From the NCBI GenBank assembly GCA_027491915.1, contig JAOZGC010000004.1:1-64000 (forward strand): a DNA stretch of 64,000 nucleotides. The letters are read 5' to 3'. Positions within the stretch are counted from its first letter, which is position 1. The number at the start of each line of letters is the position of its first letter. The translations under genes were made by a program, and so were the position numbers. The notes beneath the pieces were generated by a model. It was not told where the DNA came from, ran no database searches, and worked only from the letters and a program-made list of their open reading frames with translations. Below, piece by piece: positions 1 through 64,000 of this stretch. The DNA comes from Thermoproteota archaeon (GTDB lineage Archaea > Korarchaeota > Korarchaeia > Korarchaeales > Korarchaeaceae).

Positions 1-947
<947 letters not shown>

Positions 948-1150
948 GCATACCTCCGGCCGCAAGGTCTCCTATCTCCCTGCCACTTTGCGTGGGACTC
1001 CTGGACTCTCTCGAGCGCGAGGGGACGGCGGAGCCTTTTCCTCGCGCTCACATGACCTCGCTCGCTGTAGCCGCGACCGGAATCGCCGGCCCTCAGACGA
1101 TCGGGGGGTCACCCTTCACCTCTCGGGCCGGCGACCGGGTTGCCGCGGCA
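948..1150 (-). other. 16S rRNA 5' leader (external transcribed spacer)
   Basis: This non-coding stretch lies between the expected transcription start near 1150 and the mature 16S 5' end. It contains a perfect 10-bp inverted repeat (1013-1022 and 1040-1049), probably a pre-rRNA processing or antitermination hairpin. I could not identify the bulge-helix-bulge strand with confidence because the partner strand lies outside the window. Confidence 0.6.
1013..1049 (-). repeat. Inverted repeat in the pre-16S leader
   Basis: gagcgcgagg at 1013-1022 is matched exactly by its complement at 1040-1049, leaving a 17-nt loop. It lies about 65 nt upstream of the mature 16S 5' end. Confidence 0.7.
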
Positions 1151-1170
1151 CCAAGATGGGCCGCGTCCCC

Positions 1171-1182
1171 CATATTTAAATC
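1171..1182 (-). promoter_or_regulatory. rRNA promoter TATA box overlapping the argF stop codon
   Basis: On the minus strand the sequence reads GGAAGATTTAAATATG: a purine-rich BRE-like stretch followed by a TATA box. It is the strongest AT signal upstream of 16S and predicts a start near 1150. The TAA stop of the upstream carbamoyltransferase gene (1176-1178) lies inside the box. Confidence 0.65.
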
Positions 1183-2120
1183 TTCCTCGGGGGTATAAGG
1201 GCCTCCAGCACCGCCTTCGAGGTGTGAAGCCTGTTCTCCGCCTGGTCGAACGCTCGAGATCTCTTTCCGTACGCCACCTCCTCGGTTATCTCCTGTCCCA
1301 GGAACCAGGGCTGACAGTGCATGACTATGGCCCCCTCGTCCGCCAGCTCCAGCAGCCCCGCGTTGACCTGATAAGGCGGGAACACCTCCATCCTCCTGTC
1401 GACGTCCTCCACGCCCATAGACACCCAAGTGTCTGTGTAGATCACCTGCGCCCCCTCTACCGCCCTCTTTGGATCCTCGAAGATCTCCACGGACCCCCCC
1501 TCCTCGGCCGCCACGGTCCTCGCGGCCTCCACCACATCGGGATCTGGCCAGTAGCCGGCCGGCGCGCCGACCGCGAACTCGTACCCCGCCATGGCCGAGG
1601 CCACCATCAGGCTGTGGCAAGTATTGGCCGCCCCATCCCCGACGAAGGCGACCCTGACCCTGCGATCCCCGAAGTTCTCCCTGATGGTCATCACGTCGGC
1701 GAGCGCCTGCAGCGGGTGGAACCTGTCGCTCAGCATGTTTATCACCGGGATCTCCGCCCACCGGGCCAGCTCTTCCAGGGTGGAGTGCCTCCTCACCCGG
1801 GCCGCGATGGCGTCGACGTACCTGCTCAGGACCTCGGCCGTGTCCCTCAGGCTCTCTCCCCTAGAGACCTGAAGGGCCTCCCGCGGCAGCGTTATGAAGT
1901 TCGCGCCGAGGTGGGTGCTAGCCACCTCCATGGACACCCTCGTCCTGGTGCTGGGCTTCTCGAATATCCCCGCTATGGTCCGCCCGGAGAGGGGGGTCCC
2001 GGACACGAGACCCCTCTTGTGGTCGAAGCTCCTCCTCAGCAGGGCCTCGAACTCTTCCCTGGTGATGTCGGTCAGGCTCAGGAGGTTCCTCCCGGCCAAT
2101 CTCCTCAGGCGGTAATCCAC
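1176..2120 (-). CDS. argF: Ornithine carbamoyltransferase (possibly a variant transcarbamylase)
   Basis: This 314-aa protein has the family's usual length and catalyses carbamoyl transfer to ornithine to give citrulline (arginine synthesis). The carbamoyl-phosphate site FEKPSTRTR is at residues 53-61, the HPxQ motif at 135-138, the ornithine-side SMG loop at 234-236 and the catalytic-cysteine loop at 268-271. That loop reads HCQP rather than the usual HCLP and is followed by an unusual WFLGQE, so a relative with a different amino acceptor cannot be excluded. The GTG start follows a GGTGATC ribosome binding site with 2-nt spacing. The stop codon lies in the rRNA promoter. No other arginine gene is nearby. 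Confidence 0.85.
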   Translation of the reverse strand: MDYRLRRLAGRNLLSLTDITREEFEALLRRSFDHKRGLVSGTPLSGRTIAGIFEKPSTRTRVSMEVASTHLGANFITLPREALQVSRGESLRDTAEVLSRYVDAIAARVRRHSTLEELARWAEIPVINMLSDRFHPLQALADVMTIRENFGDRRVRVAFVGDGAANTCHSLMVASAMAGYEFAVGAPAGYWPDPDVVEAARTVAAEEGGSVEIFEDPKRAVEGAQVIYTDTWVSMGVEDVDRRMEVFPPYQVNAGLLELADEGAIVMHCQPWFLGQEITEEVAYGKRSRAFDQAENRLHTSKAVLEALIPPRKI

Positions 2121-2150
2121 CGGATCACCCCCTGGACCTCCCCGCGTGAT

Positions 2151-2162
2151 CTATTTTCTTTT
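2151..2162 (-). promoter_or_regulatory. Probable TATA box for argF
   Basis: The minus strand reads AAGAAAATAGATC about 35 nt upstream of the GTG start at 2120, which would place the transcript start near 2130. It is weaker than other TATA boxes in the window. Confidence 0.4.
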
Positions 2163-2656
2163 CACCCACCCCTCCGCCTCCCTCCCCCCGCGGCCTGGGT
2201 ACGTCCCGCCGCCGACGCGGACTCCACGAGCACGGCCTCCAGCTGCCTTAAGTTGGCCTGAGTCTTGGTCAACTCCGCCTTGACCTGCTCCACCCTCCTG
2301 GAAAGCTCCTCCCTGGCCGCGTCAAGCCCCATCTTGGCATATACGTTCGATCCCAGGGCCACCAGGACCTCGTCCACCCTAACCGAGGGCACTATAATGG
2401 AGAGAAAGTTCCCCACGGGGATTATGAGGGGTCCAACCTCATCTCCTCCCCCCCCAGCCCTCTTGAGGGCGTCTACGGTCTCTATGCTCCTGCTCAAATC
2501 GGTCAGAAGGAGGGTTAGTCTGTTAACCTCTTCTGCCGTGGCCTCGTAGGCGGCCTGAACCGTCCTGAGATCCACCTGAGCCTGGGCCTTCGGACCACCG
2601 CCCTCCGGCAGGTGCACCACCCCGGGCGCCCCGGGGGGCGGGCTATAAAGGATCAC
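2162..2656 (-). CDS. pfdA: Prefoldin alpha subunit
   Basis: The protein has two long coiled-coil helices (about residues 30-70 and 115-150) flanking a short beta-hairpin segment rich in Ile, Val and Pro, as expected of prefoldin alpha. With prefoldin beta it forms the jellyfish-shaped hexamer that passes unfolded proteins to the thermosome (31612-33270). The GTG at 2656 overlaps the aIF6 stop as GTGA. The first 20-30 residues, however, are Pro/Gly-rich and unlike the family. A TTTATA sequence sits at about 2643-2648, so the true start may be an internal GTG near 2618 or 2576. Confidence 0.88.
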   Translation of the reverse strand: MILYSPPPGAPGVVHLPEGGGPKAQAQVDLRTVQAAYEATAEEVNRLTLLLTDLSRSIETVDALKRAGGGGDEVGPLIIPVGNFLSIIVPSVRVDEVLVALGSNVYAKMGLDAAREELSRRVEQVKAELTKTQANLRQLEAVLVESASAAGRTQAAGGGRRRGG

Positions 2657-3306
2657 CCGATCCCGAGGAACGATGACAGGTTGTCTATTTCCAGGGGGGT
2701 GGATTCGTACCCTACTATCAGACCGGAGTCGCTGGCCACCGCCCCGATCTTCACGTATGGGAGGCCGTCGTTCACAGTCCCCGTCCCGAACTCCACGTCC
2801 AGTACCTCCTGCGCCGCCTCGATCTCCTCCTCGCTGGCGGACGGCGATGCCACACCGCCTCCGTTGTTGACCACCGCGACGGACCCAACCACCGGAATGC
2901 CGGCGAGCAGGCCGCGCCGGACCCGAACGCCCAGCGCTCTCTCCATGGCATCGACCGCGGACTCCTCGAAGGTCGGGCTGACCAGCGCCCCGTAGTCGTT
3001 GGCCAGGACCGTGTTCCCCAAGGCGGTGATCTTGCTCTTGACGACCACCAGCTCGGCGTCCACCTCATCTCTCAACTTCCTCAATTCCCTGTCGGACACG
3101 AGGTGAGGGAGGAGGATCGCGCGGGAGTTCCCGGCGACGAAGATCCCGAGGAGCCTGGACTGGTAGACCGAGGCCCTCACGACGTCGAGACCCAACTCCG
3201 TCCCTATCATCTCGGCGGCCCGGTCGGCGATCGCCTCCGGGGCCAGGCAGATCCCGCCGGCGACCTTGAGGTATATCCCCGGATTGGAGCTGCCCAGAAT
3301 CTTCAT
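2653..3306 (-). CDS. eif6: Translation initiation factor 6 (aIF6)
   Basis: The 217-aa protein starts at the ATG at 3306 (MKILGSSNPG) and has the repeated pentein-fold pattern of eIF6: conserved VVGSVAVVNN-like and GTVNDGLPYV-like segments, the latter about 40 residues from the end. It binds the 50S subunit and prevents premature joining with 30S. It sits between eL31 and prefoldin alpha, a classic archaeal neighbourhood, but no eL20/LX gene lies between it and pfdA as in many archaea. The open frame continues upstream of 3306, but that part is low-complexity sequence overlapping eL31 and is not coding. Confidence 0.95.
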   Translation of the reverse strand: MKILGSSNPGIYLKVAGGICLAPEAIADRAAEMIGTELGLDVVRASVYQSRLLGIFVAGNSRAILLPHLVSDRELRKLRDEVDAELVVVKSKITALGNTVLANDYGALVSPTFEESAVDAMERALGVRVRRGLLAGIPVVGSVAVVNNGGGVASPSASEEEIEAAQEVLDVEFGTGTVNDGLPYVKIGAVASDSGLIVGYESTPLEIDNLSSFLGIG

Positions 3307-3326
3307 CCTCCTTACTCCCAAGTCGC

Positions 3327-3650
3327 CTACCCACCCTTCACCGGGCGGACCGGGAGAACTAGGACTTCCTCCGGCTCCTCCCCCTCCTTCTCCCCCTCCT
3401 TGTACTTTGTCACCCTCACCTCCACCGAGATCTTCCTGGGCGGATTTCCGGCCCCCCTTCTCCACACCAGCTCGTTCAGCTCGGGATGTATCAACACGCT
3501 CGCCTCTCTGGGTATCTTGAAGGCCCGGTAGACCCTCTCCCTCAGCAGCTTTATTGTCCTGGCCGCCCTCATCCGGTGGGGATACCTCTCCCTCACCACC
3601 CCCCCGAGCCGCACCGTGAGCCTGCCCAGGATCTCCCCCTTCTCGGGCAA
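3327..3650 (-). CDS. rpl31e: Large subunit ribosomal protein eL31
   Basis: This 107-aa protein matches eL31, with an N-terminal basic region, an RAIR-like RAARTIKLLRERV helix and the HPELNELVWRRG motif near residue 55. It contributes near the peptide exit tunnel. The last 25 residues (acidic, then VLVLPVRPVKGG) are slightly longer than usual. It starts at TTG 3650 after a GGGAGG sequence and lies in the eL39-eL31-aIF6 string. Confidence 0.95.
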   Translation of the reverse strand: MPEKGEILGRLTVRLGGVVRERYPHRMRAARTIKLLRERVYRAFKIPREASVLIHPELNELVWRRGAGNPPRKISVEVRVTKYKEGEKEGEEPEEVLVLPVRPVKGG

Positions 3651-3665
3651 CGCGACCGCCTCCCA

Positions 3666-3818
3666 TCACAGCTGGAGCCTGCTCCTCCTCCAGGATCTCA
3701 GCGGTCTCGGATTTACCTTCCGGATGGTCTTCATGTAGACCCAGATTGGTATTCTCCTGTTCTCGGCCATCCGCGCGGCGTACCTGAGCTTGCTGCCTAG
3801 GGATCTGTTCCTCGCCAT
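3666..3818 (-). CDS. rpl39e: Large subunit ribosomal protein eL39
   Basis: This short gene encodes 50 residues beginning MARNRSLGSKLRYAARM, with the diagnostic IPIWVYMKT segment and a C-terminal WRRSRL. Length and sequence are typical of eL39, which lines the lower peptide exit tunnel. Its ATG (3816-3818) lies 12 nt after the PDCD5 stop, and eL31 follows after 15 nt, as in many archaeal genomes. Confidence 0.95.
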   Translation of the reverse strand: MARNRSLGSKLRYAARMAENRRIPIWVYMKTIRKVNPRPLRSWRRSRLQL

Positions 3819-3830
3819 CCCATTCCCCCC

Positions 3831-4154
3831 TCAGACGACCCTTATGTTGTAGTCCACGCTGGACCTCCGGGCTATCCGCGCCAAGAGGACCTTGAGCTCG
3901 TCGTCCGTGATCCTCCTGGTGATCTTGCCCGAGCTGTAAAGCTGGAGCAGGTAAACCTTTATCTCAGAGGCCAGCTCAGGCTTCACCATCTCCAGCCTCT
4001 TCAACCTCTGCCAGGCCTCGGTGGTCAGAACCTGTCTGACCGCCATGTCTATCTTCTTTATCTCTTCTTCTCTCTTACTGGCCTCCTGCCTGGCCGCCAG
4101 CTCGGCCTGAAGCCTTTCCTGAATTCTACGGAGCTCCTCGTCCTCCGCGCTCAA
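3831..4154 (-). CDS. DNA-binding protein of the PDCD5 family
   Basis: This 107-aa protein has an acidic helical N-terminus, a long charged helix (ELAARQEASKREEEIKK) and the compact helical bundle containing VLTTEAWQRLKRL and GKITRRITDDELK, matching archaeal PDCD5. Family members bind DNA or act with chaperonins; the archaeal role is not settled. The TTG start overlaps the eS19 stop as TTGA, so translation of the two is probably coupled. Confidence 0.92.
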   Translation of the reverse strand: MSAEDEELRRIQERLQAELAARQEASKREEEIKKIDMAVRQVLTTEAWQRLKRLEMVKPELASEIKVYLLQLYSSGKITRRITDDELKVLLARIARRSSVDYNIRVV

Positions 4155-4603
4155 GGCACCCTCACCCTCCCGGGCTCCAGCCCCATCTCCCTTATCAGCT
4201 CCGCGGCCGTCCCGTCCAGGAGCGACGCCCCCCTCGGAGAGATCTTCCTCCCGGCCCTCGTCTTCATCACGAGTCCGGCCGCCTCGAGCTGCTGCAGTAT
4301 CAGCCTTAGAACATGACCGCTGGCGCGTCTGAACCTGTTCGGCCTGACCCCCCTGTCCTGGCTGCCCCCGTACCTCACCCTCATCCTCTCCACCCCGGAT
4401 GGTCTCCCCCGGAGGTAGAGGTTCCTGAGCACGGAGGCGGCCCTAACGTACCACCAGTCCTCCCTCAGGGGAGGCCTCTGTCGGTTGACGCCGGTCTTCG
4501 CCCACCTGGCCCACTCTGGGGGTTTAATCTCCTCCATCCCCCTGAGCTTCTCGGCCACCCTCTCTATGAGCACTTGCGCCGGAACGTCCCTGGCCGTCGG
4601 CAA
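4151..4603 (-). CDS. rps19e: Small subunit ribosomal protein eS19
   Basis: The 150-aa eS19 starts at TTG 4603 (MPTARDVPAQVLIE), preceded by GAGGTGATC with 2-nt spacing. Family landmarks are PPEWARWAKTGVNRQRPP, DWWYVRAASVLRNLY and the GGSQDRG loop, followed by the winged-helix segment LILQQLEAAGLV. It is required for 30S head maturation. The open frame extends to 5020, but the upstream part runs through the RNase P gene in another frame and is not real. Confidence 0.96.
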   Translation of the reverse strand: MPTARDVPAQVLIERVAEKLRGMEEIKPPEWARWAKTGVNRQRPPLREDWWYVRAASVLRNLYLRGRPSGVERMRVRYGGSQDRGVRPNRFRRASGHVLRLILQQLEAAGLVMKTRAGRKISPRGASLLDGTAAELIREMGLEPGRVRVP

Positions 4604-4659
4604 TCGATCACCTCGCGAGGGATCAAACGGTCCTTCGTCCCGTCGTCGACCGGATCCCC

Positions 4660-4670
4660 ATTTTAAACGT
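4660..4670 (-). promoter_or_regulatory. TATA box for eS19-PDCD5-eL39-eL31-aIF6
   Basis: The minus strand reads ACGTTTAAAATGG, overlapping the end of the RNase P gene and 57-67 nt upstream of the eS19 start. It predicts a transcript start near 4640, suggesting a separate ribosomal-protein operon. Confidence 0.6.
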
Positions 4671-5010
4671 TTGCTGATCTCCTGATCTTGACCTCTCTCA
4701 CGTAGGGGAATCTCCTGACGGAGCCGCATTTGAGACACGTGATCACCACGTGGGGCATCCTCTCGTTCCTGATCCTCACCCTGGCCGTGAGGCCGGGAAA
4801 CAAGATCACCCCGCAATTCTTGCAGTACCTCCAGCGCCACATTCTGGGAATGGAGACCCTGTGTCTCCTCGCCATGCGGAGGGCCAGACGAGAGTACCCC
4901 TCCGCCATCTCGAGGTCCGAGGCCGCGGCGGCGTCCGCCATCTCCAGCAGGATTTTCACCCTCTCCGACGCTATCCTCCTCCTCAGGACCTTCCTCTCCC
5001 TGAGCCTCAT
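4663..5010 (-). CDS. rnp4: Ribonuclease P protein component 4 (Rpp21/Rpr2)
   Basis: This 115-aa protein has an N-terminal helical pair and a zinc ribbon with C63-x2-C66 and C92-x2-C95, plus the RYCKNCG and CLKCGS signatures of archaeal Rnp4. It helps the RNase P RNA mature tRNA 5' ends. The ATG start overlaps the Nep1 stop as ATGA, so the two RNA-maturation genes are co-translated. Length is typical. Confidence 0.93.
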   Translation of the reverse strand: MRLRERKVLRRRIASERVKILLEMADAAAASDLEMAEGYSRLALRMARRHRVSIPRMWRWRYCKNCGVILFPGLTARVRIRNERMPHVVITCLKCGSVRRFPYVREVKIRRSANV

Positions 5011-5693
5011 GGGGCACCACCTACGGACCTCAAGTACTCCCAGAGGACTATCGAGATGACCGTCGAAGAGGAGAGGGCCTCCGGATATATCGATGCATCC
5101 GAATCCCGTGATCCCAGCACCTCCTCCGAGAATTCGCCCCTGTGGAATCCCCCCACCATGATGCCGACCTCCAGGTCTCCCGGGAGCAGATCCCGGGGAT
5201 CGACGAGGGGACCGTCTTCCCTCATCAGGATGACCACGTCCAGTCCGCGTACCACCTCGCCCAGGCTGAGATTCACCTCGGAGATCAGGGGGAAACCCCT
5301 CTCGTCCCTGCCAACCCTTCCGTCCCTCAGTAATATCTCCATAAGCCCCCTGAACCTCCTGTAGCTCCTGGGGGGTCTCGTTCCCCTCCGGATGTGGAAG
5401 ACCCTCCCCTCAACCGTGTGGAGGTAGACGTCGACCACCCCAGCCCTGGCGGCCGGGCTGTCCATCGCCGCCAGGACGCTCCTGTGCACCACGTCTGGCC
5501 TGTAAGCCTTGGGAAACCGCCGCCTCACCCTCTCCAGATCAGACCCGCCGAGATAATCCGCATCTAGGAGGAGCTCGCTCGGCTCTTTTCTCCTCCTACT
5601 CGCCTCTCTTATGATGGATCTCAGGGAGAGGAGCTCCCGCGGAACGAGCGCTATCGAGGAGTCCACCAGCAGGAGGGTCAGCACCCAAGACAC
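5007..5693 (-). CDS. nep1: Ribosome biogenesis methyltransferase Nep1/Emg1
   Basis: This 228-aa SPOUT-class enzyme N1-methylates a pseudouridine in 16S rRNA helix 35. Family landmarks are the N-terminal LLLVDSSIALVP strand, the KAYRPDVVHRSVLAAMDSP region, VYLHTVEG, RPPRSYRRFRGLMEILL and the C-terminal glycine-rich SAM knot GDLEVGIMVGGFHRGEF. The start is either GTG 5693 or, given a TATA box at 5700-5710, the in-frame GTG at 5684 as a nearly leaderless start. It heads an operon with Rnp4. Confidence 0.93.
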   Translation of the reverse strand: MSWVLTLLLVDSSIALVPRELLSLRSIIREASRRRKEPSELLLDADYLGGSDLERVRRRFPKAYRPDVVHRSVLAAMDSPAARAGVVDVYLHTVEGRVFHIRRGTRPPRSYRRFRGLMEILLRDGRVGRDERGFPLISEVNLSLGEVVRGLDVVILMREDGPLVDPRDLLPGDLEVGIMVGGFHRGEFSEEVLGSRDSDASIYPEALSSSTVISIVLWEYLRSVGGAP

Positions 5694-5699
5694 CCAAAT

Positions 5700-5710
5700 C
5701 TTATATATGA
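5700..5710 (+). promoter_or_regulatory. TATA box for tRNA-Gly (possibly shared with nep1)
   Basis: The sequence cttatatatga lies 21-31 nt upstream of the tRNA-Gly 5' end, the spacing expected for a tRNA promoter. The box is nearly symmetric, so it may also serve nep1 on the opposite strand. Confidence 0.65.
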
Positions 5711-5721
5711 TCCGGCGGGGC

Positions 5722-7587
5722 TCACCCCCTGCGGCCGTAGTCTAGCCTGGGCAGGATGGGAGCCTGCCACGCTCCAGACCCGGGTTCAAATCCCGGCGGC
5801 CGCACCACCTTCGCGTATATTATAGCCACCGCAACTACCACAGCCAGCAGTACGGCGGGCCAGATTGGGAACGTGGTCGGCCGGCCGCCATCCCCCGAGG
5901 ATCCCGGGATCGAGGTCTCGCACCGCGCCCCGGAGTCCCTCCCCAGTATCAGGTCCTCGGGATCCGGTACCACCCCCTCGCACTCGCCACCGATCTCGAG
6001 GGTCACGCTGCCGTTCACCCACACCCTTTCTCTGGCCACGCTGCCGTTCACCCACAGGATCTCCACCTCCAGGGGCATCTTGACCTGCCCCCGAAATCCG
6101 GAGACCTCGGGCGTTATCGATGCGATTCCAGCCTCGACCTCCACGTCGTAAGAGACCACAGCCGACCCGTACACCCACTCCTCGAAGAACCAGTCCAGAT
6201 CTCTCCCCCAGGCCTCTTCCATGGCCTCCTTTAGGTCCGCGGTGGTGGCCAGGCCGAAGCGATTCCTCGAGGCGTAGATCCTCAGGCCCCTGAAGAAGGC
6301 CTCGTCTCCCATGACGTATCTCAACATCCTGAGGATCCATGCGCCTCTGTCATACGCGGTCATCACGTAGAGCTTCTCATCCCCGTCGAAGCTGTCCGCG
6401 CTGGCCGCCGTGGGCGGCGTCTCCCTCCCGGCCGACAGGTAAGAGTACAGGGGATCTGAGACGTACCGGTCAAACGCCCGCTCGTACTCCTCTTCCCCGT
6501 ACACCGACTCGAAGTAGAGGCACTCCGAGTAGGTGGCCAGACCCTCGTCGAGCCACGGTTCCTCCCACTGGTCGTTTCCCACCAGGGCGTACCACCACTG
6601 GTGGGCCACCTCATGGGCCACCACCATCTCCAGATCCCTGTTGGGGATCTCCATGATCCGCTCTCCTATCATGATCAGTCCGGGATACTCCATGCCAGCG
6701 AACCACGCGGGCACCTCGACGACCTCCAGGGTCCGGTAGGGATAGTCGCCGAAAAGCCGTTCAAAAACCTCGATGGCCCGACCGGCGGTCTTCAGGGCTA
6801 ATCTCGCGCCGTCCTCATCAGATCTGTCATAGTAGCACTCTAAGACCACGTCTCCCAGCTCTTCACTCATCTTGGCGCGGCCCCTCATCAACACCAGGGC
6901 GGCATCCCTGACGGCCTCCCCAACCCACCGGGAGGTCGTGAGTCCGTCGGAGTCGTGGCTGTACACCCTGACGCCCGTGGCCGCAGCCTCGCAGTCCGAG
7001 GGATAGGTGACGGTTAGGGTCAGGTTCGCCGCCGAGCTGACGAAGGATTCCCCTATCCAGAAGTATGGGTGATCCAGCCACTCGGTCCCCCTCCTGACCG
7101 AGAGTATCGGAAACCAGTTGCCCAGCATGGTCACGTCGCCCTGCCTCCCGAACCTGTCCCCCCTCCGGGGAATCGTGACGGAGAAGCTCACGTTGACGAC
7201 CGCGACGTCCCCGGGCCCGACCGGCCTCGCCGCGCGCACCACCAGGACGGTTTCGTCGGGACCTGTAACCTCATATTCCAGGGGCCTCCCGGCGCCGTCG
7301 GTCACTCCAGATATCGAAATGCCTCCCTCCGGCCTGAAGGCGTTGGGGTAAAGCCTGAGGTGCAGCTCCTCCAGCGGGTTGGGGGACAAGTTCTCCCTCT
7401 TGGCCACCACCCACCCAACCACGCGGGAGAGGTCGTCGGACACCCAGGCCCTTATCAGGTACTCGTCCGTTATACGAACCCGGGCCCCAGGGGCGGGTTG
7501 GGAACCCCCGAGCCGCGCTGAGGAGGCCGCGAGGATCACCGTCAATAAGACGCCGATCGCGTTGAGGCCATCCATCCCGCCGGTCAC
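5722..7587 (-). CDS. Membrane-anchored M1-family metallopeptidase
   Basis: The 621-aa protein has an N-terminal hydrophobic signal (about 8-24), a beta-rich M1 N-terminal domain, and the zinc site HEVAH at 325-329 with the third ligand E348 in WLDEGLATY. The usual GxMEN exopeptidase motif is replaced by GMEYPG (298-303). A C-terminal hydrophobic segment (about 573-595) should anchor it outside the membrane. The last 25 or so residues are translated from the strand opposite tRNA-Gly, which is peculiar. The start is GTG 7587 or ATG 7575, 20-32 nt after tRNA-Leu, so it may be read from the tRNA transcript. Substrate unknown; likely extracellular peptide digestion. Confidence 0.88.
   Translation of the reverse strand: MTGGMDGLNAIGVLLTVILAASSARLGGSQPAPGARVRITDEYLIRAWVSDDLSRVVGWVVAKRENLSPNPLEELHLRLYPNAFRPEGGISISGVTDGAGRPLEYEVTGPDETVLVVRAARPVGPGDVAVVNVSFSVTIPRRGDRFGRQGDVTMLGNWFPILSVRRGTEWLDHPYFWIGESFVSSAANLTLTVTYPSDCEAAATGVRVYSHDSDGLTTSRWVGEAVRDAALVLMRGRAKMSEELGDVVLECYYDRSDEDGARLALKTAGRAIEVFERLFGDYPYRTLEVVEVPAWFAGMEYPGLIMIGERIMEIPNRDLEMVVAHEVAHQWWYALVGNDQWEEPWLDEGLATYSECLYFESVYGEEEYERAFDRYVSDPLYSYLSAGRETPPTAASADSFDGDEKLYVMTAYDRGAWILRMLRYVMGDEAFFRGLRIYASRNRFGLATTADLKEAMEEAWGRDLDWFFEEWVYGSAVVSYDVEVEAGIASITPEVSGFRGQVKMPLEVEILWVNGSVARERVWVNGSVTLEIGGECEGVVPDPEDLILGRDSGARCETSIPGSSGDGGRPTTFPIWPAVLLAVVVAVAIIYAKVVRPPGFEPGSGAWQAPILPRLDYGRRG
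5731..5807 (+). tRNA. tRNA-Gly (anticodon GCC), CCA encoded
   Basis: The acceptor strands GCGGCCG (5731-5737) and CGGCCGC pair perfectly. The D arm uses G-T and T-G pairs. The anticodon stem GGAGC/GCTCC encloses loop CTGCCAC, giving anticodon GCC. The T arm is CCGGG-TTCAAAT-CCCGG and the discriminator base is A. The next bases (5805-5807) read CCA, so the terminal CCA appears genome-encoded. No intron. Confidence 0.95.
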
Positions 7588-7606
7588 CCTCGAGGACGCC
7601 GCTTCG

Positions 7607-7694
7607 TGGTGCGGGGGGTGGGATTTGAACCCACGAACCCCTGAGGGACAGGATCCTAAGTCCTGCGCCTTTGGCCTGGCTCGGCCACCCCCGC
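7607..7694 (-). tRNA. tRNA-Leu (anticodon TAG), CCA encoded
   Basis: On the minus strand GCGGGGG (from 7694) pairs with CCCCCGC. The D arm has GCCGAGCC...GGC. The anticodon stem CAGGA/TCCTG encloses CTTAGGA, giving anticodon TAG. A long variable arm typical of leucine tRNA and the T arm GTGGG-TTCAAAT-CCCAC follow. Discriminator A is followed by encoded CCA (7607-7609). No intron. Confidence 0.95.
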
Positions 7695-7716
7695 AGGTCT
7701 ACCCTGTCTCCGGAGG

Positions 7717-7727
7717 TTATGAACTTA
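7717..7727 (-). promoter_or_regulatory. Probable TATA box for tRNA-Leu
   Basis: The minus strand reads TAAGTTCATAA centred about 27 nt upstream of the tRNA 5' end. It is AT-rich but not a consensus box. Confidence 0.45.
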
Positions 7728-7750
7728 TCTCCGCCCACCCGGCGACGGAC

Positions 7751-9640
7751 CTATCCGGAGAGCGCCCTGGCCACGGCGAGCGGGACATCCTGCAAGCGGT
7801 CGAGCCTGAGGAACGACCCGCCGGCCACCTTGGACAGGTCCATGCAGATCCTCTCCCCCAACCTGGAACCCCTGGGAGAGGAATCCGGCACGTGAATCAC
7901 GAACAATCCCCTCAGCCGCGCGGCCTCCAGCCTGGGATCTCCGCCGACGTTGTACAGTCCGTCCGTTATCAGGATAAACCTCCTGTCCCTCCTGGAGAGC
8001 TTCCTCCCCTCTGAGAGGGCCGTCGATAGGGCGGATCTGAGGTTCGTGTAACCCACGGGGGCAAGGTCCAGGATGCCGGATATCAGCTCCCTCAGGTCTC
8101 TCCTCTCGCTCCCGCCCTTCAGGACGAAGGGGTGCGAGTTGAATCCCAGGACGGCGTACTCTCCCCCCCTCATGAGGTGGGAGGCCACGGCGGCCGTCAG
8201 GGCGGCGCTCGCTATCTTCAAGCCGCCCATGGAGCCGCTCGCGTCCAGTATTATGACGGCAGACCTGCTCCTCTCTGCGCGATCCAGACCGACCACGTCG
8301 TCGTACGTCAGGTGCTCCGGGAGCTTCCCGCTTTCCAGCATCTTCTGGATGGTTTCGTCTCCGTCGAAGTCCATGCCCGGCTCGTAGCTCCCCCTCACGG
8401 TCAGGGATCTTCCCCTGACCCTGGAGGCTATCAGGAACCCGCCCCTCACTATGGCCTTGGTGACCAGGGACCTGAAGACCCTCCTCAGGTCCTCTCTCAC
8501 GTACCACCTGACCTGCCGATAGAGCCTGACGGCGGCCGGCGGATCCCTCTGGATGGACGCGGCCAGGTCTCCCAGTCCCCCCTCAGATATGGCCCGGGCG
8601 ACCGCGTATCTGTTGACCTCCGCCAACTCTACGAGCTCCCTCACGCCGCCCACGGCCGCCGCCCGCCTGGCCCGCCTCAGGACGTCGGAGTAAGTTCCTT
8701 TGTCCGATTCCCCCTCCCCCTCCTCTCTCTCACCCTCGCCCTCGTCGTCTCCGTCTCGAGGAGTTCCCCCCCTCCATCGTGATGCTGCCGGCGTGTTCCC
8801 CCTCTCCCCCTCCCCCAGGACCCTCCTGACTATCCTCTCCACGACCGAGCGGGCCTCTTCCTGAGAGCCGAACACCTCTATCCTCTGAGGCAGCACCATC
8901 AGCGCCGCCTCCACCCACCCCTCCACCCCGGAGACCCCCATCTCCTCCGCCAGCGCCGCCAGGTCTATCGCCGATCTAACGGACCCACCCCTCCTGATCG
9001 AAGGATCCTCTCTGGTGGCCCTGACTATCTTCACGGCGGTCTCGGCCACCTCCTCGCTGGCCGACGCCCTGAGCCTGACTATTTCCACCTCCTCCTCCTC
9101 GGACTGGTACTCCAGCCTGACGAGGACGAATCTATCCCTCAGGGCCTCAGACAGCCTTGTCACCCCCACGCTCTCTTCCGGATTCTGGGTGGCTATTATC
9201 AGGAAGCCCTCTCTGGCCCTGAGTATCCCGAGGTGCGGCACGTGTATTATCCCCTCGTCCATGACCGGGAGGAGCGCGTTCTGGGCCGACTCGGGCAGCC
9301 TGTTCAGTTCGTTGATGAACAGCACCCCCCCGGCCAAGGCGGCCCGGGTCAGCGGCCCCTCGACGAAGGCCTCCCTGACGTAGCCCATCTTCAAGACGGA
9401 CGGGGGATCCCAGTAGCCGATGAGCTTGGATTCCGTGATCCTCTCATCCCCGTCCACCCTGACGAACTCCCGCCCGAGGTGGTCGGCGACGGCCCTGGCC
9501 AGAAGGGTTTTTCCCACGCCCACCGGACCCTCCAGCAGAACGTGGCGCCCGACGCGGGCGGCCATCAGGATTAGCCTGAGCTCCCTCTCCCTGCCGACTA
9601 TCCCGTGACGGCCGCGTATCTCATCCAGCTCCGACTCCAC
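7751..9640 (-). CDS. MoxR-type AAA+ ATPase fused to a VWA domain (magnesium-chelatase-like)
   Basis: The 629-aa protein joins an AAA+ module (Walker A GPVGVGKT at 38-45, Walker B region GGVLFINELNRL at 104-115) through a charged low-complexity linker (about 278-315) and a helical region to a von Willebrand A domain. The MIDAS motif DASGS is at 466-470. This is the ChlI plus ChlD arrangement in one chain. Related archaeal proteins act as MoxR/VWA chaperone pairs for metal insertion or complex assembly. No chelatase large subunit or porphyrin gene is near, so substrate is unknown. GTG start with a TATA box about 35 nt upstream. Confidence 0.9.
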   Translation of the reverse strand: MESELDEIRGRHGIVGRERELRLILMAARVGRHVLLEGPVGVGKTLLARAVADHLGREFVRVDGDERITESKLIGYWDPPSVLKMGYVREAFVEGPLTRAALAGGVLFINELNRLPESAQNALLPVMDEGIIHVPHLGILRAREGFLIIATQNPEESVGVTRLSEALRDRFVLVRLEYQSEEEEVEIVRLRASASEEVAETAVKIVRATREDPSIRRGGSVRSAIDLAALAEEMGVSGVEGWVEAALMVLPQRIEVFGSQEEARSVVERIVRRVLGEGERGNTPAASRWRGGTPRDGDDEGEGEREEGEGESDKGTYSDVLRRARRAAAVGGVRELVELAEVNRYAVARAISEGGLGDLAASIQRDPPAAVRLYRQVRWYVREDLRRVFRSLVTKAIVRGGFLIASRVRGRSLTVRGSYEPGMDFDGDETIQKMLESGKLPEHLTYDDVVGLDRAERSRSAVIILDASGSMGGLKIASAALTAAVASHLMRGGEYAVLGFNSHPFVLKGGSERRDLRELISGILDLAPVGYTNLRSALSTALSEGRKLSRRDRRFILITDGLYNVGGDPRLEAARLRGLFVIHVPDSSPRGSRLGERICMDLSKVAGGSFLRLDRLQDVPLAVARALSG

Positions 9641-9670
9641 GAAGTACCCCGATCCGTCCGGGGACGGGCG

Positions 9671-9682
9671 CGATAATAACGC
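9671..9682 (-). promoter_or_regulatory. TATA box for the MoxR/VWA gene
   Basis: The minus strand reads CGTTATTATCG about 31-42 nt upstream of the GTG at 9640, predicting a short leader of about 10 nt. It overlaps the deoC stop codon. Confidence 0.5.
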
Positions 9683-10359
9683 TACCCCGGCGCGCCGGAC
9701 ACCACGGCGATCCCGCGACTCGTGCCTATCCTCGAGGCCCCCGCCTCAATGAGCCTGATTGCGTCTCCGTAGGTCCTTATTCCGCCGGCAGCCTTGATCC
9801 CGGCGGAGTCTCCCACGGCGGACCTGATGATTTTCACATCCTCCACCGTCACACCCCTGGGGCCGAAGCCGGTGCACGTCTTCACGAAATCGGCCCCGCC
9901 TTCAACGACCGCCCTGGAGGCCTCCGCTATCTCCCCCTCCGTCAGGAGCCCCGTCTCGATTATCGCCTTCACCATCCCCTCCGGCCTCTCCGCCCTGAAG
10001 GCCGCCGCCACCGCCCTGACCTCCGAGGTCACGTAGTCGAGATCCCCGGCCTTCAACCTGCCTATGTTGACTACGACGTCTATCTCGTCGGCCCCGTCCC
10101 TCGCCGCCAGCTCCGCCTCCCTCATCTTTACGTCCCTCAAGTTGGCCCCCAGCGGGAATCCGACCACGGTGCAGACCCTGACCCCAGATCCCTCGGCCAG
10201 CGACCTGGCCAGACCGACGTAGCACGGGTTCACGCAGACCGCCCAGAAGCCGAACTCCGCCGCCTCCTCCACCAACCTCTCCACGTCGGCCGGCGTGGCG
10301 TCGGCCCTGAGCAGGGTGTGGTCTATGACGGCCGCCAGCTCCCTCCTGGTCAGCCTCAA
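9682..10359 (-). CDS. deoC: Deoxyribose-phosphate aldolase
   Basis: The 225-aa TIM-barrel class I aldolase cleaves 2-deoxyribose-5-phosphate to glyceraldehyde-3-phosphate and acetaldehyde. The Schiff-base lysine is K160 in DFVKTCTGFG, the second lysine K189 in GIKAAGG, and D93 lies in DEIDVVVNIG. I chose TTG 10359 because it follows GGAGGGG and overlaps the cmk stop as TTGA, a pattern seen elsewhere in this window; the ATG at 10383 would be a 28-nt overlap. Last gene of the Sua5-Kae1-Cmk-DeoC string. Confidence 0.93.
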   Translation of the reverse strand: MRLTRRELAAVIDHTLLRADATPADVERLVEEAAEFGFWAVCVNPCYVGLARSLAEGSGVRVCTVVGFPLGANLRDVKMREAELAARDGADEIDVVVNIGRLKAGDLDYVTSEVRAVAAAFRAERPEGMVKAIIETGLLTEGEIAEASRAVVEGGADFVKTCTGFGPRGVTVEDVKIIRSAVGDSAGIKAAGGIRTYGDAIRLIEAGASRIGTSRGIAVVSGAPG

Positions 10360-10943
10360 GGTCGCCCCTCCAGTCCAAACCATGAGTCTATGAAAATCCT
10401 GGCCACGGAGAAGGTCTGCTCAGGGGTCAATTTAGTCGTATCTATGACCAGGTTGAAGGGACTAAGGTCCTCTCCGAGCCTGAATCCGTATATCTCCCGA
10501 TATATCTCGAAGGTCTCCCCGTCTCTCCTCTCTATCTTGCGCCTGGCCTCATCCACCTCTATCCCGTCTCTCTTCGCCACCCTGGCGGCGCGGACGTCCA
10601 GGTCGGCCTTCAGGAATATGGCCAGCTTGTCCTCGGCGGACAGCAGGTAGGCCATGGTCCAGGAATCCAGCAGCACGTCCCCCCTCTCCTCCGCGATCCT
10701 GATGAGCTCCTCATCCACCCTCCTGTCAAAGCTCGGATCCCTCCTCCTCATCTCAAGCGCGGCCCTCCCTCCCTCCCTCTCCCACCAGCCCGGATCCTCG
10801 AGCGCCGCCTCGCCGCCTATCATCCTCTTCAGGGCGTCCCCCCCAGAGAAGTAGGCGAGGCCGTAGTGCTCGGCCAGCCTCCTTCCAAGGGTGCTCTTTC
10901 CGCTGCCGGTCAGTCCAGAGAGGCATATCTTCATCCGGCTCAC
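10356..10943 (-). CDS. cmk: Cytidylate kinase (archaeal Cmk)
   Basis: The 195-aa P-loop kinase has GLTGSGKST at 10-18 and an FSGGDALKRM segment resembling the SGD motif of archaeal CMP kinases. An arginine-rich lid follows and the LID/NMP helices match that family rather than adenylate kinase. It phosphorylates CMP/dCMP. The GTG start overlaps the kae1 stop as GTGA; an ATG three codons later is possible. A related nucleotide kinase cannot be fully excluded. Confidence 0.8.
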   Translation of the reverse strand: MSRMKICLSGLTGSGKSTLGRRLAEHYGLAYFSGGDALKRMIGGEAALEDPGWWEREGGRAALEMRRRDPSFDRRVDEELIRIAEERGDVLLDSWTMAYLLSAEDKLAIFLKADLDVRAARVAKRDGIEVDEARRKIERRDGETFEIYREIYGFRLGEDLSPFNLVIDTTKLTPEQTFSVARIFIDSWFGLEGRP

Positions 10944-11959
10944 CCCCGTCGCGATCGGCCCTCCAGCAGGGCCCTCAATTCATCCTTCCTCAAAAACCTC
11001 CACTCGAGCTCGTCCACCCTCCAGTCCGGCAAGACCCGACTCTCCCCCACCTCGGTCTCGCCGAACTGGGCCAGGGCGAGGATGCCAGCCCACGCCACCA
11101 TGGCGCCGTTGTCCCTGCACAGCTCCGGCGGCGTCACCCTGAGCTCCGCGCCCCTCTCCTCGCACATGATCTCCATCTTCTCCCTCAGTCTCGGGGAGGC
11201 GCCGACCCCCCCCACTATGAGCACCTCCCCCCTGCCGGTCGCCGCCAGCGCCCTCTCCGTGACCTCGACCAGCATTGAGAAGGCGACCTCCACGAAGCTC
11301 CAGGCGACGTCCTCGGGCCTGACTCCCTGCCTGATCCTCCTCTCCGCCTCTGTGACGAGCCCGCTGAAGGCCATGTCCATTCCCTTCACGGTGTACGGGA
11401 GGTCTACCCACTCGCCCTCGATTGAATCCAGCTTGGGGCCGGCGGGAAAACCGAGGCCCAGCTTGCGCCCCAACTTCTCCTGGGCGTTGCCTAGGCCTAT
11501 GTCCAGGGTCTCGCCCAGGACCCTCACCCTCCCACCCTCTTCCACCAGGATCTGGGTGTTCCCGCCGGCCACGTAGACCACCAACGGATCATCCGCCCCC
11601 GTGGCCAGCCTGCCTATCTCTATGTGGGCGATCGGGTGGTTCACCCCGACCAGTGGCTTCCCTCCCCGGAGGGCCAGAGCCCTGGCGGCCAGCGCCCCCA
11701 CCTGGAGCGGCTGCCCCATTCCGGGCCCCCTGCTGAAGGCCACCAGGTCCACCTCCCCGAAGGTCAGGCCCGCCTCCCTCAGCGCCTCCCTGACCAGGTC
11801 GGGGATGACGCGGGAGTGGTGCTCCGCGGCCTCTCCCGGCCTGAACCCGCCGAGGTCGGATCTGATGGCCGACGACACGTTGGCCATTATCCTCCCGTCG
11901 GAGTCGACTATCCCGACGCCGGCCGTGTGGGCTGTGGACTCTATCCCCAACGAGATCAA
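10940..11959 (-). CDS. kae1: KEOPS subunit Kae1, tRNA N6-threonylcarbamoyladenosine synthase
   Basis: The 339-aa ASKHA-fold protein transfers threonylcarbamoyl to A37 of ANN-decoding tRNAs. Landmarks are the N-terminal GIESTAHT, the metal-binding NHPIAHIEIG at 107-116, the VYVAGGNTQI strand, and GGVGASPRLRE near residue 250. It is not fused to Bud32, unlike in many Euryarchaeota. TTG start overlapping the sua5 stop (TTGA). Sua5 upstream makes the threonylcarbamoyl-AMP substrate, so two steps of one pathway are co-translated. Confidence 0.96.
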   Translation of the reverse strand: MISLGIESTAHTAGVGIVDSDGRIMANVSSAIRSDLGGFRPGEAAEHHSRVIPDLVREALREAGLTFGEVDLVAFSRGPGMGQPLQVGALAARALALRGGKPLVGVNHPIAHIEIGRLATGADDPLVVYVAGGNTQILVEEGGRVRVLGETLDIGLGNAQEKLGRKLGLGFPAGPKLDSIEGEWVDLPYTVKGMDMAFSGLVTEAERRIRQGVRPEDVAWSFVEVAFSMLVEVTERALAATGRGEVLIVGGVGASPRLREKMEIMCEERGAELRVTPPELCRDNGAMVAWAGILALAQFGETEVGESRVLPDWRVDELEWRFLRKDELRALLEGRSRRG

Positions 11960-12588
11960 TCTGATCCCACCAGCTCCCGATACGCCGTCAACACCTCGTC
12001 GAAGTCCACAGGTCCATCCCTGACCAGCTCTGGCGGTCTCACCGTCAGGTCAACTATGGTCGACACGGAGGAGGAGCCTATCCTGCCGACGTCGACCAGC
12101 ACCTCGGCCCTGGGTATCTCCCTGGCCGCCGCCTCCGCCGTGAAGGGAGGGGGGTTTCCGCTTATGTTGGCGCTGGTGGCCGTGAGCGCCCGGCCGAAGT
12201 ACTCTATTATCTGGACGGCCACCGAGCTGGCCGGAACTCTTATTCCTATGGCCCTCGGGTTGAGGACGTCCGGGACCGTCTCCTTCTTGGGCAGTATGAA
12301 CGTCACCGGCCCGGGCAGGAACCTCCTCATTATGGCCTCCGTCAGGTCGTCGAGGCGGGCGTACCTCTTGGCCATCTCGATGCCCGCCACCGCTATGGTC
12401 AGCGGCTTGCTCCTCGGCCTGAGCTTGACCCTGTACACCATGTCCACGGCCTCGGGATTCTCCGCATCGGCCCCGAGGGCGTAGGCCGTATCCGTCGGGT
12501 ATATTATAAGCCCCCCGGAGTCCAGGACCTCCTTCACGTCCCTCAGACAGCTCCCGCTGCAGCCTGCCCTGGACGCGTACCTCCTCAA
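11956..12588 (-). CDS. sua5: Threonylcarbamoyl-AMP synthase (Sua5/YrdC domain)
   Basis: The 210-aa protein is a YrdC domain without the C-terminal Sua5 domain. It contains the PTDTAYALG motif, KLRPRSKPL (the K-x-R...S nucleotide-binding motif) and TATSANISGNP. It makes threonylcarbamoyl-AMP from threonine, bicarbonate and ATP for kae1. The TTG at 12588 adds a cysteine-containing 15-residue leader before the fold begins at about VKEVLDSGG; a GTG at that point is the alternative start. Confidence 0.94.
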   Translation of the reverse strand: MRRYASRAGCSGSCLRDVKEVLDSGGLIIYPTDTAYALGADAENPEAVDMVYRVKLRPRSKPLTIAVAGIEMAKRYARLDDLTEAIMRRFLPGPVTFILPKKETVPDVLNPRAIGIRVPASSVAVQIIEYFGRALTATSANISGNPPPFTAEAAAREIPRAEVLVDVGRIGSSSVSTIVDLTVRPPELVRDGPVDFDEVLTAYRELVGSD

Positions 12589-12612
12589 GTCGACCCCTCC
12601 CGCCGCCTCCCC

Positions 12613-12627
12613 CCTATGTTAATTTGT
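12613..12627. promoter_or_regulatory. Bidirectional TATA region between sua5 and map
   Basis: The AT island tatgttaattt (12615-12625) lies in a GC-rich gap. Rightward it predicts a start near 12648, shortly before the TTG at 12661. Leftward it would give a start near the sua5 TTG. Confidence 0.5.
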
Positions 12628-12660
12628 CGCTTCCCCCCCGACCGCCGGGTGCCTCCTGGG

Positions 12661-13551
12661 TTGAATTCATCCGATCACGAGAGGCTTGGGAGGGCGCTGG
12701 CCTCGATCCTGGAATCTGTCTCCAAGATTATTGAGCCGGGCAAGAGCCTACTTGAGATAGCCGAGGCTGCCGAGGACATGATAAGGTCCTCCGGCTTCAA
12801 GCCGGCGTTTCCGGCCAACATATCGGTGGGTCGCACCGCGGCGCACTACACCCCCCCACCCGGCGACGGGAGCGTCGTCCCGGAAGACGGCCTGATCAAG
12901 ATCGACCTGGGACTCAGAGACGATCGAGGTCTCATAGTCGACGCGGCCAGATCCATAGGGTTCGGCCCGTCTCAGGGTAAAATGATAGAGGCGGCAAAGT
13001 CGGCCGTCGAAGCCGCCGCCAGGTCCATGAAGCCCGGCACGAGGATATCCAAGGTGAGCTCCGAGATATACAGGACCATCAGGTCGGCGGGATTCAAGCC
13101 TGTGGAGAACCTGTCCGGACACAAGATAGAGCCCTTCAGGCTTCACGCCGGAGTGAGCGTTCCGAACGTTCCCTCCATCACCTCCAGGTACAAGCTTCGC
13201 CCCGGAGACGTCTTCGCTGTGGAGCCCTTCGTTGTCCCCGGCGACGCCGCCGGCTTCGTCGTCGAGTCCCCCCCAGCCCTGATATTCTCCCTCAGACGGA
13301 AGATCCGCACCAGGAATCTCCTGGAGAGGAAGATCTTAGAGGCCGCCAGGGTGGATTTCGCCGGGCTCCCATTCTGCGAGAGGTGGCTGATTCAGCGCGG
13401 GGAGAGGCTGAGCGGCGCCCTAGAGAGACTCGTCCGAATCGGGGCCCTGGACGATTATCCCCCGCTGGTGGAATTCAGCGGGAGGCAGGTGGCCCAGTGG
13501 GAGAACACGATACTCGTCACCGAGGACGGCGGCGTCGTGCTGACCGAGTGA
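12661..13551 (+). CDS. map: Methionine aminopeptidase, type II
   Basis: The 296-aa pita-bread enzyme removes initiator methionine. All five metal ligands are visible: D82 (KIDLG), D94 (IVDAA), H154 (SGHKI), E188 (AVEPF) and E281 (WENTIL). The substrate histidine is H62. Positions match those of characterised archaeal type II enzymes almost exactly when TTG 12661 is used. The open frame continues to 12616, but that would start inside the promoter AT island. hjc follows after 6 nt. Confidence 0.95.
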   Translation: MNSSDHERLGRALASILESVSKIIEPGKSLLEIAEAAEDMIRSSGFKPAFPANISVGRTAAHYTPPPGDGSVVPEDGLIKIDLGLRDDRGLIVDAARSIGFGPSQGKMIEAAKSAVEAAARSMKPGTRISKVSSEIYRTIRSAGFKPVENLSGHKIEPFRLHAGVSVPNVPSITSRYKLRPGDVFAVEPFVVPGDAAGFVVESPPALIFSLRRKIRTRNLLERKILEAARVDFAGLPFCERWLIQRGERLSGALERLVRIGALDDYPPLVEFSGRQVAQWENTILVTEDGGVVLTE

Positions 13552-13557
13552 TGGACG

Positions 13558-13983
13558 ATGCCCAGGACCGCGAAGGGTGCCAGGGGGGAGAGGGAGCTTC
13601 TGGACTTGCTGTGGTCTTCTGGAGCCGGGGCCGTCAGGGTGGCCGGCAGCGGGAGCACGGGGAGACCCTCCGCCGATTTGATCGCCGCCGGCCCCGGGGG
13701 ACTAGCGGTCATAGAGGTTAAGGTGACGTCGAAGGACGCCGTTTACGTGGACTCGGCCGAGGTCAGGTCCGCCAGCAGGCTGGCCTCCGCCATGGGGGGG
13801 AGGGCGTACGTGGCGGTCAAATTCACGTCCCTCAGGACGGGCGACTTCTTCATAGTGCCGGTGGAGAAGATGGAGAGGGTCGGCTCCACCTACAAGATTA
13901 CGGTCGAATGGGCCAGGAGGGTCGGCGTGGGGGCCAGGGAATTCGGCATGATCCTGGCTGGCAGGATCTCCCAGCTGAAGTAA
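13558..13983 (+). CDS. hjc: Holliday junction resolvase Hjc
   Basis: The 141-aa nuclease has the archaeal Hjc active site: E11 (ARGERELL), D40 (PSADLI) and E53-x-K55 (VIEVK). It resolves four-way DNA junctions in recombination repair as a homodimer. It starts with ATG 6 nt downstream of the map stop and is convergent with the tRNA endonuclease gene. Confidence 0.95.
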   Translation: MPRTAKGARGERELLDLLWSSGAGAVRVAGSGSTGRPSADLIAAGPGGLAVIEVKVTSKDAVYVDSAEVRSASRLASAMGGRAYVAVKFTSLRTGDFFIVPVEKMERVGSTYKITVEWARRVGVGAREFGMILAGRISQLK

Positions 13984-13984
13984 C

Positions 13985-15085
13985 TCAGGGTTTGATCCAC
14001 TCGAGCTTGTAGTTCCTTATCCTCCCCTCTCCGGCGACCGACACCACCAGGTCCTTCCTCACCGAGGTCGCCACCCTGCCGGCCCTCAGCAGCTCAACCG
14101 GCAGGATCTTCCACCCGGGGGCGCTCGCCATGACCAGATAGGGGGCGTGGTCCAAGCCCGGTCCCTTCTCGTAGAGCATGAAGTCAACGCCGTACTTCGA
14201 CGCCGGCTTGACGACGTACCCCTTCGACCGCCAGAAGGAGAAGACTTTGGCCTTCACCCTACCCCCGACCCGGAGCTCCTCCACCCTCTCGAGGAGCAGA
14301 TTACGATCGCACGGCTTCCCCCCGACGTTCTCGACCGATAGGACCCCGAGGCTCACCAGGTATATGGCCTCGAACAGGGAGAGGACCAGGGGGACTTCGT
14401 ACAAGAGGCCCGGCTTCGGCTTCTCCACGCCCATCGGGTGTCCCCAGAAATCGGCCCGGTACAGGGAGCCGCCGGAGGGTCCGTCCCATATCACCACCTT
14501 GTCATGGATCAGCCGGCCGGAGCACTTCGGCAGCCCGGCCCTGACCCTCGCCACCCCCATCGGGAGGAAGCTCTCCGCCCTGTAGTATGTGACGTCCAGC
14601 TCGTCGTCCACTATGGCGAAGACGAGCTTCTTCCTCAGCCTGCCGGCGTACGCAACCAGATCCAAGAGGTCCCCGTGCATAACGGGCTCGTCCTCCGATA
14701 GGGGAACCACCAGTTCCCTGGCCGCAGACTCACCCCTCATGCTGCCCCTGGGATACAACCTGAGGAAGGGGGTCCTCTCCTCGTGTCTGACTATCCTCTC
14801 CCTCCTCCTGAGGTCCGAATACACCACAAACTTCAGGAAGTCGTCGGGACGCTTTGACGCCAGGAGCTCCAGCGCGGCGGCCTGGTCGCCGATCCCCTCC
14901 ACCTCCAGCTCTCCTCTCCCAACCAGGTACGCGGCCTCCAGCAGGCTGAGCCTCGCCGCCCCTCCCTCCGGTCTCCCCCCGTATCCCTCCTCGTAGAGCG
15001 TCCTCAGGGTCTGCTCGTCCCCGCTTATCAGGACTCCCCGCTCCCCCCCTCCCTCCAACCTCCCCCTCAATCGACCGGCCGTCAC
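13985..15085 (-). CDS. endA: tRNA-splicing endonuclease, fused two-repeat form
   Basis: The 366-aa chain contains two endonuclease repeats. The C-terminal one carries the catalytic triad Tyr305 (DFMLYEKGP), His313 (DHAPYLV) and Lys344 (VRKDLV). The N-terminal repeat (about 1-170) has the fold pattern (SLLEAAYLVGRG, DDFLKFVVYSDLR) but lacks the triad. This fits an alpha2-type enzyme, a homodimer of fused subunits, cutting bulge-helix-bulge introns. All three tRNA genes in the window lack introns. Stop is 2 nt from the convergent hjc stop; start overlaps the upstream oxidoreductase by 4 nt. Confidence 0.9.
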   Translation of the reverse strand: MTAGRLRGRLEGGGERGVLISGDEQTLRTLYEEGYGGRPEGGAARLSLLEAAYLVGRGELEVEGIGDQAAALELLASKRPDDFLKFVVYSDLRRRERIVRHEERTPFLRLYPRGSMRGESAARELVVPLSEDEPVMHGDLLDLVAYAGRLRKKLVFAIVDDELDVTYYRAESFLPMGVARVRAGLPKCSGRLIHDKVVIWDGPSGGSLYRADFWGHPMGVEKPKPGLLYEVPLVLSLFEAIYLVSLGVLSVENVGGKPCDRNLLLERVEELRVGGRVKAKVFSFWRSKGYVVKPASKYGVDFMLYEKGPGLDHAPYLVMASAPGWKILPVELLRAGRVATSVRKDLVVSVAGEGRIRNYKLEWIKP

Positions 15086-16050
15086 TTCCGCGCAGACCCC
15101 CCGCGCGGTCCCGTCCCGAGCACCGTGGAGTTCCTCAGACCACTGAATATGGTCCTCAGGACCTTTGAGGCGAACTCTATTCCTATCTCCGGCTCCGCCG
15201 AGTTCCTCACGTGATCAACGAAGTAACCGAGTTCCTCCATCAGGGGCTCCCTCCAGTAGAGCCTCGGAATGGTCGCCCCCTCCTTGTGCTCCACCGTCAG
15301 CCTCTGGGACACGTAGTCCAGCTCGGCGCTCCCCTCGGAGCCGGATATCCTCAGCGACCTGACCCCGACCGGGGTGAGCCAGTTGACCTCGATTATCCCT
15401 ATGACCGACCCCGGGTAGTCCATTACGAGCAGGGCCACGTCCTCCCTCTCCCGGGAGGTGGCGTAGCTGACGAACGTCCTCACGCTGTTCGGCTCTCTCC
15501 CCAGGAGGTCCATCTGAACGTACGCCTCGTGAATCGCCAGATCCAGGGTGACGCCTATCTCCCACCTGACGTCCCTCTTTGGGCTCCTCCCTATCCTCTT
15601 ACCGGATATCAGGTAGGGATCCCCTATCTCTCCCCTCCGGACGGTCTCCTTGAGGGCCGCGTATCCCGGATTGAACAGCTCTATGAATCCCGGGACGACC
15701 ACCGCTCCCCCCCTCCGCGCCGCGGATATCAGGTCTTCCAGCTCCCTCTCGCTGGTGGCGACGGGCTTCTCTACCAGCACCCCTACCCCCCTCTCCGCCG
15801 CCGCGGCCGCGGTCCTGGCCAGATGCTGCGGGGTGACCACGACGCTGACGGCGTCCAGATTCTCCCTGTCCAGCATTCTCTCCGGATCGGAATAGGCCCT
15901 GGCCCCGTACCTCTCCCCGATCCTCCTGGCCTTGACCTCGTCAACGTCGGCCACGGCGGTCAGCTCCACCCCCCCGAGCTCCCGGTAGACCCTTGCGTGG
16001 GCGGAGCCGAACCACCCGCACCCTATGACGCCGACCCTCAGCCTCTCCAT
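15082..16050 (-). CDS. Gfo/Idh/MocA-family NAD(P)-dependent oxidoreductase
   Basis: The 322-aa protein begins at ATG 16050 with a Rossmann strand (VGVIGCGWFGSAHARVY) and has the family's EKPVA segment near residue 95, where the lysine is catalytic. The C-terminal alpha/beta substrate domain follows, with DLAIHEAYVQMDLLG supplying the histidine. Members oxidise sugars, UDP-sugars, inositol or biliverdin; the substrate here is unknown. A TATA box about 25 nt upstream puts transcription start at or near the ATG, so the mRNA is probably leaderless. Confidence 0.87.
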   Translation of the reverse strand: MERLRVGVIGCGWFGSAHARVYRELGGVELTAVADVDEVKARRIGERYGARAYSDPERMLDRENLDAVSVVVTPQHLARTAAAAAERGVGVLVEKPVATSERELEDLISAARRGGAVVVPGFIELFNPGYAALKETVRRGEIGDPYLISGKRIGRSPKRDVRWEIGVTLDLAIHEAYVQMDLLGREPNSVRTFVSYATSREREDVALLVMDYPGSVIGIIEVNWLTPVGVRSLRISGSEGSAELDYVSQRLTVEHKEGATIPRLYWREPLMEELGYFVDHVRNSAEPEIGIEFASKVLRTIFSGLRNSTVLGTGPRGGSARK

Positions 16051-16067
16051 CCGGCCCCCCGCCGCCG

Positions 16068-16081
16068 CCCGATAAATAACT
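16068..16081. promoter_or_regulatory. Bidirectional TATA region between the oxidoreductase and UbiA genes
   Basis: The sequence gataaataac (16071-16080) is the only AT-rich block in the gap. It is 21-30 nt upstream of the ATG at 16050 on the minus strand and about 35 nt upstream of the GTG at 16113 on the plus strand. A perfect 7-bp hairpin (16090-16096/16102-16108) lies at the expected rightward start. Confidence 0.55.
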
Positions 16082-16112
16082 GTTGAAGCCCCACCGGGGT
16101 TCGGTGGGTTGA

Positions 16113-16943
16113 GTGTCCCTGAGGGGATTGCTGGACCTGGTGAGACCGAAGAACGCCGCCATGTCCTCCCTCGGGAGCCTGATAGGATGGTTGGCCGCCG
16201 GGGGGAAAGTCGACAAGCTCCTTCCAGCCGTCTTGGTCCCCCCACTGATTCTCATGGGGGGCAACGCCGTGAACGACCTCTACGACGTGGACGTGGATAG
16301 GATAAACAGGCCGGGCAGGCCGATTCCGCGCGGAGACGTATCGCGCCGGGAGGCCGCGGCGGCCTACGCCCTCCTCTCGGCGGCAGGGTCGGCCGTCTCC
16401 CTCCTGGGCGGCATCTACCCCCTGGCCGTCGCCGTCACCTTCTCCCTCGCCTGGCTGCTCTACGCCGGGAAGCTCAAGGCCACCGGTCTACCTGGGAACA
16501 TTCTGGTCAGTCTCGGGGTATCCGCCACCCTCCCCTACGGGGCCCTCTGCGTGGACGGGGTTCCACCGGTGATCTGGCTTTACTCCTCCATAGCCTTCTT
16601 CTCCAACCTGGCCAGGGAGTTGGTCAAGGTAGTGGAGGACCTCCCCGGGGATTCGGCCGCCGGGATAGGGACTTTCGCCGTCAGGCACGGGATCGAGGCG
16701 ACGGAGAGACTGATAAGATCCCTCCTCGTCGGCGCCTCGCTGGCGGCCGCCCTCCCTCTGGCCCTCGGGCTATCCGGTCTCGCGTACGCCGTCGGCGGAG
16801 GGGCCTCGGCGCTGGCCCTCCTCTGGATCGCCGCATCGCCCGGCGGCCTCACGGTCGAGGGAGCCGGGAGGCTGAGCTCCGCGATAAAGACCTCAATGGC
16901 CGTCGGCCTGCTGTCCATGCTGCTGGATCTGGCCCTCCGCTGA
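16113..16943 (+). CDS. Geranylgeranylglyceryl-phosphate geranylgeranyltransferase (UbiA family)
   Basis: The 276-aa integral membrane prenyltransferase shows the first Asp-rich motif NDLYDVDVDRINRPGRPIP at 54-72, the second aspartate region VVEDLPGDSAAGIGTFAVRHG, and about eight hydrophobic segments. Archaeal UbiA proteins with this pattern add the second geranylgeranyl chain in ether-lipid synthesis (DGGGP synthase). A quinone-type prenyltransferase is the main alternative. GTG start 16113; TTG 16128 is possible. Confidence 0.88.
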   Translation: MSLRGLLDLVRPKNAAMSSLGSLIGWLAAGGKVDKLLPAVLVPPLILMGGNAVNDLYDVDVDRINRPGRPIPRGDVSRREAAAAYALLSAAGSAVSLLGGIYPLAVAVTFSLAWLLYAGKLKATGLPGNILVSLGVSATLPYGALCVDGVPPVIWLYSSIAFFSNLARELVKVVEDLPGDSAAGIGTFAVRHGIEATERLIRSLLVGASLAAALPLALGLSGLAYAVGGGASALALLWIAASPGGLTVEGAGRLSSAIKTSMAVGLLSMLLDLALR

Positions 16944-17759
16944 TTAGGACTCGGACAGGATCCTTATCAGGCTCTTCCTGAGGAGGACGCCGACCAGGTC
17001 GTCGCCGGCCCTCACCACCGGGAGGGCCGGTAGGCCGGCCTCCACCATGGCCGATGCGGCCTCTCCCACCCCCGATCCCTCTCCTATCCTGGGGGGGTCC
17101 TCCACCATGACGTCGTCCACCACAACCCTCCTGACGGCGTTCTCGACGTATCTGAAGTCCGAAGTCTCGCGGAGCTCCATGAACGCCCTGGCCAACACCA
17201 TGTCGGTGATCAGCCCGACCAGCCTCGCCTGCTCCACGACCGGCAGAACCCTGGCTCCGGTGTCCAACATCTTGGCCCTCGCGTGAACTATCCTCTCGCC
17301 CGGAGCGGTGGCGGGATAGGGATCCTTGACCAGTTCTCGGACCTCCCTCCCTTCCGGCAGGAGATTCGCCAGGATCTTCAGCAGGTCGGTCTCGGTGACC
17401 ACCGCCTTCAAATTCCCATCTGAGACCACCGGCAGCGAGCTAACGTCCCTCCTCAGCATGATGGACATGGCCTCCCTGAGGGGCGTGTCGGGCGTCGCGG
17501 TTATGGCCGGGGAGCTCATCAGCGCGCTGACGTGTATCCTCTTGGGGAGGACCCTCTCGTACCTCCTCGACCCGAACCCCTCCATGAGGTCCCAGGCCGC
17601 TATGACCCCCACGACCCTCCCGTCTTGGATCACCACCAGGTGGGAAATCCCCTCCTCCTCCATGATCTCCAGAGCCTCGGCGGCGCTGGCGTCCTTGCTT
17701 ATGGTCAGGGGCCTCCTGTCTGGGATCACCTCACCCAGCCTGATCCGATCAAGATTCAC
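16944..17759 (-). CDS. Protein with four CBS domains (third of three CBS genes)
   Basis: The 271-aa protein consists of two CBS pairs: about 8-60, 75-125, 135-185 and 212-268. Each has the repeated pattern LPVV...GVI/T..D. No catalytic domain is fused. Such stand-alone proteins usually bind adenine nucleotides or SAM and act as regulators; the partner is unknown. The last repeat ends degenerate (LLRKSLIRILSES). GTG start overlapping the previous CBS gene by 11 nt. Confidence 0.9.
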   Translation of the reverse strand: MNLDRIRLGEVIPDRRPLTISKDASAAEALEIMEEEGISHLVVIQDGRVVGVIAAWDLMEGFGSRRYERVLPKRIHVSALMSSPAITATPDTPLREAMSIMLRRDVSSLPVVSDGNLKAVVTETDLLKILANLLPEGREVRELVKDPYPATAPGERIVHARAKMLDTGARVLPVVEQARLVGLITDMVLARAFMELRETSDFRYVENAVRRVVVDDVMVEDPPRIGEGSGVGEAASAMVEAGLPALPVVRAGDDLVGVLLRKSLIRILSES

Positions 17760-18591
17760 CGGCCATCACCAACCCCCTGACGATGTCCGTCTTGGTTATT
17801 ATCCCGGCCAGCCTCTCCCCGTCCGGAGAGACCGGCAGCCCGCTGAACCCCCACTCTATCATCATCCTCGCGGCCTTGGCCGCGTCCGCGTCCGGCCTGA
17901 TGGTCACCACGGGGTTGCTCATTACCTCCCCCGCCGTCTTTGCCCTTATCTCCCTGCTGGCCCTGCCGACGTCGGTGTCTATCACCACGGTCTTCTCCCT
18001 GAACTGACCGCTGACGTTGGCTACGTCCGTCTTGGTCACAATACCCAAGATCCTCATCCCTGAGTCTACCACGACGACCCTCCCTATCCCCTTCTTGATC
18101 ATGATCCTGGCGATCCTCTTGACCGAGTGGGTCTCCCTGGCGGTGACTACCTCCCTGGTCATCAGGTCCTGGACCCTGTACCTGCCGGCCATGCTCTCCG
18201 CGAAGTACCTGACCACGTCCGTCTTAGTTATCACGCCGATGACCCTTCCGTCCCTGATCACCGGGAGGCCGCTTATTCCCCTCTCCAGCATGATCCTGCC
18301 AGCCTCCTCAAGGGAGGCGTCTGGCGAGATGCAGACTGGATCTCTCGTCATGAACCTGCTCACCAGGGAGTTCTCCGGGTTCCTCCACTTCCAGGGCGCC
18401 CCCCTCTTCGCCAGGGCCCTGGCCAGGTCCGTGGAGGTTATCACCCCGACGGCCCTCCCCCCTCCATCCACGACCACGAGCCGCTTTATCTTCCTCTCCA
18501 GCATCAGGTTTCGCGCGGTCCCCACCGTGACGGTCTCCGGAACCGCGACGACCTCCTTCGACATGTAGTCTCTGACCTTCGCCGCGACCAT
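17749..18591 (-). CDS. Protein with four CBS domains (second of three CBS genes)
   Basis: The 280-aa protein is four CBS repeats with little else: about 5-60, 78-130, 140-195 and 222-275. Each ends in GVIT(K/S)TD or GIVTKTD, the conserved ribose-binding Thr/Asp of CBS sites, so nucleotide binding looks intact. It lies 13 nt after the two-CBS gene and overlaps the next CBS gene, clearly one operon. Target unknown. Confidence 0.92.
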   Translation of the reverse strand: MVAAKVRDYMSKEVVAVPETVTVGTARNLMLERKIKRLVVVDGGGRAVGVITSTDLARALAKRGAPWKWRNPENSLVSRFMTRDPVCISPDASLEEAGRIMLERGISGLPVIRDGRVIGVITKTDVVRYFAESMAGRYRVQDLMTREVVTARETHSVKRIARIMIKKGIGRVVVVDSGMRILGIVTKTDVANVSGQFREKTVVIDTDVGRASREIRAKTAGEVMSNPVVTIRPDADAAKAARMMIEWGFSGLPVSPDGERLAGIITKTDIVRGLVMAGES

Positions 18592-18604
18592 CGAATGACC
18601 TCCC

Positions 18605-19096
18605 TCAGATGGGGAAGGTTCCGCGGGGGGACTCGGCTATCCTCAACCTCTCCCTCAGCATGAATACTATGTGGGGGGCCACCCTGACCACGTCCCTAGA
18701 GGAGATAACGCCCACGAGCCTGTCCCTCTTGTCGACCACCAGAAGCCGCCTTATGTTCCTCTCGGCCATTATCTTGGCCGCCTCAACTACGTCGACGTTC
18801 TGCCTTATCTTGACCGGATTCTTAGTCATGATCTCATCGACTTTCACCTCCTCTGGGGGTCTCCCGTCGCCCTTGGCCATGTACCTCGTTATCAGGTCCC
18901 TCTCGGTGACTATCCCAAGGATCTTGTCGTCGTCCGCGACTACCACGGACCCTATGCCGTAGTCCCTCATCAGGCGGGCCACCTCTGCCACCGTGGAGCC
19001 CGGCCCCACCTTCACCACGTTGGGGCTCATGATCTCCGAGACCGGAACCCCCTCCCTAGCCTCGTCGTCCGGAGGGGGGATCAACGACCACCTCAA
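18605..19096 (-). CDS. Protein with two CBS domains (first of three CBS genes)
   Basis: The 163-aa protein has CBS repeats at about 20-75 and 88-140, with GIVTERD and GVISSRD motifs, then a basic C-terminal tail (MLRERLRIAESPRG). Its TTG start overlaps the stop of the upstream Rqc2 homologue as TTGA, which ties it to that gene by translational coupling. The ligand is probably an adenine nucleotide by family resemblance. Confidence 0.92.
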   Translation of the reverse strand: MRWSLIPPPDDEAREGVPVSEIMSPNVVKVGPGSTVAEVARLMRDYGIGSVVVADDDKILGIVTERDLITRYMAKGDGRPPEEVKVDEIMTKNPVKIRQNVDVVEAAKIMAERNIRRLLVVDKRDRLVGVISSRDVVRVAPHIVFMLRERLRIAESPRGTFPI

Positions 19097-20997
19097 CCCT
19101 TACCCCCTCTCTCATCGATGACCTCGACTCCCCCCGGCGGGAGGACGGATCTGACGGCCTCCTCCGAGAGGGTTAGTTCGAGTCCCACCTTCCGCGCGGC
19201 CGCCTCCAACTTCCCTTTTAAAATGTGCACCGCCTCCTCCCGGGGAACCCCGCCCGGAACCACGGTCGCCCACACCACCATGCGATCCGAGGCCGACGGG
19301 GGGGCCGATATGAGCGAGAACCGTCCCTCCATCTCAATCAGGCCTATCCTGAGCCTGAGCTCCGGGCGGAAGTACCTCCTCTCCCCGGACACGTAGAAGG
19401 ATCCCTTTGGTATGAACATCCCGGGCGGAGCATGGACCGAGACCTGATCTCCCCTGACGCAGTACACGTCTGCCCTGGACAGCCCCTGCTTCCAGGCCCT
19501 CGAGTAGCAGGCCGCATAGACCGAGGCCTCCCTCAGCGTCGCATCCCCCGGCTCCCTCTCTCCCTCAGATCTAACGACGACGACCGAACCACCCGGCATG
19601 TCCACGTGGAGGAAGAAATCCCTAGGCCTCATGTACCTCCTCACCAGCTCCCTGTTGGTGGACCTGTCCCTGCCAGCCACGACGAGGAATCCCTCGGACG
19701 ACTCGAACCACCTGAATCTCTCGAACCACCTCCTCCTCTCCCTCCTAATTATGAGGGGAACCTCCTCGGCGGGAGGACCCTTCGACCTCATCTTGAGGTT
19801 TTCCGCCGCCTCTCTGGCTCTCTCAGCCTTCTTCTCCAGAATCTTCGCCTTGTCGTAGAGTCTTGACGCGTTCTCCGCGGCGGAGAGGTGGACGCTGAGG
19901 CCGATCTCCTCCCCCGAGACGTCCCAGATGAGCCTGCCCCGGGCCCTGTCGAGCCTGAATCCTGGGGGGGTCTTCCCCGCCCTGGCCAGGTCTAAGATGG
20001 CCTGAAATCGCGCCAGCTCGGAGAACATCCTCTCGGCCGCCATCCTGAAGACCTTGGCTCGGTGCGAGTACTCCACCGCCAGCTCAGCCTGTCTCCCCGC
20101 CGAGGCCATCAGCCTCTCGTCCGCCCCTCCCTCCCCGCCAAGCCTGAGCGCTATGGCTGGAGAGAGCACGGCATCCAGCATCTCGGAGAACCCGCCGTCG
20201 AATCTCCTCTCCTCCTCGAATCTCTCCCTCAGCCGATCCAGCGGGCGGAGGGAGAACTCTCTCACCTCTCCCTCCTCCAGGTACATCGTCGGCTCCGGAT
20301 TCTCCGCAGACTTCAGGAGGTTGACCACCCTCTCGGCCATGGACTCCAGCGTCTCCGAATCCAGCTCTCTCGACTTGGCCCTGGGGTCCACCTCGCCGCC
20401 CAGGACCTCGTCCAGGTAGGGAGGTCCCATCCCCCATCCATAAGCCAGGCTCTTCCAAATCTCCCGCTCTGATTCGGAGAGGTATCCGACGATCTCCTCC
20501 ACCGTCAGGGGCGGGGACCGGGAGCCCGACGTCGGGGGGGGCAGGTACTCCCTCCCCCTCCTCAGCTCCCTCCCCCTGACCGTGATAGGCCTGGCGACCT
20601 GCAGGATGTTTCCCTTCCCGTCGACCAGCACCAGGTTCCCGCCGCCGAACAGCTCGACCCACAGGTCGAACCTCTCCTCCCCGACCCTTACGCCGAGCCT
20701 CAGCACCCTGTCGAAGTCCAGCTGCCTCACCTCCTCTATGGTCCCGCCGGAGATCCACTTCCTCATCCCCATGGCCAGCTGCGGCGGCGTCATGGGTTTC
20801 CTCCACTTGTAGGAGCTGAGGTAGACCGCGCCCCCCAGGTAGGCTATCAACTCGGAGACCGTCCCGCCTGGTCCCCTGACGGTCAGGGAGTACAGGTCCC
20901 TCGATATGCCGTACACCTTCCTTATCCGCAGCGGGATCCTCCCGGCGAGCTCTCCCGCGACGGCCCTGACCTCTAGCCCCACCAGGCTGAGCCTCAT
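19093..20997 (-). CDS. Ribosome quality control factor Rqc2/NEMF homologue (NFACT protein)
   Basis: The 634-aa protein has an NFACT-N domain (about 1-190), a helical and coiled-coil centre (about 330-420) and the NFACT-R domain (about 430-545) with RWFESSEGFLVVAGRD, NRELVRRYMRPRDFFLHVDMPGGS. A C-terminal NFACT-C-like segment follows. Homologues bind split 50S subunits carrying nascent chain and tRNA, and can add C-terminal tails. ATG 20997 is about 25 nt from an AT-rich TATA region, so the transcript may be leaderless. First gene of the CBS operon. Confidence 0.92.
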   Translation of the reverse strand: MRLSLVGLEVRAVAGELAGRIPLRIRKVYGISRDLYSLTVRGPGGTVSELIAYLGGAVYLSSYKWRKPMTPPQLAMGMRKWISGGTIEEVRQLDFDRVLRLGVRVGEERFDLWVELFGGGNLVLVDGKGNILQVARPITVRGRELRRGREYLPPPTSGSRSPPLTVEEIVGYLSESEREIWKSLAYGWGMGPPYLDEVLGGEVDPRAKSRELDSETLESMAERVVNLLKSAENPEPTMYLEEGEVREFSLRPLDRLRERFEEERRFDGGFSEMLDAVLSPAIALRLGGEGGADERLMASAGRQAELAVEYSHRAKVFRMAAERMFSELARFQAILDLARAGKTPPGFRLDRARGRLIWDVSGEEIGLSVHLSAAENASRLYDKAKILEKKAERAREAAENLKMRSKGPPAEEVPLIIRRERRRWFERFRWFESSEGFLVVAGRDRSTNRELVRRYMRPRDFFLHVDMPGGSVVVVRSEGEREPGDATLREASVYAACYSRAWKQGLSRADVYCVRGDQVSVHAPPGMFIPKGSFYVSGERRYFRPELRLRIGLIEMEGRFSLISAPPSASDRMVVWATVVPGGVPREEAVHILKGKLEAAARKVGLELTLSEEAVRSVLPPGGVEVIDERGGKG

Positions 20998-21018
20998 ACC
21001 GGCCGCGCCGAGACTATC

Positions 21019-21031
21019 TGTATTTTAATTG
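21019..21031. promoter_or_regulatory. Bidirectional TATA region for rqc2 and the EMC6-like gene
   Basis: The block gtattttaatt (about 21020-21030) lies in a 56-nt gap between two ATGs. Standard spacing puts both starts within a few nucleotides of the initiation codons at 20997 and 21054, implying leaderless transcripts both ways. Confidence 0.55.
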
Positions 21032-21053
21032 GGGTGCGGAGCCCGACGATCTG

Positions 21054-21944
21054 ATGAGATCCAAGGACCTGGTGTTCTACGCCAAGGTCTCAGTCCTCTC
21101 GGCGCTGGGCCTCTCGGCGGGCGTCATGTCCCTCTATCCGGACGAGGGCATCCTCCTCTTCGTTGCCGGCAACTTCGTCGTTGGGGCGCTGCTCGCGTTA
21201 TCGAGCAGGGGCTCGCTGGCGGAGCTGGGTCTCTACGGTGTATTCAGGGAGTTCGCCGGGACCGCCTTTCTGGCCTTCATATTCTTCTGGACCTTGGGCC
21301 TCAACGCGACTTCTGGCGCCCCCGCCATCTTGGTCGCCCCGGCCGGCGGCGGCCTCACGCCGCTGTATGAGCCGACGCCGGAGGGGATGGTCCCGGGGCG
21401 GATCGGGTGGATCAACGCCGCGTACATCCTGAGGTTCGACGGATCCCACCTATCAATGCTGGTCGGTCGCGTGGGGGACGTCAGCTCCTTATCCATGGGG
21501 AACCTGACCGTCTCGCTCAGGGATTCCCACGTCCAACTGACCCAGGAGGTCGACCTCCCGCGGCGGGGCGATCTGGACCTCGGCTGGGCCGCCGTCCACG
21601 TGGGCGAGGAGGTGAGGATAGTGGTCGGCGGAGAGAACCTGACGCTCGACGATCGCAACGTCAGCCTTCAGGTTGAGGGGGTCCCGGTCTCGGTCTCCCT
21701 TCCAGGAGACGGGCGCCTCAGGGCTTCCTTCGGTCCGATCCCAATGGAGGGGGATTTAATCAACTTGACCGGGTCCCCCCTGGGAGAGGTCGCCTCCCTG
21801 GTGATCCGCGAGGATGGCAGGCTCGCCGCCTTCCTCCCGAAGGTGTTCCAGGGACAGAGGACCGTCAGGGTCACGCTGTCCCCATCGGACCGGGCGGGAG
21901 AGGTCTCCGGCTACATAGTGGTCCTTCCCTCCGCCGGGGGGTGA
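21054..21944 (+). CDS. Membrane protein with EMC6-like N-terminus and extracytoplasmic beta domain
   Basis: The 296-aa protein has about three N-terminal hydrophobic segments (8-28, 33-49, 62-82) whose pattern, ending in FFWTLGLN, resembles EMC6/Rab5-interacting proteins (human: LFWTFLYG). The remaining 200 residues are beta-strand-rich with several N-x-S/T sequons and no catalytic motif I recognise, probably outside the membrane. The EMC6 link is my pattern match and is unproven. It may be leaderless. Its TGA overlaps the archease ribosome binding site, so the two are coupled. Confidence 0.6.
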   Translation: MRSKDLVFYAKVSVLSALGLSAGVMSLYPDEGILLFVAGNFVVGALLALSSRGSLAELGLYGVFREFAGTAFLAFIFFWTLGLNATSGAPAILVAPAGGGLTPLYEPTPEGMVPGRIGWINAAYILRFDGSHLSMLVGRVGDVSSLSMGNLTVSLRDSHVQLTQEVDLPRRGDLDLGWAAVHVGEEVRIVVGGENLTLDDRNVSLQVEGVPVSVSLPGDGRLRASFGPIPMEGDLINLTGSPLGEVASLVIREDGRLAAFLPKVFQGQRTVRVTLSPSDRAGEVSGYIVVLPSAGG

Positions 21945-21948
21945 TCCA

Positions 21949-22368
21949 ACGGGGTACGAGTACCTGGACGCGGGGGGGGACGTCGCCTTCAGGGCCTGGG
22001 CCGGATCGCTGGGCGAACTTTTCTCCGAGTGCGCCCTGGCCATGTACGATGCCATGGTCGATGTGAGCACTGTTGAACCGACGTCCGAGCGTCGAGTGTC
22101 CCTCTCTGCCCCAAGCCTGGATCTACTGCTGCATAAGTGGCTCTCGGAGCTCCTATTCATAACCGACGTCGAGGGCCTGGTCTTCTCCGAGTTCGCCGTG
22201 GAGGTGGATCCATGGGGAGAACCCTCCGTGGACGCGAGGGTCCGCGGGGAGCCGCTGGACCCGCGGAGGCACCGGATCAAGACCGGCCTGAAGGCGGTGA
22301 CCTATCACGACCTGTCCGTCCGGAGGGAGGGCGAGACCTGGGTGGCCCGCGTTACGATAGACGTGTGA
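21949..22368 (+). CDS. Archease (tRNA ligase RtcB activator), apparent ACG start
   Basis: The 139-aa protein matches archease: GYEYLDAGGDVAFRAWAGS at the start, the metal-binding aspartate in this segment, LDLLLHKWLSELLF, and KTGLKAVTYHDLSV followed by a C-terminal DV. It accelerates guanylylation and turnover of the RtcB tRNA ligase. No ATG, GTG or TTG occurs in frame between the upstream stop (21916-21918) and the conserved start of the domain. ACG at 21949 sits 2 nt after GGTGATC, the spacing used by other genes here. A sequencing error (ACG for ATG, or a lost G) is the alternative. Confidence 0.88.
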   Translation, partial: TGYEYLDAGGDVAFRAWAGSLGELFSECALAMYDAMVDVSTVEPTSERRVSLSAPSLDLLLHKWLSELLFITDVEGLVFSEFAVEVDPWGEPSVDARVRGEPLDPRRHRIKTGLKAVTYHDLSVRREGETWVARVTIDV

Positions 22369-22381
22369 GGCGCGAGACCAA

Positions 22382-22391
22382 AACTTATAAA
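22382..22391 (+). promoter_or_regulatory. TATA box for the uL3 operon
   Basis: The sequence acttataaac lies 68-77 nt upstream of the uL3 ATG, predicting a transcript start near 22412 and a leader of about 47 nt, longer than most in this window. Confidence 0.65.
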
Positions 22392-22458
22392 CCGGGTGAC
22401 CGCGTCCGGCGGGAGCGATCGGAGGGGACTCCGACAATCCTCGAGCCGGTGGTGGCCG

Positions 22459-23484
22459 ATGCCTAGGAGGGGATCCCTGCAGTTCAGACCGAGGAAGAGG
22501 GCCAAGACCCAGAAGGCAACCTTCAGATCTTACGCCGCCCGCCTTCGGGAGGGAGTGGGTCTCGGTGGGTTCCCCGGCTACAAGGCCGGGATGACCCACG
22601 TGCAGATGGTCGAGGACAGGCCGGGCAGGCTGACCACGGGGCAGGAGGTGGTCACGGCGGCGACCGTGATAGAGACCCCGCCGGTGAGGGCGGTCGGGCT
22701 GGTCGGGTACGTGAGGACCCCATACGGGGAGAAGACCTTGACGGCTGGACTGCGCCTCGACTCTCCCGGGGACCTGTCCAGGAAGGTGAGGCTCCCGGAT
22801 GGGGGAATAGACACCTTGGGGGCTGCCGTGGAGAAGATGAGGGCCGCGGGAGAGAGGCTGTCCTCCGTGCGGCTCCTGGTTCACACGATCCCCAGGTTGG
22901 CGGGCCTCCCCAAGAAGACCCCCGAGATCCTCGAGATACCCCTGATGGGCGGATCCTCTCCCGCCGAGGTCCTGGAGGCGGCCGAGGGCATGGTTGGGAG
23001 GTTCATACGGGCTTCGGAGGTTTTCTCCCCGGGAGAGCTTATCGACGTGACCGCCGTGACTAAGGGCCACGGCTGGCAGGGGGTCGTGAGGAGATTCGGC
23101 GTGTCCCTCCTGAGGCACAAGGCCGGCAAGGCCAGGTGGAGGGTTGGCAGCCTGGGCTCGAGGCATCCTCCCTACACCACGTGGAGGGTTCCCCGCGCGG
23201 GTCAGACCGGCTATCACAAGAGGACGGAGTACAACAAGAGGGTGCTGTTCATCGGACAGGCGAAGTACGACGAGGAGATGAATTTGAGGGAGCCGTCACC
23301 CGAGATAAACCCCCCGGGAGGGTTCAGGCGGTACGGCCTGGTTCGGGGGGACTACCTCGTCGTGTCCGGTTCGATACCCGGCCCCGTCAAGAGGTTCGTC
23401 ATGATGAGGCACGCCGCGAGGCCGCACATCTCATCGCTAGGCGAGCCTCAGATAATTAGGATATGCGGGGTGAGGACGAAGTGA
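22459..23484 (+). CDS. rpl3: Large subunit ribosomal protein uL3
   Basis: The 341-aa uL3 starts at ATG 22459 (MPRRGSLQFRPRKRA). Family landmarks are the GGFPGYKAGMTH segment, VTKGHGWQGVVRRFGV with the W-finger toward the peptidyl transferase centre, and GYHKRTEYNKRV. It opens the archaeal S10-type cluster uL3-uL4-uL23-uL2-uS19. Confidence 0.97.
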   Translation: MPRRGSLQFRPRKRAKTQKATFRSYAARLREGVGLGGFPGYKAGMTHVQMVEDRPGRLTTGQEVVTAATVIETPPVRAVGLVGYVRTPYGEKTLTAGLRLDSPGDLSRKVRLPDGGIDTLGAAVEKMRAAGERLSSVRLLVHTIPRLAGLPKKTPEILEIPLMGGSSPAEVLEAAEGMVGRFIRASEVFSPGELIDVTAVTKGHGWQGVVRRFGVSLLRHKAGKARWRVGSLGSRHPPYTTWRVPRAGQTGYHKRTEYNKRVLFIGQAKYDEEMNLREPSPEINPPGGFRRYGLVRGDYLVVSGSIPGPVKRFVMMRHAARPHISSLGEPQIIRICGVRTK

Positions 23485-23507
23485 GCTCGTCTGAGGAGGT
23501 GTCGACC

Positions 23508-24290
23508 TTGAGCGGGCGGGCCGTGATCCTCGATCTTGAGGGAAAGGCCGTCGGCGAGGTAGACCTCCCCCCGGTCTTCCGCTGCCTCGTTAGGGCGGAC
23601 CTAATAAGGAGGGCCTACCTATCCGCTCTGACCGCCAGGATCCAACCCCAAGGCCGCGACCCGATGGCCGGGAAGCGCACCTCCGCGGAATCTTGGGGGG
23701 CTGGCAGGGGGGTATCCCGGGTTCCGAGGGTCAAGGGTCGGGGTTATCCCAAGGCGGCGTCCGGCGCGAGGGCCGCCATGACCGTGGGCGGAGTGAGGGT
23801 GCACGCCCCCAGGGTCGGCAGGGTGGTCTGGGAGAGGATCAACAAGAAGGAGCGGGAGCTGGCGATCAAGTCGGCTATAGCCGCCACGGCCGACATCGGC
23901 CTGGTCGGAGCCAGGCACAGGATAGACGGCCTGACCTCCGTGCCGCTGGTGGTGGAGGACTCCCTGGAGGGTCTGGAGAGAACGGCCGATGTGTACTCCT
24001 TCCTGGAGAGGATCGGGTTGGGTCCGGAGCTCAGGAGGGCCAAGTCCAGGTTCAGGAAGATCAGGGCTGGCCGGGGGAAGATGAGGGGTCGCAAGAGGAA
24101 GTCGGCGAGGGGGCCCCTCATAATATACCGCAGGGACGGGGGGATATTCCGGGCGTCGCGGAACATCCCCGGCGTGGACGTCTCCTCGGTCGACAACCTC
24201 AACGTTCCGCTCCTCGCCCCGGGCGGAATCCCGGGCAGGCTCGCCATCTACACCGTGTCTGCCCTGGACAGGATGAGGGAGAGGTGGTGA
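23508..24290 (+). CDS. rpl4: Large subunit ribosomal protein uL4
   Basis: The 260-aa protein has the tunnel-lining loop region (AGKRTSAESWGAGRGVSRVPRV) and the conserved RRDGGIFRASRNIPGVDV near the C-terminus. I prefer TTG 23508 because GGAGGTG lies 6 nt upstream and the protein then begins at the conserved strand (SGRAVILDLEG). GTG 23481, which overlaps the uL3 stop as GTGA, would add nine residues and is a real alternative. Confidence 0.95.
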   Translation: MSGRAVILDLEGKAVGEVDLPPVFRCLVRADLIRRAYLSALTARIQPQGRDPMAGKRTSAESWGAGRGVSRVPRVKGRGYPKAASGARAAMTVGGVRVHAPRVGRVVWERINKKERELAIKSAIAATADIGLVGARHRIDGLTSVPLVVEDSLEGLERTADVYSFLERIGLGPELRRAKSRFRKIRAGRGKMRGRKRKSARGPLIIYRRDGGIFRASRNIPGVDVSSVDNLNVPLLAPGGIPGRLAIYTVSALDRMRERW

Positions 24291-24293
24291 TCC

Positions 24294-24554
24294 TTGGATC
24301 CCTTCTCCATACTCAAGAGACCCGTCGCCTCGGAGAAGGTCGTCAGGATGATAGAACGCGAGAACAAATTGGTGTTCGTGGTCGACAGGAGGGCGAACAA
24401 GAAGATCATAAAGGCGGCGGTCGAGGAGGCCCTGGAGGTGAGGGTGGAGAGGGTGTGGACCTCCATAACCCCCAGGGGTGAGAAGAAGGCCGTGGTTAAA
24501 TTGGCCCCGGAGTACAGGGCCAGGGACGTGGCCTCAAGGTTGGGAATACTGTGA
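24294..24554 (+). CDS. rpl23: Large subunit ribosomal protein uL23
   Basis: The 86-aa protein has the N-terminal RPVASEKVVRMIERENKLVF and the DRRANKKIIKAAVEE helix typical of archaeal uL23 at the tunnel exit. TTG start 1 nt after a GGTGATC ribosome binding site, 3 nt after the uL4 stop. Confidence 0.96.
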   Translation: MDPFSILKRPVASEKVVRMIERENKLVFVVDRRANKKIIKAAVEEALEVRVERVWTSITPRGEKKAVVKLAPEYRARDVASRLGIL

Positions 24555-24578
24555 GGTGTTCGGTTGGGGTGATCTGAG

Positions 24579-25313
24579 GTGGGCAAGCGACTGATAGTCC
24601 AGCGCAGGGGCAGGGGGGGAATACAGTTCAGGTCGAGGGATCACCTGAAGAGGGGGCCGGCCAGGTACCCCCACTGGGTGGGCCTGGGAGAGACCGTCGA
24701 GGGGGAGATAGTGGAGTTCCTCCACGAGCCCGGCAGGTGGACCCCCCTGGCCAGGGTCCGACTCGAGGGCGGGGGGGAGTTCATCTACATCCCCCCGGAG
24801 GGGGTTCACAGGGGCCAGAGGATAACTCTGGGTCCGGGTGGGTCTCCGGCCACGGGGAACGTTCTCCCGCTGGAGATGATACCGGACGGAACCCTGGTGT
24901 GCAACGTCGAGATTAGGCCTGGTGACGGGGGCAAGATGGCCAGGCGGAGTGGGAGCTACGCGGTGGTGTTCTCCCACGAGCCAGGGGGCGTCGTCCTCAG
25001 GCTGCCGTCCGGCAAGGAGAAGAGGGTCTCCCCGAGGTGCAGGGCCACCGTCGGAGTGGTGGCCGGCGGCGGCAGGATAGAAAAGCCCCTGGTCAAGGCC
25101 GGCAATGCCTGGAGGAAGGAGAGGGTCCACCCGAAACGCTGGCCCAGGGTCAGGGGAGTTGCGATGAACCCGGTCTCCCACCCGCACGGAGGCGGATCCC
25201 ACAAGAGACCTGGAAAGCCGACCACCGTCCCCAGGACCGCGCCGCCCGGACAGAAGGTCGGTCACATAGCCGCCAGAAAGACCGGCAGGGCCAAGAAGAG
25301 GGCCAAGTTCTGA
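24579..25313 (+). CDS. rpl2: Large subunit ribosomal protein uL2
   Basis: The 244-aa protein shows [13 protein letters not shown] at the N-terminus and the catalytic-region [17 protein letters not shown] near residue 205. It is needed for subunit joining and the peptidyl transferase centre. GTG start; 24 nt after uL23. Confidence 0.97.
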
Positions 25314-25365
25314 GTCGGACGATTCATTTATTACGGCGGGCCGCGCCCGGTGGGTGGGAAGTGGA

Positions 25366-25761
25366 ATGCCGAGGGAGTTCACCTACAGGGGCAGGACCCT
25401 CGAGGAACTCCAGTCCATGCCGCTCGATCAGCTGGCGGACCTCATGCCGGCCCGGATAAGGAGGACGCTGAAGCGCGGCCTGAGTCCCGAAAACAAGAAG
25501 CTACTCGAGAAGGTGAAGAAGGTCAGGAAGTCCGGGAACGGGGCCGAGATAAGGACCCACAGGAGAGACATGCCCGTCCTCCCAGAGATGGTCGGCCTGA
25601 AGATGAGGGTCCACAACGGGAAGGAGTTCGTCGAGGTTGAGATAACCCCGGAGATGATAGGTCACTACCTGGGAGAATTCGCCATGACCAACAGGATAGT
25701 CCAACACGGCAGGCCGGGCAAGGGGGCGACGAGGTCAAGCAAGTTCATCCCACTGAAGTGA
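25366..25761 (+). CDS. rps19: Small subunit ribosomal protein uS19
   Basis: The 131-aa protein begins [18 protein letters not shown], with [25 protein letters not shown] and [12 protein letters not shown] typical of uS19 in the 30S head. An AT-rich block (25325-25333, catttatta) in the 52-nt gap after uL2 could be a secondary promoter. uL22, uS3 and uL29, which normally follow, are absent; a tRNA gene follows instead. Confidence 0.96.
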
Positions 25762-25773
25762 GGGGGGAGTCCA

Positions 25774-25813
25774 CCCGCGGGGCGGACCTCCTCCACACCA
25801 TCCGGTCCGCGGG
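25774..25813 (+). repeat. Hairpin just upstream of tRNA-Ser
   Basis: cccgc (25774-25778) and ggacc (25784-25788) pair with ggtcc-gcggg (25804-25813) to form two 5-bp stems with a 5-nt bulge. It ends 4 nt before the tRNA. No TATA box is visible in the 56-nt gap, so it may be a processing signal in a uS19-tRNA transcript. Confidence 0.45.
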
Positions 25814-25817
25814 ATCC

Positions 25818-25904
25818 GCCGGGGTAGCCTAGCCAGGACAAGGCGCCCGCCTTGAGAGCGGGTGGCCCGCGAGGGCCTCGTGGGTTCGAATCCCACCCCC
25901 GGCG
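25818..25904 (+). tRNA. tRNA-Ser (anticodon TGA)
   Basis: Acceptor strands GCCGGGG/CCCCGGC pair. The D arm is GCCTAGCC...AAGGC. The anticodon stem CCCGC/GCGGG encloses CTTGAGA, giving TGA. A long variable arm (TGGCCCGCGAGGGCCTC) and T arm GTGGG-TTCGAAT-CCCAC follow. Discriminator G is standard for serine. Next bases are TTC, so CCA is not encoded, unlike the other two tRNAs here. Confidence 0.95.
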
Positions 25905-26049
25905 TTCCGAGGGCCAACCTCTGTAGTCCTCACCCCCCACCCGACCTTTACTGACCGGCGGGGTGGGAGGACAGCTGGAGGGACCTTAAGGCTCGGGGCT
26001 CCGATCGAACCGCGGCCTCGTGTCGGCGGCCCAGCGGGTCTAGCGGCCC
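25905..26049. other. Non-coding gap with imperfect inverted repeat
   Basis: No credible gene covers these 145 nt between tRNA-Ser and the convergent uS10 stop. tcctcaccccccacccg (25927-25943) and cggggtgggagga (25959-25971) form an imperfect stem of about 12 pairs around an AT-richer loop. It could be a bidirectional terminator or a small RNA. I found no C/D box pair or tRNA fold. Confidence 0.4.
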
Positions 26050-26364
26050 CTAGGTCATCATCACTATGCTTATCTTCACGTCCTCGGGAATGGTCACACC
26101 CATCATCCGCCTTATGAATCTCTCGTCAGGATTGTGCACGTCTATCACTCTCTTGTGTATCCTGAGCTCGTACCTGTCGTACCTGTTGGTCCCCTCTCCC
26201 GACGGGTTTCTCAGGGTGGTTATTCTCAGCCGCTTGGTCGGCATCGGTATTGGGCCCCTCAGCCTCACTCCCATCTGCTCGGCCAACTCCTTGAACTGCC
26301 TGGCCACGCTCTCCAGGTTCTCCACGTTCGTGCTCGTGAGCTCAACCCTCAGCTTCTCGACCAA
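26050..26364 (-). CDS. rps10: Small subunit ribosomal protein uS10
   Basis: The 104-aa protein has the archaeal uS10 pattern: VELTSTNVENLESVARQ, GPIPMPTKRLRITTLRNPSGEG and RYELRIHKRVIDV. TTG start with GGTGATC upstream. It lies 97 nt downstream of aEF1A, the common archaeal tuf-rps10 pair. Confidence 0.96.
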   Translation of the reverse strand: MVEKLRVELTSTNVENLESVARQFKELAEQMGVRLRGPIPMPTKRLRITTLRNPSGEGTNRYDRYELRIHKRVIDVHNPDERFIRRMMGVTIPEDVKISIVMMT

Positions 26365-26395
26365 ACCCGATCACCATCCAAAAATTGGGTCGGGG

Positions 26396-26405
26396 GAAAT
26401 TAACC
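26396..26405 (-). promoter_or_regulatory. Possible TATA box for uS10
   Basis: The minus strand reads GGTTAATTTCC 32-41 nt upstream of the uS10 TTG. A T-run (26380-26384 on that strand) follows and could also end the aEF1A transcript. Confidence 0.4.
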
Positions 26406-26461
26406 TGAACTCCCCCAAGAGTCGACCTCCGGTCTGCTCGCCGACCATCCATGCCTCAGAC

Positions 26462-27730
26462 CTACTTCTTCCTCTCGACGGGCACCACGTCGAGCACTAT
26501 GCCGGCGGCGACCGTCATCCCCATGTCCCTCACGGCGAACCTGCCCAGCTGTGGTATCTCACTGTACTTCTCCACGACGAAGGGCTTCAACGGCATGAAC
26601 TTGACTATGGCTGCCTCCCCCTTCCTGATGAAGGATGGGTTCTCCTCCAAGACCTGACCCGTCCTGGGATCGAGCTTCTTCTCGATGCTGATCATCTTGG
26701 CGGCGACGTGCCCCGTGTGCGCGTGTATGACCGGGCTGTAGCCGGCCGCTATCGCCGTCGGGTGCTGGAGGACCACTATCTGGGCGGTGAACTCCTGGGC
26801 TACGGTCGGGGGACTGTCCGGGTGTCCTATCACGTCTCCCCTCTTTATGTCCTTCTTCTCTATCCCCCTGACGTTTATCCCTATGTTGTCCCCGGGTTCC
26901 GCCTTGTCGAGCCTCTCGTGGTGCATCTCTATGCTCTTCGCCTCCCCTACCTTGTGTATCGGCTCGATGATTATCTTGTCTCCGGGCTTGAGGACCCCGG
27001 TCTCCACCCTGCCGACGACCACGGTTCCGACGCCGGTTATGGTGAAGACGTCCTGGACCGGTATCCTGAGCGGCTTGTCGACGGGCTTCGGTGGGGCCTT
27101 GAACGTGTCCAAGACCTCGTAGAGGGTCGGGCCGGTGTACCAGGGCATGTTCTCGCTCTTCTTTATCACGTTGTCGCCGACCATCCCGCTGCAGGGGACG
27201 AAGGCTATCTTGTCCGGATCGTATCCAACCTTCCTGAGCAGGTCGGCCACCTGGTCCTTGAGCTCCTCGAACCTCTTCTGATCGTACTTGACGCTCTCGT
27301 CGTCCATCTTGGATATGGCCACTGCCAGCTGGGAGACGCCGAGCGTCTTTATCAGGAAGACGTGCTCTATGGTCTGGGCCTGGACCCCCTCACCCCTCTT
27401 GGCCGACACGACCAGGACGGCCCCGTCCGCCTGGCTGGCCCCCGTTATCATGTTCTTGACGAAGTCCCTGTGACCCGGGGCGTCTATTATCGTGATCATC
27501 CTGTGGGGGGTCTCGACCTTGGTGTGGAAGAGGTCTATGGTCATCCCCCTCTCCCTCTCCTCCTTCAACCTGTCGACCACCCAGGCGAACTTCGCGTCGT
27601 GGGCCATCTCCTCGGGTGGAAGCTCCTTTATGAGCCCGGCGTCCCAGAAGAGCCGCCCTATCAGGGTGGACTTTCCGTGGTCCACGTGTCCCACGAACAC
27701 AACGTTCACGTGCTCCTTCTCTGCCGGCAT
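26462..27730 (-). CDS. tuf: Translation elongation factor 1-alpha
   Basis: The 422-aa GTPase delivers aminoacyl-tRNA to the ribosome. The P-loop GHVDHGKS is at 14-21, ERERGMTID at 58-66 and DAPGH at 83-87. The G4 motif reads SKMD (140-143) instead of NKMD, an uncommon change at the guanine-recognition asparagine. Domains 2 and 3 look normal, including [16 protein letters not shown] 27730 gives the standard MPAEKEHVN start; the frame extends upstream to 27805 into the promoter. Confidence 0.96.
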
Positions 27731-27789
27731 ACCACACACCCCAACATCGCTCTCTCCATCAGGGCCTCTCGGCGGGCCGCCGCCCCGAA

Positions 27790-27803
27790 TCGTATTTTTA
27801 AAC
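27790..27803. promoter_or_regulatory. Bidirectional TATA region for aEF1A and the basic-tailed membrane protein
   Basis: The block cgtatttttaaac (27791-27803) lies in a GC-rich gap. Leftward it gives a start near 27772 and a 42-nt aEF1A leader. Rightward it gives a start near 27826, about 10 nt before ATG 27836. Confidence 0.6.
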
Positions 27804-27835
27804 ATTCCCGGAGGCGAGGCCCCACGTGAACCCGG

Positions 27836-28420
27836 ATGGGGAGCGCAGCAGACCGAACCGAGATCGGGGATCTCCTCTCCGGAGGGCAGAGGACGACCGC
27901 CCTCCTGGCGACGATGCCCGCTCTGATCATGCTGGCGGCGGACGTGTCGGTCAGAAGGGCGGGACTTGGATCTCCCGCGCCAACATGGACCGGGTTGGGC
28001 GCGATGCTGCTGGCGCTCGGACTCTTCTTCTTCATAGACCGGTTTGCCGCCGGGATACTGGAGAGCGGCGGCCCCAAGGAGGCCCTGGCGAGGTTCAGGT
28101 TTGCCGCCGCCTCAGCGGCGGTGGTGCTCCCCTCACTGGGTTGGCTGTCGATAATCTACTCCTACTCTTCGGAGCCGCTGTTCAGCGCGCTGGTCTTCCT
28201 ATCCGTGTCATACTCAGCCCTTGGGATAACCTGGAAGAGATTTTCCACGGCCTTGGAGGAATTCTCCCGCGAGAGACCAGAGAGGAGGGGCGGGGAAGGG
28301 AGGACCGGAGACAAGAGGATCAAGTCATCCGGAAAGAGGGGTGGAAAGAAGTCCGGAGAGGGCGGGAAGGAGAAGAGGGACCGGCGCGGGCGCCGGAAGA
28401 GGCGGGGGGAGTCGAGCTAA
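27836..28420 (+). CDS. Four-helix membrane protein with highly basic tail, unknown function
   Basis: The 194-aa protein has hydrophobic segments at about 22-36, 48-70, 88-108 and 112-130, followed by about 55 residues dominated by Lys, Arg, Gly and Glu. The tail could bind RNA, ribosome or membrane phosphates on the cytoplasmic side. I do not recognise the family. It is divergent from aEF1A and convergent with GAPDH (4-nt overlap). Another frame over the same DNA is also open but lacks membrane-protein or other coherent features. Confidence 0.6.
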
Positions 28421-29439
28421 TAGAGGAAACCCCTCCTAATGTTGAGGGTCGAGTCCGTCAGGTTCATGGAGTCCGAACCGGACGTCAGCCCGGCGACCGC
28501 CCTTATCGCGTCGATGTTCTCCGGAATCACGATGGCCTCTTGATGTATCGCCTGTGCCAGGAAGATCCACCTACCGTCGGAGGAGATGGAGTCCGCCCAG
28601 ACTACGTTCTCGTACACGTCGCCCCTCCCCCTCCCCAGCATCCTCCCGATCCTGAATACGTCGGACGTTGAGGAGAACCCGTGCCGCGAGCTGACCAGGG
28701 TTATCCTCCTCTCCCTGAGCAGCACGTCGATCACATCCTCCTTGCCAACCTCCGAGGCGAGCCTGAGCCCCATCATGTGGACGTGCGCGTGGGTGACCGG
28801 GACCTTGACGGCAGAGGTGAAAACCCTCAGTCCGGGGATGACCTCCCTAAGGTCCGCGGCGTGGTGCGATGGCACGGACACCGGATCCAAGACGGTGGCG
28901 TCTATCGGGCCCTTCTTGAACTCGTGCGGATCCGCGGCCCTCCTGACCAGATTGGCAATCACCATCTCAACTCCGAACTCCCTCTCCAAGGCCCACACCA
29001 ACCTGGCCAGGCCAGTGGTGTTGCAGGAGACGACCCTCACGTACCTCTTCCCGACGGCAGCGTCGTAGTTGACCTGGGCGACGAAGCTGACCTCCCCGAT
29101 CGACGGCTCCTCTCCCCCCTGGAACACGGCTGGCCTTCCCCCACGCTCGTAGTAGGGACGGTTCAGCCTCCCCCTTCCGGATGGGGTGGCGTCGACGATC
29201 ACGTCGCTCTCCCCTATCAGGTCCTCCGTCGTTCCGGCGACCTCTATCCCGCTGCCCTCCCAGGAGTTATCTTCTCCCGGAGGGGCGAACAGTCTCACCC
29301 CCTCAGAGGCCGCCAGCCTCGCCCTGTAATCGGGCCTGGCCTTGGCGACGCCGACGAGATCCATGTCCGGTTGGAGCCTCACCGCGTCGGCCACCCTGGA
29401 TCCTATCGTGCCGTAACCTATCACCCCGACCCTGATCAA
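28417..29439 (-). CDS. gap: Glyceraldehyde-3-phosphate dehydrogenase, archaeal type
   Basis: The 340-aa enzyme starts at TTG 29439 (MIRVGVIGYGTIGSRVADAV), with GYGTIG at 8-13. The catalytic cysteine is C139 in VSCNTTGLARLVWAL, the signature of archaeal phosphorylating GAPDH (class II), which uses NADP or NAD. It interconverts GAP and 1,3-bisphosphoglycerate. The TTG overlaps the pgk stop as TTGA, so the two consecutive enzymes of glycolysis/gluconeogenesis are co-translated. Confidence 0.96.
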   Translation of the reverse strand: MIRVGVIGYGTIGSRVADAVRLQPDMDLVGVAKARPDYRARLAASEGVRLFAPPGEDNSWEGSGIEVAGTTEDLIGESDVIVDATPSGRGRLNRPYYERGGRPAVFQGGEEPSIGEVSFVAQVNYDAAVGKRYVRVVSCNTTGLARLVWALEREFGVEMVIANLVRRAADPHEFKKGPIDATVLDPVSVPSHHAADLREVIPGLRVFTSAVKVPVTHAHVHMMGLRLASEVGKEDVIDVLLRERRITLVSSRHGFSSTSDVFRIGRMLGRGRGDVYENVVWADSISSDGRWIFLAQAIHQEAIVIPENIDAIRAVAGLTSGSDSMNLTDSTLNIRRGFLY

Positions 29440-30677
29440 CTCCTCCCCCCTCCCCTGACCAGCGTCCTCCCCCTGACGAGCGCCTCCACGGCGGGCAGCG
29501 GCAGCCCGGCCAGGCTGTAGAGGACGGCCCCTCCGGCCGTGTAGACCCTGCACCCCTCGGCCTTCGCCATCCTGGCCGCGACGCTGAGGTGCCCGCCGCA
29601 CAGCACCGCCTCCCTCCTCGCCTGGGCCGCCGCCCTGACCATCTCTATGGTCCCCCTCCTGTACCTGGGATCCTCGAACAACCCCATGGGTCCGTTCGCG
29701 ATTATCACGTCGTTCTCCCTTATCCTCTCGGCGTAGACGCTCACGGTCCCGGGTCCTATGTCGACTATCCTACCCCTGGGGGGGATCGCGTAGACCGGGA
29801 CGGAGGTTTCCCTGCCATCCAGGTCGACCACGAAGTCCACCGGATAGTAGACCCTGTCTCCGTGGTTCCTAAGGAGCTCCCTGGCAGCCGGGATGAGGAT
29901 CCCCCTCTTCTTTATCCCGCCGAGGTTGTCTCCGACGTCATGACCCGCGGCCGAGGCCATGAGCACCCCTATCAGCCCCCCGGTCAGCACTACGTTGACC
30001 CTCCCGGTCCTGAGGGCGTGCTCAATCACCCTCAACTTGTCCTCAACCTTTGCGCCCCCCACGAGGAACGCCCTCGTTCCCTCGGTCGACTCTATCTCCC
30101 TCATCTCGGCGAGCATCCTCTCCATGAGCCGCCCTGCCGCGGACGGCAGTATGTACGGGAAGGCCACAAGGGATGGCTGCGATCTGTGGGACGCCTGGAA
30201 GGCGTCATTCACGTAGGCGTCGAATAGGGGGGCCAGCCTGCGAACGAAATGGGTCCTCAACAGGTCCCTGGGATCGGCCTCTATGTTCTCCTCCGAGTGG
30301 AACCTGAGGTTCTCCAACATGAGCACATCTCCCGGTCTAAGCTGGTTGATGGCCGACCTGGCCTCCGAGCTCAGGACCGAGTCCACCCTCATCACGTCCA
30401 CGCCGAGCACCTCGGCCAATATCGCCGCGTGCTGTTCCGTCGAGGTGAAATCCCACGTTCCCGGTCTGCCCTGATGCGTTCCAACGACCACGGCCGCCCC
30501 CCTGTCCAGGATCTCCCTGACGGTGTCTGCGGCCTGCCTTATCTTAGTCTCGTCCATTATCCCCCCGTCGGAATCTATGGGGACGTTCATGTCCGACCTG
30601 AGGAAGATCCTCTTTCCCTCCAGATCGAGGTCCTCCAGTCTAGGTATTTCTCCCTCCACCGGGCGCACCCCCCGCAT
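29436..30677 (-). CDS. pgk: Phosphoglycerate kinase
   Basis: The 413-aa enzyme has RSDMNVPID near residue 28, the ENLRFHSEE segment, YVNDAFQASHRSQPS, and FLVGGAKVEDKL. The C-terminal nucleotide site is present, but the usual GGGDT-type loop reads LCGGHLSVAARMAK, as in archaeal PGKs that use GGH. It transfers phosphate between 1,3-BPG and ADP. The start at 30677 leaves 7 nt after the MTAP stop, so mtnP-pgk-gap form one string. Confidence 0.95.
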   Translation of the reverse strand: MRGVRPVEGEIPRLEDLDLEGKRIFLRSDMNVPIDSDGGIMDETKIRQAADTVREILDRGAAVVVGTHQGRPGTWDFTSTEQHAAILAEVLGVDVMRVDSVLSSEARSAINQLRPGDVLMLENLRFHSEENIEADPRDLLRTHFVRRLAPLFDAYVNDAFQASHRSQPSLVAFPYILPSAAGRLMERMLAEMREIESTEGTRAFLVGGAKVEDKLRVIEHALRTGRVNVVLTGGLIGVLMASAAGHDVGDNLGGIKKRGILIPAARELLRNHGDRVYYPVDFVVDLDGRETSVPVYAIPPRGRIVDIGPGTVSVYAERIRENDVIIANGPMGLFEDPRYRRGTIEMVRAAAQARREAVLCGGHLSVAARMAKAEGCRVYTAGGAVLYSLAGLPLPAVEALVRGRTLVRGGGRS

Positions 30678-30684
30678 CCGGGCG

Positions 30685-31503
30685 TCACCCGGAGACCACC
30701 GCCCCCTCGAGGGCGTCCTTGCAGGCGCACCCCCTCTCCTCCGGTATCAGCGAGACGGCGCCCTCGAGGATCGACCTGACGTCGTCCATCCTCCTGGAGA
30801 ATATCTCCTTCACCTCGTCGTGGGTCAGCTTGGCCGCCCCGGCCACGCCCGCCGCGTAGTTCGTCACGACGGCCACGGTCGCGTAGCACATCGCCAGCTC
30901 CCTGGCCAGCGCGGCCTCCGGGCACCCGGTCATTCCCACCACGTCGCCCCCCAGGATGCGAAGCGCCCTGATCTCCGCCGCGGTCTCGAACCTGTTACCC
31001 TCGGTGCACACGTACACGCCGCCGTCGACGACGTCCACCCCGGCGCGTCTGCCGGCCTCCACGAGGGCCCTCCTGAGCTCCGGACAGTACGAGCTCGGGG
31101 TCATCGACACGTGGACGACGCCCCTGATCACCCTCCCCCCCACCTCTATCTCGGTCTCCCCGTCGTAGTACGTGTAGGCCCTGCCCTTCGTGAAATCCAT
31201 GAAGTCGTCGGGCACTAGCAGCGTGCCCGGTCTCAGCTTGGGGTCTATTCCCCCTACCGCGTTGGTCGCGAGGACCCTCTCCACCCCGACCTTCCTGAGC
31301 GCCAGCAGGTTTCCCCTGTAGTTCACCCTGAAGGGTGGGATCCGATGTCCCCTGCCGTGCCTCGGCAGGAAGGCCACCGACCTCCCGCCCAGACTCCCCA
31401 TACTGAGCTCAACCCGGCCAAACGGCGTGTCCACCTCGACGGTCCTCGGGGAGTCCAGCAGGGAGTAGAGCCCGCTGCCCCCTATTATCCCTATCCTGGG
31501 CAT
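30685..31503 (-). CDS. mtnP: S-methyl-5'-thioadenosine phosphorylase (PNP/MTAP family)
   Basis: The 272-aa protein begins MPRIGIIGGSGLYSL. It has FLPRHGRGHRIPPFRVNYRGN, the catalytic GAVGGI-like TNAVGGIDPKL, and TEGNRFETAAEIR, the pattern of MTAP-type trimeric phosphorylases. It recycles the methylthioadenosine left by polyamine synthesis; a preference for methylthioinosine or guanosine is possible. The C-terminal CAC pair (residues about 259-261) may form stabilising disulfides, as in archaeal homologues. ATG 31503 is very close to the predicted transcript start. Confidence 0.93.
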   Translation of the reverse strand: MPRIGIIGGSGLYSLLDSPRTVEVDTPFGRVELSMGSLGGRSVAFLPRHGRGHRIPPFRVNYRGNLLALRKVGVERVLATNAVGGIDPKLRPGTLLVPDDFMDFTKGRAYTYYDGETEIEVGGRVIRGVVHVSMTPSSYCPELRRALVEAGRRAGVDVVDGGVYVCTEGNRFETAAEIRALRILGGDVVGMTGCPEAALARELAMCYATVAVVTNYAAGVAGAAKLTHDEVKEIFSRRMDDVRSILEGAVSLIPEERGCACKDALEGAVVSG

Positions 31504-31528
31504 CGTCCACCCCCCTCGCATCCCTTCG

Positions 31529-31540
31529 AATAATTTATAT
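31529..31540. promoter_or_regulatory. Bidirectional TATA region for mtnP and thermosome
   Basis: taatttatat (31531-31540) sits between the two divergent genes. Leftward start predicted near 31508 (short leader), rightward near 31563, giving a leader of about 49 nt for the chaperonin. Confidence 0.6.
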
Positions 31541-31611
31541 CCCACGTGGAGGTCGGCGCTGCCGCCTGGTCCTGAAAGAATCCAACGTCTGTCAGACCGG
31601 GAGGGGGTATT

Positions 31612-33270
31612 ATGGCCCTAGCGACCATAGGCGGAAGACCTGTCCTGATCCTTAAGGAGGGGACGACCCGAACCAGGGGAGAGGAGGCCCGGCGGACGAA
31701 CATCATGGCTGCCCGGGCCATAGCCGATGCCGTCAGGACCACCCTCGGTCCCAAGGGCATGGACAAGATGATAGTGGACTCCCTGGGAGACATAACCGTC
31801 AGCAACGACGGGGCGACCATACTGCAGGAGATGGAGGTCGCCCACCCGGCCGCCAAGATAATGGTGAACCTGGCCAAGGCCCAGGACAAGGAGGTCGGCG
31901 ACGGAACCACGACCGCCGTGGTGCTGGCGGGTGAGCTCCTGGCCGAGGCCGAGAACCTACTCAACAAGAACATACACCCGACCATCATAATAGACGGCTA
32001 CGAGAAGGCCCTCAGGTTCGTCGAGGAGGAGCTGGACAAGCTGGCCGTCCCCGTCGATCCGAACGACGAGGACATGCTGAGGAGGGTGGCCGAGACCTCC
32101 ATGAGCAGCAAGCTCGTCAGGGGGGCGAGGGCCAAACTCGCCGAGGTGGCCGTCAAGGCGGTCAAGTCGGTGGCCGAGAGGCAGGGAGACCGGACGGTCG
32201 TCGACATAGACAACGTCAAGATAGTTAAGAAGAAGGGAGAGGGCCTGGCGGAGACCGAATTCATCCGGGGGGTGGTCCTCGATAAGGAGGTGGTCCACCG
32301 CGACATGCCGAAGACCGTCAGGGATGCAAAGATAGCCCTCCTGAACCTGTCCCTGGAGGTCAAGAAGCCGGAGATAGACGTGGAGGTTCAGATATCTACC
32401 CCCCAGGAGCTCAGGGCCTTCATAGACCAGGAGACCAAGATGCTACAGGAGAAGGTTGAGAAGATTGCCTCCACCGGCGCGAACGTCGTCTTCTGCCAGA
32501 AGGGGATAGACGAGGTGGCCCAGCACTTCCTGGCCAAGAAGGGCATACTGGCCGTCAGGAGGGTCAGCGAGAAGGACATGAGGAGGCTCGAGAGAGCCAC
32601 CGGCGGCCGCATCATAAACAACTTGGACGACCTCTCGCCGGAGCACCTCGGGAGCGCCGGCCTGGTGGAGGAGAGGAAGATAGGAGAGGACAGGATGGTC
32701 TTCGTCCAGGAATGCAAGGATCCCAAGGCCGTCTCCATACTGATAAGGGGAGGGGCCGACACGATCCTGGATGAGGCGGAGAGGGGGATCAAGGACGCGC
32801 TCTACGTGGTCAGGAACGTGGTGGAGGATCAGAAGGTGGTCTACGGCGGGGGAGCAATTCAGCTCGAGCTGGCTAGGAGGCTGAGGGACCACGCCGAGAG
32901 GTTCGGAGGCAAGGAGCAGCTCGCAATAGAGGCCTTCGCCAATGCCCTCGAGTCCATCCCCAGGACGCTGGCCGAGAACGCCGGGATGGATTCCGTCGAC
33001 GTGCTGGTCCAGCTCAGGAAGAAGCACGCCGAGGGGGCCACGGACTACGGGGTCGACCCGGTCGAGGGGAGGATAGCCTCCATGAAGGAGCTGGAGGTGA
33101 TCGACACCTTCAGGGGAGTGAAGAACTCGGTGTCCTCGGCCACCGAGACGGCGATCCTCATAATAAAGACCGACGACATAATAGCCGCCAAGCCGTACGA
33201 GAAGAAGGAGAAAAAGAAGGAGGAAGAAGAAGAGGAGGAGGGCAAGGAGGGCAGCAAGTTCGAGTTCTAA
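31612..33270 (+). CDS. thsA: Thermosome (group II chaperonin) subunit
   Basis: The 552-aa subunit has the class signatures RTTLGPKGMDKM (about 43-54), ISNDGAT-type VSNDGATIL, VGDGTTTAVVLAGELL with the catalytic aspartate, and a C-terminal tail of Lys/Glu repeats ending SKFEF. It folds proteins in an ATP-driven double ring and receives substrates from prefoldin. Only one subunit gene is in this window, so hetero-oligomers cannot be judged. A pyrimidine-rich, T-rich stretch follows the stop. Confidence 0.97.
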   Translation: MALATIGGRPVLILKEGTTRTRGEEARRTNIMAARAIADAVRTTLGPKGMDKMIVDSLGDITVSNDGATILQEMEVAHPAAKIMVNLAKAQDKEVGDGTTTAVVLAGELLAEAENLLNKNIHPTIIIDGYEKALRFVEEELDKLAVPVDPNDEDMLRRVAETSMSSKLVRGARAKLAEVAVKAVKSVAERQGDRTVVDIDNVKIVKKKGEGLAETEFIRGVVLDKEVVHRDMPKTVRDAKIALLNLSLEVKKPEIDVEVQISTPQELRAFIDQETKMLQEKVEKIASTGANVVFCQKGIDEVAQHFLAKKGILAVRRVSEKDMRRLERATGGRIINNLDDLSPEHLGSAGLVEERKIGEDRMVFVQECKDPKAVSILIRGGADTILDEAERGIKDALYVVRNVVEDQKVVYGGGAIQLELARRLRDHAERFGGKEQLAIEAFANALESIPRTLAENAGMDSVDVLVQLRKKHAEGATDYGVDPVEGRIASMKELEVIDTFRGVKNSVSSATETAILIIKTDDIIAAKPYEKKEKKKEEEEEEEGKEGSKFEF

Positions 33271-33292
33271 GGGATCCGCCGTCGGTTCCCCC

Positions 33293-33327
33293 CTTTCCCA
33301 TCACCCCTACTTTTCCACTTTTCCCCC
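33293..33327 (+). terminator. Pyrimidine/T-rich terminator after thermosome
   Basis: Two tttt clusters (33311-33314, 33319-33322) in a C/T-only stretch follow the thsA stop by about 40 nt, matching archaeal oligo-T termination. The rest of the 135-nt gap to the convergent gene holds no recognisable feature. Confidence 0.5.
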
Positions 33328-33405
33328 ATCTCCTTACCTTACTCCCGGCCTCTCGTTCCGTGATCTCGCCGTTTCGTCTCCTCACCAACCTCCTCTCCCG
33401 AACGC

Positions 33406-34785
33406 TCACTCCCCCCTTCTCTTTCTCTTCGTTGCCAGGATGCCTATCAGGGCCAGAGGATACATGGCGTACAGGTAGGGGTGAACGGGCCCCGATTCTA
33501 TCCAGACCATCATGGCGCTGGTCAGTATCCCGTTGAACGCGGCGAATATCCCCCTTCTATTCCTGGGCGTCGAGGAGGCGAGCCGGAACACCGCGCCCCC
33601 AATCAGCCCTATGGCCAGGGGTACCAGGACCACCCCTGCCGCGCCGAAGTCTATCCAGATCGGTCCTACCAGGGAGGTGGTGTAGGCCACTGGCCTGCCG
33701 ACGGCGGCCTCTCCCGTCAGCGGTCCGATCAGGGGCCTGGGGATCCCCATCATGGTGAGTATCGGATTGAGGAAGAGGAGCACCCCCCAGCTCCTCCCCG
33801 CGGGGCCGTAATCCTTCAGGACGAGCGTCAGGCAGTGGAGGGTGAACCCGGCCCGACTGACGGAGACGTACCAGGGGTCGCCAGCCAGCCCCATCTTCGC
33901 CATGAGTATCATCTTCTGCCCGACGAACAGCGCGGCCATGGGGAGGGCCAGCAGGACCACCACCGTCCTGGCCCTTATGGAACCCATCATCCACATCGTC
34001 AGCACCAAGGTGCCGAGGGCGACGAACACGTCCAACCTGAATCCGGATGGGAACGTGAGCGCCACCGTGCCGACGGCGAGAGCTGCCTGGAGGGCGATCT
34101 CCCCCCCTCTGTCCAGGGTCCCCTCCTCCCTGAGGGCGGCCGCGGCGGCCGAGATCGCTCCGACGCCGAGCACAAACGCCGAGTAGCTGAGGGACCATAT
34201 CTCGTCGTGTCTCCTCAGCTCCGGATACAGGAGGGGTATGCTTCCCCTGGAGAAGTAGCTGTAGGCCAGCCCGACGATCCCCATCGAGACCAGAGGGAGG
34301 GCGAAGTGGGTCAACCTCTTGGGCCCTGGCGGCCTTATCTCCCCCATCCTGCCGGCGACCCGCTCCCCGAGCAGGAGGCCCGCCACGTAGCTGGATATGC
34401 CGATGGTCCAAAGAAATAACCCCAGAACTTCCGTTTCCGGATAGAGCACGGGAAGTGGGCTTATCAGCGCGAGGACGACGTAAACCGCGAACAGGAGGGG
34501 GATCAACACGTGGGGCGACAGGAATCCCCTCCTCTCGACCGCCCACCTGAGCGGCCTCAGGATAAGGCTCTCCCTGAAGGCGGTCGCAGCGGGAGAGGTG
34601 ACGCGGGCGATCCTCTCCTCTACCTCCTCCAGGACGGAGGCCGCCCGCCCGCCCGGTGAGGCGACCCCCCCCAGCGCGCCGGCCGCCCCGAACAGGACGC
34701 CGGCCAGCCTCTCGCCCAGATACAATTCCACGTCTAGGATCGACCAGAGAACCCTGAGGAGCAAGCTGTCGTCCGCAAGGCCCAA
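33406..34785 (-). CDS. Multi-spanning membrane protein resembling oligosaccharide repeat-unit polymerase
   Basis: The 459-aa protein has about 11-12 hydrophobic segments from residue 95 on, a large N-terminal cytoplasmic region, a conserved-looking FPSGFRLDVFVALGTLVL, and a C-terminal TSLVGPIWIDFGAAGVVLVPLAIGL. That last motif (T..G...DFG..G) resembles Wzy/O-antigen polymerase families. It probably polymerises or transfers surface glycans, but no glycosyltransferase genes adjoin it. It is the last of three minus-strand genes in a compact string. Confidence 0.65.
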   Translation of the reverse strand: MGLADDSLLLRVLWSILDVELYLGERLAGVLFGAAGALGGVASPGGRAASVLEEVEERIARVTSPAATAFRESLILRPLRWAVERRGFLSPHVLIPLLFAVYVVLALISPLPVLYPETEVLGLFLWTIGISSYVAGLLLGERVAGRMGEIRPPGPKRLTHFALPLVSMGIVGLAYSYFSRGSIPLLYPELRRHDEIWSLSYSAFVLGVGAISAAAAALREEGTLDRGGEIALQAALAVGTVALTFPSGFRLDVFVALGTLVLTMWMMGSIRARTVVVLLALPMAALFVGQKMILMAKMGLAGDPWYVSVSRAGFTLHCLTLVLKDYGPAGRSWGVLLFLNPILTMMGIPRPLIGPLTGEAAVGRPVAYTTSLVGPIWIDFGAAGVVLVPLAIGLIGGAVFRLASSTPRNRRGIFAAFNGILTSAMMVWIESGPVHPYLYAMYPLALIGILATKRKRRGE

Positions 34786-34792
34786 TCGAGAC

Positions 34793-35653
34793 TCACCCCT
34801 CCTCCCCGAACGTCGTGGACACCCTCACGTACCTGACCCCCGGCATGGACCTGATGTCCCTCAGGATCTCCGCCTTGACGCCCATGGAGACCTCTCCCTC
34901 CATGACCACCTTGAAGTTCAGGTCGTACGCCAGGACCTGTCCCCTCCCCAGGAAGGATTCCAAGATGTGCGTCGCTCTGCCCACATCACCCAGCGGGACG
35001 TCCTGGAAGGACAGATAGAGAGGGTAGTCTACCGAGCCTGCGAACCGGATTAGACCCCCAGAAAAGCGGTTCAACACGGTCTCCAACCAGTACACCGGAA
35101 TCCGCCCCTCCCTTATTCCCTCCAGCATCGCCTCGTCGATCAGCTTGAAATTCACGTAGATCCGAGCCCTCGCACCCGCATCCCGGATGAACCCCAAGAT
35201 TCTCTCCCCAAGGGACTCGATCTCGGAGAGGTTTTCCAACCTCCTGGGGCCGACGTAGACCACCATCTTGTTCGCCGCCCTGGTCGCCCTGACCCTCACG
35301 TACAGGGGATCAAGCTCCAGCGGCACCGGTTCCTTCAGCTTCTGATCGTCGGAGTAGACCACCAGGCTCTCTCCGTCCCCCCCGAAGAGGACCGAGTACC
35401 GGTATGAGCGCACCACCATTCCCGTCACGTTGATCACGCTGCCGTTGCTCTCCATACCGTAGGCGCTGCCCTCGAGCGAGAATCCCCTGTCTCTGTAAAA
35501 CCTGGCCACGTAGGCCAGCGAAGTACCGGTTCCTATGTCGCCCTCGTAGAACGACTCGTAATCCGCCCTCATGACGGCGGACGCAGCCAAGAAGACTATA
35601 ATCGCCAGATCCAGCGAGACAGCGATCAGCCTGCCGAGCCTCAAGGAGATCAC
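34793..35653 (-). CDS. Membrane-anchored protein of unknown function (A)
   Basis: The 286-aa protein has one N-terminal hydrophobic anchor (about 9-27) and an otherwise soluble, mixed alpha/beta extracytoplasmic part with two N-x-S/T sequons (NGS, NVT, about 69-76). The C-terminal 60 residues (SFLGRGQVLAYDLNFKVVMEG...VRYVRVS) have a beta-alpha-beta pattern resembling the end of the neighbouring gene product, suggesting paralogy. No catalytic motif recognised. It is 7 nt upstream of the polymerase-like gene and 4 nt downstream of the next gene. Confidence 0.7.
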   Translation of the reverse strand: MISLRLGRLIAVSLDLAIIVFLAASAVMRADYESFYEGDIGTGTSLAYVARFYRDRGFSLEGSAYGMESNGSVINVTGMVVRSYRYSVLFGGDGESLVVYSDDQKLKEPVPLELDPLYVRVRATRAANKMVVYVGPRRLENLSEIESLGERILGFIRDAGARARIYVNFKLIDEAMLEGIREGRIPVYWLETVLNRFSGGLIRFAGSVDYPLYLSFQDVPLGDVGRATHILESFLGRGQVLAYDLNFKVVMEGEVSMGVKAEILRDIRSMPGVRYVRVSTTFGEEG

Positions 35654-35657
35654 CTCC

Positions 35658-36491
35658 TCAGCAGGATCGCCTCACCTCGATCAGCCTCATACCGTGCTCC
35701 AAGGCTAGCCTCTCGACGGCGTCCAAGTCCGCGTCGTGCCTGATCAGGACGAGCACCAGGCTGACGGAGAACCGGTGGTCGATCAGTCCGTACTCCCCCG
35801 ACACGATCTCCCGGACGGCGTCCTCAGCGCCGACCACGCTCCGAATTGGGCTGAACGTGTAGCTGACAACGGCCTCTCTCCCCGCCGTCCTCACCAGGAA
35901 GGCGCCCCTCCACCCGGCCAGCACGTCCGTCACGAGGCTCCCGGGTATGGCGCCCCTATCGGCGAGGAATCCGGAGTCGGCCAACACGAAGCACTCCAGG
36001 GCCCCCACCTCACGCAGGGCCGAGCACATCCTCGCGATCTCCCGAGCCTCAACCTCGCCCGTCGGGCTCTCCGGCCCCAGGGCCGCCAGATCGTAACCGT
36101 CCTCTCTCTTTGGATATATTTTGGTCCTTACTGGTATTCCATCTACAAATCTATAGGTAAAATCGTCGGATAGAATCACTGTATCATTTCGTATTGGGTC
36201 ATATAATATAAAATATTTGGAGGTCGCATATATCAACTTGCCCGAGAAGTTCCCGTACCCCCCCTCCCTCATGGCCGCCGTGACGGCGAGCCAGGCGTCG
36301 AAACCCCTCCTGGTGGTCCCAACGTAGGTGGCGTAGACCCCCCCGGCTTCGGCCCCCCTTATGTCGAAGTACCCGTCAGTTCCCCTCGGCGGGAAGCCGA
36401 GGACCAGGACGACCAGGGTCCCGGCCAGGGCCGCGTCTAGCGTCAGACCCGCCGTCCGGATCCGGACCAAAGGCTCACCGGACACCGGCAT
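35658..36491 (-). CDS. Membrane-anchored protein of unknown function (B), with AT-rich insert
   Basis: The 277-aa protein starts at ATG 36491 or the GTG two codons later. It has a single N-terminal anchor (about 17-32) and a C-terminal beta-alpha-beta end (FSVSLVLVLI...MRLIEVRR) like its neighbour. Codons for about residues 84-128 are markedly AT-rich (36121-36240: 40 G+C of 120), rich in ATA, TAT and AAA, unlike the rest of the gene. The frame stays open through it. Function unknown. Confidence 0.7.
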   Translation of the reverse strand: MPVSGEPLVRIRTAGLTLDAALAGTLVVLVLGFPPRGTDGYFDIRGAEAGGVYATYVGTTRRGFDAWLAVTAAMREGGYGNFSGKLIYATSKYFILYDPIRNDTVILSDDFTYRFVDGIPVRTKIYPKREDGYDLAALGPESPTGEVEAREIARMCSALREVGALECFVLADSGFLADRGAIPGSLVTDVLAGWRGAFLVRTAGREAVVSYTFSPIRSVVGAEDAVREIVSGEYGLIDHRFSVSLVLVLIRHDADLDAVERLALEHGMRLIEVRRSC

Positions 36492-36499
36492 TTCGCGGC

Positions 36500-36511
36500 G
36501 CAAATAAAAGT
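36500..36511. promoter_or_regulatory. TATA region for the polymer locus
   Basis: caaataaaag (36501-36510). Rightward it predicts a start near 36530, about 10 nt before ATG 36540. Leftward it predicts a start near 36480, so the minus-strand gene may begin at its internal GTG. Confidence 0.5.
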
Positions 36512-36539
36512 TGCAACTGGCCCGGGGGGAAGGTCCGGC

Positions 36540-37691
36540 ATGCTCGCCCTCCAGGGGGCTGCGAGGCGGCTCAGAGGGGGGTTCCTCCACCCCGTGTCCC
36601 TGCTGGCCCTCGGGTACCTCTCCATGGCGGCCGCAGCGCACCTAGAGGGCTTCGACCCGGGACCCGAGGCGGCGGCCTTCATGTTGGTCGGCGTGGGTTC
36701 TGCGGCCGCGGGATCGTGGTCGGCTAGGAGGTTCCCCTGGCTGGTCCCGCCGCTCGCCTCCCTATCATCGGCCGCGTACCTGCTCTCCCTCTTCTGGGGG
36801 ATCCTGGGTCCCGCCGCCGCGCTCCCGGCCGTCTCGATGGTGGCCGCGTTGTGGCTGATGCGGACGGCCCGCCCACCCGGGATTCGACTCGCGAGGCTGG
36901 TGTACCTGCTCGGGATCTCGCTGACGCTGGTAAATCCAATCCTCAACTTGACCTTCCTCGGCGGGCCACCAAGGTCGATCGAGCCGCCGCTCGAGGCGGC
37001 CGCCGGCCCGCTGCTCACCGCCCTCTCCTTCCCCTGGGTGCTGGCGGAGGTTCAAGCCAAGGATGGGAGGCGGGCCGGACTGATCCTCACAGCCCTGACC
37101 GCCGCGACCGCGTTGAGCACCGGTTTCAGGGCCGACGCCGTGGTTATCCTGCTAGAGGCGGCCCTGATCTGCGCCTCCAGAAACCGCCGCGGCGAGGCCG
37201 CGATGACGCTGGCGGCAGCCCTCCTCCTGTTCGTCGTGGTTGGGGTCCTCAGGGCCTCCTCCCATCCCGCGGCCGTCATGGCTTGGGATCCGGTCAGGAG
37301 GGCGGCCACCTCGATGGGATACTTCTACGAGCTGTCTTCTCTGTCCTGGCCCCTCGGGATATTTGAGGATCCACTGTTCCTCCTGAGGCAGTTTCGGCAC
37401 CCCTCCCAAGTGATAGGGAGGGGGATCCTCGGCAGGGGAACTGGCATAACGCCCACCGCCTTTGGGACCGACGTCGTGTCCTTCGGCCTGCCAGAGCTCA
37501 TCGTCGTCTGGTTCCTCTTGGGCTCCGCCCTGGAGGCGTTGGACGAGCGGCGGATCTCCGGGGATCCAAGGCCCCACTCGCTCGCCGCCTCCCTCATAAT
37601 AGTCTCTCTGGACGTCGGCCTGACGCAGGCGGTCCTGTTCGTCGTCCTGGCGGCCGCGGCCGCGGTCCGGGTCGGGGAAAGATCTTTATAG
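36540..37691 (+). CDS. Second multi-spanning polymerase-like membrane protein
   Basis: The 383-aa protein has 10-12 hydrophobic segments, a LSTGFRADAVVILLEAALI stretch comparable to SGFRLDVFVALGTLVL in the minus-strand polymerase-like protein, and a late TPTAFGTDVVSFGLPELIVVWFLLG segment comparable to its DFGAAG region. It therefore looks like a distant paralogue of the 33406-34785 product and like Wzy-type polymerases. Divergent from protein B. Function inferred only. Confidence 0.65.
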   Translation: MLALQGAARRLRGGFLHPVSLLALGYLSMAAAAHLEGFDPGPEAAAFMLVGVGSAAAGSWSARRFPWLVPPLASLSSAAYLLSLFWGILGPAAALPAVSMVAALWLMRTARPPGIRLARLVYLLGISLTLVNPILNLTFLGGPPRSIEPPLEAAAGPLLTALSFPWVLAEVQAKDGRRAGLILTALTAATALSTGFRADAVVILLEAALICASRNRRGEAAMTLAAALLLFVVVGVLRASSHPAAVMAWDPVRRAATSMGYFYELSSLSWPLGIFEDPLFLLRQFRHPSQVIGRGILGRGTGITPTAFGTDVVSFGLPELIVVWFLLGSALEALDERRISGDPRPHSLAASLIIVSLDVGLTQAVLFVVLAAAAAVRVGERSL

Positions 37692-37692
37692 G
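37684..37692 (+). promoter_or_regulatory. TATA box for eS8-gar1
   Basis: ctttatagg lies 32-40 nt upstream of the CTG start codon of eS8 and overlaps the end of the preceding gene. Predicted transcript start about 37715. Confidence 0.55.
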
Positions 37693-37723
37693 GGGATCGC
37701 CAACCCCGACCCCGGGTGAGCGG

Positions 37724-38128
37724 CTGCCAAAGTACTATCACGGACCCATCGCCATCAGGGGGAGGACCCCGACCGGAAGGAGGCTCAAGCTGGCCAGGGG
37801 AAAGAGGAAGAGGGAATCAGGCCGCGACCCGGCGAACACCAGGATAGGAGACAGGCTGGTCTCCCGCATAAGGGTCATGGGAGGGGGAACAAAGCTCAGG
37901 CTCCTCTCGGACGACCTGGTTAACGTCGCCATACCCAGCACCGGCGAGACCAGGAGGGCCAGGATACTTGACCTGGTGGACAATCCGGCCAACAGGTACA
38001 TGACGAGGAGGAAGATCATAACCAAGGGGACCCTCTTGAAGACCGAGCTGGGCCTGGCCAGGGTTTCGTCCCGCCCCGGACAGGACGGGGTGTTGAACGC
38101 CGTCCTAGTGGAAGAGAGCTCTTCTTGA
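37724..38128 (+). CDS. rps8e: Small subunit ribosomal protein eS8, apparent CTG start
   Basis: The 134-aa protein matches eS8 throughout: RTPTGRRLKLARGKRKRESGRDP, RVMGGGTKLRLLSDDLVNV, NPANRYMTRRKIITKGTLLKTELG and the C-terminal SRPGQDGVLNAVLVE. No ATG, GTG or TTG occurs in frame before residue 52. The only candidate matching the family's N-terminus is CTG 37724, 3 nt after GGTGAG (37715-37720) and about 10 nt after the predicted transcript start. Its stop overlaps gar1 as TTGA. Confidence 0.92.
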   Translation: MPKYYHGPIAIRGRTPTGRRLKLARGKRKRESGRDPANTRIGDRLVSRIRVMGGGTKLRLLSDDLVNVAIPSTGETRRARILDLVDNPANRYMTRRKIITKGTLLKTELGLARVSSRPGQDGVLNAVLVEESSS

Positions 38129-38424
38129 CGGCGATTCCCTTGAAGCCGATGGGAATAGTGCTGAAAGTCACTAGATCCCGAAACTTTCTGGTTAGATCAA
38201 CCGGTCCAATTCGGGGAGACCCGAAGGACCTGCTCGTCGTGGACCGAGATCTCAGGGTGGTTGGAGTCGTCAGAGACGTCATAGGCCCCGTCTCGAGGCC
38301 CTACATACTGGTCAAGGTACTCCTGCCTCTGGAAGAGGCCGGATCCCTGGTGGGGGAGAAACTGTATCTCCCGTCCAGGAGGGAGATCTCCGAGATCCGG
38401 GCTCGAGGGTCTCCCAAGATTTAA
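38125..38424 (+). CDS. gar1: H/ACA RNP protein Gar1
   Basis: The 99-aa beta-barrel protein has the Gar1 pattern: PMGIVLKVTRSRNFLVRS, VVGVVRDVIGPVSRPYILVKV. It binds Cbf5 and aids substrate turnover in RNA-guided pseudouridylation. TTG start overlapping the eS8 stop. A T6 run follows 15 nt after its stop. Confidence 0.93.
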   Translation: MTAIPLKPMGIVLKVTRSRNFLVRSTGPIRGDPKDLLVVDRDLRVVGVVRDVIGPVSRPYILVKVLLPLEEAGSLVGEKLYLPSRREISEIRARGSPKI

Positions 38425-38427
38425 AGC
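38419..38427 (+). promoter_or_regulatory. TATA box for the small cysteine protein gene
   Basis: gatttaaagc lies about 38-45 nt upstream of ATG 38464, predicting a leader of about 15 nt. It overlaps the gar1 stop. Confidence 0.45.
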
Positions 38428-38439
38428 ATCTCGGTATCA

Positions 38440-38445
38440 TTTTTT
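38440..38445 (+). terminator. Oligo-T terminator after gar1
   Basis: Six consecutive T residues on the coding strand, 16 nt after the gar1 stop, fit an archaeal intrinsic terminator. They would lie just upstream of the next gene's transcript start. Confidence 0.5.
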
Positions 38446-38463
38446 GATGAGGAGTCCCGGGAT

Positions 38464-38649
38464 ATGGTCGGCGACGGCCTTAGACCTCGCGCCGAACCGG
38501 CGGAGCGGGGGGAAGGGGAGGACCTCCGGTGGGCCATCTCTACCCTCCTGAGAATACCGTGTTACACCTGCCCAGAACTGGAAAAATGCGTCCCGGATAA
38601 GGCGGCCACCTGCGGGAAGCTGTCCGCCGTCATAGACGGGGACCCCTGA
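38464..38649 (+). CDS. Small cysteine-motif protein resembling the C-terminus of RPC34/RPC6
   Basis: The 61-aa protein has a charged N-terminal half, then IPCYTCPELEKC...C with cysteines at 33, 36, 42 and 50 (C-x2-C-x5-C-x7-C). The C-terminal Fe-S motif of Pol III subunit RPC34 is C-x2-C-x5-C-x8-C. It could be a minimal archaeal transcription cofactor or simply a metal-binding small protein; the winged-helix domains of RPC34 are absent. It has its own TATA box. The 3' end overlaps trm1 by 20 nt, tail to tail. Confidence 0.6.
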   Translation: MVGDGLRPRAEPAERGEGEDLRWAISTLLRIPCYTCPELEKCVPDKAATCGKLSAVIDGDP

Positions 38650-39814
38650 CAGCCCTGATCACCTCCTCAATCGGGGCATCCGTTTTCACACACTTCGGGC
38701 AGAAATGGGTTCTGGCGGCCTTATATCCGGAAGCCCTCAACTCCTCGACCACCCTGCCCGGGGAGGGGGAAGAGACCTTCAACCTCCCGCCGAGGAAATC
38801 TAGATCGTGGTAGAGGGGAGGGAGGTTCGCCTCTTCCCTCAGGCGGCTGACCAGCCAGCCAGCCTCCCCGCCGGATCCCCCGGGTAGCCTGTCGGCCACC
38901 CGACCAACGAAATCTTCGTCGACGGTGGGTCCTATCCACAGGGGGCCGCAGAGCGACATCTTCTCGCCGCAGAGCTGGCACCTCCCTATCTCCGGGGGGC
39001 CCACCCCTCCCCCCACGATCTTCCAGCTCCCACACTTTCGGCAGTACTCCACCCACCCCAGGGACTCCTCCAACATGTCGCTTGCCCTGCTGGCTCCGAG
39101 TCCCACCTCCAGGTAGGCCCTCACATAGTGGCCCGAGGCGTATGACAGGAGGGGGCGGAGCCACCTGCCCCCCCCGGCGGCCACCCTGGCCGCGGCCCCC
39201 AGGAGGGACCTGACCCCCAACTCCCTGAAGAAAGGGGGCTTACCGCGGCAGAACACCCCGTAAACCCGGGCCAGTTTCTTGGGATAGACGGCGAACAGAT
39301 TGGGGGTGTCCGTCGCCGTCAGCCCGACGACCCCCCTCGACCTCACCGAGCACAGGGCGGAGTCCACGTAGGGCATTGGGGTGCCATACGGGTCCACGTC
39401 CACGAAGTCGAGCCTCCGCCTGGCCGCGGCCAGGCCGTACATGAGGACCCTCGCGTCCCCCAGGGAGATGCGAACTCTTCCCTCCAAGCCGTTCAGCCTG
39501 ACGTTCCTCTGCATGACGTAGACTGCCAGGGGATTGGAGTCGTTGGCCAGGACCTCGTCCACGTCCGTCTCGGCGGCGAACCTCAGCGCCCTCACTCCCG
39601 AGGCCGCCATGACGTCCGCGACTCTCCCCCATCCCCTCTCCGAGACCCCCCACCTCACCGCGGCGACCGCTATGTCCCTGTTCTCCCTCATTGCAGGGTT
39701 GTAGAAGGCTGCCGACCTGCTCAGGGGGCCCTTGGACGACCCCTCCACCTCCCGGGCGTAGAAGCTCACCGCCCCCTCCTCGTACATCTTAAGGGATATG
39801 GAGAGCGCGCCCAT
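38630..39814 (-). CDS. trm1: tRNA (guanine26-N2)-dimethyltransferase Trm1
   Basis: The 394-aa enzyme has an early EGAVSFYAREVEG and the FYNPAMRENRDI motif typical of Trm1. Its SAM-domain motif is MAASGVRALRFAAE and its catalytic motif is DVDPYGTPMPYVDSAL. A C-terminal zinc cluster contains CRKCGSW...CQLCGEKMSLCGPLW. It methylates G26 in tRNA. A start three codons in (from MYEEG) is possible. Predicted leader about 8 nt from the TATA box at 39842-39852. Confidence 0.95.
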   Translation of the reverse strand: MGALSISLKMYEEGAVSFYAREVEGSSKGPLSRSAAFYNPAMRENRDIAVAAVRWGVSERGWGRVADVMAASGVRALRFAAETDVDEVLANDSNPLAVYVMQRNVRLNGLEGRVRISLGDARVLMYGLAAARRRLDFVDVDPYGTPMPYVDSALCSVRSRGVVGLTATDTPNLFAVYPKKLARVYGVFCRGKPPFFRELGVRSLLGAAARVAAGGGRWLRPLLSYASGHYVRAYLEVGLGASRASDMLEESLGWVEYCRKCGSWKIVGGGVGPPEIGRCQLCGEKMSLCGPLWIGPTVDEDFVGRVADRLPGGSGGEAGWLVSRLREEANLPPLYHDLDFLGGRLKVSSPSPGRVVEELRASGYKAARTHFCPKCVKTDAPIEEVIRAVRGPRL

Positions 39815-39823
39815 GCCTCGGGG

Positions 39824-40384
39824 ATGAGATCTCGGGTGCCCGTTAAAAACTTCCTAATAAGGGGAAGGCCCGGATCGGGGAAATCGACGGCCATCTCGAT
39901 CATCGAGCTGGCTCTGCGGGAGCGAGGATACGAACCCTGCGGGATAAGGACCCCCGAGGTGAGGAGGGGGGGAAGGAGGATCGGGTTCCTCGTGGTCGAC
40001 CTGTCCACCGGCAGGAGTGAGGTGATGGCCTCCGTAGGGGTCGGCGGCCCCAGGGTCGGCAGGTACTCAGTCCGCCTCCGGGAGTTCGAGTCCGTCGCGA
40101 TCGAGGCCCTCGATGCGTGCTCCTCCCGAGACGTAGCCCTCATAGACGAGGTTGGAAAGATGGAACTCCTGAGCCCGCGTTTCACGTACTCGGTCTCCCG
40201 GCTGATCGACTCAAGAATCCCTGTGGTGGCGACCGCTCCCTCATACGACCTTCCTTTCCTCGAGGAGCTGGTCTCCAGGCCGGACGTCGCCGTCTTTGTG
40301 GTCCGACGGGGCGATTCCGAGAGGGTGGCCCGGTCCGTGCTCCTCAAGCTGCTCGATCTGCTCAAGACCTCTTCGCGGCGATGA
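39824..40384 (+). CDS. Nucleoside-triphosphatase, THEP1 family
   Basis: The 186-aa P-loop protein has GRPGSGKST at 14-22, GIRTPEVRRGGRRIGF, and the Walker B ALIDEVGKMELLSPRF. These match the archaeal/eukaryotic THEP1 (NTPCR) family, which hydrolyses NTPs and may act on RNA or nucleotides. The initiation ATG is 9 nt from the divergent trm1 ATG. The 3' end overlaps fibrillarin by 23 nt, tail to tail. Confidence 0.92.
   Translation: MRSRVPVKNFLIRGRPGSGKSTAISIIELALRERGYEPCGIRTPEVRRGGRRIGFLVVDLSTGRSEVMASVGVGGPRVGRYSVRLREFESVAIEALDACSSRDVALIDEVGKMELLSPRFTYSVSRLIDSRIPVVATAPSYDLPFLEELVSRPDVAVFVVRRGDSERVARSVLLKLLDLLKTSSRR
39842..39852 (-). promoter_or_regulatory. TATA box for trm1, inside the THEP1 coding sequence
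   Basis: The minus strand reads GGAAGTTTTTAACGG, placing transcription start near 39822, about 8 nt before the trm1 ATG. It lies within the first codons of the divergent NTPase gene. Confidence 0.45.
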
Positions 40385-41042
40385 TGGCGTGTTTCGGGTA
40401 GAACGGACCCAGATCGATAAGCTCCAGCGGCCTCAGCCCTCCCCTCCTCAGCTCTTCCCTTATCCCCTCGTAGACCTCCTTAGGGGGGAGTCGCACGTCG
40501 ACACTGCTGGCCTTGACCGCCAAGATGACGTGACCCCCGTCCTTGAGGTAGAACTCGGAGTTCTCGACGACGATCCTGCCCTGGTCCGGCTGGGCCACGT
40601 CGGCGTACAGGACGTCCACCTCCTCGACCAGGTGGGCGTAGGACTCTGGCCTGCGGGCCGATCCCAGTATGGGGACTATGTTCTTCCTGACCCGGGCGAC
40701 CCTGAGGAGGTCTCTCATTGGCCGGTGGGCGACCTCCACTCCGTATATCACCCCTTCCCACCCGACCATATCGCTGAAGTGGGAGGCGGTCGTCCCGGAT
40801 GCTATTCCCAGGTATAGGATCTTGGTGCCTCGGGACACCGGCAGGGTCCTGATCCCCCTCAGGATGGCCGCCGCCGGCTTGGATCTGTGGGGGGACCATA
40901 TCCTGTATTCTCTGCCCGAAACCCTCCTGACGACCTCGTCATAGCTCCTGAACCCGGGAACCAGGTTTAAGGTCGCCAGCTGAGATCGGCCGTCCCTAAT
41001 TACGTAGACCCGGTCGAATCTCGGGTGGCGCCTAACCCTCAT
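40362..41042 (-). CDS. flpA: Fibrillarin-like rRNA/tRNA 2'-O-methyltransferase
   Basis: The 226-aa protein shows YRIWSPHRSKPAAAILRG, the SAM site ILYLGIASGTTASHFSDMVG, VEVAHRPMRDLL, and the catalytic VLYADVAQPDQ and VILAVKASSVD. It is the methyltransferase of box C/D RNPs. Its start overlaps the nop5 3' end by 11 nt, the usual archaeal operon pairing. Confidence 0.96.
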   Translation of the reverse strand: MRVRRHPRFDRVYVIRDGRSQLATLNLVPGFRSYDEVVRRVSGREYRIWSPHRSKPAAAILRGIRTLPVSRGTKILYLGIASGTTASHFSDMVGWEGVIYGVEVAHRPMRDLLRVARVRKNIVPILGSARRPESYAHLVEEVDVLYADVAQPDQGRIVVENSEFYLKDGGHVILAVKASSVDVRLPPKEVYEGIREELRRGGLRPLELIDLGPFYPKHAIIAAKRS

Positions 41043-42177
41043 GGGGAGACCTCCCCCCGCCGCCTTCCCTCCTTATCTTGGCCAGCTTCTCGTCCACCTC
41101 TCTCCGCAGCCTGTCACCCTCGTACCTGCCCCCGCCGAAGAAATCTATCCTCGCGGCTATGGCTGCCTTAGAGGCCAGGAGTCGGGCGATCTTTCCCCTC
41201 AGCTTCTTCGGCGCCGTCCTCACCTCCTTGGCCTGGAAGAGGACCCCGTGCTTTGGCGGCCTGGTCCCCCTGGTTAGATGCAGGAAGACGGCCCTCTGGG
41301 CCCCGAGTATTTGTATTGTGCTGGCCGGCATGGCGGCCAGCTTCTCGAGACCGCCAGCGGTGGCTATCAGCCTGGCGGCCACGAGGGGACCAAGGACAGC
41401 CGTCAGGTTCGGAGCCACCTTGGGGAGGAGCCTCCTCAAGTAGTCCTCCACCTTCTCCCTGCTCTCGTATAGGTCGAGCCACCTTCTGGTAACCTCCCTC
41501 ACTATCCCCAGATCTTCCTCGCCCAGATCAGCCCCCATAGATCGGCAGGCGGCCGACCTTATCTTATCGGCGACCTCTCGGGGAACCAGGTTTCTGATCC
41601 TACCCCCCTCACAGATCTCTCTCCTATCTCCCAATTCGACAATCAGTTTAGCGTACAGGCCGTGGTCCTCCACCGTGGAATCCATCTCTGGGAAGTGTAT
41701 CGAGTACCACTCCCTTATCGCCGGTATGAGCAGGTTGAGGGATCTGTTCAGGTGATCTAGGTAGTCGACCGCCCTCGCGACGAGGAGGTCCATCCTGCCG
41801 AGCTCCTCCCTCACCCCGAGGGAGGCGAGAGCCGCGGCCGTCGACGAGACCCTGCCCAGGTAGTCTCCGACCCCGAGGCTGGCGGCCAGCTCCCTGTACC
41901 TCGCCCTGATCTCCCTACAAGATGCCGGATCTATCCTAACCGGCATGCCGGCCAGCTCCGAGATCGGGGATCTCGGCTGAAAGCACAGCGTGATTCGACC
42001 GCCCTCCTCCCTCAACTCCTCGACGAGCTCCACCAGCTCTCGTGGCAGCTCTCCCCTTAACACGGAGGACACGAAGTCGGCGGCCTCGGACGGATCCTCC
42101 GGGGCCGGCCTCCCCCACATCACCTCGCCGTCCCTGAGGAGGGCGAGCCCCGCCGGGTGCAGGACCAATCTCAGCAT
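41032..42177 (-). CDS. nop5: Box C/D RNP scaffold protein Nop5 (Nop56/58)
   Basis: The 381-aa protein has the fibrillarin-binding N-terminal domain, the coiled-coil section beginning ARAVDYLDHLNRSLNLLIPAIREWYSIHFPE, and the NOP domain with APNLTAVLGPLVAARLIATAGGLEKLAAMPASTIQILGAQ. A basic GTRPPKHGVLFQAKEV segment and tail follow. It bridges L7Ae and fibrillarin on guide RNAs. Confidence 0.96.
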   Translation of the reverse strand: MLRLVLHPAGLALLRDGEVMWGRPAPEDPSEAADFVSSVLRGELPRELVELVEELREEGGRITLCFQPRSPISELAGMPVRIDPASCREIRARYRELAASLGVGDYLGRVSSTAAALASLGVREELGRMDLLVARAVDYLDHLNRSLNLLIPAIREWYSIHFPEMDSTVEDHGLYAKLIVELGDRREICEGGRIRNLVPREVADKIRSAACRSMGADLGEEDLGIVREVTRRWLDLYESREKVEDYLRRLLPKVAPNLTAVLGPLVAARLIATAGGLEKLAAMPASTIQILGAQRAVFLHLTRGTRPPKHGVLFQAKEVRTAPKKLRGKIARLLASKAAIAARIDFFGGGRYEGDRLRREVDEKLAKIRREGGGGRSPHEG

Positions 42178-42213
42178 TGGGTCAGCCCCTGCCCGCCCTG
42201 CCCGGCGCCGCCT

Positions 42214-42224
42214 CCCTTAAAACG
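42214..42224 (-). promoter_or_regulatory. TATA box for nop5-flpA
   Basis: The minus strand reads CGTTTTAAGGG 38-48 nt upstream of the nop5 ATG, predicting a leader of about 15 nt. Confidence 0.55.
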
Positions 42225-42249
42225 TCCCCGGCGGGACCAGGGTCTGAAC

Positions 42250-42417
42250 TCAGAGCGGGTTCTGCCCCGGCCTCCTTCCGAGCAGAAACCTCTTCTTGTA
42301 GTTCTTCCTCAACCGAACCCTCGGGATTGGGGATCTCCTCTCCCTCCTCTCGACCTTCGGCGTAAGCGACCTGACCTTCCCGGCCTTGTTTAGCGCGCCG
42401 TGCGTTCCCCTGGGCAT
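42250..42417 (-). CDS. rps30e: Small subunit ribosomal protein eS30
   Basis: This short gene encodes 55 residues starting MPRGTHGALNKAGKVRS, followed by TPKVERRERRSPIPRVR and RKNYKKRFLLGRRP. This matches archaeal eS30, which contacts 16S rRNA near the decoding region. ATG 42417 follows GGGTGAGG. eS30 is found in a subset of archaea, mostly TACK lineages. Confidence 0.93.
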   Translation of the reverse strand: MPRGTHGALNKAGKVRSLTPKVERRERRSPIPRVRLRKNYKKRFLLGRRPGQNPL

Positions 42418-42421
42418 AACC

Positions 42422-44458
42422 TCACCCGTCCCCAGAACGGGGGGACGCGGTGGTATTTAAGCGATCATCTCCGCCGGACAGCCCAGACCTGTACTCTTCC
42501 AATATCCGGAGGACCGATCCCGTCTCCCCGCCGGGCCCCTTCCCTGCGCCGGCCTCGCGCCTCGCCCTGGCGATCTCGGCCGCGACCTCCTCCCTGACTA
42601 AGGGGGTGATCCCCCTCCAGGCTATCCTGACGTCAAAGCCATCCACTATCGGGATCCCCGCCCCCTCCAAGAAGGTCATCACGTCGCTACTGGGATACGG
42701 GCCGCGGATTATCAGCCCGGATATTCCCAGCGACGCCAGCATCTTGGCCGACCTCATCCCGGCGACGGAGGCGTCGAAGGTAAGCAGGACATCCCCCTTG
42801 ACCACCTCCCCCCTCGATATGGCCTCCTCCAACACGTCCCTGGCCAGCGACTCCACGAACTTCACCCCAATCCACCCATCGCCCACGTCTCCCTGGGAGG
42901 CAATAGATCTCATCTCTGATCTGAGGAGCTCGTTGCGCCACATCTCCCTTCTGAGCCTCTCTTCCAGTTCCCTGATCCTCCCCTCCAAAGCAGATATCAG
43001 CCTCTCCCTCCTGACCTCGATGCTCATCTCCCTCTTGAGATCCTCGAGCGCCCGCCTGAGTTCCTCCACCTCCCTCTCCTTCTCCCTCACCAGGTCCCTG
43101 AGGTATGAGATCTCCTCCTCCAGGATCTTGATCCTCTCCGAGATACGGCGGGTTCTCCCCCTCGATTCCCTCTTCCTGGCCGCTATCTCTGCCTCCCGCG
43201 GGACCACCATCACCCCACCGCCGGAGGAGGCCAGCCTGGCCGCCTCCGATATGGAATACCCCCTCATCAGGAGCTCGTACATCCTGACCTTGCTCACCCG
43301 GAGTTTCCTCTCCCTCACGTAGGCGTCCGCCTTCTTGAACAGATTCTTGTACCTCATCATGATCCTGATCAGGGGGGCCAGGGCGTCCCTCTCGTGGGAG
43401 CTTCCCACTCTTATTCCCTCCCTCTCTGAGAACTCCCTCACCAGCCTGTTCTTCTCGTCCACCCTCATGGTCTCCCTCACCGTCAGCAGCCTGGCCCCGA
43501 CCATCTGGGCAACCTTCTGAACGCTCTTCGGAGTTGGAAAGGTGTCGGTCGTTATTATCACCGGATACCCGTGTTCCACTATGGCCTCTATTATCTCAGA
43601 CCTGGAGGCCCTCCTTATCGTCTGCAGGCTCAGGATCCTGCCCTCGAGATCCATCACGGCGAGCCCCACGGACATGCCGGGGTCTATGCCGACGGCCACC
43701 GGGCGCCTCTCCCACCCGCGTCTGCCCGGGGAGACCTCCAGGGTCCTCTTCCAGGAGTCCCTCAGGGTGACCCTTATGGGCCCCCACTCGTGCTCCCTCA
43801 CCATCTGCCTGACGACGGACTTTGGGGCGTAGACGACGAACTCAGCCCTCTTCAGCCCACCCGCCCCCTTCTCGACGTAGAGGTCGTAGTCTATGCCCGC
43901 CCTGTCCAGGGCCGCCGCTAGATCGTTGGCCTCGCTCAGTATTCCGGACTCTATGGATCTCCTCCACCTCTCGGTGCCGGAGCCCCCCTGCCTCACGCTC
44001 CTGTTCTTCGTTATCAGGACCCTGCACTCCGACCTCCGACCTGCCACCTCTGCGCCGTATCCCCTGGCGGCCAGCTCGGCTATCACCTCGGCGGACCTCT
44101 TGGGGTCCATCTTTCCCCCGTCCCAAAGCCCCTCCCTCCTGGCTATCCTCTCGAGCCCCTCTCCGCCGCCGAAGGGTCCGGTAACCTGCACCACCCTGAC
44201 GTCGTCTGGGAGCTCTCTCAGGAAGGCCGCAAGCTCGCCCGAGCTACCTACTATCTCGTATATGTTGTCCACCGCGAGTAGAGATGGCCTCACCCTCTTT
44301 ATCGTGGCCAAGAGGCCTGACCTGTTCGTCTCCAAGTACCTCTTTTCTCCCCCCGACAGGAGGACCACGGAGTAGGTGGCCCTCCCTCCCCTGGGGGAGC
44401 CAGCCTTTATGTCCACCGCTATTATCGGGCCGGACCCCCTCCACGGGCGGTGGTCCAT
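42422..44458 (-). CDS. DUF460 protein (RNase H-fold domain with central coiled coil)
   Basis: The 678-aa protein matches the archaeal DUF460 family. The N-terminal domain (about 1-235) starts IIAVDIKAGSP. An RNase H/RuvC-like domain begins near 246 with VAVGIDPGMSVGLAVMDLEGRIL and continues through GSSHERDALAPLIR. A coiled coil follows (about 440-525), then a C-terminal alpha/beta domain with DVLLTFDASVAG and GLIIRGPYPSSDV. The acidic residues suggest a nuclease, but biochemical function is not established. It is divergent from the surface-protein gene; its 3' end carries the eS30 promoter. Confidence 0.9.
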   Translation of the reverse strand: MDHRPWRGSGPIIAVDIKAGSPRGGRATYSVVLLSGGEKRYLETNRSGLLATIKRVRPSLLAVDNIYEIVGSSGELAAFLRELPDDVRVVQVTGPFGGGEGLERIARREGLWDGGKMDPKRSAEVIAELAARGYGAEVAGRRSECRVLITKNRSVRQGGSGTERWRRSIESGILSEANDLAAALDRAGIDYDLYVEKGAGGLKRAEFVVYAPKSVVRQMVREHEWGPIRVTLRDSWKRTLEVSPGRRGWERRPVAVGIDPGMSVGLAVMDLEGRILSLQTIRRASRSEIIEAIVEHGYPVIITTDTFPTPKSVQKVAQMVGARLLTVRETMRVDEKNRLVREFSEREGIRVGSSHERDALAPLIRIMMRYKNLFKKADAYVRERKLRVSKVRMYELLMRGYSISEAARLASSGGGVMVVPREAEIAARKRESRGRTRRISERIKILEEEISYLRDLVREKEREVEELRRALEDLKREMSIEVRRERLISALEGRIRELEERLRREMWRNELLRSEMRSIASQGDVGDGWIGVKFVESLARDVLEEAISRGEVVKGDVLLTFDASVAGMRSAKMLASLGISGLIIRGPYPSSDVMTFLEGAGIPIVDGFDVRIAWRGITPLVREEVAAEIARARREAGAGKGPGGETGSVLRILEEYRSGLSGGDDRLNTTASPRSGDG
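42451..42461 (-). promoter_or_regulatory. TATA box for eS30
   Basis: The minus strand reads GCTTAAATACC inside the last codons of the DUF460 gene, predicting a start near 42431 and a leader of about 14 nt. Confidence 0.55.
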
Positions 44459-44483
44459 GCTCCCCTAGCCGACGGGCGAGGGA

Positions 44484-44496
44484 TGTTTAAACGTTC
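44484..44496. promoter_or_regulatory. Bidirectional TATA region (palindromic gtttaaac)
   Basis: gatgtttaaacgttc lies 20-30 nt from both divergent start codons (44458 and 44515), so both transcripts are probably leaderless or nearly so. Confidence 0.55.
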
Positions 44497-44514
44497 GGGC
44501 CCCGGAATGCCGGG

Positions 44515-45855
44515 ATGTCCGGGATCTCAGCCCGCGCCGCGCTGCTGATCGCGCTGATCCCCCTGTCGGTTCTCACCGTCTCGTGCGAGGAATACGGTGC
44601 GAGGCTCAGCGTGCGCGCGGGCGATCCCGTGTGCTTCTCAGGCCTAAGCTGCGCCTTCACCGTCGAGTTCACCGACGAGAGCCCCGTCCCGGCGGACCTC
44701 AGCAGGATCACCCTGATCCTACCCTGGGGCGGCGAGTCCGTCCTGAGGGATCCTCCCCTAAGGGTCGAGCCGGGCCAGACCGCCAAGATCAACTTGACCT
44801 TCCTGATCCCCCCCAACGTCTCCCAGGGCTTCTACCCAGTCCAGGCTCAGGCGTCATACTCCCTGGCTGGCAGGAGCCTCTCCGTCAATTCTCCCAGATC
44901 GGTGTTCTTGGTCAGGGTCCCGACCGTGGAGCTGTCCCTGGACCTGGATCCCCCGGACGTGGTGGCGCCCGGCGCCGAGCTTCCCGTGGTAGTCCTGTAC
45001 TCTGTAGAATCCCCCTCGACCAGCGACTCCCCCCGCCTCACGGCGCTGCTCAACGGCTCCGCGGTCGAGGACGTGGACCTGCCCAACCTCACTGGAACCC
45101 ACGCCTTCGTGCTGAGGACTCCCGCCCGGGGGAGGAGGTTGATACTGAGCGTGAGGCTGTCGATCGGAGGGTACGGGGAGGAGAAGGTCTTCGCCATAAG
45201 GCTGGGCGCGGGTTTCGATTCGGCCAGGGCCTCATCGCTGATCTCGGCCGCTAGGTCTCTCTTCAAGCAGGCCTCCTCTCTCTACACGGGGGCGGGGGAG
45301 AGGGGGGTCGCCCTGCCGCCGGAGGTTGCAAACGAGGTGACCGTGGCGTCCGTGTGGCTGAGGGAGGCAGAGAGGGCCTTCAACGAGAGCAACGCCTCGG
45401 CCATAAACCTGAGCATAAGGTCCATGAACGCCTCGAGCGCCGCGATATCCAGGGTGCTATCCTCCCTCAGGGAGGACATCCTCCGCGCCGCATCCGAGGT
45501 AAACGGCACCCTCAAAAGGGTCTTAGAGCTCGGGGCCGACAGGTCAGACGTTTTGGAGGTGAGGGCTCTCTTGAGATCCGCCACCTCGATGGCGGACGTG
45601 TTGATTGAGGATCCCAACAAGGCCTTGGAGAGATACGACTCTGCCAGGAGCTTGATAGAGTCCGCCGAGGACTCAGCAAGCGAACTCCTGAGGGGGTTGG
45701 AGGAGGCCGCCGCGCTCTCCGCCATCCTCTCCTGGGCGGCCGCCGCGCTGTCCATGCTCTTGGTGCCCTACGGTGGGATAAGGATATATCGGCGGATCTC
45801 GCCGGGGGGGCCAGAGAATGTGCGGGATAATAGGGGTGACCCTGGCCGCGGGTGA
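44515..45855 (+). CDS. Secreted, C-terminally anchored surface protein of unknown function
   Basis: The 446-aa protein has a signal peptide (about 5-24), two or so Ig-like beta domains (about 28-230, with PGQTAKINLTFLIPP typical of such folds), then a long helical region (about 235-400) with many N-x-S/T sequons. A C-terminal transmembrane helix (about 402-424) and a short basic cytoplasmic tail follow. It may be an S-layer-associated or glycan-bearing stalk protein. Its 3' end overlaps glmS by 38 nt, which may link it to amino-sugar supply. Confidence 0.7.
   Translation: MSGISARAALLIALIPLSVLTVSCEEYGARLSVRAGDPVCFSGLSCAFTVEFTDESPVPADLSRITLILPWGGESVLRDPPLRVEPGQTAKINLTFLIPPNVSQGFYPVQAQASYSLAGRSLSVNSPRSVFLVRVPTVELSLDLDPPDVVAPGAELPVVVLYSVESPSTSDSPRLTALLNGSAVEDVDLPNLTGTHAFVLRTPARGRRLILSVRLSIGGYGEEKVFAIRLGAGFDSARASSLISAARSLFKQASSLYTGAGERGVALPPEVANEVTVASVWLREAERAFNESNASAINLSIRSMNASSAAISRVLSSLREDILRAASEVNGTLKRVLELGADRSDVLEVRALLRSATSMADVLIEDPNKALERYDSARSLIESAEDSASELLRGLEEAAALSAILSWAAAALSMLLVPYGGIRIYRRISPGGPENVRDNRGDPGRG
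45782..45791 (+). promoter_or_regulatory. TATA box for glmS
   Basis: ggatatatcg lies 27-36 nt upstream of the glmS ATG, inside the upstream coding region, predicting an almost leaderless glmS mRNA. Confidence 0.5.
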
Positions 45856-47650
45856 CGCGATACGCCTCCTACTCGGAGGCCTGAAGAGGTTGGAATACAG
45901 GGGATACGACTCGGCGGGCATAGCCGTGGTGGGGAAATCCGGGCTCAGCGTGATCAAGGAGGTGGGCCCCGTCTCGGACCTGATAAGGAAGGTCTCCTCC
46001 TCACCGATCTCCGGGAGGACCGGGGTTGGCCACACAAGGTGGGCCACCCACGGCGGCGTCTCCGTCACCAACGCCCACCCCCACGTGGACTGCTCCGGTA
46101 ACCTGGCTGTCGTCCACAACGGGATAATAGAGAACTACTCCGAGCTCAGGGAGGTCCTGATCTCCAGGGGGCACACCTTCAGATCGGAGACCGACACCGA
46201 GGTGGTCGCCCACATGATCGAGGAGGAGCTCTCTGCCGGAAATCCCCCGCCGGAGGCCGTGGCTAAGGTGGCCTCCCAGCTCCTCGGGACGTTCGCGCTC
46301 GCCGTGGTGATGGCCGGATCGGACTCCATTCTCCTGGCCCGCCGCGGCAGCCCCCTGGTCATAGGGGTGGGGGATGGGGAGATGTACTGCGCGTCGGACA
46401 TAGCAGCCTTCATCGACAGGACCAGGAGGATAATCACCATGGGAGACGATGAGGTCGCCGAGATAAGTCCCGGGGGGGTGAGGATGTGGGACGTCTCGGG
46501 CGGCGAGATGAGGGAGGTGTCCAGGAGCCCCCAGGTCGTTGAGTGGGCCGCGACCGAGGTGTCGAAGGGTTCCCTCCCACACTTCATGCTGAAGGAGATA
46601 TACGAGCAGCCCGAGTCGGTCGGTAGGGCCGTAGATCAGGCCCTCACGTACTCGGATAGGGCCGTAGATGAGATACTGAGGGCGGTCGAGGGTGGCCGCA
46701 GGATATACTTCGCCGCCGCCGGGACCTCTTATCACTCCTCCCTGGTGGGGAAGTTCCTCTTCTCCTCCCTGGCCCGGGTTCCCTCAGAGTCGGTCATAGC
46801 CTCGGAATTCAAAGAGTGGGCCCTGCCCTCCCTGTCGGAGGGGGACGTCGTCTTCGCCATAAGCCAGTCTGGCGAGACGGCCGACGTGTTGACCGCGGTG
46901 AGGGCCGCGAAGAGGTCCGGGGCGAGGGTCATCTCGCTGGTGAACGTCCCCGCCTCGACCCTGACCAGGGAGTCGCACGAGGTCCTGTACACGGCCGCCG
47001 GGCCGGAGGTTGGGGTGGCCGCGACCAAGACCTACACGGCCCAGGTTGCCGTCCTCTCGGTTCTGGCCTCCAAGCTGGCGGTGAGCCTGGGCAGAGAGGT
47101 CGGCAGGGCGAGATCCCTCCTGAGGGCCGTGAGGGAGGTACCCGATGTGATCAGGAGGCAGATCGGCTCGTGGGACGAGGAGGCCTCCGCGGCGAGCGGG
47201 AAGTTGAAGGGTGCGAGGAGCGTCTACTTCCTGGGGAGGGGGATCAACGTGGCGACCTCGCTGGAGGGGGCCCTCAAGCTCAAGGAGATAAGCTACATAC
47301 ACGCCGAGGGGTTCCCCGGCGGCGAGTACAAGCACGGCCCCCTGGCGCTGATATCCGAGGGCGTGCCCGCCGTGGCCGTGATCCCCGTCGACGAGGGGCT
47401 CAGGAGGCTCATGGTCAGCAACGTGATGGAGGTCAAGGCCAGGGGCGCCCTGGTGATATCCGTCGGTCCGGGGGGCGCGGGGGATCCCTCCGACCTGCGC
47501 ATCCGGGTCGACCTGGGCGGACTCCCGGAGGAGGCGACCCCCATCGTGTACGCCGTCCCGCTCCAGCTCCTCGCATACAGGACGGCCGTCCTCCTCGGGA
47601 GGAACCCAGACAGGCCGAGGAACCTGGCCAAGAGCGTCACCGTGATATGA
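45818..47650 (+). CDS. glmS: Glutamine-fructose-6-phosphate aminotransferase (isomerizing)
   Basis: The 610-aa enzyme has the N-terminal glutaminase domain beginning MCGIIGV (catalytic Cys2), with RLEYRGYDSAGIA, HTRWATHG and HPHVDCSG. Two SIS domains follow, with AISQSGETADVL and the C-terminal HAEGFPGGEYKHGPLALI and KSVTVI. It makes glucosamine-6-phosphate, the entry to UDP-GlcNAc and surface glycans. Full length. Confidence 0.97.
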   Translation: MCGIIGVTLAAGDAIRLLLGGLKRLEYRGYDSAGIAVVGKSGLSVIKEVGPVSDLIRKVSSSPISGRTGVGHTRWATHGGVSVTNAHPHVDCSGNLAVVHNGIIENYSELREVLISRGHTFRSETDTEVVAHMIEEELSAGNPPPEAVAKVASQLLGTFALAVVMAGSDSILLARRGSPLVIGVGDGEMYCASDIAAFIDRTRRIITMGDDEVAEISPGGVRMWDVSGGEMREVSRSPQVVEWAATEVSKGSLPHFMLKEIYEQPESVGRAVDQALTYSDRAVDEILRAVEGGRRIYFAAAGTSYHSSLVGKFLFSSLARVPSESVIASEFKEWALPSLSEGDVVFAISQSGETADVLTAVRAAKRSGARVISLVNVPASTLTRESHEVLYTAAGPEVGVAATKTYTAQVAVLSVLASKLAVSLGREVGRARSLLRAVREVPDVIRRQIGSWDEEASAASGKLKGARSVYFLGRGINVATSLEGALKLKEISYIHAEGFPGGEYKHGPLALISEGVPAVAVIPVDEGLRRLMVSNVMEVKARGALVISVGPGGAGDPSDLRIRVDLGGLPEEATPIVYAVPLQLLAYRTAVLLGRNPDRPRNLAKSVTVI

Positions 47651-47666
47651 CTCCCATTCGCGTACC

Positions 47667-47912
47667 TCACTCCTCCAGGGTTATGAACAGCACGTTGTTC
47701 CCCCTTATGAAGAGGGTGCCGACGCTCCTCACGATCTCCTTGGTCCTGAGATCCCTCTCTTTGGCATCCTCCAGGACTATGTTCATCATGTCGTCGAAGC
47801 TGGTGAGCCTGCCCACCAGCTCGATCCCGTTCTTCAGCCGAACCACCACCTCCCCGCCGTGGGATCTCCTCAGGTAAGACAGGGGACCCTGACCTCCTCC
47901 CTGCAAAACCAT
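47667..47912 (-). CDS. Sm-like (LSm) archaeal protein
   Basis: The 81-aa protein starts at ATG 47912 and has Sm1 (GGEVVVRLKNGIELVGRLTSFDDMMNIVLEDA) and Sm2 (GTLFIRGNNVLFI) motifs. Archaeal LSm proteins form heptameric rings that bind U-rich RNA. The frame is open to 47999, but the TATA box at 47975-47985 predicts a start near 47957, so the longer form would not be made. Lies downstream of uS7 on the same strand. Confidence 0.93.
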   Translation of the reverse strand: MVLQGGGQGPLSYLRRSHGGEVVVRLKNGIELVGRLTSFDDMMNIVLEDAKERDLRTKEIVRSVGTLFIRGNNVLFITLEE

Positions 47913-47974
47913 CACCAGCGCGGCCTCTCTCGGACCCCCTGGGGGTCTCGGCCAGTCCACCGGAGATCCCGGGC

Positions 47975-47986
47975 CAATATAAACCT
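47975..47986 (-). promoter_or_regulatory. TATA box for the LSm gene
   Basis: The minus strand reads GGTTTATATTGG, 63-74 nt upstream of the LSm ATG and just after the uS7 stop. Confidence 0.6.
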
Positions 47987-47995
47987 GCTCCGGGA

Positions 47996-48622
47996 TCACC
48001 TGGAACTCAGGGCTATCCTCTCGATCTCCTCCTTCCTCTTTATGGCGTAACTCTTCGACGCGTCGTAGTTGGCGGCGGCGATGATCTCGTCGGCCAGCGC
48101 CTCGGCCAGGCTCCTGGGGCTCCTGAAGGCCTTCATGGCCGCGCCCACCGCGATGTGCCTGATGGCCAGGTCCACCATCCTCGAGGGCGACGTGTCCACG
48201 GCGTGGAAGTACCTCACCCCACCGTACATTATCCTGGTCACCTCCTCCCTTATCGCCGAGTTCTCTATCGCCCTGACGAGCACGGATATTGGGTTCTCCC
48301 CGGTGCGCAGCTCTATTATCCTGAAGGCGTACTTCACGGTCCTGAGCGCCTTAAGCTTCTTACCGGGATTCTTGCTGTTGACCCTGTCCTTCTTGGATCT
48401 AGCGTTTATCGCCTGCGACATCAGCCTGTTGACGAGCCTCTCGACTATCAAGAGGTCGTGCTTCCCGAAGTGCCTGTGCTCGTGCCGTCCCCCGGTGTGC
48501 GGGAGGTATCTTGGGGAGAGCCCTATGAAGGGCTCGAGCGCGGCCTCGCTGACCCTCACCCCCTCGAAGCTCCAGATGCCAAAGAGCTTTATCTCCCTCT
48601 CCCTATTTGACAAAAATATCAC
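47996..48622 (-). CDS. rps7: Small subunit ribosomal protein uS7
   Basis: The 208-aa archaeal-length uS7 contains [52 protein letters not shown] and [24 protein letters not shown]. It organises the 30S head. GTG start overlapping the uS12 stop (GTGA). Last gene of the rpo-ribosomal operon. Confidence 0.96.
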
Positions 48623-49059
48623 CTTGTGGGCTTCTCTTTCTTACCACTGAGTATCGCTTGCAGGGAAACTCCGTTGACTTTTATGACCTGGTATCTCACT
48701 CCCGGTATGTCCCCCACGCTCCTGCCCCGGGATCCTCCTATACCGGCCACCAGCACCTCGTCGTGCTCGTCTATGACATTGAGCGCCCCGTCTCCCGGCG
48801 CGAAAGCCGTTATCACCACCCCATTCTTGGCCAGCTGCACCCTGACGGCCTTCCTCAGGCCGGAGTGAGGTTGCCTGGCCTCCAGGCCGACCTTCTCGAT
48901 GACTATTCCCTTGGCCATGGGTGCACCCTCCAGGGGTTCGAACCTCTCCTTCAACCTGAGAACCCTCCTCCTGTACTTCCAATCCTTCCATCTCTTCCTC
49001 TTGCTCTTCTCCCTCAGTTTCCTCGCCGCGTAGAGCCCGAGCGGGGACTTCTTGGTCAT
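48619..49059 (-). CDS. rps12: Small subunit ribosomal protein uS12
   Basis: The 146-aa protein starts at ATG 49059 ([27 protein letters not shown]), with [31 protein letters not shown] and the decoding-site loop region. The frame extends 12 codons upstream but the family start is at 49059. Confidence 0.96.
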
Positions 49060-49091
49060 CTCGAACCTCCCCTCACTCCGTCGATCCCACC

Positions 49092-49544
49092 TCATCGGCC
49101 CGATATTTTAACGTTGCCTATTCCAAACCACCTCTTGACGAGTTTCCTGGCCCTGTTTATCCTCCTCCCGCCTCTGCCTATGGCTATACTCATGTCCTCC
49201 CCCCTGACTACCACGTGGGCCACCTTGCCCCTCTTCACCTCCCTTATTTTGACGTCGAGCACCCTGGCCGGTCTGAGTATGTTGGCTATGAACTTCCCCG
49301 GATCCCCGCTGAACTCCACCACGTCCAGCGACCTCCCGAGGTCCCTCTCCAGGATCTGCCTCATGAGCCTGAGGTTCTCCCCCCTCCTCCCCAGAACCCT
49401 GGCCATGTCGCCCTCCTCTACCACGAAGACCAGCTTTCCCTCCTCCTCGACGACGTCCTTCGGGACAATCCCCGACAGGTCCCTGAAGAGCTGCAGGAAC
49501 CTCATCTGCGACTCGTTTATCACTACCTTCGGTATTTGGGTCAC
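49092..49544 (-). CDS. nusA: Archaeal NusA-like transcription/RNA-binding protein
   Basis: The 150-aa protein has two KH domains without the S1 and N-terminal domains of bacterial Nus[26 protein letters not shown] and [29 protein letters not shown], each with a GxxG loop. Role in archaeal elongation or termination is inferred. Its position between eL30 and uS12 is conserved across archaea. Confidence 0.94.
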
Positions 49545-49582
49545 CCCGCCACCCTAATTCCCGCCAACCCCCTCGCTCCTCC

Positions 49583-49897
49583 TCACTCCTCCTCGATTCC
49601 GGCCGAGGTCAGTATGGAGGACTCCCCCGGATCCATGACGGCCAGGACCGACACGAAGAAGGGTTTCCTGAGCATCCTGCCCAGGTCCAGGCTGCCGCCG
49701 TGCGTGAGCAGGGGGACTCCAGCCACGCTGCACAGATGCTGGATCTCCAGCCTAGCTTCTTCGGGGGCATTTTTTGCCAATATCACCAATTTGGGCCTCT
49801 CCTTACCCGTCTTCAGGAGCCTGATCACCTTTCTGGCACCGTAAACTACGGTGCCCGTCGTGTATGCCAGCCAGACTTCTCTACTCAGATCGGCCAA
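49583..49897 (-). CDS. rpl30e: Large subunit ribosomal protein eL30
   Basis: The 104-aa protein has the L7Ae/L30e fold: GTVVYGARKVIRLLKTGKERPKLVILAKNAPEE and CSVAGVPLLTHGGSLDLGRMLRKPFFVSVLAV. TTG start overlapping the rpoA 3' end by 17 nt. A kink-turn-binding ribosomal protein. Confidence 0.95.
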   Translation of the reverse strand: MADLSREVWLAYTTGTVVYGARKVIRLLKTGKERPKLVILAKNAPEEARLEIQHLCSVAGVPLLTHGGSLDLGRMLRKPFFVSVLAVMDPGESSILTSAGIEEE

Positions 49898-52800
49898 CCT
49901 TGATCGCCTCCAACAACCTCTCTGTCTTCTCCCAGTCCCAGGAGAGCCTCACCCTGCCCGTACCCACGGGTGGTGTCTGGCCCATTATCAAGGCGTCCAG
50001 CGGCCCGTTTATAGGGTTTCTCTCGCCCCTCATGGCGGTGTTCAGGGCGACGTGGTAAACCCACTCGAACGCCATCTTGCTCAGCGGACTCTTCATGACG
50101 GCAAAAAATCCTGATGGAACCCCGGAGGCCTGGAGGGCTATCGGGAGGATCTTCCCGGCGTAGGTCATGGCGTCCACCACGAGGGTGACGTACCTCCTGT
50201 CGACCTCCAGACCCTGCTCTCTCAAAACCTTCAAGAGCTCCCGGAGGAGGCACTCCCTTCCGGCCTCTATACCCAGAATCTCAGTTATCTCCCTGCAGTC
50301 GTTGGTCAACGTCCTGGTTGGATCCACAAATTCCAGCCTGAGCACCTCCCTCAGGTTGGAGCCCCTCGTCCTCAGATAGTACTCGTAACCCCCGTCGGAG
50401 GTCTCCTGCCTTATCGCGTTTATCCCCTTTATCCCCTTTATTCCCCTGACCTGCTTGGACACTATGCGCATGGACCAGGACCTGAGCGTCTGGTAGGGCT
50501 TCTCCCTCTCGGCTATGTCCGGCATGTCGACCAATATGAGGTCCCCCTCCACGCTGACCCTCCCCTTGATCCCCTTTGAGGCGGCCTTCACCACGGAGGC
50601 CAGCTCGTCCATCTCCACCCCGCTCTCCCTCATCTTCTCCGGGTCGACCCTCATGACCAGCCTGAATCCCTCGCTGTCTATCTGGAACTCGGAGAGGAGA
50701 TCCCTGACCAGGACCTCCTTTATCCTCCTCATGGCCTCCTCCACCTTTTCCCTGTCCCTGGCCCACTCCCCCCTGAGGCGTATCTCCATGGTGGGGGTGC
50801 TGGTCGAGGCGTAGAACACGAGCTCCTTGAACCTCTCGACCCCGTGGGTGACGTCCATCGTGAGCACCCCGGGGGCGTGGAAGGTCCTGAGCACCATCTG
50901 GGTGGTGGGCTCCGCTATACTCTGGGCGCTTATTATCCCTATCGGGGTGAGCACATCTACCTTGGCGGCCTCGAAGCCCCTCTTCACCTCCTCGCAGACC
51001 TCTCTGGCCTCCTTCTCGCTGGCTCTGGCCTCGATCAACATCTCCGCCAGCCTCTCTGGGAGGCCGTACCCGGCGACCACCTGCCTTATCCTCTTCTTGG
51101 GGACCCTCTTCCTCACGCCCCTGACGTGTCTCTCTATGACCTTATCGAAATTGATTGGCTCCCCCCTGAACAGCTTCACCGGATCGTACCCGTCTCCCCC
51201 GAACCTGAACTGTATCACCCGGCCGTAGCTGTCCCTGACCGTTCCGTCGTACTCCACGTATATGTCCTTCAGCGCGTTGGCCACCCTCCTGTAGAAGTAG
51301 CCGCTGTCCTCGGTCCTCCTGCCCTTGTCTATCAGCGACTCCCTGCTGCTCATGGCGTGAAAGACGAACTCCGCCGGGTTCAATCCCTTGAGGTAGCCGC
51401 TCTTGACGAACCCGCCGGCCTCCAGGCTCATGTCCCCCCTCCTGAAGTAAGAGAGCACCCTGCCCTTGAAGCCCTTCTTCGGCTTCCCGCTGGTCAGGAC
51501 GAACCCGACCCTCCTCTTGACGGTCTGCTGACCGACCGTGCCCACCACCTGCGCCAGGTTTGCCAGGGAGCCCCTCGCCCCTATCTTGGCCATCACGATG
51601 GCGTTGCTCTCCGGATTCAGGTGCCTGGCCACGACCGAATTTATCTCCGATCTGAGAGCATCCAGATCCCTGACCATCTCGAATTCGAGCATCTGATCCT
51701 CCAAGGTCGCTCTTATCATCTCCTCCTTCGTCCTGTACTGCCCCGTCACCCTCCTCCTCGCTCTCCGGAATTCCTCGGCCTTCCTGTTCACCCTCTCCGC
51801 CGCCACCCTGTAGAGCTCCTCTATCTCCTCCTCGGCCTCCCTGGGCAGGAGGAGCTCCTGGAGGGACACGGTCACCCCTATACTCGTCACGAACTTTGCC
51901 GCCATCCTGAGCGCCCTGTTCAGGAAGTCCGCCGCGACCTCCTCGCCGTAATCCCTTATCAGCAGGTCTATTATGGTCCGCTTCCCCTTCACGAGCGTTC
52001 CGACCACGTCGTCGTCTATGACCCCGCTGAGAAGCTGACCATTCCTTATCATCACGTGGCCGTCCACCGGACTCTCAGGAGAGGAACAGCTCGGCACGTC
52101 AGGGCACACCTTGGCCGTGGTCACCATGTTGAAGTCCTTTGGGAGGAGCTCCGAGAACAGCTGCTTTCCGGTCCACATCTCTATCGGGGAGAGCACCGCC
52201 GGCTCGGGGAGGTCGGTCACTCCCGCAGAAGCCAGTATTATAGACGCCTCCTCCCTGGTGAAGAGAGAATCCTTCCTCGTCAAGTAGTACAGGGCGGTGA
52301 CGAAGTCCTGTCTGGCCCCGACGATGGAGCCGCCCGTCCTGGGCGAGAGCATGTTCTTCTTGACGTTCATCAGCTTCGCCGCCTCCACCCTGGCCTCGGT
52401 CAGCTGGGGGGCGTGCAGGTTCATCTCGTCCCCGTCGAAGTCGGCGTTGTACGGGACGCAAACCCCGGGGTGGAGCCTGAACGTCGCCCCAGGCAGGACC
52501 TTCACCCGATGCCCCATTATCGAGAGCCTGTGGAGGGAGGGCTGCCTGTTGAAGATCACGTTGTCCCCGTCCATCAGGTGTCTCTCCACCACGTCTCCAA
52601 TCTGGAGCTCCTCGGCCAGAGCCTTCAGGAGTCCCCTCCTCTGGACGACCCTCAGGTTTATGGGCATTCCGCCCGACTTCCTGACGTAGTTGGCCCCCGG
52701 ATGGCTGTCCGGCCCCCTCAGCACCAGATCCTTCATCCTCTCAATGTTGCTCTCGTTGACGTACTCGGGAATCGTGAGGGTCTTCGCTATCTCCACCGGC

Positions 52801-53867
52801 ACGCCGACCTCGTCTATGTCCAACATCGGGTCGGGGGATATGACCGTCCTGCTGGAGAAATCGACCCTCTTGCCCACGAGGTTCTTCCGGAGCCTACCCT
52901 CCTTACCCTCCAGCCTCTGGAAGAGGGACTTGAGCGGCCTCCTGGTTCCCCTCTGGGTGGCCAGGGGGAGGCCCGATATGGAGTTCCTGAACAGCACGGC
53001 CACCCAGTACTGCAGCAGGTCCCACTCGCTCTCGACCACGCTGTTCGGGGCGCCGGTCTTTATCGAGTAGGCCAGCTTCTGATTTGCCTTCACCACCTCC
53101 CCCAGCATGTGGGTCAGGTCGTCCTCGGATCTCTCTCCAGTCTCTAAGAAGATCGACGGCCTCACGGTCGGAGGAGGAACCAGCAGGACGGTCATCACCG
53201 TCCACTCCGGCCTGGAGGTCTCCGGATTGAACCCCATCAGGAGGCAGTCGTCGTTCGGGATCCTCTCCAGCCTGTCCCTCACCTCGGTCGGCCAGAGCCT
53301 CCTGGGCTCCGGCTCCTTGACTATGAACTTGAACACCTCCTCCAAGCTGATCTTCTCTATCCTAGCCCCGCAGTGGGGACAGGTCTTCTCCTTCTTCGTG
53401 TACCTCTTGACGGCCTCCTTCACCTCTCTGACGAGCCCGTCGTCCACCACCTTATCCGGGTTCTCCTCGGCGAACTTCCGGGCCCTCTCTATGTACGCCC
53501 TCCTCTCCTCCTCCGGCAGCAGCACCTTCCCGCAGGAGGGGCAGGTGGAGTTCAGGATGTCTTTTATCCTCCTGACGTATCCTATGTGAAAAACTGGCTT
53601 GGTTAGCTCTATTCTGCCAAAGTGTCCGGGGCACATGGACTGCAGGTTCCCGCAGGTCGGGCACCTGACCCTGGGATTCGTGGTGCCGAGCCTGGGGTCC
53701 AGGACTCCCCCCTGTATCGGGAGGCCCCCCTCGTCGTACGCCGTCGGCTCCCTTATCTCTATTATCCCCATGCGCCTTATGACCGAGGGGGAAAGGAGCC
53801 CGAACCTGACTGCGTTGAGGACGTTTGGCAGGGCCTCCTCTTTCTCGACCGGGCTGGCCAGCGTCAC
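49881..53867 (-). CDS. rpoA: RNA polymerase subunit Rpo1, unsplit (A' plus A'')
   Basis: The single 1328-aa chain covers both halves that most archaea encode separately. The zinc sites are at C69/C72/C79/H82 and C109/C112/C163/C166. The catalytic NADFDGDEMN is at 474-483. The trigger-loop/bridge-helix region with LTPIGIISAQSIAEPTTQMVLRTFHAPG is near 970-1000, in what is elsewhere the separate A''. There is no stop or intein between. GTG start 1 nt after the rpoB stop. Confidence 0.97.
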   Translation of the reverse strand: MTLASPVEKEEALPNVLNAVRFGLLSPSVIRRMGIIEIREPTAYDEGGLPIQGGVLDPRLGTTNPRVRCPTCGNLQSMCPGHFGRIELTKPVFHIGYVRRIKDILNSTCPSCGKVLLPEEERRAYIERARKFAEENPDKVVDDGLVREVKEAVKRYTKKEKTCPHCGARIEKISLEEVFKFIVKEPEPRRLWPTEVRDRLERIPNDDCLLMGFNPETSRPEWTVMTVLLVPPPTVRPSIFLETGERSEDDLTHMLGEVVKANQKLAYSIKTGAPNSVVESEWDLLQYWVAVLFRNSISGLPLATQRGTRRPLKSLFQRLEGKEGRLRKNLVGKRVDFSSRTVISPDPMLDIDEVGVPVEIAKTLTIPEYVNESNIERMKDLVLRGPDSHPGANYVRKSGGMPINLRVVQRRGLLKALAEELQIGDVVERHLMDGDNVIFNRQPSLHRLSIMGHRVKVLPGATFRLHPGVCVPYNADFDGDEMNLHAPQLTEARVEAAKLMNVKKNMLSPRTGGSIVGARQDFVTALYYLTRKDSLFTREEASIILASAGVTDLPEPAVLSPIEMWTGKQLFSELLPKDFNMVTTAKVCPDVPSCSSPESPVDGHVMIRNGQLLSGVIDDDVVGTLVKGKRTIIDLLIRDYGEEVAADFLNRALRMAAKFVTSIGVTVSLQELLLPREAEEEIEELYRVAAERVNRKAEEFRRARRRVTGQYRTKEEMIRATLEDQMLEFEMVRDLDALRSEINSVVARHLNPESNAIVMAKIGARGSLANLAQVVGTVGQQTVKRRVGFVLTSGKPKKGFKGRVLSYFRRGDMSLEAGGFVKSGYLKGLNPAEFVFHAMSSRESLIDKGRRTEDSGYFYRRVANALKDIYVEYDGTVRDSYGRVIQFRFGGDGYDPVKLFRGEPINFDKVIERHVRGVRKRVPKKRIRQVVAGYGLPERLAEMLIEARASEKEAREVCEEVKRGFEAAKVDVLTPIGIISAQSIAEPTTQMVLRTFHAPGVLTMDVTHGVERFKELVFYASTSTPTMEIRLRGEWARDREKVEEAMRRIKEVLVRDLLSEFQIDSEGFRLVMRVDPEKMRESGVEMDELASVVKAASKGIKGRVSVEGDLILVDMPDIAEREKPYQTLRSWSMRIVSKQVRGIKGIKGINAIRQETSDGGYEYYLRTRGSNLREVLRLEFVDPTRTLTNDCREITEILGIEAGRECLLRELLKVLREQGLEVDRRYVTLVVDAMTYAGKILPIALQASGVPSGFFAVMKSPLSKMAFEWVYHVALNTAMRGERNPINGPLDALIMGQTPPVGTGRVRLSWDWEKTERLLEAIKVGRSE

Positions 53868-53868
53868 G

Positions 53869-56800
53869 TCAGACCCCCTCCCCCACCTCCAACCTGACGT
53901 CTATCAGCCCGGTCATCAGCTCCTGTATCAGGAGCTTCGAGGCGTGGCTCATTATCAGCGGGCGGACCTCCGTCGGCTTCTGGCACCTCTCGCATATGAA
54001 CTGATTCTTTATGGAGTTGAAGTACGCCAGAGAGCCGCACTTCTTGCACACGTACACTATGGTGCGATCGGAGTGCTCTATGTACCTGTCCCTCAGCATG
54101 GAGGCCGCCCCGTGAGATATCAGGACCTCTCCCTCCATCTCTCCCAGTTTCAGGCCGCCGCCGCGGGCCCTGCCCTCCACGGGCTGCCTCGTTAGGAGCT
54201 GCACCTTCCCCCTGGCCCTGGCGTGGATCTTGTCCCGCACCATGTGCTTCAGCCTCTGGTAGAAGCTTATCCCTATGAATATGGGGGCCCTTATCATCTT
54301 CCCGGTCCTCCCGTCGTACATTATCTCCTCCCCGGTCGGCTCGAATCCCAACCTCTTCAGGGCCTCGAACAGGTCTCCAACCGGCTCCTTGGCGAAGGGC
54401 GTGCCGTCGACGAACCTGCCCTCCAGGGCACCGACCTTGCCGGCCAGAATCTCTATGAGCTGCCCTATGGTCATCCTTGACGGTATGGCGTGGGGATCCA
54501 TCACTATGTCCGGGGTTATGCCCTGCGAGGTGAAGGGCATGTCCTCCTGCCTGAATATCATCCCCACCACACCCTTCTGACCGTGCCTGGTCGCGAACTT
54601 GTCTCCGAGCTCCGGGGGCCGGGTCTCCCTCACCCTTACCCTCGCCATCTTCTCGCCGTCGGCCGTTGTCACAAGATACACGTCGTCGACTATCCCCCTC
54701 TCCCACGCCCTCATGGCGACAGACGTGTCCCTCCTCTCGAAGGCGTAGGTGAACCCGGCCGGCCCGGCGCTGAGCTCCGGCGAGAATCTGGGTGGGCTCG
54801 TCCTCCCTATGAGCACGTCCCCGCCCTCCACCTCGGTCTCGACGTCCACTATCCCGTCCTCCCCCAGCTTGCTGTAAGCGCTCTCGTCCCTCTTCCCAGT
54901 GACCCCCTTCAGGGGGTAGGGATTCTCGAACCTATCTCCCTCCACTATCGCCTGCCTCATCGCAACGGCCTCGTAGGTCCTGAAGAACACCCCCCTGGCC
55001 ATTCCCCGGTCTATCCCGCCCTTGTTCAGGACTATGGCGTCGTCCATGTTGTACCCGTCCATCGGCATCAGGGCGACCACCAGGTTCTGACCCGACGGCC
55101 TCAGATCGTACCCCACCAGCTCTCCCGTCCTGGTCCTCACTATGGGCCTCTGCACGTAGTGCATCGTGTAGGCCCTGCTGTCCATCCTGAGCCTCCAGTT
55201 GGTGGCGTATACGCCGAGCCCCTGCTTAACCATGTTCCCCCCTATGATGTCCCTCGGCAGGGCGTTGTGCTCGGCGTATGGGATCTGCCCCGCGGCCACC
55301 CCCAGCATCATGTAGGGTGCGAAGTCCAGGTGGGTGTGCTCCGGCCCCAGGCTGGCCAGATCAAACGCCACAACCGCCTCCTCCTCCTCATCGGCGTCGA
55401 GCATCTCGACGACTCCCCGGTCGACCAGCTCCGAGAAGGAGATGCGGCCGGCCTCTACGTCCGGCAGGAGCCTGATGGCCTCCTCTATCCTGTCCACCGG
55501 GATCAGGGGCCTCCTCATCCTCCCGGAGTCGGCGTTGATCACCACGGAACCCTCGTCCTCCAGGTAGGCTATGTTCACCTCCCACCCGAGCTCGCTCCTT
55601 ATCGCCCTGAGCCTGGTCACCAGGCCGCGGGGATCGTCGGTCATTCCCACCAGGATCCCGCTGACGTACACCGGGTGGAGGGACCCCACCTCCCTCGGGC
55701 TGCACTCCCTTATCGGCTTGACCCTCCCGTCGGCCAGCACCCTCTCTATTATGGGCCGGGGGTCCTCCCCGTAGGTGACGTCCGCGAACATGGCCAGGCT
55801 CCTGACCAACCCGACGTTGGTCCCCTCCGGGGTCTCCAGGGGGCACAGCCTGCCCACGGTGGTCCCGTGGATCTGGCGGGCCTCGTGCAGGGGCAGCCCA
55901 GGGGGGAGAGGGGAGTTCACCCTCCTCAGGTGCTGCATCACCGACACGTAGTTGGTCCTGTCTATGTTCTGGCTGACCCCCAGCTCTCCCCCGGGCCAGG
56001 TTCCGGTCGCCAGGGCCCTGAGTATCCTCTCGGTTATCCTGCTCCTCCCGGTGATTATCTTCCTCAGATCTATCTCGAAGACGCCAGAACTCAGCTGCTC
56101 GTCGGACTTCTCCTTGAGATCCCTGGCCAGCCTGTAAAACGCATCTCTGAAGGCCTGCTGCATCAGGTCTCCAACCAACCTCAACCTCTTGTTGGCGAAG
56201 TGGTCCCTGTCGTCCGGGGGTATCAACCCCTTGACCACCATCAGGAGCTTCCTTATCATCCTGGCGAGGAAGTAGGCCTTGGGCAGGTCGTCATCCTCCG
56301 AGTTCCCCATGTGGGGGAGCAGGGATCTCCTCAGGTACTCCCTGGCGGCGCGGATCCTCTCCCTCTTCGGGGCGCTTTGGATGATCCTCCGGCCGAGGTA
56401 GTCCAGGGCCTCGTCCCTGTCGACGGGCCCGGGGGCGCCCTCCTCCTCGGCCCTCCTCTGGACGTCGTCCAAGCTGTAGAGGAACTCGCTCTTTATCTCT
56501 GGATCGTCCGAGATGGCGTCCATTATATCCCTGTCGGTGACCAGTCCCAGCGCCTTCAGGAGCATGGCAACCGGAACGGTCCGGAGCGGACCGAAGGAAG
56601 CCTTTATCGTCCCGTCCCGCGGGTAATACTCCAGAAATATCCTGCTCCTGAACCCGGCCTTGGTGGATATCACGTAGGCGGCGTGGGAATAGGGCTTGTT
56701 CTCTGCGGTGGTCGCCTCCACTATCACCTTGTTCGGCGCTATGTCGTCCCTGATGACGACCACCCTCTCAGACCCGTTTATTATGAAATACCCCCCGGGA

Positions 56801-57201
56801 TCGGCCGGATCGTCGCCCTTATCCAGGATCTCTTCCTCCGTGAGGTTGCTCAACACGCACCTGGACGATCTGACCATTATGGGGAGGTTTCCTATCTTGA
56901 GCTCTTCCCTCTTGAGCTCCAGGCCCTGGCTCTCGACCCTTATCTCCAGCGTAACCGGCGCCCAGTAGGTTAGCTTCCTGAGTCGGGCCTCCGTCGGGTT
57001 GATCGTCGTTTTGGCCCCGTCATACTCCTCTATTTCCGGGCTGCCGACCTCTATCCTCCCCAGCCTGATCTTATAGTTCTCCACAAGCTCTATCTCCCTG
57101 AAGGCGTCCACCACCTCCTGGAGCCCCCTCTCCAGGAACCTGTTGAAGGACTGGATCTGGACGTCCACGGGTCCGTGTTCCATGAAGTAGGCCTTCACCA
57201 T
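53869..57201 (-). CDS. rpoB: RNA polymerase subunit Rpo2 (B), unsplit
   Basis: The 1110-aa subunit runs from the protrusion (QSFNRFLERGLQEVVDAF) through the lobe, the fork region, and the hybrid-binding part DDAIVLNKGGIDRGMARGVFFRTYEAV. It includes ELGDKFATRHGQKGVVGMI and the C-terminal zinc site CKKCGSLAYF...CERCQKP. B' and B'' are not split, unlike in some methanogens and halophiles. ATG 57201; an AT-rich block at about 57233-57243 in the 105-nt gap after rpoH may be an extra promoter. Confidence 0.97.
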   Translation of the reverse strand: MVKAYFMEHGPVDVQIQSFNRFLERGLQEVVDAFREIELVENYKIRLGRIEVGSPEIEEYDGAKTTINPTEARLRKLTYWAPVTLEIRVESQGLELKREELKIGNLPIMVRSSRCVLSNLTEEEILDKGDDPADPGGYFIINGSERVVVIRDDIAPNKVIVEATTAENKPYSHAAYVISTKAGFRSRIFLEYYPRDGTIKASFGPLRTVPVAMLLKALGLVTDRDIMDAISDDPEIKSEFLYSLDDVQRRAEEEGAPGPVDRDEALDYLGRRIIQSAPKRERIRAAREYLRRSLLPHMGNSEDDDLPKAYFLARMIRKLLMVVKGLIPPDDRDHFANKRLRLVGDLMQQAFRDAFYRLARDLKEKSDEQLSSGVFEIDLRKIITGRSRITERILRALATGTWPGGELGVSQNIDRTNYVSVMQHLRRVNSPLPPGLPLHEARQIHGTTVGRLCPLETPEGTNVGLVRSLAMFADVTYGEDPRPIIERVLADGRVKPIRECSPREVGSLHPVYVSGILVGMTDDPRGLVTRLRAIRSELGWEVNIAYLEDEGSVVINADSGRMRRPLIPVDRIEEAIRLLPDVEAGRISFSELVDRGVVEMLDADEEEEAVVAFDLASLGPEHTHLDFAPYMMLGVAAGQIPYAEHNALPRDIIGGNMVKQGLGVYATNWRLRMDSRAYTMHYVQRPIVRTRTGELVGYDLRPSGQNLVVALMPMDGYNMDDAIVLNKGGIDRGMARGVFFRTYEAVAMRQAIVEGDRFENPYPLKGVTGKRDESAYSKLGEDGIVDVETEVEGGDVLIGRTSPPRFSPELSAGPAGFTYAFERRDTSVAMRAWERGIVDDVYLVTTADGEKMARVRVRETRPPELGDKFATRHGQKGVVGMIFRQEDMPFTSQGITPDIVMDPHAIPSRMTIGQLIEILAGKVGALEGRFVDGTPFAKEPVGDLFEALKRLGFEPTGEEIMYDGRTGKMIRAPIFIGISFYQRLKHMVRDKIHARARGKVQLLTRQPVEGRARGGGLKLGEMEGEVLISHGAASMLRDRYIEHSDRTIVYVCKKCGSLAYFNSIKNQFICERCQKPTEVRPLIMSHASKLLIQELMTGLIDVRLEVGEGV

Positions 57202-57306
57202 CGGATAGAAATCGACGGAATCGGATCTCGGCCTAACATAACCAGATTCGGACAGGTTCAGGTCAATCCCCCCACAACCGAGCAGCAGGGTCTCAAGATC
57301 GAGCGA

Positions 57307-57627
57307 TCACCCTTCCACCACCAGCCTGTAGGTGGGGGCCTCCTCCCCAGGCCGGATCACCTTTATCACGTCTCCCGGTTTGGCTCCGATCTGAGACGCG
57401 ACCGGGTCGCTGGCCAAGATCTTGGGGAAGAGATCGAGCGGCCCATACGTCTCGGCCAGCCTGGCCTTCTCCTCATCGGAGACAAGCTCGTGGCGCGGAA
57501 CCAGGACGTGATCCATCAGGTTGAATTTTGGCTTGGAATGGACTTTCTTCCCGGTCCGAACCCTGCTCTTCTTCTGAGTTTTGACCCTCTTCTTTACGTT
57601 TTTTCTCTTTGAGGTCAATGAGTCCAC
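57307..57627 (-). CDS. rpoH: RNA polymerase subunit Rpo5 (H) with basic N-terminal extension
   Basis: Residues from about 37 on (MDHVLVPRHELVSDEEKARLA... KPGDVIKVIRPGEEAPTYRLVVEG) are the conserved assembly domain of Rpo5/Rpb5. The preceding 36 residues are dominated by Lys and Arg (SKRKNVKKRVKTQKKSR), longer than in most archaeal Rpo5. GTG 57627 lies about 20 nt after the start predicted by the TATA box; initiating at the internal ATG would give a standard-length protein. Confidence 0.93.
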   Translation of the reverse strand: MDSLTSKRKNVKKRVKTQKKSRVRTGKKVHSKPKFNLMDHVLVPRHELVSDEEKARLAETYGPLDLFPKILASDPVASQIGAKPGDVIKVIRPGEEAPTYRLVVEG

Positions 57628-57667
57628 CCCTCTCTGGAGGCCCCCCGTCACCCACCCCGCGCGGTAC

Positions 57668-57681
57668 CCGGCTTTAAAAGG
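57668..57681. promoter_or_regulatory. Bidirectional TATA region for the rpo operon and porG
   Basis: gctttaaaagg (57671-57681). Leftward start predicted near 57648 for rpoH-rpoB-rpoA; rightward near 57700, about 13 nt before ATG 57713. Confidence 0.6.
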
Positions 57682-57712
57682 TTTGTCGCCCGGATCCGCC
57701 CGGTGGGTAGGC

Positions 57713-58267
57713 ATGGGCGTCGTGGAGGTGAGGTGGCACGGAAGGGGGGGACAGGGTACCGTGCTGGCCTCGAGGATACTGGCCAAGGCGGCCTTCTACG
57801 AGGGGAAGTGGCCCCAAGCCTTCCCCTTCTTCGGGGCGGAGAGGAGGGGGGCCCCGGTCATGGCGTTCACGAGGATCGGCTCCTATGAGATCAAGCTCAG
57901 GAGTCAGGTCTACGAGCCTGACGTGCTGGTGATAGTGGACCCCCTGCTGGTGCGTCTGCCCGACGTGTACAGGGGCCTCAAGCGGGGAGGGACCATAGTC
58001 GCTAACACGCGCGCCGGTCCGGAGTCCCTTCCGGGGGAGGCCGAGACGAGGGGCACCGTGGACGCCACCGGGATAGCGCTCGAGCTCGGGCTCAGGGTGG
58101 CCGGGCTCCCGGTCCCCAACACGGCCATGGTGGGGGCCGTGGCCAGGGTGACGGGCCTGGCGGGCTTAGACTCCGTCAGGAGGGCCATAGGGGAGATGCT
58201 CGGATCCAGGGCGGAGGAGAACGTCAGGGCGGCGGAGCTGGGGTACGAGCGGGTCAGGGTGATCTGA
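57713..58267 (+). CDS. porG: 2-oxoacid:ferredoxin oxidoreductase gamma subunit (PorG-like), orphan
   Basis: The 184-aa protein matches the gamma domain: EVRWHGRGGQGTVLASRILAKAAFYEGKWPQAFPFFGAERRGAPVMAFTR and a C-terminal NTAMVGAVARVTGL. It would form part of a pyruvate or related ferredoxin oxidoreductase making acyl-CoA. The alpha, beta and delta subunit genes are not adjacent, which is unusual. ATG 57713. Convergent with the Elf1 gene, whose stop abuts it. Confidence 0.92.
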   Translation: MGVVEVRWHGRGGQGTVLASRILAKAAFYEGKWPQAFPFFGAERRGAPVMAFTRIGSYEIKLRSQVYEPDVLVIVDPLLVRLPDVYRGLKRGGTIVANTRAGPESLPGEAETRGTVDATGIALELGLRVAGLPVPNTAMVGAVARVTGLAGLDSVRRAIGEMLGSRAEENVRAAELGYERVRVI

Positions 58268-58501
58268 TCACTCCCCGGCGTACCTGTCGTAGAACCTGGC
58301 GTACACGTCCTCGGTCTCGTCCCCCCCATAGACGGGGACGGTGTCCTTCAGCCCGCAGTTGAAGCACGCTATCAAGGCCACCTTCCCCTTCCTGTCTATC
58401 TCCACGGTCACCGAGTTGTGCATGCACCGGGGACACCTGAAGAAGCTGCTGCGTCTCGGCCTCCTCACCTGCCTTGGCGCCCTGCGCTTCCTCCTGCCCA
58501 A
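58268..58501 (-). CDS. Transcription elongation factor Elf1 homologue
   Basis: The 77-aa protein has a basic N-terminal tail (GRRKRRAPRQVRRPRR), then a zinc ribbon FRCPRC...ACFNCG with cysteines 23, 26, 46 and 49, then an acidic-aromatic end EDVYARFYDRYAGE. This matches archaeal/eukaryotic Elf1, which binds elongating polymerase. TTG 58501 follows a GGGAGA sequence and fits the TATA box; the longer frame to 58537 starts inside the promoter. Confidence 0.88.
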   Translation of the reverse strand: MGRRKRRAPRQVRRPRRSSFFRCPRCMHNSVTVEIDRKGKVALIACFNCGLKDTVPVYGGDETEDVYARFYDRYAGE

Positions 58502-58535
58502 TCTCCCTTCCCCACCCCTATCTCGGTGGACCGCC

Positions 58536-58547
58536 AAGTATTAAACT
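58536..58547. promoter_or_regulatory. Bidirectional TATA region for elf1 and polC
   Basis: aagtattaaac (58536-58546). Leftward start about 58518; rightward about 58570, a few nucleotides before ATG 58576. Confidence 0.55.
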
Positions 58548-58575
58548 CGCGGCCCCGACGCCGCCGAGGTAGGAG

Positions 58576-61500
58576 ATGGCGGCGGCCGACGAGAGTTACT
58601 TCGCCGCGCTGTCCGATGAGATATCGAGGCTCTTCTCCGTGGCCCGTAGGGCCAGGGCAACCGGGAAGGACGTCTCCCTGGACGTCGAGGTGGCCCTCGG
58701 CAACACCCTCCCGGATAGGATCTCCGCCCTGTTCGAATCGGGCGAGATAGGGGAGAGGGTCAGCTACTGGCTGGATCGGGGACTGGACAAGCTGGGGGTG
58801 GCCTTCAGGGTAGCCGGGGAGATAGTGTCGGGGGAGATCCCTGCCTCCCCCCCGGACCGGGAGAGACTTGCCGAGCTCGCCGTCAGGGTGGGCCTGGCCG
58901 TGGTGACCGACGCCACGGTCTCCGCCCCCATAGAGGGGCTCAACTCCGTGAGGATAAAGAGGAGGTCTGGCGGTCCGGAGTACCTGGCCGTCTACTACAA
59001 CGGCCCGATAAGAACGGCCGGAGGTACCGAGGGGGCTGTCAGCGTCCTACTCGCCGACTACGCCAGGCAGAAGCTCGGGATACCACCCTACGAACCCACC
59101 CGGGCTGAGGTGGACAGGTACGTCGAGGAGATCGCCCTCTACAGGAGGGAGGTTCACCTCCAGTACAACTCGACGCCCGAGGAGATAAGGGAGGCGGCCG
59201 GGAACGTCCCGGTCGAGGTGACCGGCCCCCCGACAGAGAGGGTGGAGGTGTCCGCCAACAGGGATCTCCCCGGCGTGGAGTCCAACAGGGTCAGGGGCGG
59301 CGCGATGCTCGTCTTGAACGACTGCATAATCCAGAAGAGGCGCAAACTGGCCAAGATCGTCTCTAGGCTTGAGAGGGAGTTGGACTTCGATGGATCCCGC
59401 TGGAGGTGGTTGTCTCGGGAATCCGGGGGGAGGGGACCCGAGGTCTCCGGATCCGGCTGCCCCGCGGTGGTCCCGTCCTACAAGTACATGAAGGACGCCG
59501 TCGTCGGCCGGCCGGTCCTGGCCCACCCGTCCCGCTCCGGGGGATTCAGACTGAGATACGGGCACGCCAGGAACACCGGCCTGGCCTCCGTGGGGATCCA
59601 CCCCGCCACCATGGTGATCCTCGAGGGTTTCGTCGGCGTCGGCACCCAGGTAAGGATGGAGAGGCCGGGAAAGAGCGCCGTGGTCATGCCGGTGGACTCC
59701 ATAGAGGGGCCTGTGGTTCTGCTCAAGGACGGGACCGTCGTCAGGGTGGACTCGGAGGAGCTCGCCGAGGAGATAGCGGACTCGGTCCAGGAGGTCCTCC
59801 ACCTGGGGGACGTCTTGATCGGTTTCGGGGAGTTCCTGGAGAACAACCACCCCCTGCTGCCCTCGGGGTGGACGGAGGAGTGGTGGGCCGCCGAGGTGGC
59901 GGCCGCCTCGGCCGAGAGGGGGGAGGAGCCTCCGAGGTACGCCCTCCCCCCCTATCCACACCCGAAGGCCGACGAGGCCATAGAGATCAGCCTCAGGCTG
60001 GGGGTCCCCCTCCACCCCAGGTGGACCTACTTTTGGCACGACATAACGGTGCCGGAGCTCGCCCGCCTCGTCTCCGCGCTGGCCGACGGCAGGGTGGAGG
60101 GGGAATCCCTCCTGCTGAGGGGGGACGGGGGAATCAAGGACATACTGGAGAGGCTCGGGGTTCCCCACTCCGTGCGGGACGGGTGGCTGGTGGTGAGCGG
60201 GGACGATTCCAGGGCCCTCCTGGCCTCGCTGGGTGGGGGGGCCAAGACCGTCGACCCGTCGAGGTACGCCGAGAACGACGCCCTGGGCGCCCTGAACGAC
60301 ATATCCCCCTTTAGGATAATGCCCAAGGCCCCCGTCAGGGTGGGAATGAGGGTCGGTCGACCGGAGAAGGCCAAGGCCAGGTCCATGCGGCCGGCCGTGA
60401 ACGCGCTCTTCCCGCTGGGCCTGCTGAAGGGCCACAGCAGGCAGATGTCCGTCGCCCTGAGGGGAGGGGGCACCGTCAGGGTTCAGATAGCCATGAGGAG
60501 GTGCCCCTCGTGCGGGAAGAAGACCCCCCTCTACACGTGCGTCAGGTGCGGCGTCAGGACCGAGAGGCTGCTAAGATGCTCCGTCTGCGGCGCCGAGGTG
60601 CCCGAGGGGGGGAGGTGTCCCTCCCACCCGGCGGCCCCCCTGTTATCCCGGTCGGAGGAGACGCTGGACGTGAGGTCCGTGCTGTCGGAGGCTGCGGAGG
60701 ACCTGGGGGGGAAGTTCCACGCCAACGACGTCAGGGGGGTCAAGAAGCTTATGAACGCATCCGCCTCGCCGGAGCCGCTCCAGAAGGCGCTGATCAGATC
60801 CTCCAGGGGGCTCTTCATATTCAAGGACGGGACGATACGGTTCGACGCCACCAACGCCTCCCTGACCCACTTCCGCCCCTCGGAGGTTGGGACCCCCCTG
60901 GAGAAGCTGAGGGAGATGGGTTACCGGACGGACTACCTGGGGAACCCGCTGGAGAGGGAGGACCAGCTCCTGGAGCTCAAGGTCCAAGACGTCGTACTCC
61001 CCCGGTCGGCGGCCGAGTACCTCTACAAGGTGTCCAAATACGTGGACGACCTGCTGGAGCACTTCTACGGCCTGCCTAGGTACTACAACCTGGAGTCGCC
61101 GGACGACCTGGTCGGGCACGTGGTATTCACGATCTCCCCCCACACCTTCGTCGCCAACGCGGCCAGGGTGATCGGCTTCACGGACGCGGACGTCGCCTTC
61201 GCCCACCCCTACCTCCACGCCGCCAAGAGGAGGAACGTGGACGGGGATGAAGACTCCTTCATACTCGGCCTCGAGTGCCTGCTGGACTTCTCCAGGGAGT
61301 ACCTCCCCTCCACCCCCGGGGGCAGGGAGGACGCCCCGATGATACTCGTGGGTCGGCTGGACCTTGGGTACATAGACGACGAGTGCTACAACATAGAGGT
61401 GGTCGACTCCTACCCGGAGGAGTTCTTCAGGGCGACCTGGAGGTACGCCGATCCGTCTGATTTGGAGGGCGCCGTTATCGAGACCGTCGGGACCGCCCTC

Positions 61501-62100
61501 TCCAAGGGGGAGAGGTATCCCTCCATAGGGTTCACCGCCTGGGTGACGGACATAGCCGCGGGGCCGCTGGTCTCGGCCTACAGGAGCCTCAACTCCATGG
61601 TGGAGAAGCTGGAAAGGCACGTGGAGCTGGAGAAGAAGATAAGGGCAGTCGACCCGGAGGACGCCATCAGGAGGGCCATGTCGGCCCACTTCCTCAGGGA
61701 CATAGCTGGGAACCTCAGGAGGTTCGGGTCCCAGGAGTTCAGGTGCGTCAAGTGTAACGCCAGGTACAGGAGGCCTCCACTGTCGGGCAGGTGCCCAAAG
61801 TGCGGCGGAGACCTCGTCCTCACCATATACCCCAAGTCCGCGGTGAAGTACCTCGAGCCGACCAAGTCCATACTCAAAAGGTACAGGCTCGAGGGGTACG
61901 TCCTCCAGAGGGTCAACTTGCTGGAGGAGGAGTCCAGGTCGGTCTTCAAGGGGATTCTCGGCCCGAGCTCCACGGAGCTTGATCTCGGGGCCGCCGGTCT
62001 GGCTGGGGAGGGGGGCGGGGAAGCGGCCCGCGGGGGCGGCGAATCCCGGCGGGAAGGGGGTAAAACTTCTCGGACCCCGAGCCTGCTGGATTTCCTGTGA
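58576..62100 (+). CDS. polC: DNA polymerase D large catalytic subunit DP2
   Basis: The 1174-aa protein matches DP2 over its length: YYNGPIRTAGGTEGAVSVLLADYARQKLG near 137-165, a multi-cysteine zinc region at about 643-685 (CPSCGKK, CVRCGV, CSVCGAEV), and the catalytic NVDGDEDSF near 887 (consensus NADGDEDS). A second zinc ribbon CVKCNAR...CPKCGGD lies near 1057-1080. The C-terminus ends TPSLLDFL, a probable PCNA-interacting motif. No intein. The small exonuclease subunit DP1 is not in this window. Confidence 0.97.
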   Translation: MAAADESYFAALSDEISRLFSVARRARATGKDVSLDVEVALGNTLPDRISALFESGEIGERVSYWLDRGLDKLGVAFRVAGEIVSGEIPASPPDRERLAELAVRVGLAVVTDATVSAPIEGLNSVRIKRRSGGPEYLAVYYNGPIRTAGGTEGAVSVLLADYARQKLGIPPYEPTRAEVDRYVEEIALYRREVHLQYNSTPEEIREAAGNVPVEVTGPPTERVEVSANRDLPGVESNRVRGGAMLVLNDCIIQKRRKLAKIVSRLERELDFDGSRWRWLSRESGGRGPEVSGSGCPAVVPSYKYMKDAVVGRPVLAHPSRSGGFRLRYGHARNTGLASVGIHPATMVILEGFVGVGTQVRMERPGKSAVVMPVDSIEGPVVLLKDGTVVRVDSEELAEEIADSVQEVLHLGDVLIGFGEFLENNHPLLPSGWTEEWWAAEVAAASAERGEEPPRYALPPYPHPKADEAIEISLRLGVPLHPRWTYFWHDITVPELARLVSALADGRVEGESLLLRGDGGIKDILERLGVPHSVRDGWLVVSGDDSRALLASLGGGAKTVDPSRYAENDALGALNDISPFRIMPKAPVRVGMRVGRPEKAKARSMRPAVNALFPLGLLKGHSRQMSVALRGGGTVRVQIAMRRCPSCGKKTPLYTCVRCGVRTERLLRCSVCGAEVPEGGRCPSHPAAPLLSRSEETLDVRSVLSEAAEDLGGKFHANDVRGVKKLMNASASPEPLQKALIRSSRGLFIFKDGTIRFDATNASLTHFRPSEVGTPLEKLREMGYRTDYLGNPLEREDQLLELKVQDVVLPRSAAEYLYKVSKYVDDLLEHFYGLPRYYNLESPDDLVGHVVFTISPHTFVANAARVIGFTDADVAFAHPYLHAAKRRNVDGDEDSFILGLECLLDFSREYLPSTPGGREDAPMILVGRLDLGYIDDECYNIEVVDSYPEEFFRATWRYADPSDLEGAVIETVGTALSKGERYPSIGFTAWVTDIAAGPLVSAYRSLNSMVEKLERHVELEKKIRAVDPEDAIRRAMSAHFLRDIAGNLRRFGSQEFRCVKCNARYRRPPLSGRCPKCGGDLVLTIYPKSAVKYLEPTKSILKRYRLEGYVLQRVNLLEEESRSVFKGILGPSSTELDLGAAGLAGEGGGEAARGGGESRREGGKTSRTPSLLDFL

Positions 62101-62435
62101 TGGGGGGCGATGTCCGGGTGAACCTGGTTCCCATATCCATGGTGACCGAGAGGGACAGGAGGGTGGCGATCGTCGGGGTGGTGATCGAGTCGGCCGAGAA
62201 CTACCTGGTGCTGGAGGACTACACCGGCAGGGCAAAGGTCTACTACGACGACTCCCCCTCCTTCCCCCCGAAGAGGATAGCCCTGGTCGTGGGGGTGGCC
62301 ATGTCGACCGCCGGCGAGGTCAAGGAGGTGCAGGCCGACGCCGTCGCGGACATAACCGGGATCGACCTGAACCTGCTCAAGCAAACCCTAAAATTAAGGG
62401 CGGACGCGGCGGCCCTGGGATACGGGAGAGGATGA
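62097..62435 (+). CDS. Small OB-fold protein in the replication operon, function unknown
   Basis: The 112-aa protein has an OB-fold-like run of strands: RRVAIVGVVIESAENYLVLEDYTGRAKVYYDD, then PKRIALVVGVAM, ending with a helical segment (LNLLKQTLKLRADAAAL). The D-Y-T-G-R-A-K-V pattern resembles nucleic-acid-binding OB domains of RPA/Stn1 type. It lies between PolD DP2 (GTGA overlap; GTG or the next ATG as start) and PCNA (ATGA overlap), so it is probably a replication or single-strand-binding accessory protein. Confidence 0.8.
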   Translation: MMGGDVRVNLVPISMVTERDRRVAIVGVVIESAENYLVLEDYTGRAKVYYDDSPSFPPKRIALVVGVAMSTAGEVKEVQADAVADITGIDLNLLKQTLKLRADAAALGYGRG

Positions 62436-63193
62436 GGATGGCCGAGTTCTCTCTGTCGCTGGAGGATCCGAAGCTCATCAAGAGCGTCGTCGAGTCCATC
62501 GAGTCCCTGGTCGAGGAGGCGTCCATAAAGGTCGACCCTGAGGAGGGATTCGCCGTCCGTGCCCTCGAAACGGCGAAGACCGCGCTGGTTCAGGTGCTGC
62601 TGCCTAGGGAGGTTTTCTCCAAGTTCGAGGTCCCGGAGAGGAGGTTCTTCGGGGTGAACTTCACCGAGCTCGCCAGGCTCCTGAAGAGGGCCAAGCCGAG
62701 CGACGTGGTCCACCTGGAGATCGAGGGGACCACCATGGCCGTCAGGCTAGTCGGGGACTACACCAGGAGGTTCACGATGAGGCTCTACGGGGGAGAGGAG
62801 TTCGAGCTCAGGCCTCTGAACGTGAACTTCACGGCGGGGGCGAGGATAGTGAGCTCCGAGTTCCCCAGGATAGTCCAGGACCTGAAGGTCAAGGGGAGCG
62901 AGGTGACCCTCTCCATAGACCGGGAGTCCGTCAGGTTCTCCGCGGGGGCGGAGGGGGGAGAGGGGGAGATAAGCCTGCCGAGGGACTCCCCCGTGGTGCT
63001 GGACATATGGGTTGACGAGCCGGCCAGGTCCATGTACAGCCTCGCCTTCCTGGAGAAGATGGTGAAGCCGGCGGCCATCTCAGATGAGCTATCCATTCAG
63101 CTGGCCTCCGACAAGCCTCTTAAGCTCTTCTACGCCCTGCCAGGATTCTCCAAGGCGGGGGTGACCTACTACCTGGCCAACCTGTCGCTGTGA
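62432..63193 (+). CDS. pcn: DNA polymerase sliding clamp (PCNA)
   Basis: The 253-aa clamp has two topologically similar halves: FSLSLEDPKLIKSVVESIESLVEEASIKV and DLKVKGSEVTLSIDRESVRFSAGAEGGEGEI. The interdomain connector RRFTMRLYGGEEFELRPL and a C-terminal LKLFYALPGFSKAGVTYYLANL are present. It forms a homo- or heterotrimer holding PolD, Fen1 and ligase. The ATG overlaps the OB-fold gene stop; a second ATG two codons later (62438) is equally likely. Confidence 0.97.
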   Translation: MRMAEFSLSLEDPKLIKSVVESIESLVEEASIKVDPEEGFAVRALETAKTALVQVLLPREVFSKFEVPERRFFGVNFTELARLLKRAKPSDVVHLEIEGTTMAVRLVGDYTRRFTMRLYGGEEFELRPLNVNFTAGARIVSSEFPRIVQDLKVKGSEVTLSIDRESVRFSAGAEGGEGEISLPRDSPVVLDIWVDEPARSMYSLAFLEKMVKPAAISDELSIQLASDKPLKLFYALPGFSKAGVTYYLANLSL

Positions 63194-63209
63194 GGGAAAG
63201 GATCGGCAG

Positions 63210-64000
63210 ATGGCCTCTCCATGGGCCCGGCGGGGCGGCCTGGCGTGGAAGTACCCCTTCTCTCGGTGGGGCAGGGAGGTAGTGGAGGCCGCCGGACTGG
63301 AGATCTCCGACCTGGCCTACGACCCGCTCCTCGAGCCGGCCAGGAGGGGGGCCCGCCGCAGGCTGGCCGCGGCCGTGGGCGGGAGGGTGTACCTGGGGGA
63401 GGGGTCCTGGACACCCGAGGTGGCCGTTGCGTCCTACCTGACCGCCAGGCTGATAGTCGGAAGGATCTCCGACCCCTACCTCGGGAGGCTCTTCGGGGAG
63501 CACGAGGGCAAGCGGTTCTACGCCCTGGCCTCGGATGAGGATCCGGACGTCCTCTCCTCCCTGGCCGACGATCTGGAGGTCGACTCGGAGAGGGACGGCC
63601 TCCTCTGGGGCGTGGCCCTGGCCGACTACCTCCCCCTGGCCCGGAGGATCAGCGGATCCAGGTGGAGGCTGGTCAACGCGGACGTGAGGCGGGGCCGGGT
63701 GTGGGTCCGCCGGAGGGGGTTCGTCAGGATCCTCCAGGAGGCGGTGAGGGACAGGACCTCGGAGGCCCCAGATCCGGGTCCCCTGCCCCCTCCCCTCGAC
63801 GAGGCGGCCGCGGATGTCGCCGCCATGCTGAGGGAGAGGTCGGCCCGAGCCAGGAGGAAGTCCGGCGCCCCGGGCGGCTTCCCCCCCTGCGTCGTCGACC
63901 TCCTGGACAGGGTGAGGAGGGGGGAGAACCTGAGCCACCTGGAGAGGTTCACGCTGGCCGCCTACCTGCTCAGGGTGGGGTGGTCCGAGGGGGAGGTTAT
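63210..64000 (+). CDS. priL: DNA primase large subunit PriL (cut by window end)
   Basis: The visible 263 residues begin MASPWARRGGLAWKYPFSRWG and include WGVALADYLPLA, a variable Pro-rich linker (PDPGPLPPPLDEAAA) and the Fe-S domain entry FPPCVVDLLDRVRRGENLSHLERFTLAAYLLRVGWSEGEVI. The first Fe-S cysteine is present; the remaining three lie beyond 64000. It helps PriS make RNA/DNA primers. The ATG is 16 nt after PCNA. Confidence 0.93.
   Translation, partial: MASPWARRGGLAWKYPFSRWGREVVEAAGLEISDLAYDPLLEPARRGARRRLAAAVGGRVYLGEGSWTPEVAVASYLTARLIVGRISDPYLGRLFGEHEGKRFYALASDEDPDVLSSLADDLEVDSERDGLLWGVALADYLPLARRISGSRWRLVNADVRRGRVWVRRRGFVRILQEAVRDRTSEAPDPGPLPPPLDEAAADVAAMLRERSARARRKSGAPGGFPPCVVDLLDRVRRGENLSHLERFTLAAYLLRVGWSEGEV

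Follow-up and report, generated by a model that had tools for sequence, protein, structure and literature searches.

The four genes that lie between the thermosome and ribosomal protein S8e genes of this Korarchaeote (genome 1.12 Mb) probably encode an archaeal Wzy-type glycan-assembly module, in which one of two polymerase-like proteins, A, would polymerize lipid-linked oligosaccharides outside the cell with the help of a membrane-anchored accessory subunit. The core of this finding is already known as a prediction. Makarova, Galperin and Koonin described paralogs of arCOG03206 (PF01901) that share an operon with arCOG03414, listed Korarchaeum, found by HHpred a resemblance to Wzy and to the sugar-binding domain of TrmB, and predicted a role in lipopolysaccharide or glycosylation (Makarova et al. 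2015; PMC5898192). The first-pass annotation, made from the letters of the window (the whole stretch of 64,000 nucleotides that was analyzed), called the locus uncharacterized; this no longer applies to the gene set, described in 2015, and still applies to experiments, as we found no experimental work on the arCOG03206/arCOG03414 system in the literature searched. The same literature yielded no experimentally characterized archaeal Wzy-type polymerase or co-polymerase. What we add is (i) a wider range for the gene set; (ii) an ancient split between the two polymerases, A and D, together with co-evolution of the anchored partner and A; and (iii) the lineage of the window itself, three genera with a duplicated partner, both copies of which lack the sugar contacts, and a divergent D.

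All four open reading frames are confirmed as real genes, and third-position GC is 0.78 to 0.85 in each of them, as in the neighboring thermosome and PGK genes. Gene A (459 aa; positions 33406 to 34785, TTG start as called), gene B (286 aa; 34793 to 35653, GTG start) and gene C (277 aa; 35658 to 36491, with its ATG at 36491) all lie on the minus strand, with 7 bp between B and A and 4 bp between C and B, and C, B and A form a single operon read in one direction. Gene D (383 aa; 36540 to 37691, plus strand) stands alone. It diverges from C across 48 bp (36492 to 36539), the part nearest C holding an A/T-rich stretch, CTTTTATT; a longer GTG open reading frame of C overlaps D. These positions, and the divergence near 36.5 kb, agree with what had been read from the letters. 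The conserved flanks are the thermosome gene (Cpn60_TCP1, Pfam 6.6e-188; 31612 to 33270, plus strand) and, on the other side, the gene for S8e (PF01201; 37724 to 38128, plus strand, apparent CTG start), and most Korarchaeota examined have the locus in this position. The genes around it encode GAPDH, PGK, nucleoside phosphorylase, thermosome, S8e, Gar1, Trm1, an NTPase, fibrillarin and Nop5, and in the window the locus has no glycosyltransferase, flippase or nucleotide-sugar gene beside it, as the first reading had also noted. The missing neighbors are no argument against a glycan role, since other archaea have GT4 glycosyltransferases and PMT-type enzymes within the set or next to it and this genome encodes an STT3 oligosaccharyltransferase (C2:4143-4775) and a MOP-type flippase (C4:284691-285500) elsewhere.

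Both multi-spanning proteins are relatives of Wzy-type polymerases, as had been proposed: A scores 96.9 bits (2e-27) and D 44.3 bits (1.9e-11) against PF01901, for which the curated cut-off is 24.2. The likeness in SGFR-D and FG--G segments that had drawn attention to the pair is real, and near-invariant R250, R311, T369, G381 and G432 of A have equivalents in R197, R254, T304, G316 and G360 of D. The relation is visible through profiles only; plain BLASTP of A against D found none (E 0.22). Over 51 aligned A and D proteins, R311, T369, G381 and G432 are invariant and P184, R250, D379, G393 and E430 nearly invariant (A numbering). Alignment and column tables delimit the polymerase core of A (residues P184 to G432; 33490 to 34236, minus strand), which contains R250 in the GFR motif, R311, T369, D379-x-G381 and E430-x-G432, and A has all the polar residues of the family except at weakly conserved positions. 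In the D protein of the window, S314 replaces an Asp kept in 49 of the 51 aligned polymerases, with all five equivalents named above retained. The tree divides the polymerases into A-type and D-type (support 90/78), with A in the A-type clade and D, on a long branch, in the D-type Korarchaeal clade; their paralogy is an ancient split. The AlphaFold2 model of A is all-helical (pLDDT 89.7, pTM 0.91). A structure search with it returned no significant PDB neighbor, the nearest glycosyltransferase being a weak match to FtsW (8p1u; prob 0.85, E 0.068), and a sequence-level search matched no polymerase. FtsW is a SEDS glycosyltransferase, and a 2025 review puts Wzy in the SEDS family (PMC12004945).

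Wzy and WaaL take successive steps on one carrier (PMC12004945), and it is conceivable that A, D or both are instead glycan ligases or oligosaccharyltransferases of the WaaL/PglL kind, which would transfer a completed glycan from the lipid carrier to a protein or lipid, with the partner recognizing acceptor or glycan. Two ancient adjacent paralogs could divide polymerization and ligation between them, and 'O-antigen polymerase' is an annotation by homology only. We nevertheless consider this reading unlikely, since the genome already has its STT3 oligosaccharyltransferase and the curated models that the family matches describe polymerases, not ligases. One such model is TIGR04370, 'oligosaccharide repeat unit polymerase': in another genome (G050), a relative of A reaches 49.8 bits, above the NCBIfam cut-off of 40, A itself reaches 22.1 bits, below it, and D has no match.

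The two anchored proteins, B and C, are homologous. Their resemblance had been noticed at the C-terminal ends, and the pairwise comparison proposed as a check extends it along their full length (hhalign, 240 columns, E 5e-7). Iterative HMM searches unite B, which is of the arCOG03414 type, with C and with the single partner found in the Korarchaeal genome G008. A control profile of 39 such single partners matched C and B of genus g2 (2e-7 and 1e-4, respectively) and none of 240 shuffled sequences; hhalign of C directly against the single partners is weak (prob 2.3, E 0.02), and the tie of B and C to single partners rests on intermediates from g2 genomes together with identical gene position. 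No Pfam or NCBIfam family matched B or C, and NCBIfam has no name for the partner family. By model and hydropathy each protein has one N-terminal transmembrane segment, which in B comprises residues 2 to 31 (35561 to 35650, minus strand). In the AlphaFold2 model of B (pLDDT 87.3), built from an alignment that includes single partners, this helix is followed by a TrmB-like beta-barrel (residues 59 to 139; 35237 to 35479, minus strand; Foldseek prob 0.98 with 3qph and 0.93 with 2f5t) and by a C-terminal alpha/beta region of two tandem ferredoxin-like folds (residues 143 to 279; 34817 to 35227, minus strand), which Foldseek matches to 5cw9, a designed ferredoxin-in-ferredoxin protein (E 2.9e-4). 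On the partner tree the B proteins and the C proteins make up two sister clades (100/98), which traces them to one duplication in a common ancestor of genera g2 and g4 and the genus of the window, a much later event than the A/D split.

The partner family is present in all 29 Korarchaeota searched. So is PF01901, usually in two adjacent copies, and the partner lies at most 100 bp upstream of A in 28 of the 29, the other ending at a contig edge. Single-sequence search found B itself in six of the 29, each time with C and A. A single-sequence search of genome contigs with B, which is too diverged, gave no match, and one with A gave only ten Korarchaeal-like loci. Relatives carry the partner, A and D in that order on one strand; the thermosome-S8e interval of G008, for instance, holds these three genes with one anchored protein of 294 aa. 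Genomes of genus g2 keep C-B-A and have no D at the locus. Among 247 archaeal genomes, an alignment search found the partner in the 29 Korarchaeota and in 30 others (E <= 1e-4), and all 59 also carry PF01901, which occurs in 84 of the 247. A wider profile added genomes overlooked by the first search in which the partner adjoins the polymerase; judging by gene content, we take these to include Thermococcaceae-like and Methanobacteria-like ones. The same order, with the partner at most 100 bp upstream of the PF01901 gene, recurs in 35 other archaea of 14 families, and the co-occurrence of the gene set in other genomes, which had been put forward as a check, is borne out by the neighborhood searches. 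Exceptions are a 1056-bp gap in G049, a contig edge in G039 and one of the two copies in G235, which stands alone. The order in G212 is partner-polymerase-polymerase-partner-polymerase.

In a mirror-tree comparison of 19 genomes that share descent, with rate effects still contained in r, the partner correlates with A at r 0.89 and with D at r 0.69; the partial r is 0.79 for partner and A given D, and 0.25 for partner and D. These values argue that the partner co-evolves with A rather than with D. Both trees place A, B and C of the window lineage outside other Korarchaea. The AU test does not reject a monophyletic Korarchaeal A (p 0.066) and synteny is conserved, so divergence in place, with long branches, seems likelier than the transfer or replacement of the three genes that this placement had suggested.

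The relation to TrmB bears on what the partner might bind. PF11495 (TrmB) scores above its curated cut-off in nine of ten single partners scanned, and the top PDB sequence match of single partners is TrmB (2f5t, 7.5e-4; 3qph, 1.9e-3); for the family the homology is thus seen in sequence, and for B of the window in the predicted structure only. TrmB contacts its sugar through Asn305, Gly320, Met321, Val324, Ile325 and Glu326 (PMC4158304). The partner segment vGgpmayvEd aligns with VGGMFAVIED of TrmB, so that Gly320 and Glu326 correspond to the motif's second G and its E. The Gly320 equivalent is present in 36 and the Glu326 equivalent in 34 of 39 single partners, and the two are found in none of 12 B/C-type proteins. 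The partner therefore shares with TrmB (PF11495, 2F5T/3QPH) a homologous barrel and, in most single partners, a GG-x-x-A-x-x-E-D motif; unlike TrmB, it has no DNA-binding domain, is membrane-anchored and is predicted to be extracellular, and B and C lack the motif. Several single partners also resemble DUF4330 (PF14221) in the N-terminal anchor segment, at best with 23.1 bits against a cut-off of 27.6; the remainder of the protein is unlike it, and DUF4330 has no match in B or C.

The TrmB homology and the conservation of Gly320 and Glu326 in single partners would also suit surface sugar sensors or carbohydrate-binding proteins that act independently of the polymerase and share its operon for regulatory reasons. 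We find this improbable: the partner co-evolves and is strictly paired with A across 14 non-Korarchaeal families, and both copies in the window lineage lack the contacts and yet are kept beside A. Because B and C lack those contacts, a sugar-sensing role cannot be transferred to this genome in any case. The first-pass annotation had instead seen two modules of polymerase plus partner, pairing C with D and B with A, an arrangement suggested by the divergence at 36.5 kb, by the presence of two partners and two polymerases and by the order in G212, but this is very hard to reconcile with an operon in which C is co-directed with B and A and only 4 bp from B, with the g2 locus that keeps C-B-A without D, with the majority of relatives, in which D comes with a single partner, with partner divergence that follows A and not D, and with the origin of C as the sister of B in one lineage duplication far younger than the A/D split.

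We therefore return to a Wzy-type module in which the anchored proteins serve A. A repeat oligosaccharide would be assembled on a polyprenol or dolichol carrier in the cytoplasm and then flipped out, and A would join the units at the outer face of the membrane, probably by means of its conserved arginines and D-x-G/E-x-G loops. B and C would be dedicated subunits of A, with the helix in the membrane and the barrel and two ferredoxin-like folds outside. The data themselves show the homology, gene order, paralogy, co-evolution and loss of contact residues; from these we infer the enzymatic activity, the outward topology, the physical contact and the glycan substrate alike. In most archaea the single partner, with its sugar contacts kept, could bind the glycan chain, or the end of it, and so steer polymerization or chain length in the manner of bacterial Wzz. 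Since both copies have lost these contacts, B and C of the window lineage are more likely structural or docking subunits, perhaps forming a heteromer. D, the other paralog of this ancient pair, has a less certain role and might be a ligase or a polymerase for another linkage.

Two known systems invite comparison. Like the operon described in 2015 (PMC5898192), the locus has two PF01901 paralogs and a secreted or anchored TrmB-like protein; here, however, there are two arCOG03414 copies, neither with the sugar contacts, D is inverted and runs divergently, and the locus has no PMT/STT3 gene next to it. Bacterial Wzy and Wzz likewise combine a polytopic polymerase with a dedicated, anchored extracytoplasmic partner, a likeness that would be one of function. 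Wzz/PCP proteins have two terminal transmembrane segments and a coiled-coil, whereas the partner here has one N-terminal segment, a TrmB-type barrel and ferredoxin-like folds, and we saw no sequence relation between partner and Wzz. We suggest, tentatively, that these genes represent an archaeal class of polysaccharide co-polymerase unrelated to Wzz, in which an outward-facing, membrane-tethered TrmB-type barrel with tandem ferredoxin folds controls a Wzy-like polymerase, and that in one Korarchaeal lineage this gave rise to a sugar-blind form with two subunits, B and C, which diverged together with its polymerase.

Little is known about the way archaea build long or repeating surface glycans. 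The gene pair considered here is widespread, cultivable methanococci and Thermococcales included, strictly paired and co-evolving, and its role is therefore directly testable. The duplicated, sugar-blind partner of the Korarchaeal lineage offers a natural test of whether the polymerase needs sugar binding by its partner.

The partner protein has been duplicated a second time, independently, in genome G212, where five consecutive genes on the minus strand (L151, 3-4001) stand in the order partner-polymerase-polymerase-partner-polymerase; one of the two partner copies again lacks the GG..E sugar-contact motif. In the related Korarchaeal genus g2, the second PF01901 polymerase gene has moved out of the locus and lies next to an ABC-transporter operon (L081, 9794-11110; L082, 9663-10748), and its product clusters in the tree with Thermococcaceae-like D proteins, a grouping that could reflect transfer or a long-branch artefact.

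Flanking the locus, the gene for ribosomal protein S8e (window 37724-38128, plus strand) appears to begin with CTG. No ATG, GTG or TTG occupies the start position in the window, translation from the CTG gives LPKYYHGPIAI..., homologous to MPYYYHGPV..., and the mechanical open reading frame starts 51 codons too late. Other Korarchaeota carry SRP19 between S8e and Gar1; it is missing from the locus here (38120-38424) and in G006 and G007, and a PF01922 search found none in this genome (G000), G006 or G007, which may have lost SRP19 or retain it in a form diverged beyond detection.

Six loci of Methanobacteria-like genomes (L188, L190, L192, L193, L196, L197) hold a PF01901 gene without a partner, adjoined by a gene that looks CobB/CbiA-like by eye; several also encode a weakly UDP-GlcNAc-2-epimerase-like protein. 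This arrangement may be linked to cell-wall polymer synthesis.

About 8 kb from the locus lies a GlmS-like amidotransferase gene (45818-47650, plus strand; MCGIIGV..., recognized by eye), which belongs to the same syntenic block in Korarchaeum; it could supply amino sugars.
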